The position numbers and the translations under genes were made by a program. A stretch of 33,608 nucleotides of DNA from a virus, in IMG/VR virus record IMGVR_UViG_3300010391_000006, positions 1-33,608 of that record; one strand, 5' to 3'. How positions within the stretch are numbered: the stretch's first letter is position 1; each line of letters starts with the position of its first letter. The notes beneath the pieces are model-generated. The model did no database searches. It worked only from the letters and a program-made list of their open reading frames with translations, and was not told the origin of the DNA. Of this stretch, positions 1 through 33,608 are shown one piece after another.

Positions 1-41
1 AAGTCAATCTTTTTCTAAAAATCTATTATATGTATGGAATG

Positions 42-87
42 GGGTCAATTCATCCCACCCGCTAAAGCAAGTGGGATTTCTTGACCC
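42..87. other. compound hairpin, possible IS200/IS605-type right end
   Basis: A two-tier stem is visible. The outer arms GGGTCAA (42-48) and TTGACCC (81-87) enclose the inner arms TCCCAC (53-58) and GTGGGA (71-76), with a small GC-TAAA-GC tip. The block TTCATCCCAC...GTGGGATTTCTTG resembles, from memory, the hairpin at the right end or omega-RNA end of IS200/IS605 tnpB elements. No transposase is present in the window; one could lie to the left. There is no U-run, so a standard intrinsic terminator is less likely. The IS assignment is an inference. Confidence 0.35.
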
Positions 88-160
88 GTTAAGTTAAAAT
101 AACCCGAATAATATTTTATATGTTATATATCATTATAACAATCAAAGAAAGTAAATAATT

Positions 161-844
161 ATGTGGAGAGACAAAATAGCTGTAAAAAGATTCGTTGAAT
201 TAAGAGATCAACACAAATTTAATTTGTGTATTGAAACTGGTACATGGTATGGAAATGGAGCAATTCATCTTTCATGTATTTGCCCTCAAATTATTACTAT
301 TGAAAAAAATCCAAAAGATTTAGTTTATACTTTTAATGGTAAAAGTATGACTATAGAGCAAACTATTACGGGAGATGGATTTAAAAAAGCTGAAGAAAAT
401 TTAAAAGAAGAAAGATTTGTGCCTATAGTATCAAAGGATTCATCTCAAGTATGGGTAAAAGAAAATAGATCAATAGTAACTATTGAAGGAAGTTCTCCGG
501 ATAAACTAACATGGCTTTTCAATACTTTTACAATACCAAGACCAATTTGCTTTCTTCTGGATGCTCATGGACCAGGTTATTGGCCATTGTTAGATGAAAT
601 AAAAGCTATAGAAACAGCAGGGTTATCCGATTCTGTTATTATTATTCATGATTTTTATATTCCTGGAACAGGTTGGGGATTTGATACATGGAATGGACAA
701 AGACTTGATATTGATTATGTTCGTGAACCATTGCTTAAAGTAAATCCCAAATACGAATTTGTTTACAACGATACATGTGATATAATACCTGATGCAATAC
801 AAGGAAATGTAGGAATATTATTTGTTATACCACCATTATCATAA
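161..844 (+). CDS. SAM-dependent methyltransferase-like protein
   Basis: This 227-residue protein looks like a class I (Rossmann-fold) methyltransferase. Residues 24-34 read IETGTWYGNGA, which fits the glycine-rich SAM-binding motif I, and the strand IITIEKN (44-50) follows with an acidic residue at the expected place. A second core strand, FLLDAHG (131-137), and VIIIHDF (159-165) resemble the DxH-type pattern of the methyltransferase-24/TylF-like group. The substrate is unknown; sugar, small-molecule or capsid modification are all possible. It is the first gene of the left accessory cluster. The ATG at 161 has only a weak AAAGAAAG upstream, and an AT-rich promoter-like tract lies at 105-140. 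Confidence is good for the fold and low for the substrate. Confidence 0.6.
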   Translation: MWRDKIAVKRFVELRDQHKFNLCIETGTWYGNGAIHLSCICPQIITIEKNPKDLVYTFNGKSMTIEQTITGDGFKKAEENLKEERFVPIVSKDSSQVWVKENRSIVTIEGSSPDKLTWLFNTFTIPRPICFLLDAHGPGYWPLLDEIKAIETAGLSDSVIIIHDFYIPGTGWGFDTWNGQRLDIDYVREPLLKVNPKYEFVYNDTCDIIPDAIQGNVGILFVIPPLS

Positions 845-880
845 AGAGGAATTTAAAATAACTTGAATTAAACTTCGTGT

Positions 881-1111
881 ATGGTATATTCATACATGAA
901 GATTTTTGATACATTTAAGAAGTGGAATAATAAACCCAAACCTCCTATAATGGTGCCTTCTGAATATCATGTAGATATTCAACCCGACATGACTATTCCA
1001 GAACTTGCCAGAATAGTTTTTAATGGTTTACGATTTACAAATAAATGGGATCGTGATAGATGGTATAATTCTTTACCTCCAGAATCACAGAGACATATTA
1101 AAAAGTTATGA
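881..1111 (+). CDS. hypothetical protein, small
   Basis: I do not recognise this 76-residue protein. It is basic and rich in aromatic residues (WNNKPKPPIMVPSEYHV, then FTNKWDRDRWYNSLPPESQ), with no membrane segment. Two starts are possible: ATG 881, or ATG 896, which gives a 71-residue protein starting MKIFDTFKKW. A TTGAAT (863-868), 16-base spacer and TATATT (885-890) could be a promoter; if so, the later start would be the used one. Neither start has a good ribosome binding site. Its stop codon overlaps the ATG at 1108 of the next gene, which suggests translational coupling. Confidence 0.6.
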   Translation: MVYSYMKIFDTFKKWNNKPKPPIMVPSEYHVDIQPDMTIPELARIVFNGLRFTNKWDRDRWYNSLPPESQRHIKKL

Positions 1112-1763
1112 TAAATAAAACTGACCTCAACGAAGAAGAAATCCAAAAAATTATGACGAATTTATAGAATTTCTTAAGAAAAGTTTTACAGGCGAAAGAT
1201 TGGAAAAATTACTTTTTATGTATTCCCCTGATGAATTGGGAACCGAATTATCTATGGCTCCGGCATCATTGAGTGAAAATTTTCATTTTTGTTTTCCAAA
1301 TGGATATCTACTTCATATAATGCGTGTGGTAGAATCATCAAAAAAGGTAGAAAATACGTGGAAAGAAATGGGTGGTAAAGTAGATTATAATGAAGAAGAA
1401 AGAATTTTTGCTTCCTTACATCACGACTTAGGTAAAATCGGATCAAAAGAATTGGGAACATATTATGTCATTCAGGATAATGACTGGAAACAAAAGCAAG
1501 GGGAATATTATAAATTAAATCCTAATTTACAATATATGGAGGCATCTGAACGTGCTTTATTTACTTTACAAAGTTATGGAATAAAAACTACATGGAAAGA
1601 GGTATTGGGAATACGTTTGGCAGATGGTTTATATAAAGAAAGTAATAAATCTTATTTGGTCACTTTTAGACCTGAAATGTATCTTAAAAGTTGCCTTCCT
1701 CGTATTATACATACAGCTGATTATATTTCCGCCACTACTGAACGAGATATAATAGATACTTAA
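1108..1763 (+). CDS. HD-domain phosphohydrolase, with an apparent frameshift
   Basis: The downstream frame holds the HD-superfamily metal-binding signature: a His in LLHIMRV, the HD pair in HHDLGKIG (1419-1442), and a distal Asp in HTADYIS. These proteins are metal-dependent phosphohydrolases acting on nucleotides or cyclic nucleotides; the substrate here is unknown. No ATG opens that frame; the only in-frame candidate is TTG at 1200. A better start is ATG 1108, overlapping the previous stop, which reads MINKTDLNEEEIQK and then ends at TAG 1165-1167. Adding one A to the A6 run at 1145-1150 joins the two into one 218-residue protein reading ...YDEFIEFLKKSF. I therefore treat 1108-1763 as one gene. 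Starting at TTG 1200 would give 187 residues. Confidence 0.65.
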
Positions 1764-1772
1764 TAATTCTAT

Positions 1773-1801
1773 TTGACAGATATAAAAATCTGTGGTATAT
1801 T
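1773..1801 (+). promoter_or_regulatory. TTGACA promoter with internal inverted repeat
   Basis: The -35 box TTGACA (1773-1778), a 17-base spacer and the -10 box TATATT (1796-1801) form a near-consensus sigma70-type promoter for the gene at 1848. An inverted repeat, ACAGAT (1776-1781) and ATCTGT (1788-1793), starts inside the -35 box and fills most of the spacer. A 22-base block (1773-1794) recurs exactly at 2164-2185. Confidence 0.7.
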
Positions 1802-1847
1802 ATTTTATAAGTTAAAAAACTAAAATTAGAAAGTATAATTAAAAGTT

Positions 1848-2153
1848 ATGAAAATCAAACAAACAAAAAGAGTGCATGTGATGATACAAGGTGGGGCAAT
1901 ACCGACACTCACCGAAAAACGAATTGGTGAAATTAATGAAATTGTTGATAAACTGCACGAACTGGCAACCAAGCAGAAAAATATGTATGATCTTAATGCA
2001 TTTCAGTGGGCCAATGGTGCTGGAAAAGGAACTAACTTGTTGTATTCTTATCATATAAACCTAAATAAATGGACTTCATTTGGGCGAAAGAAAACGAATA
2101 AAATGTTGGATGAAGAGTTAGCTAAAGTATTACCAGTAGTTGAAAAAGAATAA
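1848..2153 (+). CDS. hypothetical protein
   Basis: This 101-residue basic protein is not recognised. It has a central amphipathic stretch (KRIGEINEIVDKLHELATKQKN) likely to be helical, then AFQWANGAGKGTNLLYSYHINLNKWTSFGRKK. The GAGKG stretch is not followed by a Walker A context, so I do not call it an NTPase. It starts about 46 bases after its own TTGACA promoter and is followed directly by the matching promoter of the next gene. The two are therefore probably co-regulated but separate transcription units. They are likely early or middle genes, judged by promoter type only. Confidence 0.65.
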   Translation: MKIKQTKRVHVMIQGGAIPTLTEKRIGEINEIVDKLHELATKQKNMYDLNAFQWANGAGKGTNLLYSYHINLNKWTSFGRKKTNKMLDEELAKVLPVVEKE

Positions 2154-2163
2154 AAATATTCGC

Positions 2164-2192
2164 TTGACAGATATAAAAATCTGTGTTAGATT
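2164..2192 (+). promoter_or_regulatory. TTGACA promoter with internal inverted repeat
   Basis: TTGACA (2164-2169), a 17-base spacer and TAGATT (2187-2192) precede the gene at 2218. A better TATAAT at 2198-2203 is too far from this -35 box. The inverted repeat ACAGAT (2167-2172)/ATCTGT (2179-2184) is the same as at 1776-1793. The upstream bases TTCGC are shared with the promoter near 8919. Confidence 0.65.
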
Positions 2193-2217
2193 GATGGTAT
2201 AATAAAGACAAGTTCTT

Positions 2218-2487
2218 ATGACAAAACAAAATAAGATGGTATCACAAGAAGAAGTTCTTACTCTTGATGAACCCAATGTCGTAATCGAAGAACAAAAAGT
2301 GGAAAATACTCCCACTTTCGTTGTAACAAGAGGTGGCCTTCGAGTCTCTGATGTAGAGTATACTTCCGAAACAGATCCATTAGCAATTGCTGAAAAAGAT
2401 TTTTGGCAACAAATAGTTAAAAAATATCCAGATGGCACAAGGATCGAGATTGTTCCATTTGATAAAAAGAAACATAGAGTGTGGTAA
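2218..2487 (+). CDS. hypothetical protein
   Basis: This 89-residue acidic protein is not recognised. Its N-terminal half (EEVLTLDEPNVVIEEQK) is probably disordered. The C-terminal half has the compact pattern ATAEKDFWQQIVKKYPDG-like then TRIEIVPFDKKKHRVW, typical of a small alpha/beta fold. It is driven by the promoter at 2164. Its stop (TAA 2485-2487) lies two bases before the next ATG at 2490, so the two genes form an operon. Confidence 0.65.
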   Translation: MTKQNKMVSQEEVLTLDEPNVVIEEQKVENTPTFVVTRGGLRVSDVEYTSETDPLAIAEKDFWQQIVKKYPDGTRIEIVPFDKKKHRVW

Positions 2488-2489
2488 TT

Positions 2490-2732
2490 ATGGAAAACGA
2501 AGTTCAAGTTAATCATAACGTTCCTGGACTCATGGATCTTATTGCTGAGGCTATGAGTGAAGAAGAAATAAAAAATCTTGTTGCCAGAGGTAAGACTGAA
2601 TATAAAAACGCAAGTCCTAAAACAATTCGTCGTTGGGATAGAGTTGCTAAAAGACGAATATTAGAGTTAAATACTACTGAATCTTCTCTACAAGAGAAGA
2701 AAACTGAAAAGAAAAAGTTTGTTAAAAAGTAA
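2490..2732 (+). CDS. hypothetical basic protein
   Basis: This 80-residue protein is not recognised. I start it at ATG 2490, just after the upstream stop, rather than GTG 2481, which would overlap that gene by seven bases and add only MVI. Residues LMDLIAEAMSEEEIKNLVARG look helical. They are followed by SPKTIRRWDRVAKRRILEL, which could be a small DNA- or RNA-binding helix pair, and a lysine-rich tail ending KKKFVKK. It is the last gene before the strong terminator at 2756. Confidence 0.6.
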   Translation: MENEVQVNHNVPGLMDLIAEAMSEEEIKNLVARGKTEYKNASPKTIRRWDRVAKRRILELNTTESSLQEKKTEKKKFVKK

Positions 2733-2755
2733 TCCGTAGATACATAAATATAGTC

Positions 2756-2787
2756 AAGGCTGAAGGTGAAAATCTTCAGCCTTTTTT
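2756..2787 (+). terminator. intrinsic terminator
   Basis: A perfect 10-base-pair stem, AAGGCTGAAG (2756-2765) with CTTCAGCCTT (2774-2783), and an eight-base loop are followed by a T-run ending at 2787. This is a textbook rho-independent terminator closing the left accessory cluster. Confidence 0.92.
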
Positions 2788-2819
2788 GTTTTTGCGGGTC
2801 CTTTGATAGTCCTTCCTGA

Positions 2820-2827
2820 TATTTATT
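2820..2827 (+). promoter_or_regulatory. putative late promoter TATTTATT
   Basis: TATTTATT lies 21 bases (start to start) before ATG 2841 and directly after the terminator. It is one of eight such motifs before start codons in this window; see the finding on late promoters. Confidence 0.5.
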
Positions 2828-2840
2828 ACCATAATAGATT

Positions 2841-3167
2841 ATGGCAATAAACAAAAATAGGTCTTACGAAAAATACATCCTGCCCTCAAAATATTCTGAA
2901 TTAGAATCGTTTAGTAAGCAATTTAAAATTGATATGATGAAGCATGTACTAGATTCCATTGAAATTGCTATAGATCAAGATTTGCCTATCATTGAAGTGT
3001 TTCAATTTAAAAACTCGAATTTTGTAATAACCCTTGGAAAAAATGATTATATTAGTAATTTAGACAACATTTTTGATTATTTTATGAAAAATGAGTTATA
3101 TGAAAACTGTGGAAAAATAAGTAAATTACAATCCATTCTAAAAAATGATGAAAAAGAAAAATCGTGA
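2841..3167 (+). CDS. hypothetical protein
   Basis: This 108-residue protein is not recognised. It is mixed alpha/beta in appearance (SKQFKIDMMKHVLDSIEIAIDQDLPIIEVFQFKNSNFVITLGKNDY) and has no transmembrane segment. Its last 20 bases overlap the proposed start of the phoH gene at 3148, which suggests the two are translationally coupled. It is the first gene after the terminator and carries a TATTTATT motif upstream, so it is probably expressed late. Confidence 0.6.
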   Translation: MAINKNRSYEKYILPSKYSELESFSKQFKIDMMKHVLDSIEIAIDQDLPIIEVFQFKNSNFVITLGKNDYISNLDNIFDYFMKNELYENCGKISKLQSILKNDEKEKS

Positions 3168-3890
3168 GTTAAACATCGTTGATTCCTTAAACAGGACAAT
3201 AGCCCAATAATTCCCCAAAGAAATAAAATAAGAAATTCTCTAACAATTTATACAAGAGAATTAACTGAAAAACAAAAGAAGTTTTTAGAGTTAGCATCGG
3301 ATAAGCAATCTAAACTTATATTCGTTACAGGGCCAGCAGGAACATCCAAAACATATTTAGCTGTATATAATGCTTTAATGCTTCTTAATCAACGAAGAGT
3401 AAGTGATCTTATTTATATTCGTTCGGCTGTTGAGTCATCAGACTCTAAACTTGGATTTTTACCTGGTGAGGCCAATGAGAAAATGGCTCCATATCTAGCA
3501 CCTTTGTCAGATAAACTATCCGAACTTCTTCCAAAATCAGATGTTGATGCTTTGATGAAGGATGAAAGAATTACCGCTATACCAGTTGGCTTCTTAAGAG
3601 GTCTTAACTGGAATGCTAAGATTATTATAGCTGATGAAGCTCAAAATATGACTTGGAAAGAACTTTTTACACTAATTACCAGGACAGGGGAGTTTAGTAA
3701 AATGCTTATTCTTGGTGATCCTGAGCAGGCGGATATTAATGGCAAAAGTGGTTTTAGAAAAATGTTTATGCATTTTGATGATCAGGAAAGCAGAGATCAC
3801 GGTGTTCATGTGTTCACATTCACTGATGATGATATTGTTAGAAGTGGTCTTGTGCAATTCATAATCAAAAAAGCAAGAAAAACACTCTAA
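3148..3890 (+). CDS. phoH: PhoH-like ATPase, with an apparent frameshift
   Basis: The protein has a P-loop, GPAGTSKT (about 3330-3353), and a Walker B-like strand, IIIADEAQNM, followed by LILGDPEQAD, the standard pattern of PhoH-family ATPases. PhoH is common in marine T4-like phages, and its role in infection is unsettled. The reading frame is open from 3183 but has no ATG before 3378, which lies after the P-loop and so cannot be the true start. ATG 3148 opens MKKKNRELNIVDSL in another frame. Adding one A to AAA at 3189-3191 continues it as KQDNSPIIPQRNKIRNS and gives a 247-residue protein, a normal length. The gene ends just before a late promoter motif. Confidence 0.85.
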
Positions 3891-3896
3891 AACATC

Positions 3897-3904
3897 TATT
3901 TATA
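3897..3904 (+). promoter_or_regulatory. putative late promoter TATTTATA
   Basis: TATTTATA lies 21 bases before ATG 3918, the first fibre gene. It is embedded in a 19-base block, CATCTATTTATAGGTTATA (3893-3911), that recurs exactly at 11015-11033 before another start codon. This repeat makes it the best supported of the motifs. Confidence 0.6.
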
Positions 3905-3917
3905 GGTTATAGCATTT

Positions 3918-4925
3918 ATGGGTAACGAAAAAGTATCGCAAATGGCACCTCTAACAGCCGCTGAATTAGCGGCTGAAGATTTGTTATTAATCACAGACAT
4001 TAGTGCAAAAGAATCTAAAAAGATAACAACTGGTGACTTTTTAACATACATTGAAACCACAGGTAGTTTTCATACTACCAATTCTGATTCAGCATCTTAT
4101 GTATTGGGGAGTAATGTAAATGGAACTGTAAAATCTTCAAGTTATTCTTTAAACAGTGATACCGCAAGTTTTTCATTGAGGTCAATTTTATCTGATACTG
4201 CTTCGTATGCAAAAACGGCATCAATTACACTTACTTGTGTTATTAATGCGACCACAGCTGATACAGCTTCATTTTTATTATATTCGGGAGTTCCAAATGG
4301 AACAGCATCGTATGCTTTAGGAGTAGGTTCGGTCGACTATGCTAAAACATCTTCTGTATTATTATATGTTCCTGGGGTGTCGGAAAATACATCATCATAT
4401 GCAATATCATCATCAAGAGCGGATTCTTCAGTATCATCAAGTTTTAGTATAACTTCTTCATATTCAAATACCTCCAGTTTTTCTGTAAATTCTTTAAGTT
4501 CGTCTCATGCTTTATCAGCGAATACCGCTAGTCATCTTTTGGGGTATTCTAATTCTGTTAAAGCTTGGTGTAGTATTAGCTGGAGTTATGGAGCTAATTA
4601 TCCAGAAATACTTTCTTCATTTAATATAAAACCACAAATAGGTGATGGAGTTGAAAATAATGGGGGGATTAAATATTTAATGGTATATCCTTCTCCGCCA
4701 TATAGTGTAGCTTTATTTGGAGTTAGTTTTCAAACGCCGTTATCAAGTAACAAATATAGTTTTGTTGGTGCTGGATCAACATTTATGGACCCAATTTTGT
4801 CTCCAACAATATATGGATTTACAATGTCTTTAGATGTCGGTGTATCTGGATGGTATACAACTCCACCAGCATCAAAACTTTGGTATGAACCAAAGGGATT
4901 TGATTCATTTACAATTTTTGGATAA
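3918..4925 (+). CDS. tail fibre protein, paralogue 1
   Basis: This is a 335-residue fibre in three parts. Residues 1-50 (KVSQMAPLTAAELAAEDLLLITDISAKESKKIT) form an N-terminal anchor shared with the next gene and related to that of the third fibre. Residues 55-210 are a low-complexity shaft with recurring TASYA/SASYV/TSSFS motifs, typical of trimeric fibres in environmental phages. From about residue 213 a compact tip begins at KAWCSISWSYGANYPEILSSFN. It resembles the KAW-type C-terminal domains of some tail fibres and is probably the receptor-binding part. It has the TATTTATA motif upstream and no Shine-Dalgarno site. The next fibre begins three bases after its stop. Confidence 0.75.
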   Translation: MGNEKVSQMAPLTAAELAAEDLLLITDISAKESKKITTGDFLTYIETTGSFHTTNSDSASYVLGSNVNGTVKSSSYSLNSDTASFSLRSILSDTASYAKTASITLTCVINATTADTASFLLYSGVPNGTASYALGVGSVDYAKTSSVLLYVPGVSENTSSYAISSSRADSSVSSSFSITSSYSNTSSFSVNSLSSSHALSANTASHLLGYSNSVKAWCSISWSYGANYPEILSSFNIKPQIGDGVENNGGIKYLMVYPSPPYSVALFGVSFQTPLSSNKYSFVGAGSTFMDPILSPTIYGFTMSLDVGVSGWYTTPPASKLWYEPKGFDSFTIFG

Positions 4926-4928
4926 TTT

Positions 4929-6476
4929 ATGGGAAATAAACGAGTATCACAATTAACACCGATGACTGCTCCAGAAATAAATTCTGACGATTTATTTCTT
5001 ATTATTGATACTAGTGTAGCTGAATCGAAGAAAATATTAGTCTCTCAACTTGCTTCATTTTTAAGTGTTAGTGGAAGTCTTATTGCTTCTCATGCGACTA
5101 CATCAGATACAGCTTCTTATATTCTTGGAAGTAATGTATATGGACCTGTTCCAACAGCAACATACGCTACGACTGCAGGAACGGCTACTTCAGCTACTTC
5201 AGCTACTTCAGCCGACACAGCTATATCAGCTTCATATGCTAAAACATCTAGTTGGGCTGTAAATGTTGTAAATGGTAGTACATTAATAACAGGAGCAACA
5301 TATCCGATAACTTCTAGTTGGTCAGAAAAGTCTACTACATCAAATATTGCAACCACTGCTGTAAATCTTCTTTATATCCCTGGAGTATCAAAAAATACTG
5401 CATCATACGCTTTAAGTGCTAGTATATCAAATAGATCTATAACTGCTTCATTTGCAGAATTAGCAAAAACAGCATCGTATGCTCTGTTTACTCAAACCAT
5501 TCAAAGTATTCCAGATTCAGCATCTTTCTTGGTATTTTCTCCAAATAATGGTACAGCATCTTATGCTATTCGAGCTGGTAATGCTGGATTAACAAATTAT
5601 GGAATGTTTTTAGCTTTAGAACAAAGTTCATCATTTGCTATGTTAGATGATGTATCTGTTTTTTCATCTTTAACAACTCCACAAGAAACCACAATACAAG
5701 CAATAGGCACGGCTATATTGATATATACATCATCGGTATTTAACACAAATTCTCTTAATTTAAGATGCACAAATAGACTTACAGGTGTAACAAGTTCATT
5801 TGATGCTACTCAGGTTTCTTATAATGTAACGCCTGTTATGAATCGGTGGGATGATTTATCATTGGGGTCATTTCATATTCCTTTTGATTTAGTTGGTCAA
5901 GAATCATTATATGGAAATTATTTGGTAGAAGTAATTTCATCAGATTCTAGAAGTCTTCAATTAGATACTAATAAAACTGTAAGATTTTTAATTTCAAGTT
6001 ATAGCGATGTTATTGATGTTTCTACAGGTAGTTTAGTAGATTTATATATCGTTCCTACATCTTCTTTAGGTGGTGGTGCTAATATTACATTTTCATCTAT
6101 AATTGGTGGACCATTTTATGATTCGTTATCTGGATTATTATCTACAGGTTCATCTAATATTCTTGCTATTGATATATCAAGTCGAAGTATATCCGAAGTA
6201 TCATATCCGTGGAAATGTAGTAATTTAACCGATTTTAGTTGTTCATCAAATCCATCATTAACTCGGTTGAACTATTCATTTCCAAACAGTTTAGAAAATT
6301 TATATTGTTCTACATGTAGTATAACCACAATAGCAGATTTAAGTAATACTCAATTAGTTAATTTGGATTGTAATAATAATCAATTATACTTTTTGCCAGC
6401 ATTACCAAATACATTGGTAAATTTGAATAGTTCTAATAATCCTTTGATATTTTCACCAGCAACCTGGCCTTTGTAA
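4929..6476 (+). CDS. tail fibre protein with leucine-rich repeats, N-terminal part
   Basis: Paralogue 2 of the fibre set has the anchor KRVSQLTPMTAPEINSDDLFLIIDTS (residues 4-29), close to that of the first fibre. A shaft of TASYA-type repeats runs to about residue 215, including ATSATSATSADTA. A beta-rich region (about 240-385) follows, and then leucine-rich repeats from about 400, with units such as LENLYCSTCSIT and LVNLDCNNNQLYFLP. The reading frame stops at TAA 6474-6476 in the middle of the repeat array, and the same repeat pattern continues in the same frame to 6965. I therefore regard this as the first 515 residues of a protein of about 678. The upstream context is GGATAATTTATG with no Shine-Dalgarno site. 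Confidence 0.75.
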   Translation: MGNKRVSQLTPMTAPEINSDDLFLIIDTSVAESKKILVSQLASFLSVSGSLIASHATTSDTASYILGSNVYGPVPTATYATTAGTATSATSATSADTAISASYAKTSSWAVNVVNGSTLITGATYPITSSWSEKSTTSNIATTAVNLLYIPGVSKNTASYALSASISNRSITASFAELAKTASYALFTQTIQSIPDSASFLVFSPNNGTASYAIRAGNAGLTNYGMFLALEQSSSFAMLDDVSVFSSLTTPQETTIQAIGTAILIYTSSVFNTNSLNLRCTNRLTGVTSSFDATQVSYNVTPVMNRWDDLSLGSFHIPFDLVGQESLYGNYLVEVISSDSRSLQLDTNKTVRFLISSYSDVIDVSTGSLVDLYIVPTSSLGGGANITFSSIIGGPFYDSLSGLLSTGSSNILAIDISSRSISEVSYPWKCSNLTDFSCSSNPSLTRLNYSFPNSLENLYCSTCSITTIADLSNTQLVNLDCNNNQLYFLPALPNTLVNLNSSNNPLIFSPATWPL

Positions 6477-6965
6477 CTTAATGTATTATATTGTAATGAA
6501 ACTTCATTAACTATACCAAGTTTATCTTCATCAATCAATCTTTTAACTGCATCATTTGTAGGTGGAATTACCGGAAGAAATAATTTAAATTATTTTGTAT
6601 CACTGCCTGAACAATTAGAAAAATTAATAGTTAGTAATAATCCTTCATTATTTTCAATTTATTGGCCAGGAGTATCTATTACTGCGAGTTTACCACTTAG
6701 TATGTCATATCTAAATGCTACTAGTTGTAGTTTGTTTTCATTACCTTCCATGTCGATTAGCATGTCATATTTAAATATTTCACATAATCCATCCTTACCA
6801 GCTATACAAACTGAAAATGCCACATATCAACTGATATCAAATGGACAATATACTGGTTCTTATATTCGTTTGGGAGACGGCAATCCAAGTTTAATTACAA
6901 AAATCAATTTAATAACATTATCATCAAGTTATGGATGGAATATTCAACATGATGGATTTCCATAA
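6477..6965 (+). CDS. tail fibre protein with leucine-rich repeats, C-terminal part
   Basis: This is the in-frame continuation of the preceding fibre after the TAA at 6474-6476. It reads LNVLYCNETSLTIPSL at once, which matches the LxxLxCxxN repeat of the upstream part, then LEKLIVSNNPSL, MSYLNATSCSLFSL and MSYLNISHNPSLPA. It ends with a short non-repeat tail (NGQYTGSYIRLGDGNPSLITKINLITLSSSYGW). Alone it could start only at internal ATGs (6702 or later), which would cut a repeat, so independent translation is unlikely. The break needs only one changed base, for example TCA to TAA. No function beyond the LRR tip is visible. Confidence 0.65.
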   Translation, partial: LNVLYCNETSLTIPSLSSSINLLTASFVGGITGRNNLNYFVSLPEQLEKLIVSNNPSLFSIYWPGVSITASLPLSMSYLNATSCSLFSLPSMSISMSYLNISHNPSLPAIQTENATYQLISNGQYTGSYIRLGDGNPSLITKINLITLSSSYGWNIQHDGFP

Positions 6966-6984
6966 GATTGTGAGTTGTAGATAA

Positions 6985-6992
6985 TATTTATA
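6985..6992 (+). promoter_or_regulatory. putative late promoter TATTTATA
   Basis: TATTTATA begins 11 bases before ATG 6996. If it works like the T4 late promoter, transcription would start at or just inside the gene, giving a leaderless message. That is either a real property or a reason to doubt this copy. Confidence 0.4.
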
Positions 6993-6995
6993 TTT

Positions 6996-7922
6996 ATGTC
7001 AACGAGCATTAGAATTAGTAGTTTAAATGATTTACCGGTAGTAAGTTTGGAGGATTTTATTCCCATTGTAAAAAGTGGGTCGAGCGACATCTTAACAACT
7101 TATAAAACTACTGTTTCATCATTTAATGATTTTATAGCGGTTTCTGGTTCTGTTATATCAGCTTCTTGGGCTTCTTCTTCTTTAAGTTCTTCATACTTAA
7201 ACGGACCTCATACAGGTTCAACATTCGGTACTGCAAGTTGGGCTAAAAATGCTATAAGTGCTTCTTGGGCTCCAGCTCCTATTAGTGCAAGTTGGGCATC
7301 CAGTTCAATAAGTTCTTCATATTTAAATGGACCGCATACAGGATCTACATTTGGAACTGCTTCTTGGTCGGTATCATCTTCATATGCAATGGATGGTCTT
7401 GGTGCAAGAGTGGTTCCTGGAGAATCTTATGATATTAGTTGCTCATGGGCTTCGAGCTCTATAAGTGCTTCTTATTTGAATGGTCCACATACAGGTTCAA
7501 CTTTTGGTACTGCAAGTTGGGCTGTATCATCTTCGTATGCTATAACATCATCTTATGCAAATACAGCAAGTTATTTAAATGCAGGATCTAGTGGACCAAC
7601 AGGTCCCTATTGGATACCGGAATACGCATTTTATTATCGTAATAATTTAGCATCACTTACTGCGACTGTTGAATCCGTATATATGCCTTCGTTTGGTATT
7701 CCTCTAGGAGCATCATCGGTGATACTTTGGTATGATGTAATGCTTGGTTCCTATAATCCAACTATTAAAATAAATGATTATTATCTAGTTAATGGTACTC
7801 TGCCTGTAGTGGGCATAGAAATGCATGAGAGAATTTTTCCTATAGATGCCTTGGGGTATCTTTCTATTTCCGTCAGTAGCCTCACTTACGTAGCTCTTTG
7901 GGTGAAAGCATATTTTAAATAA
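6996..7922 (+). CDS. tail fibre protein, paralogue 3
   Basis: This 308-residue fibre has a divergent anchor (IRISSLNDLPVVSLEDFIPIVKSG, residues 5-28) of the same design as the two upstream fibres. Its shaft holds three near-identical copies of the 17-residue unit SYLNGPHTGSTFGTASW, separated by SASWASSS motifs, up to about residue 190. After GSSGPTGPYWIPEY comes a tip of about 105 residues that is unlike the other two fibres (TATVESVYMPSFGIPLGASSVILWYDVML...). It is probably an adhesin, with each fibre recognising a different ligand. The gene ends 13 bases before the membrane protein at 7936. Confidence 0.72.
   Translation: MSTSIRISSLNDLPVVSLEDFIPIVKSGSSDILTTYKTTVSSFNDFIAVSGSVISASWASSSLSSSYLNGPHTGSTFGTASWAKNAISASWAPAPISASWASSSISSSYLNGPHTGSTFGTASWSVSSSYAMDGLGARVVPGESYDISCSWASSSISASYLNGPHTGSTFGTASWAVSSSYAITSSYANTASYLNAGSSGPTGPYWIPEYAFYYRNNLASLTATVESVYMPSFGIPLGASSVILWYDVMLGSYNPTIKINDYYLVNGTLPVVGIEMHERIFPIDALGYLSISVSSLTYVALWVKAYFK
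7191..7520 (+). repeat. three 51-base repeats in fibre shaft
   Basis: Copies at 7191-7241, 7317-7367 and 7470-7520 each encode SYLNGPHTGSTFGTASW. The peptide is identical while many third codon positions differ, so the protein repeat is under selection and the copies are not very recent duplicates. Confidence 0.9.
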
Positions 7923-7935
7923 TTTTGCGGCCGAT

Positions 7936-8904
7936 ATGAAAGATAAACTATTTTCTCATTCCAAATTTCATTGGATATTGGGCAGTTCTGCTCTCTTTAT
8001 AGCAATGTGCGCTGCTTTTTTCTCTGTTTATGGAATATCAATTCTATTTTCCGGAGCCTTTATATCTACGGTAATAATGTCATCATCTCTAGAAATAGGA
8101 AAACTTGTTGGAGTTACTTATCTTTATCGTTATTGGAAAAAAACCAATACATATTTAAAGGCCTATTTAATTCTTGCTGTATTAACTTTGATGGTTATAA
8201 CTTCTTTAGGAATATTTGGATATCTTTCTATGGCGTACCAGAAATCATCATTAGAATATATTGCTCTTCAAGATAAAATTAAAACTACAGAACAACAGAA
8301 AACATATCATCAAGATAAGATGGTTGCAGCAAAACAAAGTATTGAAGCTTTAACTAAATTAAGATCATCACAACAATCTCAATTATCTATATTATCAACA
8401 AATGAAATACTATTAAGAACACCACTTTCATTTAAAGCATCATTTCAAGCTATATCTGAGCAAATGACAGATACAGATAAAACTATAAAAGAAGAAAATT
8501 CAAAAATACAGGCCTCTATTGATGGTGTATCTAAAATAGATGATCAAATAAACCAATTAAAACTTGGTGCCGACTCTCATAAAGATATACAAACCTTTAA
8601 ATTCGTAGCAGATGCTTTGGGAATGACATTGGATAATGTAGCTCGGTGGTTTATTTTAATGATTATTTTTGTATTTGATCCTCTTGCTATAGGTCTGATA
8701 CTTGCTTATAATGTTATTATTTATAAAAAACCAGAAGAAGATTTACCACAAACAGAATCTAAAGTTCGTGTATTACATGATGCAGAACCTGTAAAAGTAG
8801 AAGAAAAACAAATAATTACAGATTCTCCTGTTGCCCCAGTTGAAACAAAAAAGGATCCACCAAAGTTCCATGATGCTTTTTTTAATGCTTATTTTAAAAG
8901 ATAA
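7936..8904 (+). CDS. membrane protein with coiled coil
   Basis: This 322-residue protein has hydrophobic segments at about 15-35, 38-55 and 75-98, then a long polar helical region (about 105-215, LQDKIKTTEQQKTYHQDKMVAAKQ and on) with coiled-coil character. Another membrane segment (WFILMIIFVFDPLAIGLILAYNVIIY) lies at about 236-261, followed by a charged proline-rich tail. Similar large membrane proteins of unknown function occur near gene 55 in T4-like marine phages, as I recall. A role in the host envelope during infection is plausible but not shown. It has no Shine-Dalgarno site (GCGGCCGATATG). Confidence 0.7.
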   Translation: MKDKLFSHSKFHWILGSSALFIAMCAAFFSVYGISILFSGAFISTVIMSSSLEIGKLVGVTYLYRYWKKTNTYLKAYLILAVLTLMVITSLGIFGYLSMAYQKSSLEYIALQDKIKTTEQQKTYHQDKMVAAKQSIEALTKLRSSQQSQLSILSTNEILLRTPLSFKASFQAISEQMTDTDKTIKEENSKIQASIDGVSKIDDQINQLKLGADSHKDIQTFKFVADALGMTLDNVARWFILMIIFVFDPLAIGLILAYNVIIYKKPEEDLPQTESKVRVLHDAEPVKVEEKQIITDSPVAPVETKKDPPKFHDAFFNAYFKR

Positions 8905-8918
8905 TTGTATTATTTCGC

Positions 8919-8951
8919 TTGACAAATAGTAAAAATGTACTATTGTTATAC
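8919..8951 (+). promoter_or_regulatory. TTGACA promoter-like site with inverted repeat
   Basis: TTGACA (8919-8924), preceded by the same TTCGC as at 2159, is followed immediately by a 7-base-pair inverted repeat, AATAGTA (8925-8931)/TACTATT (8938-8944). Candidate -10 boxes (ATTGTT 8942, TTATAC 8946) are weak or badly spaced. The repeat arms differ in sequence from the other two sites but keep the position and the A-rich six-base loop. Confidence 0.5.
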
Positions 8952-8987
8952 ATAAAATATGGCATTTAAAAAATTTGATTACTATAT

Positions 8988-9131
8988 ATGTCAACAATGA
9001 ACCAATCAGACATCGACTATATCGTAAAATTATTAAGCAATGCCATTAAACATCAAGATTGGGAAGAAGTCAATGAAGTCTTGGAATATGCCACAGATTT
9101 TCAAGACGACCCCTATTTTGAAGAAGAATAA
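8988..9131 (+). CDS. small acidic protein
   Basis: This 47-residue protein starts at ATG 8988 and reads MSTMNQSDIDYIVKLLSNA, then IKHQDWEEVNEVLEYATDF, ending in an acidic tail (DDPYFEEE). It is likely two helices. I recall comparable short proteins near gene 55 in marine T4-like phages, but no function is known to me. A 13-residue frame from ATG 8959 (MAFKKFDYYICQQ) overlaps its start and could be a leader peptide. The TTGACA-type site lies just upstream. Confidence 0.55.
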   Translation: MSTMNQSDIDYIVKLLSNAIKHQDWEEVNEVLEYATDFQDDPYFEEE

Positions 9132-9142
9132 TAATAGTAAAT

Positions 9143-9451
9143 ATGCTTATAATAATTTCGGTAATTCTTGGAGTGTTACTCACTGCATCACTCGCCGCTA
9201 ATATTTTACTTTGGATAGCAAGTAATCGTCAATTAAATAAAGCTGAACTTTATGAACAAATGTATACTAACATTGTTTTTAGAATGAAAGATAGAATTAT
9301 GAACACATATGTTCAAATGAAACAACTTGATGATAAGGCTATATTCTCAAAAGATGACGAAGTCGGGCAAAGTTTTGAAAATATATTAAGTATATTACAA
9401 GAATTAAATGAACTAACCCAAGAAGAAGAAGAAATTCAAAAAGGAGAATAA
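9143..9451 (+). CDS. single-pass membrane protein
   Basis: This 102-residue protein has one N-terminal transmembrane anchor (residues 2-28, LIIISVILGVLLTASLAANILLWIA given here in part). A cytoplasmic or periplasmic helical domain follows, including IVFRMKDRIMNTYVQMKQLDDKAIF and an acidic, glutamate-rich tail. Short anchored proteins with the element DDKxxFxxDDEVG occur in other T4-like marine phages, as I recall. It lies in the same transcription unit as the sigma factor, which starts 8 bases after its stop. Function unknown. Confidence 0.65.
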   Translation: MLIIISVILGVLLTASLAANILLWIASNRQLNKAELYEQMYTNIVFRMKDRIMNTYVQMKQLDDKAIFSKDDEVGQSFENILSILQELNELTQEEEEIQKGE

Positions 9452-9458
9452 CTTTTCT

Positions 9459-10340
9459 ATGCGAAAAAAGAAAAATATAAAGTCTAAAAATATACTTAAA
9501 AAGATTAAGAAATTAAAGAAAATTATAAAAAAGGTTTCGAGGATTAAAAAACAACCCAAAAATCAAATCAAAGTAAAAAAGGTGAAACTTGTTGAAGCTG
9601 GTTTGTTTCCAGTAAAAGTAAGAAAGACAAGACGCAAGAAATCTCCAGGAATGATTTATTTTTCACAAGATACAGAAGATGCAATTATTGAATTTAATAA
9701 AACAGAAGATAGAGAAAGAAGAGAAGAACTTTATAATACAAGAATAAAATATCCTTTTGATAAACTTGTAGAGAATATTTTTAATACATTTAAGTTTTCT
9801 TATTTTGAAACAGGACCTTTAGAAGTTCAAAGAGAGACTGTTGCACATCTTGTTGCTAATATTCATAAGTTTGAAGCTGGCAAGGGTAAAGCTTTCTCTT
9901 ATTTTTCAATTATTGCAAAACATTATCTTATTGCATTAAACAATTCCACCTATAAGAGATTTAATCAACATGTAGATATTAGTGAAGAAAGAGATGAACA
10001 TACTATTCAACTACAAAGTGAAGATAAACATTATAAAGAAGTAGAAATGCAAGAATTTATGAAATTAATGGTTATGTTTTGGGAGAATAATGTAAATAAA
10101 ATCTTTACTAAAGAAAGAGATTTAGTAATAGCCCAAGCGGTCATAGAATTATTTAGACAAACTCAAAATATTTCTATGTTTAATAAGAAGGCTCTATACC
10201 TTTATATTAGGGAAATTTCCTGTTGTAAGACGCAACAAATAACTAAGATTCTTAATAGGATGAAGCAATATCAGATTAATATCACCAAATCTTACATCAA
10301 CGATGGTATTGTAAACACGGAGAGTCATATGAAAGTATGA
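9459..10340 (+). CDS. 55: late-transcription sigma factor, gp55-like
   Basis: Residues from about 66 on (MIYFSQDTEDAIIEF, YPFDKLVENIFNTFKFSYF, EAGKGKAFSYFSIIAKHYLI) match the pattern of gp55, the T4-family sigma factor that directs host RNA polymerase to late promoters with the sliding clamp. The AFSYF...IAKHYLI block corresponds to sigma region 2. Compared with T4 gp55 (185 residues) this protein is long, at 293 residues. Residues 1-65 are an extremely basic Lys/Arg-rich extension, probably disordered and possibly DNA-binding. GGAG lies upstream, 15 bases before the ATG. The stop overlaps the ATG of the homing endonuclease. Its likely targets are the TATTTATA motifs in this window. Confidence 0.85.
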   Translation: MRKKKNIKSKNILKKIKKLKKIIKKVSRIKKQPKNQIKVKKVKLVEAGLFPVKVRKTRRKKSPGMIYFSQDTEDAIIEFNKTEDRERREELYNTRIKYPFDKLVENIFNTFKFSYFETGPLEVQRETVAHLVANIHKFEAGKGKAFSYFSIIAKHYLIALNNSTYKRFNQHVDISEERDEHTIQLQSEDKHYKEVEMQEFMKLMVMFWENNVNKIFTKERDLVIAQAVIELFRQTQNISMFNKKALYLYIREISCCKTQQITKILNRMKQYQINITKSYINDGIVNTESHMKV

Positions 10341-11011
10341 TTCATAAAAATGATAAAAATAGATGGTGTAGAAAATGTCCTATTTGTGATAAAGAACTTT
10401 TATGCTGTAATGAAAATTCTGCTAAATATCATGATAAATTAAAAAAAGAATGCAAAAGTTGCTGTCAAAAGGGTAAAAAAGCTTTTTGGTATGGAAAAAC
10501 AATGTCTAAAAAAACTAAAAGAAAAATGTCTGAAGCTCGAATTGGAATTAAATTATCAAAAGAAACTAAATTAAAATTATCACTGCAAAAACAAGGAGAT
10601 AAAAATCCTTTTTTTAAAAAGAAATTTTCTAAAAAACATAGAGAGAATTTAAGAATTGCCGCTTTAAAAAGATTAAAAAAACAAGGAATAATGGTTGCAT
10701 TTAATCCTCAAGCTTGTGAATTTATAGATGAATATGGAAAGAAAAATGGTTATAATTTTAGACATGCTCTTAATGGTGGAGAAGTGTGTTTATCAGGTTT
10801 TCCTGTGGATGGTTATGATAAAGAAAAAAATATTGTGTTTGAATATGATGAACGATATCACCGTTCTATTAGAAGAAAACGAAAAGATATTTATAAACAA
10901 AAATGTATAACTAAAACGATTAATCCAAAAATGTTTATTCGATATGATGAGTGGGATAATAGACTTTACGATGCTTTAACAAATACGGATTTATCATTAA
11001 ATAACCTATAA
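10337..11011 (+). CDS. homing endonuclease with NUMOD3 motifs
   Basis: This 224-residue basic protein begins with a cysteine-rich segment (WCRKCPICDKELLCC...CKSCC) that could bind zinc. It then has tandem NUMOD3-type DNA-binding motifs (GKTMSKKTKRKMSEARIG, IKLSKETKLKLSLQKQG, KKFSKKHRENLRIAALKR; residues about 54-118). The C-terminal half holds GFPVDGYDKEKNIVFEYDERYHR, which looks like the Vsr/EDxHD-type nuclease core of phage homing enzymes. It would cut genomes lacking the insertion and so spread itself. It overlaps the sigma gene by four bases (ATGA). It ends in an inverted copy of the next gene's promoter region, consistent with insertion between gene 55 and the 11033 gene. Confidence 0.75.
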   Translation: MIHKNDKNRWCRKCPICDKELLCCNENSAKYHDKLKKECKSCCQKGKKAFWYGKTMSKKTKRKMSEARIGIKLSKETKLKLSLQKQGDKNPFFKKKFSKKHRENLRIAALKRLKKQGIMVAFNPQACEFIDEYGKKNGYNFRHALNGGEVCLSGFPVDGYDKEKNIVFEYDERYHRSIRRKRKDIYKQKCITKTINPKMFIRYDEWDNRLYDALTNTDLSLNNL

Positions 11012-11032
11012 ACTCATCTATTTATAGGTTAT
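11001..11032. repeat. perfect 12-bp inverted repeat over late promoter
   Basis: ATAACCTATAAA (11001-11012) and its exact reverse complement TTTATAGGTTAT (11021-11032) flank the eight-base loop CTCATCTA. The left arm contains the last codons and stop of the homing endonuclease. The right arm is most of the promoter of the next gene. No T-run follows, so it is not a standard terminator. Confidence 0.85.
11019..11026 (+). promoter_or_regulatory. putative late promoter TATTTATA
   Basis: TATTTATA begins 14 bases before ATG 11033. It sits inside the 19-base block shared exactly with 3893-3911, and would drive the baseplate cluster. Spacing predicts a message with almost no leader. Confidence 0.6.
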
Positions 11033-11422
11033 ATGGATACCGACTTCGAAATTTTTAAAGGAAAATCCTTCAAGGATCTGTGCAGAGACATTTACTTTAA
11101 CCAAGTTCATCGAAAGGAACAGTTAGAAATCCTCATAAATGATCTTCGTAAGATGTGCACCAAAATAGATGATGCACCTCTTATTATTCCATTCATTAAA
11201 GACTATATTAATGCTGCCAATGTAAATGATGAACATCTTATTCGTTTAGCAGCTATCATTCAAAAGCTTATTGTTGCCGATGAACAGGCTAAAATGGCTT
11301 CAGGCGGACTCGGTATGTCGGATGAAGAGAGAAGGTCGATTATGAAGGAAATCAATACTGAATTTGATGCTATTGTTAAATCAGAGGAAACGGTGGTTAA
11401 TATTATAGAAAAGAAGACATAA
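11033..11422 (+). CDS. conserved protein upstream of baseplate hub
   Basis: This 129-residue helical protein opens DFEIFKGKSFKDLCRDIY. It continues with HRKEQLEILINDLRKM and APLIIPFIKDYINAANVNDEHLIRLAAIIQKL. I recall similar proteins directly before the gp5-like gene in marine T4-like phages, where they are annotated as conserved hypothetical. It is probably a structural or assembly factor for the tail. It starts the baseplate cluster from its own late promoter, and its stop is followed after one base by the ATG of the hub gene. Confidence 0.7.
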   Translation: MDTDFEIFKGKSFKDLCRDIYFNQVHRKEQLEILINDLRKMCTKIDDAPLIIPFIKDYINAANVNDEHLIRLAAIIQKLIVADEQAKMASGGLGMSDEERRSIMKEINTEFDAIVKSEETVVNIIEKKT

Positions 11423-11423
11423 T

Positions 11424-13133
11424 ATGCCTTACTGGAATACACCAAAAAATGCTTCAGTCAATCTTGATAGCAATACAATGCTATCGAGAGCAGTAACCAA
11501 AAATATTGAATTTTATGAGATTGAGCCTGCTGTTGTTTTGGATATTATTCTTGATAAAAACCATCCTTATTTTAGTGACCCAGGACAACCACAACACACT
11601 CTTAATTCTCAACAATGGCCTACTGATGTATCAGGAAATTTAGTTAAAAATACCGATCCTGATTACACATGGATGGGCAGAGCATTAGTTAGATTATATT
11701 ACAGTCAACAAATGGTAGAAAAAGAAGATTTAGTGTGGGCTATACCTCTTGAATCTAATATTTCTGAATATCCTCTTTTAAATGAAGTTGTAGGAATTGT
11801 AACATACCTTGGAAGATACTATTATACTCGTAAAATTAATTTATTTAATTGGCCTAACCTTAATGCTGATTTTACTATTGAAAAATCCATAGGAGGATTT
11901 AATCCTACTTCTGCTTCTCCTTTGGATGGAAATAGAGAATTAGTATTAGATTCCAATACTGGAGCAGATCTTCAACCATTCCAAGGTCCGATATCTTATA
12001 CTGCACCTAAATCTAATGGACAATTCAAAGGAGTTTTAGGAAGATATTTTTATATTAATAAGAATATTAGAAGTCTGAAACGTCGTGAGGGAGATTTGGT
12101 AATTGAAAGTAGATTTGGTCAATCTATACGATTTGGAGGATATGATGATAATCGAAATAATGATAAAGCTTATTTATTAACTAAAGATGATGGAAACAAA
12201 GACTATGTAGGAGATGGAACAAAGTATACTGTAGATGATAATATTGATATAGGTTCTGGGGGAATAGATGTTTCCGGAGGTGGGATTAATGCATATGGAA
12301 ATACCACTACACTTTATGAAGCAGGTGGTGGAAATCCTATGATTCTTATTAGAAATCGTCAAAGACCAATTAAAAATATTCCAGATGAAAAAAATGTCGG
12401 TGGTTATATGTTAGAAGATATAAATAACGATGGTTCTTCAATTCATATTACCTCCGGAATTACAATAAGTCAATTTAAAACTACTTGTTATAAAAAAATG
12501 TGGGGCACATATATCGCTCCAGAACAAATAGAATTTCAACCTCCAGGATCTACAAATTTTATATACCCAACCCCTTCAGGTGATCAAATTGTTGTAAATA
12601 GTGATAGAATTATAATTTCAGCCAAAAAATCTGAAATGTTTCAGTTTGCCAAAAAGAGGATGTCATTTGTTACCGATGGCGAATTTACAATAGATGCTCA
12701 CGATCAGATAGTGATCAATACAAATAACAAGACTGTCATAAATTCTCCGGCTATTTATTTAGGAGAATATAATCAAACAAATGAACCTGTTTTACTTGGA
12801 CAAACATCAGTAAATTGGATGTATGATTTGTGCCAGTGGTTGTTAACACATACTCATTGGTATAACCATGTTCATCCTGATTTTGACCGTTGGGGGGGAA
12901 CAACCGGTGACTCTATGCCAATGCAAACACAAACAACGGTTCAAAATGAAAAGTTGATTACTTTGAGAGATAAATTGAAAGATTTAATGAGTAGAAGAGT
13001 ATTTGTAACTGGCGGAGGATTTGCTCCTGGTAAAAATGGAGGAATTATACCAAATGGAGTCAATCCTACCACTATTGGTGTGTTAAGTGGAACTGGAGTT
13101 CCCGGTGGTTTTAATGGCCAAAACAAAAAATAA
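11424..13133 (+). CDS. 5: baseplate hub/central spike protein, gp5-like
   Basis: This 569-residue protein resembles the baseplate hub proteins called gp5 in marine T4-like phages. The N-terminal part (about 35-150) has a beta-rich, OB-fold-like look (VVLDIILDKNHPYF ... LVWAIPLESNISEYPLLNEVVGIVTYLGRYYYTRK). The C-terminal third has repeating short strands (FTIDAHDQIVINTNNKTVINSPAIYLG) typical of a beta-helical spike, then HTHWYNHVHP, a histidine cluster that may bind metal. There is no lysozyme domain, unlike T4 gp5. Its place before gp25 and gp6 supports the call. The start at ATG 11424 follows the preceding stop by one base, with weak GAAAAGAAG upstream. Confidence 0.7.
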   Translation: MPYWNTPKNASVNLDSNTMLSRAVTKNIEFYEIEPAVVLDIILDKNHPYFSDPGQPQHTLNSQQWPTDVSGNLVKNTDPDYTWMGRALVRLYYSQQMVEKEDLVWAIPLESNISEYPLLNEVVGIVTYLGRYYYTRKINLFNWPNLNADFTIEKSIGGFNPTSASPLDGNRELVLDSNTGADLQPFQGPISYTAPKSNGQFKGVLGRYFYINKNIRSLKRREGDLVIESRFGQSIRFGGYDDNRNNDKAYLLTKDDGNKDYVGDGTKYTVDDNIDIGSGGIDVSGGGINAYGNTTTLYEAGGGNPMILIRNRQRPIKNIPDEKNVGGYMLEDINNDGSSIHITSGITISQFKTTCYKKMWGTYIAPEQIEFQPPGSTNFIYPTPSGDQIVVNSDRIIISAKKSEMFQFAKKRMSFVTDGEFTIDAHDQIVINTNNKTVINSPAIYLGEYNQTNEPVLLGQTSVNWMYDLCQWLLTHTHWYNHVHPDFDRWGGTTGDSMPMQTQTTVQNEKLITLRDKLKDLMSRRVFVTGGGFAPGKNGGIIPNGVNPTTIGVLSGTGVPGGFNGQNKK

Positions 13134-13138
13134 TTAAT

Positions 13139-13731
13139 ATGAAAGCAGAAGATCTAGTAAGATTAATAGATAAATTGGTAGAAAAGAAATTAAATACCAA
13201 GGTAAAACAATTGATAAGAGAAGAAGTTTCTTCTCAAGTTAATAAAGTAATGGGTAAAATGCTTGTTGAGATGATTAAGAAGTAAAACAACCTAATTCAG
13301 ACTGGCATTCACAAGAAGAAAGTCCAATTCAAACAAGAGATCCAAGATTAAACTCTGTTTTAGCTGAAACAGCTCGAAGATCTCAACCATTACCCAGAAG
13401 AAACAGTTTGGTTGAATTAATGGATGGAGGATTTGATAAAATTGGCGGGGGGGTTGAACCAGCTTATACAAATGCTGGAAGTGTAGAACCGCCACCAAGA
13501 CCAAGAGTAGAACCTGATGGTACCAATATAGGATTTATTAAATCTATGCTGTCTGAAGGAGCCGTTATAGATCAACAACAATCTGTATTAGGAACAGATG
13601 CAGTTCCAGATGTATTAAAAGGTGTATTTAACAAAAATTTCAAATCGGTTATGAGAAAAATGGATGAACAAAAGAAAAATGGATCTCCAGGATTAATTAA
13701 TCCTAGTTTAGTTTTCTCTAATGATACATGA
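13139..13731 (+). CDS. hypothetical baseplate-cluster protein, with an apparent frameshift
   Basis: ATG 13139 opens a helical 48-residue stretch (MKAEDLVRLIDKLVEKKL ... VNKVMGKMLVEMIKK) that stops at TAA 13283-13285. Immediately afterwards another frame is open: VKQPNSDWHSQEESPIQ, running on to NSDT at 13731 through a proline-rich linker (VEPPPRPRVEP). Adding one base (A or G) within AAGAAG at 13277-13282 joins them into one 197-residue protein. The second frame has no ATG, only TTG 13408. The fused product has an N-terminal coiled coil, a disordered middle and a helical C-terminus (GVFNKNFKSVMRKMDEQKKNG). It sits between the hub and gp25 genes, with a four-base overlap with gp25. Function unknown. 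Confidence 0.6.
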
Positions 13732-14138
13732 ATCTAAATTTTACACATCCCATTGGTTTAATTATACCCATTCAAAATGGAAATAATGGATTTTTTGATT
13801 CATCTTATGATACTCTTACTCAAACCAAGATGAATATCATAAATCTTCTTAATACAAGACAAGGAGAACGAAGATTTCAGCCTACTTTTGGAAATCGACT
13901 TTGGAGTATAACATTTGAACAGAATGTAGATACTTTACAAGATGTAGCAGAAAACATAATTAGAGAAGACATAACTATGTGGATACCAAATGTAACGGTT
14001 TTAAATGTAACTGCTACTTTGTTTACTTCTGATGAAATAGTTGCTGACCAAGATATTTATAAATTAGATATAGCTGTTCAGTTTCAAGTTAATATGACAA
14101 AGCAGCAGGACACAATTAATATTACAATTGGTAATTAG
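13728..14138 (+). CDS. 25: baseplate wedge protein gp25
   Basis: This 136-residue protein matches the GPW/gp25 family. It has the N-terminal HPIGLIIPIQNGNNGFFDSSYDTLTQTKMNIINLL and the hallmark stretch NTRQGERRFQPTFGNRLWSITFEQN (residues about 43-67), in which RxGER and PxFG are characteristic. gp25 sits in the baseplate wedge and helps set sheath contraction, as in contractile injection systems generally. It overlaps the preceding gene by four bases (ATGA) and is followed by the gp6-like gene, the usual order. Confidence 0.93.
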   Translation: MNLNFTHPIGLIIPIQNGNNGFFDSSYDTLTQTKMNIINLLNTRQGERRFQPTFGNRLWSITFEQNVDTLQDVAENIIREDITMWIPNVTVLNVTATLFTSDEIVADQDIYKLDIAVQFQVNMTKQQDTINITIGN

Positions 14139-14176
14139 TATAATATGAAAGAAAAATTAGAAGGAAAATAAATATC

Positions 14177-16165
14177 GTGGCTACTACAACACCAAAATCA
14201 TTTCAACCTCAAAGTAAGGATGTAAGATATCTTAATAGAGATTTTGCATCTTTTCGAGACGGACTTATCAATTTTGCAAAGTATTATTATCCAAATAGTT
14301 ATAAAGACTTTACCGATGCATCTCCAGGTATGATGTTTATTGATATGGCTTCCTATGTTGGGGATGTTATGTCTTACTACACTGATTATATTTTTAAGGA
14401 AAGTTTATTTGCTAATACTCAAGAAAGAAAGAATATTATAGCATTATCTAAATATTTGAATTATACGACCAAGCCAGTCAGAGGTTCTACAGGAATAATT
14501 GATGTATTTCAATTATGTCCATCAACCACCGATGCTGATGGAAATTATGTTCCTGATGATAAATTTGCTTTGAGTATTAAAGAAAATATGCAAGTATCTG
14601 ATAATTCAGGAGCTTCATTTTTGACTTCTGAACCTGTTAATTTTGCTTCAGACAATTTTTTATCGCCCTTGATAAGGACCGTATATGAGAGGAATGTTAC
14701 AGGAGTTCCCACTTACTTTTTACTCCAAAAAGCAGCTCATATTAGATCTGGAAAAATGGTCACTAAAACTTTTGTAGTTGGAGATATGCAACCATTTTTA
14801 GATCTCTATCTAGATGAAGATAACGTTTTAGAAATTATTAGTGTAACAGACACAGATAACAATAAATGGTATCAGGTAGATTTTCTAGCCCAAGAAAATG
14901 TATTATACGGAGTTCCCAATAATGAAACATTTGAAGGATACTTATCTCAATTTCAAGGAACCGTTCCTTACATTATGAAGTATCTTCGAACGTCACGAAG
15001 ATTTACTGTAAATGTAGATGAAAATAATAAAACCTATTTGGAATTCGGTGGAGGAACAAATGGTTTTGCTGATGAAATTATCAATTTAAGTTCGGAGAAG
15101 GTTGGAGTAGGTCTTTCTAATCTTACAGTTCTAAATCTTTCATTAGACCCATCAAATTTCTTAAAAAATGATACATATGGATTAGCACCAAATAATACAT
15201 CCCTTACTGTAACTTATACAATAAGTGGTGGCATAGAATCAAATTCTCCATCTAATGCTATCATTAATATATCATCTGCAGATATAGATAATTCTACAGA
15301 TGGGTTATTACCTGAAGAAATTAATCTTCTTAATACTGTTAAAAGTTCATTGAAAGTAAATAATTCAGATGCTACAACAGGAGGAAAAGGACCCGAGACT
15401 AACGATGAAATACGGCAAAACGCTATAGGTTCTTTTGCTGCTCAAAATCGTGTTGTGACTCAAAATGATTATCTTGCAAGAGTATATTCTATGCCTCCTA
15501 AATACGGAACTGTAGCTAAAGCTCAAGTAATCACTTATAACAGTTTAGACGTAAACCAAAATCAAATATTGGTTGGAACAGTAAATGAACAGAATGTTGC
15601 TACAGTAGTTAACAATAATACACAAAATTATTTTAGAAAAATAGCTTATGATAGAAGTAATCCATTTGCTATTAATTTATATGTTTTAACTTATGATAGT
15701 AATAAAAATTTAACTACAGCCAATGAAGCACTAACTTCCAACATTTTAACATATTTAAGACAATATAGAATGTTAACAGGTGGTATTAACGTTATTGATG
15801 GTTATATTATTAATATCGGAGTAGAATTTATTATTACCGTATATAAAGGATATAATAAAAAAGAAGTCTTATCTAATACCATTGCAACAGTTCAAGACTT
15901 TTTTGATATTGATAAATGGGAATTTTCTCAACCAATCAATCTCAGTAGTTTAAAACTAGAAATAGCAAAGGTTGAAGGGGTCCAAACTGTGGTATCGATT
16001 ACTGTTAAAAATCTTACTCCATTAACAACCGGCGGCGATAACTACTCAAATATTGCATATGATATTGAATCTGCTACAAAAAATGATATGATTTTTCCGT
16101 CGGTAGATCCATCAATTTTTGAAATAAAATACCCGGATAAAGATATTAAGGGAACTGTATTATAA
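14177..16165 (+). CDS. 6: baseplate wedge protein gp6-like (baseplate J family)
   Basis: This 662-residue protein opens SKDVRYLNRDFASFRDGLINFAKYYYPNSYKDFTDASPGMMFIDMASYVGDVMSYY (quoted here as a description of residues 14-69 in short pieces: YLNRDF, FTDASPGMMFIDM, YVGDVMSYYTD). This is the standard N-terminus of gp6/baseplate J proteins. The middle has NDEIRQNAIGSFAAQNRVVTQNDY, also typical. gp6 dimers link wedges into the baseplate ring. The start is GTG 14177, with AGAAGGAAA just upstream; this is one of the better ribosome binding sites in the window. It follows gp25 as in related phages. Confidence 0.88.
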   Translation: MATTTPKSFQPQSKDVRYLNRDFASFRDGLINFAKYYYPNSYKDFTDASPGMMFIDMASYVGDVMSYYTDYIFKESLFANTQERKNIIALSKYLNYTTKPVRGSTGIIDVFQLCPSTTDADGNYVPDDKFALSIKENMQVSDNSGASFLTSEPVNFASDNFLSPLIRTVYERNVTGVPTYFLLQKAAHIRSGKMVTKTFVVGDMQPFLDLYLDEDNVLEIISVTDTDNNKWYQVDFLAQENVLYGVPNNETFEGYLSQFQGTVPYIMKYLRTSRRFTVNVDENNKTYLEFGGGTNGFADEIINLSSEKVGVGLSNLTVLNLSLDPSNFLKNDTYGLAPNNTSLTVTYTISGGIESNSPSNAIINISSADIDNSTDGLLPEEINLLNTVKSSLKVNNSDATTGGKGPETNDEIRQNAIGSFAAQNRVVTQNDYLARVYSMPPKYGTVAKAQVITYNSLDVNQNQILVGTVNEQNVATVVNNNTQNYFRKIAYDRSNPFAINLYVLTYDSNKNLTTANEALTSNILTYLRQYRMLTGGINVIDGYIINIGVEFIITVYKGYNKKEVLSNTIATVQDFFDIDKWEFSQPINLSSLKLEIAKVEGVQTVVSITVKNLTPLTTGGDNYSNIAYDIESATKNDMIFPSVDPSIFEIKYPDKDIKGTVL

Positions 16166-16213
16166 TATGAGACATAGTAAAGAAAATCTTAGAAAACATA
16201 ATCATTAAAAGCC

Positions 16214-17149
16214 ATGCATCATTTTCTATATCCTGTAGCCGATACATTTATTTGCAATAATCCCGAATTTGATAATCTTAATTTTGGGTTAAATGAAATC
16301 CTTCAGGTTGGAACTCAAGGAGAAACATTAAGAATTGTATCTCCAACAACTACTGTATCATTTAATCAGTCAGCGTCTAATCTTTGTGTATTAAATTTTT
16401 CTGGGTTATTAAGTGCAGAAATATATGGAACTGCATCATTTGCCTCTGGGTCTGTATCAGGAAATTCCTATATTACATCATCACATTATATAGGAACTCT
16501 TACCGGAAGTTATTTATCAGCGTCTCATATTAGTTCTTCTAACTTTACAGGATCTTTAACTTCTTTTAGTGGAAGTTTGAGTGGTATAGTAAATGGAATT
16601 ATATCTGGTTCATTTCAATCTGAATTTTTAAATCATTTTAGTGGTAGTGTATTATCATTCACAGGAAAGATAATTTCAGGATATTTGAATGGAAATGAAA
16701 TATTAAACTTACAACATGTTTCTATTCAAACAGCATCTTATATCAATAGAGCATTACTTCAATTTGATATAGATTCTATCTCATCTTCTATATCATCTGG
16801 AGATATTGTAAATCCTCATTTTACTTTAAAAATGAAAGTGGCAAGAGCTCAAAATCTTCCAATAGAATATTCGGTATATGCTCTTCCATTGGCTGAATCT
16901 TGGGTAATGGGCAATGGATATCTTTATGATGGAGGTTCTACAGATGGAGCTAGTTGGATATATAGAGATTTTCAAGGAGGTACTGCATGGACATCTTCAG
17001 GAGGTACATTTACTACTCAGTTTGTAGGAACACAATCGTTTGATTATGAAACAGGTGATATTTCTATGGATGTTACTTCGATTGTGAATGCTTGGTTAAA
17101 TGGAACCATTCAAAATAATGGTATTGCAGTTATAAGTGTGAAGAAGTAA
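16214..17149 (+). CDS. baseplate/tail structural protein, part 1 (DNRLRE-like domain)
   Basis: First of three frames that together make one 730-residue protein (16214-18404). It starts MHHFLYPVADTFICNNP and contains ALLQFDIDSI, then GDIVNPHFTLKMKV, AESWVMGNGY and GASWIYRDF. These fit a DNRLRE/CBM96-like beta-sandwich, which I recall in structural proteins after gp6 in marine T4-like phages. A glycine/serine shaft-like insertion (about residues 60-155, TGSYLSASHISSSNFTGSL) interrupts it. The frame ends at GIAVISVKK and TAA 17147-17149. One added base in AAGAAG (17141-17146) continues it as VNPLNTGMFLYFFSKDTNTIYSP, the expected end of this domain. Confidence 0.7.
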   Translation: MHHFLYPVADTFICNNPEFDNLNFGLNEILQVGTQGETLRIVSPTTTVSFNQSASNLCVLNFSGLLSAEIYGTASFASGSVSGNSYITSSHYIGTLTGSYLSASHISSSNFTGSLTSFSGSLSGIVNGIISGSFQSEFLNHFSGSVLSFTGKIISGYLNGNEILNLQHVSIQTASYINRALLQFDIDSISSSISSGDIVNPHFTLKMKVARAQNLPIEYSVYALPLAESWVMGNGYLYDGGSTDGASWIYRDFQGGTAWTSSGGTFTTQFVGTQSFDYETGDISMDVTSIVNAWLNGTIQNNGIAVISVKK

Positions 17150-17166
17150 ATCCTCTTAATACAGGA

Positions 17167-17769
17167 ATGTTTTTATACTTTTTTAGTAAAGATACAAATA
17201 CCATTTATTCTCCATATCTTGATGCTGGATGGGATGATGTAACGATTGTTACAGGAAGTGTTAATACTAGTAGTGTAACGATTACAACAATTTTTACTGG
17301 ATTATGGGCAACGGGAAGCGACACTCCTTCTATTTTTAATAATAATATCAGTGGTAGTGTTTTTGGTGTTATGGATGTTACTGTTGGGGTCAGCGGGTCT
17401 GTTACTGGATCAATATCTGGTCAAGGCCAAACAGGAAATGTTATAGGAGTCCCTATTTTTGGTGGGATAACAGGTTCAATAATTCAAGATACAACGATTA
17501 TAACTCAAACGTTTCCAGGTTATGGACCTACATTTGAAATTACAACTTGGGATTATACTTCATTTATAGCAAATTATGGTTATTATCCATTTGTTACAAC
17601 CACTACTACTATTAGCACTCCCGTAACTTTTTCTGTATTAACAGCTATATTAGTAAATGGAGATTTTAGTGGTAGCATGATTACTGCTAGTATTACAAAT
17701 GGAGTCAATTTCAAGGGAGTATTACTGGTTCTTGGAATGGTAAAGTATTCTCTGGAAGCACATATATAA
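17167..17769 (+). CDS. baseplate/tail structural protein, part 2
   Basis: Middle segment of the 16214-18404 protein. The open frame actually begins at 17149; the ATG at 17167 lies inside the conserved FFSKDTNTIYSPYLDAGWDD motif and is probably not a true start. The remainder is low-complexity, beta-rich sequence with SGS and TGS motifs (SGSVTGSISGQGQTG), like a fibre shaft. It ends GVNFKGVLLVLGMVK, which is out of frame: adding one T to TTT (17709-17711) gives NFQGSITGSWNGKVFSGSTY and leads into part 3. Nothing supports it as an independent protein. Confidence 0.6.
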   Translation: MFLYFFSKDTNTIYSPYLDAGWDDVTIVTGSVNTSSVTITTIFTGLWATGSDTPSIFNNNISGSVFGVMDVTVGVSGSVTGSISGQGQTGNVIGVPIFGGITGSIIQDTTIITQTFPGYGPTFEITTWDYTSFIANYGYYPFVTTTTTISTPVTFSVLTAILVNGDFSGSMITASITNGVNFKGVLLVLGMVKYSLEAHI

Positions 17770-17786
17770 GTGCTAGTTATCCATTT

Positions 17787-18404
17787 TTGAATTATCCATC
17801 GCTCATAACATCATTAACAGGGGATATTTTAAATGGAACAGTATTTGGATCATTGTTTGAATTAACATCATATAGTGGTTCTGAACACGGTATATTATCA
17901 GGAAGTATAATTGATGGCACGTTTGTAGGATCAAAAATAATTTTACCATTTACTGGAAGTTTAATAACTCAATCATATTCTTATACTAGTAGTGTAGTTA
18001 TGACTACTACTGGTTTAAATCCTCTTGAGATTTCTTCTCCATTTATAACCGTGGTCAGAATACCAGAAAAGGTTAAAACCAATGAAATTATAAAAGTCAA
18101 AGTATTTGGAAGAGAACAATATCCTTTAAAGAATTTCCAGAGATTAACACAATTTTCTCAGTTTCTCACTCCACTTTATTTACCATACTCGTCTTTCTAT
18201 GCTATAAAGGATAACGAAACCGAGGAAATTATCTTAGATTTTGATAATTATACTCGGTTAAGCTGTGATACTAGCGGAAGTTATTTCATGTTAGATACCA
18301 GCGGTTTACCAGAAGAAAGGTATTTTAAAATACTAATCAAAATAGCAGATAATGGGGCAATATATATCACTGATAACAATGATATATTTAAAGTTGTGAG
18401 ATAA
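17787..18404 (+). CDS. baseplate/tail structural protein, part 3
   Basis: C-terminal segment of the 16214-18404 protein; its real open frame starts near 17711. After more SGS motifs (YSGSEHGILSGSIIDGTFVGS) it has a folded domain from about 18040: VVRIPEKVKTNEIIKVKVFGREQYPLK and then SSFYAIKDNETEEIILDFDNYTRLSCDTSGSYF (cited in pieces), ending PEERYFKILIKIA. I recall this domain following the DNRLRE-like part in related phages, which supports one continuous protein. The next gene starts one base after its stop. Confidence 0.65.
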   Translation: MNYPSLITSLTGDILNGTVFGSLFELTSYSGSEHGILSGSIIDGTFVGSKIILPFTGSLITQSYSYTSSVVMTTTGLNPLEISSPFITVVRIPEKVKTNEIIKVKVFGREQYPLKNFQRLTQFSQFLTPLYLPYSSFYAIKDNETEEIILDFDNYTRLSCDTSGSYFMLDTSGLPEERYFKILIKIADNGAIYITDNNDIFKVVR

Positions 18405-18405
18405 T

Positions 18406-18879
18406 ATGCCGAACTTTGCACTTCAAGTACAAAATTTTGAGAGATACGGAGCATTTGACTATAAGTTTGATGAAGCTGGGAATATTATATTGACTCCGTC
18501 TGCTTCTGTATATCAACAGTTTTATCTTTCAATTCCTTTGTCAGATGTTAATTATAACAATAATAAAATTAGTTCTTTCTATAATACTACTTTTACCGAA
18601 TTTGTAAATCCTAATTTAACGACAAATTCATCAATTCCAAGTGATATAACTGATAAACTTAATTCTGTAATTGCTCAGAATCAGGAATTACAAAACAGGT
18701 TGGATACTTTTGTAGCTAAAAGTGAATTAAACAATTCTGCAGCTAATGAACAACTTGTTAGAGATATTATAATAGGTCTTAGAATGCAGATGGGGCAGGG
18801 ATTTTCGACATCAAATTTTAATACTGTTTTTCCATATCTACCAATATCAACCGATCAACAAACTGATGTACCATCATAA
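18406..18879 (+). CDS. conserved tail structural protein, small
   Basis: This 157-residue protein begins ALQVQNFERYGAFDYKFDE and has a beta-rich first half. A predicted coiled coil (DITDKLNSVIAQNQELQNRLDTFVAKSEL, residues about 85-113) follows, then a C-terminal GLRMQMGQGFSTSNFNTVFPYLP. It sits between two large structural genes with almost no spacing (1 and 3 bases), so it is probably a virion component. No family name can be given from sequence alone. Confidence 0.65.
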   Translation: MPNFALQVQNFERYGAFDYKFDEAGNIILTPSASVYQQFYLSIPLSDVNYNNNKISSFYNTTFTEFVNPNLTTNSSIPSDITDKLNSVIAQNQELQNRLDTFVAKSELNNSAANEQLVRDIIIGLRMQMGQGFSTSNFNTVFPYLPISTDQQTDVPS

Positions 18880-18882
18880 TTT

Positions 18883-21800
18883 ATGGCACTACAATTTCCA
18901 ATAATAAGTAATTTTTCTGGTAGTATATATTCTGGGTCTTATTTAGGAGTTCAAGACACTTCGTTGTTTTTAATTTCTCAGAGTGCTGATATATTCTTTG
19001 GTTATTCTGCGAGAGATATTACTGAAATGACTGTATTTGATGTATTAGATAATCAAATAAGCTGGAGTTTATTAGATAAAGATAAAGTATATAAAACAGT
19101 AACATTGACATATTCGGATGCATTAAATAATCCGCAAAATTACACATATAATGAATTAGATAATCAATTTGTTACATATCAAAATAAAAAGATACTTCTT
19201 GATCCAATTAACGATTTATCTTCTAGCGGCATTTTCGGTGGAGCATTTAAACTTTCCTATATTTTTTCAAGAGATATGGCCGGCAGTTTAGAAAATAAAT
19301 TGGTCATAAATGAAATTTCTCCATCAAGAACTGAAATTAAATTATTGCCAAAAGGAGAAAATACCATTCCTTATACATCATTTTGTATAAAGAAATTTCC
19401 AATTAGTGATATTTCATCCATTTTACTTTCGATAACACAAAAGTGTCCATATGATAAGATCTACAATATAATGTATGATCAATATAAAAGCAGTATACAA
19501 TTTTTACAAACTCTTTTCTTTTTGCCGGATAATGGATCTATTATAACATTTTTGAAAAACTTGTATGAAGATTATATAAAATATACAAGTTTGTCTCAAA
19601 CACAAATTGATTCAGAACTAGATCCAACAAGAATATACCGTATTCAAGGTATTAAATCTTATTTTAATAATTATCTTCTTCAAGGATACAATATTATTAC
19701 TGATTTTGATGATATTGAAAAACAATTTGATAATTTTGTAAATATTCGTGTAGAACAAGCGTTTTCTCAGTATAAAGGGCAAATATCCCAAAATTATATA
19801 AATGCTAAAATGTTTTGTTATGACTTTTTTGCTACATATTATTATGCTGCTCTTATTCATCCAATTCAACTATCTCATCAGGAAAAATATTTTTCATATT
19901 TTAAGAATGTATTAAATTTTGGATCGAATAAATATTTTCCAATTTTAACTCATAATTACTTGGATGAAAGGCAGTCTCTCAATGATCCACTTACTTTAAT
20001 AGTTAAATTGGGGACTGAATTGCCAATTGATATCTCTCCTAAAGATGAGTGTTGGATTTCCAATTTTGGTATGGTACCATTTGTATTTACAACAATACTT
20101 CAAAATCCTATAAAGTATAAAGTAATAACAATTGGATCTCCGAATTTTGGTACACCTACTCAATTTATTAATAAACAAAATGTTAATAAGTTGTATTCTT
20201 CTGAGGATTTAAGTCTAACTAATCAAACTACTAATGATGTTACTATAAATAAAAATATAGCAAAATTAAATACAAATTATTCTGATTTTAATAATTTTAT
20301 TGTTTTTTCCTCTGTTACTGCACGAGTTAATATTTTTAAGAATAAAGTTATTTCATATTATAATTTAAGTGGATCTTATGTTGATACCGAGGGTAAGTAT
20401 ATTACTTCTCTTTCTTCTTCTACGATTTATCCGTATTATAGAAATGAATTAGATTCTATACAATCTCAAATGAATGATATCATAAATTCATTTGATTCAT
20501 ATGAATCGTATCTATTTGATAGTGAAAATTATGTTTATTCTATCGAATCTTCATCATTTATAAATTCGATATTTGTGGCGGATTATGATGAATCCGCATC
20601 TTATTATGACAAATATAATAGAGATAGTTTAATCAATAATACTCCAGAATATATTATTAATGATACCAATAATCAGGATTATATTACGTTTTTAGCAATG
20701 GTAGGTCATCATTTTGATAATATTTATATCTATATTTCAGCTTTACCTATCGAAAAACAAGTGGGAAATAAAATTGGTGCAGATCTACCACTTCAGACTT
20801 TAAAGGAACTTCTTTATTCATTTGGTTGGGAAGTAGATGATATTATTAACAGTTTGAATATAGATGATGTTTATCTTAATAGTCTTTATTCTTCTGCATA
20901 TAATACTTTATCAGCTCAAGAACGACTTCAAATAATATGGAATCGCATATTAGTTACTTTACCTGGGATTTATAAGACAAAAGGAACAGAAGAGTGTGTC
21001 AATTATTTAATGGCATGTTATGGATTGCCATCTTCTTTAATATCAATCCGTGAATATGGTGGAACCGATTATTCTACAGATACACTTCCTACTTATCAGT
21101 TTGATGAAAAAACTTACATGCTCAAATTTTCCGGTATATCTGATAGAATTGAAGGACCATATCCACAATCTACACAGACTGTAGAATTTAAGTTTGCCGT
21201 TGAAAATGTAGATGAATATGAAGATTACGAAAGATTTTCATTATTTACACTATATCCTTATAATGATCCTTCACCTGCTTGGTCTGTAGATATTTACAAA
21301 GTTCCTGGCCAATTTACTGGAAAGATTTCTCTTCAAATGAAGAGTGGATCTACAGGAATTTCTATAGTAAGTGATCCGCTTCCTATTTTTAACGGAGATA
21401 TTTTCAGTGTAATGGTTAGAAGAAATAATCCAGATACATATTTTGAAGTAGATAGTGATAATCATGATGCTGTGCCGCTTCGATATGATTTGGTTGTTCA
21501 AAGAAATGAAGAAGGCAAAAAAATATTTTACTCCACATCATCAGCATATCTTTATGTTCAAGACAATGAAATATTTTCTCAATATGGAAGATTTTGGTTA
21601 AGTGATGGAACATATGTTGGAACATTAGATAAATTAAGTATTTGGGATATTCCAGTTAGTGATGATGATTTTGAAGGTCATGTTAACGATTTAAACTCTT
21701 ATGGATATAGCGGTTCAATTGCTTATAAAAATTTGTGGGTAAGATTAAATTGGGATTATCCTCAAAGTGTAAGTACGGGTAGTTCGAGTGCTATGTGGAT

Positions 21801-23889
21801 AGACAATACATCAGATTATTTTGCTATATCAAATTACAGAACTTCTACTTGGATGAGTTCATCTGTTATTCCGTCTGAATATTCTGCTTCTTTAGATATT
21901 ATCAATAATATATGGATATCTGAATACCCAAGCGGTTCTGTTGATATTTTTGCTTTAAATTTCCCCACTGTTATCGACCCAAATTGGTCTTCATCATTTA
22001 ATGGTTGTAATTGGATTACTTCATCAAGTTATCCATATAATTTTTGTGAACTTACATATCAAGAAAATGTTGATGGTTCAAAATATGGGCCAAATAAGTT
22101 CAGGAACAAGAAAATAAGAAAAATAGTATATGATATTGACGCACGTTTCGATTCACAAGATCGTTCTACTTTTGATTCAAATGTCACAATTACAGGAGAA
22201 TCAAATCAATTAGGATTTTTTATCGATCCGCAAGATTCAAAAAATAAAGATATTGTTCGTTATATCGGAAAAACAGGAGTAATGAATTTAATTGGGGATC
22301 CACGTAATCTTTATAAAGACAAATATTATGATTTAATAGATAAAAACAAAGAATACAATTCTTTAGGAAATAAGAGAACGTTGTTCAATGAAATGTTGAC
22401 CGTTTATAAATTTTATTTTGACAAGTCAATATTTGAGGCAATAAAGAATATAATACCAGCACGATCTAATTTATTCACTGGAGTTGTAGTTGAACCTACA
22501 ATACTTGAAAGACCGAAGTATCAAAATAAACCGATTTTATCACAGTTAACAACAACGGTTATAAATGATGGAATAATTGGAAATAATTATTCTTTTTCAG
22601 AAAATCTTTTGTGGGCTGATTTTAATACTAATGGATTTGTTAATGGTGTTCAAATGGTAACTACTCAATCGTTACAAACATTAATGAATTCAATGCCTCC
22701 AAGTTATCAACAAACAATAGATTTGTCTTATATCAATAATGGAAAAAGAGAATATTCAAATAATCTTTTAGGAGGATATATTCCAGATTGTTTGGATAAA
22801 ATTCAACATGGATTTTATCCAGATTATGAAAATATAAGAAGAGATTGGGCACTTTCTGCTGGGCAAGACCCTGTGGTTTATTCAAACTACATTAAACCAT
22901 TAAAAGGAACGGTGAGCGTAAATAATTTGAATAATATACCTCATGTAGGTCCAGATCCAGGATCTTGGAGTTCTTCTTTCTGGACGGGATACAATTTAAA
23001 TAATCACTTTTTACCACATTACCTTATAAAAGTTTGGGATAAATATGATTATTTTGTAAAAGATGGACCATACTCACACACAGATGTTATTTTAGCTGAT
23101 ACATACGCATCAAACTCTATATTTCTATATAAATATTTGGTGGTTGATGAATATTTTATGAGATCGTTAATATATTATACCGATTTAATAGCTTTACCAA
23201 TATATAACTTATCTGATATATCATATACAGTTTTTTGGGGATCTTATTTACACGGATATAATACTTTTATAAATACACCAGATCAAAAGGTAAGTAATGT
23301 TTTAGCTTCTCCCGGAGGAACTTGGCCGGCAAATCCGTTGGATTTCACTTTAAAATTGAAACCAACTAATACATACTTTGAGATAGTTAAGGGATATCCA
23401 AGAAATCATTATACTCATAAGATGGAAAGATTTAGTAAGACCAAACATACTGAATATCTTACTATCGACACCAGTACTATTTATGTAAAAGGTAAGCAAA
23501 CTATAGATACTACTATCAATTCTACTGGAATAAATGATGGAACGTATCCTATAACGTCTAACAACGTAAGTAATGTTAATGTGGTAAATGCTAGAAATGT
23601 AATACAAACTATTCCATCAAATGCTGGAACGGTTATTCCTGGAGGATCATCTACTACTAATATAACAAATGCTTCTAATATAACTCCTACTACTCAGTTA
23701 GCAAGAATTGTGGGGAATTCTTTTGTTAATTCGTTTCAAGGAAGACATAGAGTAATGGTTGTTGATGATCAGGGGCATTCAATAGGATGGTCTGATATAA
23801 GATTGACAAAGCAACAAATTAATGATTTAAAGACTGGGGAAACAATAACTATAGACGGAGTTAATTATAAAAATTATGGTAATCTTTAA
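18883..23889 (+). CDS. giant baseplate wedge-like protein with LamG-like domain
   Basis: This 1668-residue protein is the largest unbroken frame in the window. Its position after gp6 and its size suggest a role like T4 gp7, the wedge scaffold, though direct similarity cannot be judged here. Around residues 683-735 the pattern NRILVTLPGIYKTKGTEECVNYLMACYGLPSSLISIREYGG (in pieces: LPGIYKTKGTEE, YGLPSSLISIREYGG) resembles tail protein I/wedge elements of large phages. Residues about 755-945 form a LamG/concanavalin-like beta-sandwich (WSVDIYKVPGQFTGKISLQMK, YLYVQDNEIFSQYGRFWLSDG). The C-terminus ends LTKQQINDLKTGETITIDG. The start follows CATAATTTATG with no Shine-Dalgarno site. Confidence 0.7.
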   Translation: MALQFPIISNFSGSIYSGSYLGVQDTSLFLISQSADIFFGYSARDITEMTVFDVLDNQISWSLLDKDKVYKTVTLTYSDALNNPQNYTYNELDNQFVTYQNKKILLDPINDLSSSGIFGGAFKLSYIFSRDMAGSLENKLVINEISPSRTEIKLLPKGENTIPYTSFCIKKFPISDISSILLSITQKCPYDKIYNIMYDQYKSSIQFLQTLFFLPDNGSIITFLKNLYEDYIKYTSLSQTQIDSELDPTRIYRIQGIKSYFNNYLLQGYNIITDFDDIEKQFDNFVNIRVEQAFSQYKGQISQNYINAKMFCYDFFATYYYAALIHPIQLSHQEKYFSYFKNVLNFGSNKYFPILTHNYLDERQSLNDPLTLIVKLGTELPIDISPKDECWISNFGMVPFVFTTILQNPIKYKVITIGSPNFGTPTQFINKQNVNKLYSSEDLSLTNQTTNDVTINKNIAKLNTNYSDFNNFIVFSSVTARVNIFKNKVISYYNLSGSYVDTEGKYITSLSSSTIYPYYRNELDSIQSQMNDIINSFDSYESYLFDSENYVYSIESSSFINSIFVADYDESASYYDKYNRDSLINNTPEYIINDTNNQDYITFLAMVGHHFDNIYIYISALPIEKQVGNKIGADLPLQTLKELLYSFGWEVDDIINSLNIDDVYLNSLYSSAYNTLSAQERLQIIWNRILVTLPGIYKTKGTEECVNYLMACYGLPSSLISIREYGGTDYSTDTLPTYQFDEKTYMLKFSGISDRIEGPYPQSTQTVEFKFAVENVDEYEDYERFSLFTLYPYNDPSPAWSVDIYKVPGQFTGKISLQMKSGSTGISIVSDPLPIFNGDIFSVMVRRNNPDTYFEVDSDNHDAVPLRYDLVVQRNEEGKKIFYSTSSAYLYVQDNEIFSQYGRFWLSDGTYVGTLDKLSIWDIPVSDDDFEGHVNDLNSYGYSGSIAYKNLWVRLNWDYPQSVSTGSSSAMWIDNTSDYFAISNYRTSTWMSSSVIPSEYSASLDIINNIWISEYPSGSVDIFALNFPTVIDPNWSSSFNGCNWITSSSYPYNFCELTYQENVDGSKYGPNKFRNKKIRKIVYDIDARFDSQDRSTFDSNVTITGESNQLGFFIDPQDSKNKDIVRYIGKTGVMNLIGDPRNLYKDKYYDLIDKNKEYNSLGNKRTLFNEMLTVYKFYFDKSIFEAIKNIIPARSNLFTGVVVEPTILERPKYQNKPILSQLTTTVINDGIIGNNYSFSENLLWADFNTNGFVNGVQMVTTQSLQTLMNSMPPSYQQTIDLSYINNGKREYSNNLLGGYIPDCLDKIQHGFYPDYENIRRDWALSAGQDPVVYSNYIKPLKGTVSVNNLNNIPHVGPDPGSWSSSFWTGYNLNNHFLPHYLIKVWDKYDYFVKDGPYSHTDVILADTYASNSIFLYKYLVVDEYFMRSLIYYTDLIALPIYNLSDISYTVFWGSYLHGYNTFINTPDQKVSNVLASPGGTWPANPLDFTLKLKPTNTYFEIVKGYPRNHYTHKMERFSKTKHTEYLTIDTSTIYVKGKQTIDTTINSTGINDGTYPITSNNVSNVNVVNARNVIQTIPSNAGTVIPGGSSTTNITNASNITPTTQLARIVGNSFVNSFQGRHRVMVVDDQGHSIGWSDIRLTKQQINDLKTGETITIDGVNYKNYGNL

Positions 23890-23936
23890 TACCAAAAATA
23901 AAGAAAAAACAACTTCAGAAGAATACTTATAGATAT

Positions 23937-24110
23937 ATGGATAAAACACAAGAGGGAAGATATCACAAAAATAAAGTTTCTTTAAGTGAGTATGAAAATA
24001 TAAAGTCTTTATATTTATCAGGAGAAATGAACCAAATAAAATTAGCTTTGAAATGTGGTGTTAATCCTATTTCAATGTCTAAATTGTTGAAAAAATTAGG
24101 AGTTAAATAA
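23937..24110 (+). CDS. small helix-turn-helix protein
   Basis: This 57-residue protein starts at ATG 23937 and ends at TAA 24110, overlapping the next ATG by one base (TAATG). The sequence VSLSEYENIKSLYLSG, then NQIKLALKCGVNPISMSKLL, then KKLGVK has the spacing of a resolvase/Hin-type helix-turn-helix: a helix, a turn at the CGVN glycine, and a recognition helix ending in a Lys-rich tail. It could be a small repressor, or the DNA-binding remnant of a homing or recombinase gene lodged among structural genes. Confidence 0.6.
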   Translation: MDKTQEGRYHKNKVSLSEYENIKSLYLSGEMNQIKLALKCGVNPISMSKLLKKLGVK

Positions 24111-24751
24111 TGAGCTATATTGATAATTCTACTATAACCGTCGATGCTATTCTTACCAAAAAGGGACGTGAACTTTTGGCTCAGAATGGAAATCTGAATA
24201 TCACATCATTCGCTTTGGCGGATGATGAAATTGATTATACACTTTATCAACCAAACCATCCAAATGGCAGTGCTTTTTATGATCTTGCTATAAGAAACAC
24301 TCCCGTTTTTGAACCTGTTTCCGATGAAACACAAACTATGAAATATAAGTTGGTAAGCCTAAATCAGGGTATAACGTCTATTCCGGTCATTAGTATTGCC
24401 CAAGACAAAATTTCGGTTCAAAGAGATTTCACAGGCGATATTATTATCTCTCCTTCTACCAATCCAGCATATAATCTCTCTCTTGGATATACGGCAATTC
24501 TATCTAATAAGAATGTAGGAGCACTCATAGTTCAACAACCAAATTCCATTAATTCGGTTTCTAGTACAATTCCAACGTTTGCTGGAGATATTAACACAAC
24601 CAGTGCTCAAGTTGTGGTCGGACAGACTTTCAAGTTTATTCCTAATAGTAGTCTCGGAAATACAACCAGCACAACTTTAACAATTATTGGTAATGAGAGC
24701 GGTGGAAGTTTGTCCATCGAGGTAACTGTTACAGTCCCTTCTACTCAATAA
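24110..24751 (+). CDS. virion structural protein, conserved
   Basis: This 213-residue protein opens YIDNSTITVDAILTKKGRELLAQ and continues ITSFALADDEIDYTLYQPNHPNGS. I recall this N-terminus as characteristic of a conserved structural protein in the baseplate region of marine T4-like phages. The C-terminal half is a beta-rich immunoglobulin-like region (TSAQVVVGQTFKFIPNSSLGNTTSTTLTIIGNE). It is probably a tail or baseplate accessory subunit. Its start is coupled to the small HTH gene upstream; the next gene begins 11 bases after its stop, with AAGGT as a weak ribosome binding site. Confidence 0.72.
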   Translation: MSYIDNSTITVDAILTKKGRELLAQNGNLNITSFALADDEIDYTLYQPNHPNGSAFYDLAIRNTPVFEPVSDETQTMKYKLVSLNQGITSIPVISIAQDKISVQRDFTGDIIISPSTNPAYNLSLGYTAILSNKNVGALIVQQPNSINSVSSTIPTFAGDINTTSAQVVVGQTFKFIPNSSLGNTTSTTLTIIGNESGGSLSIEVTVTVPSTQ

Positions 24752-24762
24752 GGTAAAAATAT

Positions 24763-25895
24763 ATGATCTTTAATCAATTTGACCAAACGGATATAGTTGC
24801 TGGTAGAACATCTAAAGTCGCTAGTGGATTTTGGCCAGACAGCACTACAGTATGGAGTGCTAGTTTAATCGAGAGTGGATTTTATGATCTAACACAATCT
24901 GCAGTTACTCCTTCTCCTTCATATGGTTCTTCAATCTATGATATAAGAAGAACAATGTATTATATTGATATATTTCCAGATTCTACTCATCATATAAATA
25001 ACGACCCTTATCTTTCTATTGCTTATGGAAATTTTTATGGAGAATTGGGGTCTGGTTCATTTAACTTAGATACAGGAAGTATTTTGGCATTTGCTCCTAA
25101 AGCAATTTATACTCAATATAAAAATCTTTTACTGGGAACTTCTAATGTAGAAGACCAATTTTCATTTACAAGTGGAAGTACCACTAGTACTGCTGATACT
25201 CCTAATGACATATATGTTCTAAATTTTTCTTCTTATAAGATGAAAGATAGAGTTGATGAGGGGGTATTTCAAATAAGTTTTACAGGTTCTAATGGATTAT
25301 TTACTTTTAGAGACGATTCTCCGTTTTTAAATCAAACGTATAATGTATATGATTTAGTTGTTGGAACCATCAATGATGCTACTACTACCACTCCAGCTTA
25401 CCCAGGAATTGGTCTTTTATATCCTAATGATGGGGTCTTGGTATTAAATGCTAAATTACTTGATAAACTTGTTGGATTATCTGTATTTGGATATAATTCT
25501 GGAAGTATTTCCGGAGTTACTTTAACTCCTCCAGGTTCAGTGGTTTCTACCACTTATAATCATCAAGCTTTATTTGCTAGTATACAACAATCTAACCAGC
25601 CTATAATTGTTCGTAAATCTGAATATGTTCCTGCACAACATTACTTTGTAAGAGTTAAGAATCGTGATTTTAACTATTCTAACAATCCTACTTACGTATA
25701 TGATGGAACGGAAGATAATATTCATTCCAGAGGAACAATTCGTTGGTCAGATTTCATTTCAGATCCGAGAACTTATGTAACTAGTTTGGTTTATATAACG
25801 ATAATAATGAATTAGTAGCTGTTGCTAAGCTTTCTAGACCTGCTGTAAAGGATTTTTCAACGGAACTTCTCATAAAAGTTCGGCTGGATTTCTAA
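24763..25895 (+). CDS. virion structural protein, with an apparent frameshift near the end
   Basis: The first frame ends at TAG 25815 after ...TYVTSLVYITIIMN. Adding one G to GG at 25788-25789 gives TYVTSLGLYNDNNELVAVAKLSRPAVKDF, ending STELLIKVRLDF at TAA 25893-25895, for a 377-residue protein. That ending matches the end of the 31644 gene (YVTSIGLYQGTELVAVAKL...FIVKMDF), which supports the repair. The body is beta-rich, with VASGFWPDSTTVWSASLIESGFY near the start and HYFVRVKNRDFNYSNNPTYV near the end, a pattern I recall in structural proteins of T4-like marine phages. It is probably a baseplate or tail-tip component. Confidence 0.72.
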
Positions 25896-25936
25896 TATAC
25901 ATTGTTGTTAGTCGTCTTTATAATCATTTCTCCATA

Positions 25937-25944
25937 TATTTATT
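25937..25944 (+). promoter_or_regulatory. putative late promoter TATTTATT
   Basis: TATTTATT begins 14 bases before ATG 25951, in the 55-base gap after the repaired end of the previous gene. It would open transcription of the adhesion module. Confidence 0.5.
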
Positions 25945-25950
25945 GATGAA

Positions 25951-26946
25951 ATGCTTAAAACTCTGCATAAAAACGACACAACGATTACGCCCTACGTCGC
26001 CACTAAAGATTGGACTTTGTCTAATATAGACAATACTGATTTAGTTATTAGTGAAGCTGGTAATCCTATTGAATATGAAAATGTAGTTTTCACTCCCACC
26101 GAAGCATTTCCTGATGATAGTGATTGCCGTATAGCTAAGGAAAATCAATCATTAGATTTGGCATCTTATCGAGAGGGGCTAAAAGTTACAGGTATATTTT
26201 ATCCTCAATCTGATCCAACAAATATAGATGGAACATATAAAAGGGTGGTATATACTCAATTTAAAACTACTTTTTATAAAAACTACAGAGATCCTACTAA
26301 AATGTGGGGGTTAGAAAAAATAGATTTTGATTCTTCAAATACCAAAAAATTTTTATCTGATTTAATAAAAACATTAAATGTTCCTACAAATATAATGGGA
26401 GAAAAAATAATAGAAGGAACAGTATCAATAACAGATAATAGTATAGATGATTTGCATTCAATAATTGATGATGGACAGAATAATTTATTTGCTGGAACCA
26501 ATTTATTTTCAAAAAAACAAGAAATAGGAAATTATAAAAATGTATTTTTTAGTGGTAGCAATTCAGTATGTAATGCTTATTTTGATTTCACGGGTCCAAA
26601 AGATCCTTATGCTTTGACAGCTTCTCAAGTAGGTAATGAACTCTCCATTTCTTTAAATTGGTTAGATGCTCCGGCCGATGGATTTGTTGTGGAGAGATCT
26701 TACTGGAATATTACAAATCATTGGGAAGAAGTAACTTCTAATTGGGAAAATGAAAGTATTATTTGGGAAACTAGTTCTGCCGTATTTTACCCATTTTCTA
26801 CTTTATTGCTTACAGATGCAGGTATTACTCACTCTTATGATATCGATGTACAATATGGGAATATTTATTGTTATAGAGTATATGCATTTAATAATTGGGG
26901 TACATCATCATATACTAATATATCATGTGAGATACCATCACCATAA
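25951..26946 (+). CDS. structural protein with C-terminal Fn3-like domain, paralogue A
   Basis: This 331-residue protein has a first part (about 1-215) homologous to the whole next gene; shared pieces include TYKRVVYTQFKTTFYKNYRDPTK, MGEKIIEGTV and ETNLFS/GTNLFS. After residue 220 it gains a domain with LSISLNWLDAPADGFVVERS and YGNIYCYRVYAFNNWGTSSYTN, the layout of a fibronectin type III fold. That domain resembles the Fn3 domains in the giant protein downstream. Likely a tail-surface subunit; the family is unnamed to me. Two tandem paralogues, one with an added binding domain, suggest diversification of the particle surface. Confidence 0.65.
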   Translation: MLKTLHKNDTTITPYVATKDWTLSNIDNTDLVISEAGNPIEYENVVFTPTEAFPDDSDCRIAKENQSLDLASYREGLKVTGIFYPQSDPTNIDGTYKRVVYTQFKTTFYKNYRDPTKMWGLEKIDFDSSNTKKFLSDLIKTLNVPTNIMGEKIIEGTVSITDNSIDDLHSIIDDGQNNLFAGTNLFSKKQEIGNYKNVFFSGSNSVCNAYFDFTGPKDPYALTASQVGNELSISLNWLDAPADGFVVERSYWNITNHWEEVTSNWENESIIWETSSAVFYPFSTLLLTDAGITHSYDIDVQYGNIYCYRVYAFNNWGTSSYTNISCEIPSP

Positions 26947-26949
26947 TTT

Positions 26950-27624
26950 ATGATCAAGGCCATTAAAAAGTTTCAAATCAAGTTGACGCCTTTTGACGCA
27001 ACTAAAGACTGGGCGATGAGTTCAAGAAATAATGAAGATTTGTTACTTATGAATGATCCAGCAGTTGATCCTGATGAGGAACCTGTTGCTCTCGAATTTA
27101 TTGATTATGGTAATGGCAGTGAACTTCCATTTGAAAATTATTTCTGTAATATAGCACTAGAACAGCAATCTGATGATCTTGTACATACAAGATTAGGCCT
27201 TAATGTTAATGGAATATTTTATCCTCAGTTTGTCCCCATAAATACTGATGGAACATATAAGAGAATGGTTTATACTCAAATAAAAACCACCTTTTATAAT
27301 GATTATAGAGACCCAACAAAGATTTGGGGCGTAAATATACTTGATTTTGAGTTATCCAAAACAAAAAGAAAGATTGAAGATGAAATAAAACTTTTTGATG
27401 TTCCTCGGTTGGTATATGGAGAAAAAATAATTCCGAAAACTGTTGTACTTCAAGACAATTCCCTTGATAACAATATTATTATGACAGATGATGGAAATGG
27501 AAATTTAATAGCAGAAACCAATTTATTTTCTCATTATCAAGAAGTTGGAGACTATCCAAATTCATTTATTAAAGGTTATTCTCATTATTGTGATAGTTAT
27601 TTTGGTAATACTGGTTCAATATAA
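26950..27624 (+). CDS. structural protein, paralogue B
   Basis: This 224-residue protein is a tandem paralogue of the upstream gene's first part (FDATKDWAMSSRNNEDLLLMN; GIFYPQFVPINTDGTYKRMVYTQ; GEKIIPKTVVLQDNSLDNN). It lacks the Fn3 domain and ends soon after CDSYFGNTGSI, about where the paralogue's linker begins. It may be the ancestral form. It begins three bases after the paralogue's stop, in the CATAATTTATG context, with no Shine-Dalgarno site. The 82-base gap that follows holds only AT-rich sequence, with a short inverted repeat AATATT (27667/27678), and no recognised gene. Confidence 0.65.
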   Translation: MIKAIKKFQIKLTPFDATKDWAMSSRNNEDLLLMNDPAVDPDEEPVALEFIDYGNGSELPFENYFCNIALEQQSDDLVHTRLGLNVNGIFYPQFVPINTDGTYKRMVYTQIKTTFYNDYRDPTKIWGVNILDFELSKTKRKIEDEIKLFDVPRLVYGEKIIPKTVVLQDNSLDNNIIMTDDGNGNLIAETNLFSHYQEVGDYPNSFIKGYSHYCDSYFGNTGSI

Positions 27625-27706
27625 AGATAAATGTATTATTTAATCATAAAAATATAACAAATGAAGAATATTAAAAAAATATTAAATTGATAGTTATTAT
27701 TGACGC

Positions 27707-29824
27707 ATGATTGCAAACATACAAAATCAAAATTTCGGATATTCTGTAGCAGTTGATAGTATTTGGGCTGCTGTCGGGAATCCAAGTTTATTGAGATATA
27801 ATCCTTTGACTTCTAGTTTGATAAGAACAGGATCGATAGAAGTTTTTAAGTATAATATTAATACTGATACTCATAATAAAAAAATGAATTTGTATAGGAG
27901 AATTGATAACACAGAGGTAATTTTCTTAACTACCGAATATAATACATCATCTATTCTAATAACTTCTGATTCTATTTTACACACAGAATATACTGGAACT
28001 ATTCCTATAACTTCTGATTTAGATATAATTGTAGATGAAGGATCATATTTCACGGCATCAGAAGATGGTTATGGATATTCTGTTGATATAAAAGGAGATA
28101 TATTAGTTGTTGGTTGTCCATATTTTAGAAGCACATTTAGTTCAAGTATTACACAATCACATACATTTTATGGATCAGGAAGTGTTGATGTATTTGATTT
28201 ATCTAAATTGAATATTGATCCATATGCTGTAAGAATTCCACCTGAAATAGTTAATCATTATTTTGGGCCTGGTGGAACCGATTTTGATTTAATTGGTGTG
28301 TCGGTTCCAGCCGGACAAAATTATAGATATGTATTTCTTCAAACTAAAGAAAGCACCGACCCAGAAAGTTATTTTCAAACAATATGTGTAGGAAATACAT
28401 CCAATTTGGGGGGGTTGGTATTTTTACAAACACATTATTATAGTGTTGATGAAATCGGAATTGATTTTAGAGTATTAGGAATTGTAGGAACTGATCCATA
28501 TTTAACTACAATTTATAATCCAAATTCTTCTGTATCAGAATCTTTTGGATACTCTGTTTCATTAAATGATAAATGGTTAGTTATCGGGTCCCCTTTAGAC
28601 TCTGGAAGTAAAGGCAGTATATTTTTATTTAGAAATGAAGGCATGCCTGATAGTTGGTCTCTCTACCAAAATATAACACCACCAAATGAAATAAATAGTG
28701 GAGATCAATTTGGTCATTCTGTAGCTTTAAATAAACAATCTGGTTCATATAGTGGAAGTTTAGTAGTGGGGACTTTAAAACCTAATAATTCCCGCGTATA
28801 CGAATACAACTTTGATGGAATAAACTGGAATAAAAGATTTACATTAATTCCTGATAATGCAACACAATATCCTCTTACATTTTATCCTACCATACCATTA
28901 TTCTCAGGGTCTTTTCCTAATACAGCAGATTCTTTTGGGTTTGATGTAGATATTTTTGAAGATACGATTATTGTTGGTGCTCCTACAGATAGAGCTATTT
29001 ATGAATATAGTGGATCTCAACTTTATAAACAGGGTGCAGTTTATTTCTTTGAAAGATGTCCTAATCCTGATATTGGTTATTATATAGCTAGAAAATCTTA
29101 TGGTAATAAAAACATAATAAAAAACAATCTTTTGGGATGGTCAGTCGGAATTTTTGGTCAGTATGTTGCCGTTGGTATTCCTAAAATAAATGCTGAGTCT
29201 TCCTCTATTTGTTATCTTCAAGGATCTCTTTTTCAAAATAATTATTGTGGTGATAGTATAGAAGAAACATTAGATGGTCAATATGCTCTATACAACAAAA
29301 CTATAGGAACGATACCTGATACATCTTTTATTGATTGGAATCTTCTCAATATTTATCAAATAAGAAAGAAATATCTTTCACAATATCGAACGTTTGGTTG
29401 GGCTGTAGATATTTCTGATCAATTTATAATAGTTGGTTCTCCTATGTTAATCTGGGGACCTACTACGGATATGTCATATAATAAAGATATACCATTTGGA
29501 TCAATTGTATTATCTCTTGCTAGTGGTTCAGCCATCTTAAATTGGGTTTATACAAACACAGAACAAGATGGATTTAACATTGAGAAATCTACAGATGGGA
29601 TTATTTACAATAACATTTATATTTTGTCTAGTTCTATTAGTAGGTCATATACAGATATAAATGTGTCTGTGAATAACACTTATTGGTATCGTGTAAATGC
29701 TTTCAATGATTTGGGGGTATCAGAATATTCAAACACCCCAAGTATATTCTTCCCGCCACCACCACCATCAGGCCCAATTGTTTGTCGGTTCAGAGTGGTT
29801 CTAGTACAGGTCCATCGGTCTTGA
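27707..29824 (+). CDS. giant adhesin part 1: FG-GAP propeller and first Fn3
   Basis: This is the first part of a protein of about 1305 residues (27707-31623). Residues 1-590 hold seven repeats of the FG-GAP type: FGYSVAVDSIWAAVGNP, GYSVDIKGDILVVGCP, FGYSVSLNDKWLVIGSP, FGHSVALNKQ, FGFDVDIFEDTIIVGAP, GWSVGIFGQYVAVGIP and FGWAVDISDQFIIVGSP. That number fits a closed seven-bladed beta-propeller. An Fn3-like domain follows (about 600-690, AILNWVYTNTEQDGFNIEKS ... NNTYWYRVNAFN). The frame then ends in SGPIVCRFRV and TGA 29822-29824. One T added to TTT at 29781-29783 continues it as SGPIVLSVQSGSS. Its likely role is host-surface binding. Confidence 0.75.
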   Translation: MIANIQNQNFGYSVAVDSIWAAVGNPSLLRYNPLTSSLIRTGSIEVFKYNINTDTHNKKMNLYRRIDNTEVIFLTTEYNTSSILITSDSILHTEYTGTIPITSDLDIIVDEGSYFTASEDGYGYSVDIKGDILVVGCPYFRSTFSSSITQSHTFYGSGSVDVFDLSKLNIDPYAVRIPPEIVNHYFGPGGTDFDLIGVSVPAGQNYRYVFLQTKESTDPESYFQTICVGNTSNLGGLVFLQTHYYSVDEIGIDFRVLGIVGTDPYLTTIYNPNSSVSESFGYSVSLNDKWLVIGSPLDSGSKGSIFLFRNEGMPDSWSLYQNITPPNEINSGDQFGHSVALNKQSGSYSGSLVVGTLKPNNSRVYEYNFDGINWNKRFTLIPDNATQYPLTFYPTIPLFSGSFPNTADSFGFDVDIFEDTIIVGAPTDRAIYEYSGSQLYKQGAVYFFERCPNPDIGYYIARKSYGNKNIIKNNLLGWSVGIFGQYVAVGIPKINAESSSICYLQGSLFQNNYCGDSIEETLDGQYALYNKTIGTIPDTSFIDWNLLNIYQIRKKYLSQYRTFGWAVDISDQFIIVGSPMLIWGPTTDMSYNKDIPFGSIVLSLASGSAILNWVYTNTEQDGFNIEKSTDGIIYNNIYILSSSISRSYTDINVSVNNTYWYRVNAFNDLGVSEYSNTPSIFFPPPPPSGPIVCRFRVVLVQVHRS

Positions 29825-29986
29825 GTTGGACCTTTACAGACTCCTTCCAAGATGGATTTAACATTGAAAAATCAATCGATGGAATTGCTTTCAATGACAT
29901 TAACATCCTTGCTGTTCCAGCGGCTAGAACGGATAACGATGCAGCCGTTTCTGTTGATAACACTTATTGGTATCGTGTAAATGCTT
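29673..29986 (+). repeat. exact 30-base direct repeat in Fn3 domains
   Basis: The 30 bases at 29673-29702 recur exactly at 29957-29986, encoding NTYWYRVNA and flanks in the first and second Fn3 domains. The offset is 284 bases; restoring the missing base between them makes 285, exactly 95 codons. This indicates a recent domain duplication. Confidence 0.88.
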
Positions 29987-31623
29987 ATAATATTTATGGA
30001 ACATCATCGTATTCCAATACTGCTAGTATCTATTATTTAATACCTATTCCATCAGGTCCAACAGTATTAACAGTAACAACCGGTTCTACATACCTACAAT
30101 CAATTGGTACTGGTTCTTCGATTTTGAGTTGGTCCTACACGAATACAACCGAAACAGGATGGAATATTGAAAAATCATCGTCTGCTGCACCTGGCTTTAT
30201 CAACATTAATACTCTTGTTATTCCGTCGCTTAGAGCGTATGAAGATTCGGCAAGTATAGATGCAAATAGCACCTATTGGTACAAAGTTCAGCCTTATAAT
30301 GGATACGGCACAGGTTCGTATTCTAACAATGACAGTGCATCATTTAGTAATATATTGTATTTCAGTCGGTCTTCGAAATATTATGTCAATCCAACAGGAT
30401 ATATTAACGAATCCGCCGGCGGTTGGAAAGGGTGTTTTGGATATAAGAATATTAATTTGACTAATCTTGATGTAAGTAACAATTCGTTAACCACACTCAA
30501 TTTGGTAAGTGCATCTTCCTTGACTGTTTTAACTTGTAGTTATAACAATCTAACATCGTTAGATGTGCGTTCAAATCCATCAATTGCTTTTCTATTTTGT
30601 AATAATAATTTACTTACCGACCTAAAAGTAAATTCAGGCAGTTCTTTAGCTTATTTATATTGTAACACTAATCAATTGACTTCATTAGATGTAACCAAAA
30701 ACCCAACCATTGACCGTCTTAATTGCTCAGTTAATAATTTAACTTCATTGGATGTAACCAAAAACACACTCATGACTGAACTTCGTTGTTTTAATAATTC
30801 ATTAACTGCACTTGATTTGAGTAAAAACACAATCATGAGTTTTGTGGATGCTGCTTTCAATAATATTACATCACTAGATATGAATTTGAGTGGTTGTAGT
30901 GTTAATCAGTTATATATTAGTAATAATCAGCTTTCGGGTCTAAATGACTTTGATAACTGCACTAATTTAAGTTGGTTGAATATTCAAAGCAACAATTATC
31001 CAACGATTAGTGTTGGTCGTTGGTCTGCTTCGTTGGATGTTTTGGGTATTGACGATAATCCTCTTGGTGGAGTTTTCGATGCAACTGCTTTTCCAAGCAT
31101 GAGCACATTTTATTGTAATAATAATGATATTACTAATCTTGACTTTAGTAATTGTAAGAAATTATCTCAAGTTATTTGTTATGCTAATTCATTTTCTACA
31201 CTAGATTTGAATCCTTCTTCTGGGTCATTAGAAGTGCTGAATTGTTCGATAAATCAATATCTCACATCATTAGATGTAAGTAAGTGTTATAAATTGATAG
31301 ATTTATCTTGTAATGAATCCGGTTTAACTTCACTTTCTATAAGTGGTTCATCGTTAACGTCGGTAGATGCTAATGATAATAATTTATCTACTGTGGATGT
31401 AGGTTCATGTCCAAATTTGATTACATTAGATGCTGCAAGAAATAGTATTCCATCAGGATCAATAAATCAAATTTTGATTGATTTGGATTCGTTTGGTAGT
31501 TTAAGTGGAACTGTTGATGTAAGTGGAAGTAATGAAGCGCCGACAGGATTAGGCATTACTGCTAGAACCAGTTTAGTTGGTAAAGGATGGACGGTAAATG
31601 ATTCTAGTGGAACATACCCATAA
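29782..31623 (+). CDS. giant adhesin part 2: Fn3 domains and leucine-rich repeats
   Basis: This is the continuation of the 27707 protein. The TTG at 29782 lies inside the joined sequence and is probably not a real start. It carries two Fn3-like domains (SVLSWTFTDSFQDGFNIEKS, SSILSWSYTNTTETGWNIEKS), each ending in the aromatic TYWY(R/K)V motif. From about 30450 it has some 15 leucine-rich repeats of the LxxLxCxxNxLTSLDVxxN kind (LTVLTCSYNNLTSLDV, LAYLYCNTNQLTSLDV). This repeat type is common in Bacteroidota surface proteins. The last unit gives way to SGSINQILIDLDSFGSLSGTVDVSG and a short C-terminus. It would form the distal recognition arm of the adhesin. Confidence 0.75.
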   Translation: MSVQSGSSTGPSVLSWTFTDSFQDGFNIEKSIDGIAFNDINILAVPAARTDNDAAVSVDNTYWYRVNAYNIYGTSSYSNTASIYYLIPIPSGPTVLTVTTGSTYLQSIGTGSSILSWSYTNTTETGWNIEKSSSAAPGFININTLVIPSLRAYEDSASIDANSTYWYKVQPYNGYGTGSYSNNDSASFSNILYFSRSSKYYVNPTGYINESAGGWKGCFGYKNINLTNLDVSNNSLTTLNLVSASSLTVLTCSYNNLTSLDVRSNPSIAFLFCNNNLLTDLKVNSGSSLAYLYCNTNQLTSLDVTKNPTIDRLNCSVNNLTSLDVTKNTLMTELRCFNNSLTALDLSKNTIMSFVDAAFNNITSLDMNLSGCSVNQLYISNNQLSGLNDFDNCTNLSWLNIQSNNYPTISVGRWSASLDVLGIDDNPLGGVFDATAFPSMSTFYCNNNDITNLDFSNCKKLSQVICYANSFSTLDLNPSSGSLEVLNCSINQYLTSLDVSKCYKLIDLSCNESGLTSLSISGSSLTSVDANDNNLSTVDVGSCPNLITLDAARNSIPSGSINQILIDLDSFGSLSGTVDVSGSNEAPTGLGITARTSLVGKGWTVNDSSGTYP

Positions 31624-31643
31624 TTTATGAAAGAGAGTTTACA

Positions 31644-32573
31644 ATGACACAATTCATACCTAATTTAGACGAACTTGGAGATCTTTCAGGTAAATCTTAT
31701 ATTTACAATTTGAGAAATCTTAGAGAAAATTTTTATGTAGGTAATGTATTTTATCGAAATGGAAAAATTGTAATCATGGCTTCTGGATCTGCTTTTGAAG
31801 GACTTCTTCTTTCAAATGCAGATAATAGTTCATATGAATATGATTTGAGTTTTAAATCCAAATTAGTTATATTTGAAAAACAGATTGCATGTTCGGTTGA
31901 TATAGGAGAATTTAATGTAAGTACAAATCCTACAGCTATTATATTACCTACGCCTTCTTTTGATATAAATAACAATGGTAAATTTGATTTTCAAGATTGT
32001 GATGTGCTTTTAAAGTATATGATGTATAAAAGTACAGAAATAACAGGAAATCCTCAAACAAACTGGAGTTCTTCTATTATAAACACCGCAACTAATGAAG
32101 AATCATCGGTTTATAATATGTATAGTTCTCAATATCCTGAAGGATCGTCTGGATTATTCACTTCTAGTTATTCTTATATAAATAATAGTCTTTACAACGA
32201 TTTAGATTTCAATCAAGACAATAAAATTAATATACTTGATATGAATATTTTGTGGAAATACTTTATAAATCGTTTAAATCAAAAGAATTATGAAACTTAT
32301 ATAACACCAAATTCTCAGAGAAAGTTTTTAAGTGACATTCTAGATTTTATCAATGAAAAAACTCTTAGAGGAGAGCCACCAGCTATAAATTCAAACTTTT
32401 TAGATTATGGGAGATTATCTCAAGCAGACCCAACAGGTTCATATTTAGCTTCATACGTTACATCTATTGGATTATATCAAGGAACTGAATTGGTGGCTGT
32501 AGCTAAGTTGGGGTCTCCAATTAAAATTACTCCAGACTTTCCAATGAATTTTATTGTGAAAATGGACTTCTAA
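31644..32573 (+). CDS. structural protein with dockerin-like calcium loops
   Basis: This 309-residue protein has an N-terminal beta-rich domain (about 1-100), then two EF-hand/dockerin-type loops. Loop 1 is DINNNGKFDFQD (107-118) followed by CDVLLKYMM; loop 2 is DFNQDNKINILD (188-199) followed by MNILWKYF. The acidic or amide residues at positions 1, 3, 5, 9 and 12 fit calcium binding. Dockerins pair with cohesins, but the loops here are about 70 residues apart, more than usual, so function may differ. Its C-terminus (YVTSIGLYQGTELVAVAKL...) matches that of the repaired 24763 protein. GAAAGAGAG, 10 bases upstream, is a fair ribosome binding site. Confidence 0.68.
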   Translation: MTQFIPNLDELGDLSGKSYIYNLRNLRENFYVGNVFYRNGKIVIMASGSAFEGLLLSNADNSSYEYDLSFKSKLVIFEKQIACSVDIGEFNVSTNPTAIILPTPSFDINNNGKFDFQDCDVLLKYMMYKSTEITGNPQTNWSSSIINTATNEESSVYNMYSSQYPEGSSGLFTSSYSYINNSLYNDLDFNQDNKINILDMNILWKYFINRLNQKNYETYITPNSQRKFLSDILDFINEKTLRGEPPAINSNFLDYGRLSQADPTGSYLASYVTSIGLYQGTELVAVAKLGSPIKITPDFPMNFIVKMDF

Positions 32574-32577
32574 CCTA

Positions 32578-32585
32578 TATTTATA
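32578..32585 (+). promoter_or_regulatory. putative late promoter TATTTATA
   Basis: TATTTATA lies 29 bases before ATG 32607, the longest leader among the eight sites. AGAAAGATAA between them is a weak ribosome binding site. Confidence 0.5.
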
Positions 32586-32606
32586 ATTAAATAGAAAGAT
32601 AAACAT

Positions 32607-32903
32607 ATGGCAGGAGATCCACTAGATATTAAAACGGAGGCAGCCAGGCAGTCATTGACTCAAGGAATAGAAAACATTTATGACAAAGTGCCAGCCGGCG
32701 GAGCTTTTGATGCTAAGACTATTGAAACACAAGGGGGGATGGCATCTTTAGTAAAAGATGGTAAAACTCAAGATTATTTAGAGACTGTATATACTACACC
32801 AGGATTTAAAACCAAGATGTCATCTCTTTTAACTCAATTTAATAATAAAGCACTTAATTGGGCTAATACATTTTATAAACATAGTAGCAGAAAATATAGG
32901 TAA
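32607..32903 (+). CDS. hypothetical protein
   Basis: This 98-residue protein is not recognised. It reads MAGDPLDIKTEAARQSLTQGI, then a glycine-rich section (PAGGAFDAKTIETQGGMASLVKDG) and a helical, aromatic C-terminal part (MSSLLTQFNNKALNWANTFYKH). There is no signal peptide or membrane segment. It has its own late promoter motif and lies between the adhesion module and the resolvase. It is probably a virion or assembly protein, by position only. Confidence 0.6.
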   Translation: MAGDPLDIKTEAARQSLTQGIENIYDKVPAGGAFDAKTIETQGGMASLVKDGKTQDYLETVYTTPGFKTKMSSLLTQFNNKALNWANTFYKHSSRKYR

Positions 32904-32922
32904 TTTATATTAGGTTTAAGAT

Positions 32923-32968
32923 CGCCCGTGATTACTATTTATGTGTAATTATGGGCGGTTTTGTTTTA
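32923..32968 (+). terminator. terminator-like hairpin over promoter and start codon
   Basis: CGCCCGTGATTAC (32923-32935) pairs with GTAATTATGGGCG (32945-32957) over 13 base pairs, including two G-T pairs, and the T-rich GTTTTGTTTT follows. It would end transcription from the left. The right arm contains ATG 32951, and the nine-base loop holds the TATTTATG late promoter motif of the resolvase gene. Confidence 0.65.
32936..32943 (+). promoter_or_regulatory. putative late promoter TATTTATG
   Basis: TATTTATG begins 15 bases before ATG 32951 and forms the loop of the hairpin at 32923-32957. The last base differs from the TATTTATA form. Confidence 0.4.
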
Positions 32969-33465
32969 GGGCTTGATGCCTCTACATCTATAATTGGTTA
33001 TGCTTTTGCTGACGAACGAAATAAAATTCGTGACGCCGGCTTCCTTAATATTTCTAAGTTAAAAACCAACCGAGAAAAGGGAAAATTTGCGGTGGAACTT
33101 CTAAAAAACCATCCAGCAATCAAATATACTTATAAAATCAATCTTGAGGCTGCTTTGTCCGGTTTTGGAGGAGGATTGACTTCTCAACAGACACTTATAA
33201 CTTTATCTCGTTGGAATGCTATTCTTGAATATATTTTATATGAAGATCTTAAAATACCCATTTCTTTATGTAATGTAATAGTATGAGAAAAATCGTATTA
33301 GGAGCATCAAGAATAAAAGGAGTCAAACCAAAAGAGTATGTTAAAATGAAACTTCCGGAAATGGTAACCAATCTAAAAGACTTTGAAAAGTTGAATAGAA
33401 AGGGAGAATGGGATGCCCACAATTCGGATATGTACGATGCCGTTATTTGCTCATTATTCGGTTAA
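32951..33465 (+). CDS. RuvC-like Holliday junction resolvase, with an apparent frameshift
   Basis: The first frame (32951-33286) carries GLDASTSIIGYAF with the first catalytic Asp, and INLEAALSGFGGG with the catalytic Glu, the RNase H-fold pattern of phage RuvC-type resolvases. It ends at NVIV and TGA 33284-33286. The second frame (33283-33465) supplies the rest, ending in HNSDMYDAVICSLFG with the final Asp pair. Adding one A to AA at 33277-33278 gives NVNSMRKIVLGASRIKG and a 171-residue protein of normal length. The enzyme would resolve branched DNA before packaging, doing the job of T4 gp49. The frame 33283-33465 alone would lack the fold's first half. Confidence 0.78.
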
Positions 33466-33470
33466 CTCTA

Positions 33471-33478
33471 TATTTATA
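33471..33478 (+). promoter_or_regulatory. putative late promoter TATTTATA
   Basis: TATTTATA begins 12 bases before ATG 33483, six bases after the end of the resolvase gene. It predicts a leaderless or near-leaderless message. Confidence 0.5.
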
Positions 33479-33482
33479 ATAT

Positions 33483-33608
33483 ATGGATTTAAGATCACAA
33501 TTTCCGACTAGTAGTTTTCAGTATCTTGTAAATACTAATAATACACATTTGTATGATGGAACTGGAAGTTTATTAAACTTTCTTGATTTGATTGCTTCTT
33601 TTTCTGTG
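33483..33608 (+). CDS. partial gene running off the window, unknown
   Basis: An open frame begins at ATG 33483, right after a late promoter motif, and is still open at the window edge after 42 codons. It reads MDLRSQFPTSSFQYLVNTNN, then THLYDGTGSLLNFLDLIASF. The product is probably structural, judged by its promoter and a composition like the tail proteins; no family can be assigned. Confidence 0.5.
   Translation, partial: MDLRSQFPTSSFQYLVNTNNTHLYDGTGSLLNFLDLIASFSV

Follow-up and report, generated by a model that had tools for sequence, protein, structure and literature searches.

Predicted calcium loops in a tail-region open reading frame

The window, meaning the whole 33,608-nt stretch of DNA that was analyzed, from a large uncultured phage (IMG/VR record IMGVR_UViG_3300010391_000006), carries close to one end an open reading frame (ORF) with two predicted Ca2+-binding loops of the dockerin type. 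The features discussed below are all on the plus strand. The basis for each is given in brackets, and residue numbers for the last six refer to the 309-aa ORF.

24763..25895, +, tail-region ORF ending in a copy of the module that lacks the loop pair; the second half of the module is in another frame at 25785-25895 (alignment)
27707..29473, +, propeller of the FG-GAP/integrin-alpha-like type, covering residues 1-589 of ORF 27707-29824; relatives have it fused to the pair-bearing part (PF14312, E = 6.2e-31)
29474..31643, +, fn3-fn3-fn3-LRR segment between the propeller and the pair-bearing part (fn3 frames; PF12799, E = 7e-16)
31644..32573, +, 309-aa ORF with the last propeller strand and a phage C-terminal module apparently interrupted by a dockerin-like pair (homology)
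31734..31934, +, first half of the module, VGNVFYRNGK ... EFNVSTNPT, residues 31-97 (pair-free copies elsewhere)
31962..31997, +, putative Ca2+ loop 1, DINNNGKFDFQD, residues 107-118 (family conservation)
31998..32204, +, 69-residue linker between the loops, residues 119-187, mostly helical in the model (DSSP)
32205..32240, +, putative Ca2+ loop 2, DFNQDNKINILD, residues 188-199, followed by the helix MNILWKYF (PF00404 and conservation)
32445..32573, +, second half of the module, SYLASYVTSIGLY...LVAVAKLGSPIK...FIVKMDF, approximately residues 267-309, with the stop codon (tblastn, alignment)

Both DINNNGKFDFQD and DFNQDNKINILD are in frame within ORF 31644-32573, and in the predicted model each leads into a helix (VLLKYM, in DSSP helix H116-132; NILWKYF, in H197-207). 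The linker contains modeled helices H116-132, H151-162 and H169-183. The Pfam profile Dockerin_1 (PF00404) matches residues 188-208 with E = 1e-5, at 26.1 bits against a cut-off of 22.9; it is the second repeat alone that scores in this ORF, the first being weaker by sequence. In a six-frame genome search, the single Dockerin match in the window was below the cut-off, and when the PDB was searched with the ORF using phmmer, dockerin chains topped the list with weak scores. A first-pass annotation, made from the sequence alone, had described two twelve-residue loops of the dockerin type, each followed by a helix, and had called their spacing of roughly 70 residues unusual. Both statements hold: the linker has 69 residues, and that of a classical type I dockerin, for example 1DAQ, has about 20. 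A chance match as the source of the loops is ruled out by the profile E-values together with the conservation of the ligands across the family.

The ORF is homologous to the C-terminal part of much larger proteins encoded at loci L001-L009 and L014-L084. In these relatives, the pair domain forms the end of a longer open frame, which at complete loci runs to 780-2,160 residues, and FG-GAP repeats precede the domain in the relatives scanned. The first-pass annotation had assigned the loops to a phage structural protein. Their location in the tail region agrees with this, but the ORF does not represent a complete protein by the standard of its family. Since the relatives are fused to the propeller, a stand-alone protein of 309 aa can be ruled out as the ancestral state.

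Conservation of the loops across relatives

A single-sequence scan of IMG/VR gave 9 loci, and a profile scan gave 80 loci of the 120 relatives that it found. Both loops are present in all 54 distinct IMG/VR relatives aligned, which with the window make an alignment of 55 sequences over the two loops. In loop 1, Asp is found at position 1 in 55/55 sequences, Asn at position 3 in 49/55, Asn or Asp at position 5 in 52/55, Asp at position 9 in 53/55 and Asp at position 12 in 54/55; in loop 2, Asp occupies positions 1 (55/55), 5 (54/55) and 12 (55/55). The counts and the loop sequences together place F-hand ligands at positions 1, 3, 5, 9 and 12 of both loops, with Asp at the last. Mean majority conservation across the 55 sequences is 0.57 for the ORF as a whole; it rises to 0.89 at the ligand positions and falls to 0.42 in the linker (residues 119-186). 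The ligand positions stay near-invariant down to ~30% identity. Judged from this alignment, the loops are under strong constraint. Some distant members have textbook dockerin loops, for example DVNGDGKFDIIDLSFIYRYILGS and DIDGDGVVSANDAKLLARYFVG. Dockerin_1 is matched at E <= 0.1 by 48 of 50 homologues (best E = 4.9e-11), and in L072 two stretches match, with 38.6 bits. The gap between the loops is 61-87 aa in most relatives and 185-205 aa in L080-L084.

Do the two loops pair?

An AlphaFold model of the 309-aa protein chain by itself was built from 50 homologues. The pLDDT is 85-96 over residues 101-240 and confidence is low in the two halves of the module. With this model, Foldseek returned nothing significant. 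In the VIA re-alignment, the top row is the dockerin 4fl4_A, which aligns over 57 residues (model residues 105-234) with Z 3.7 and rmsd 2.8, a Z score low enough that chance arrangements are possible in this range. Of the four rows shown with Z >= 2, three are dockerins, each aligned over both loops (4fl4_A, 8ajy_B and 2vn6_B). The low Z can be attributed to the small size of the domain, and an aligned range that covers both loops is what a paired arrangement, its linker looping out, would give. The first-pass annotation named a predicted fold with unpaired loops as a result that would refute it; on the present evidence, namely the low-scoring VIA rows across both loops set beside the empty Foldseek search, they seem in the model to meet in the manner of a dockerin despite the long spacer. 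An insert of (GS)8 between helices 1 and 3 of a dockerin has been studied in the cohesin-bound state (PMC4728124); it is at the equivalent place, and so the linker there can take extra sequence.

The likeness to type I dockerins (PF00404; 1DAQ, 4FL4, 2VN6) extends to two F-hand repeats, a twelve-residue loop that ends in Asp, a following helix with a Lys/Arg-Tyr pattern, a profile match above the cut-off and, more tentatively, the predicted pairing. There are differences as well. A type I dockerin is a domain of about 60-70 residues in all, with a linker of about 20; here, most relatives have 61-87 residues between the loops and five have a LysM-type insert. In addition, the pair is inside a phage module rather than at the terminus of an enzyme, no cohesin was found with it (see below), and the recognition residues differ.

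Could the segment instead be a generic EF-hand-like bundle with no specific relationship to dockerins, in which the ions merely stabilize folding? A helix (H169-183) precedes loop 2, the profile matches sarcoplasmic Ca-binding protein 9l5m over the whole segment (E = 7.1e-5), and EF-hand models in Pfam match up to 15 of 50 members. Against these stand the far broader Dockerin_1 matches noted above, the dockerins that fill the best structural rows, and the loops themselves: a canonical EF-hand pair is helix-loop-helix with Glu usual at position 12, whereas here that position is Asp in all but one case and DSSP assigns no helix before loop 1 in the model. We therefore consider a generic bundle unlikely.

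A phage module with and without the pair

The pair is located between a first module half of the form VGNVFY...EFNxSTNPT and a second of the form PYITTIGLYN...AVAKL...FIVKxD. The second half is modeled as three strands (E271-279, E282-294, E301-308) and has tblastn matches in Flavobacterium phage immuto and Microcystis phage Mel-JY01. Loci L085-L092 and LR756508 contain both halves with a short stretch between them and lack the Ca2+ pair. Further pair-free copies are found in L093 (first half in part) and in the two cultivated phages. Those of immuto (QQO91845.1) and Mel-JY01 (WWT39517.1) share the C-terminal pattern GNVxY ... EFNxxxNPS ... PYITTIGLYN...L.AVGK and differ in having no pair; several such proteins have Laminin_G_3 lectin domains ahead of the module. 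The window itself has a pair-free copy at the end of ORF 24763, which has homologues in L022, L053, L059, L068, L078 and L080 and an intact example in L105 (1028-2077). The module thus appears to be a recurring C-terminal part of tail-region proteins. As L085-L092, LR756508 and ORF 24763 all have it in a pair-free form, the F-hand pair is probably an accessory insert. Its placement within a loop of a single domain is likewise read from sequence comparison, the module halves being poorly modeled. Searches of Pfam and PHROG gave no family for the module itself. Whether it contains the pair or lacks it, the module is a marker of such tail-region proteins and offers a handle for finding candidate receptor-binding proteins in phages with few annotated fibers.

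The linker between the loops can hold a domain of its own. In L080 and L083, the stretch between the loops contains a LysM domain (PF01476, E = 1.2e-9 and E = 3.8e-7, respectively), and L081, L082 and L084 have a similar long insert there. Accommodation of a folded domain in the linker agrees with two half-sites that come together in three dimensions.

Is there a cohesin partner?

If the pair were a true docking device, it would bind a partner with a cohesin fold, either a virion protein or a protein on the host surface, and so tether a fiber or the phage itself. The first-pass annotation suggested that the phage might in this way attach an enzyme or fiber, or hold on to a cohesin-bearing host surface, and proposed a search of the phage and likely hosts for cohesin domains. 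The dockerin-type loops with Asp at position 12, the Lys/Arg-Tyr pattern on both helices and the dockerins among the best structural rows are all compatible with docking. On the phage side, the search gave no partner as far as the contig fragments reach: there is no match to the cohesin family PF00963 in the 42 pair-bearing contigs, including the window, of up to 369 kb and mostly fragments. Contigs of 365, 369, 279 and 251 kb are among them. Absence from incomplete contigs is an absence of recognizable phage-encoded cohesin, and a diverged cohesin or one encoded by the host could be missed. As a general explanation, a cohesin on the same contig is ruled out by this search.

A scan of genome_contigs gave a single match, a contig from a Flavobacteriales metagenome-assembled genome with a bare-module phage relative, too weak for naming a host. 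Cohesin (PF00963) was found in 1 of 52 genomes of the one Flavobacteriales family examined, to which that match belongs. Flavobacterium phage immuto, a phage with the bare module, encodes an annotated cohesin-domain protein (PF00963, E = 2.5e-10), which counts in favor of docking.

The residues at the contact positions also bear on the question. In Clostridium thermocellum dockerins, the residues that contact cohesin are Ser-Thr and Lys-Arg (PMC4728124). The corresponding positions in this family are Phe-Gln/Leu-Lys in the half with loop 1 and variable/Trp-Lys in the half with loop 2 (in the window, FQ/LK and IL/WK). These residues depart from the Ser-Thr/Lys-Arg code, the two halves do not resemble each other in them, and positions 10-11 of loop 2 are among the least conserved. 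Other dockerin groups use other contact residues. Conserved aromatic and basic residues are found on both helices (Leu-Arg-Tyr and Trp-Lys-Tyr-Phe), and these could equally form a face that binds a partner. Given the divergent contact positions, the absence of cohesin from the pair-bearing contigs and its rarity in the one Flavobacteriales family, docking to a cohesin is unsupported, and we regard it as rather improbable.

Propeller fusion, gene order and a split gene

The part of the protein that precedes the pair is found in the window as FG-GAP repeats in ORF 27707, 52% identical to L014. One member of the family, L014 (901 residues), was modeled, and the model matches integrin alphaM over residues ~6-622 (VIA Z 31.9, rmsd 3.9, 353 residues aligned), such that both the repeats and the propeller fold are found, the former in the window and the latter in the L014 model. 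Integrin-alpha and FG-GAP proteins share this propeller head, and the BFVD matches are FG-GAP proteins of phages and giant viruses; the difference is that the head is followed here by a phage C-terminal module with the apparent F-hand insert. The family propellers also differ from FG-GAP proteins in being accompanied by inserted fn3/LRR (in the window) or RCC1-like repeats (in L067 and L074). The propeller ORFs of L067 and L074 (1,540 and 1,501 aa) have RCC1-like and other repeats inserted, which marks another insertion hotspot.

The gene order conserved among relatives is o24110, a gene of the ORF 24763 type, genes of the o25951/o26950 type, the propeller with the pair, and a RuvC-like gene; upstream in the window are baseplate wedge genes of the gp25 and gp6 types. 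A DNA search with 27.0-33.6 kb gave no match among phage records, and tblastn of L078 and L042 against cultivated phages gave one bare module, a weak propeller match and nothing else.

In the window, the propeller gene is split. The last modeled propeller strand, GKxYIYNL, is on the pair-bearing ORF, and the 2.2-kb fn3/LRR segment separates it from the remainder of the propeller upstream. The end of that segment resembles the natural C-terminus of LRR genes, and in L042 and L053 a separate LRR gene is immediately upstream of the propeller gene. The split is due either to recombination or to misassembly. Three frameshifts in conserved genes, at ~25.79 kb (~25785, in ORF 24763), ~29.80 kb (in the fn3/LRR ORF) and ~33.28 kb (~33283, in the RuvC-like gene), suggest a sequencing or assembly error in the contig. 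That the window gene is a decayed relic, broken by the fn3/LRR segment and by frameshifts, with a product that may be non-functional here, would account for the displaced propeller and the broken frames, but is very improbable given that the ORF is open, shares 70-78% identity with the closest homologues, keeps the ligands, has a purine-rich stretch (GAAAGAGAG) ahead of its ATG and corresponds to one open frame in relatives, and that several of the frameshifts look like errors of sequence or assembly.

A second LRR-bearing ORF is found in the window at 4929-6476. It has repeats rich in Ser, Thr and Ala (of the SADTAxSASYAKTSS type) and matches the same PHROGs (21719 and 7816) as the fn3/LRR ORF.

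Interpretation and functional implications

What might the pair do? We think it probable that it serves a phage adhesin as a structural scaffold dependent on Ca2+, with a job in structure and presentation rather than in cohesin docking. Specifically, the two loops would make up one F-hand pair of the dockerin type that binds Ca2+ and lies as an insert between the halves of a module, itself the end of an adhesin with an integrin-alpha-like propeller head. Ca2+ would hold the two F-hands together and so create a rigid element between module and propeller. The module may anchor the protein to the virion, in which case the propeller would face the host. The long linker would loop out and tolerate inserted binding domains, such as the LysM domain of some relatives.

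A broader version of this proposal, possible but distinctly tentative, would make the split dockerin a plug-in socket shared by a large group of uncultured phages. The F-hand pair clamped by Ca2+ would then be the scaffold in an adhesin with an integrin-like head, the linker of the pair would serve for the exchange of cell-wall-binding domains such as LysM between phages, and Ca2+ might switch rigid presentation of the head on or off.

The proposed scaffold has several implications. In cellulosomes, dockerins are the familiar plugs. In the phages described here, an adhesin appears to have acquired a pair of this type, which dozens of lineages have retained with its two halves spread apart; in some of them, the space between has come to host a LysM domain. 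First, this suggests that F-hand pairs can serve as an intramolecular Ca2+ clamp and as a scaffold for insertions. Second, it raises the possibility that these uncultured phages need Ca2+ at a defined site in order to adsorb.

FG-GAP proteins and EF-hand-like sites have both been described from phages before. For example, the CHAP domain of the phage lysin LysGH15 has an "EF-hand-like" single Ca2+ site that acts as an activity switch (PMC4022735). Like the family described here, it is a phage protein with a calcium site in a dockerin-like F-type loop; it differs in having a single site, in being an enzyme and in its unrelated fold. A resemblance of gene 40 of phage VvAW1 to a dockerin-type-I cellulosome protein has been remarked on but not pursued (PMC3558961), and a survey of jumbo phages makes no mention of dockerin, cohesin or FG-GAP (PMC7824862). 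In the open-licence literature, we came across no description of a phage adhesin with a conserved dockerin-like pair, or of such a pair with LysM in its linker.

Other cohesin-domain and F-hand-like proteins

Three neighboring genes of phage immuto (L104, record positions 10527-13422) encode proteins that appear to be secreted. One is a C-type lectin protein containing an F-hand-like loop, another is hypothetical, and the remaining one is the cohesin-domain protein, the C-terminus of which resembles a T9SS sorting signal. It is possible that these genes are a real cohesin/dockerin-like set in a phage. Some of the six-frame "Dockerin" matches are single loops in unrelated proteins, such as DSDINNDGKVNKQDKYL in L100 and L097, with a similar one in immuto. 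The lone F-hand-like loop DSDINNDGKVNKQDKYLLNRR is found in L100 and L097 (in a 277-aa ORF) and in L096 (immuto), in proteins that are otherwise unrelated, and is preceded by a DPVGKE/DAVGKE motif.
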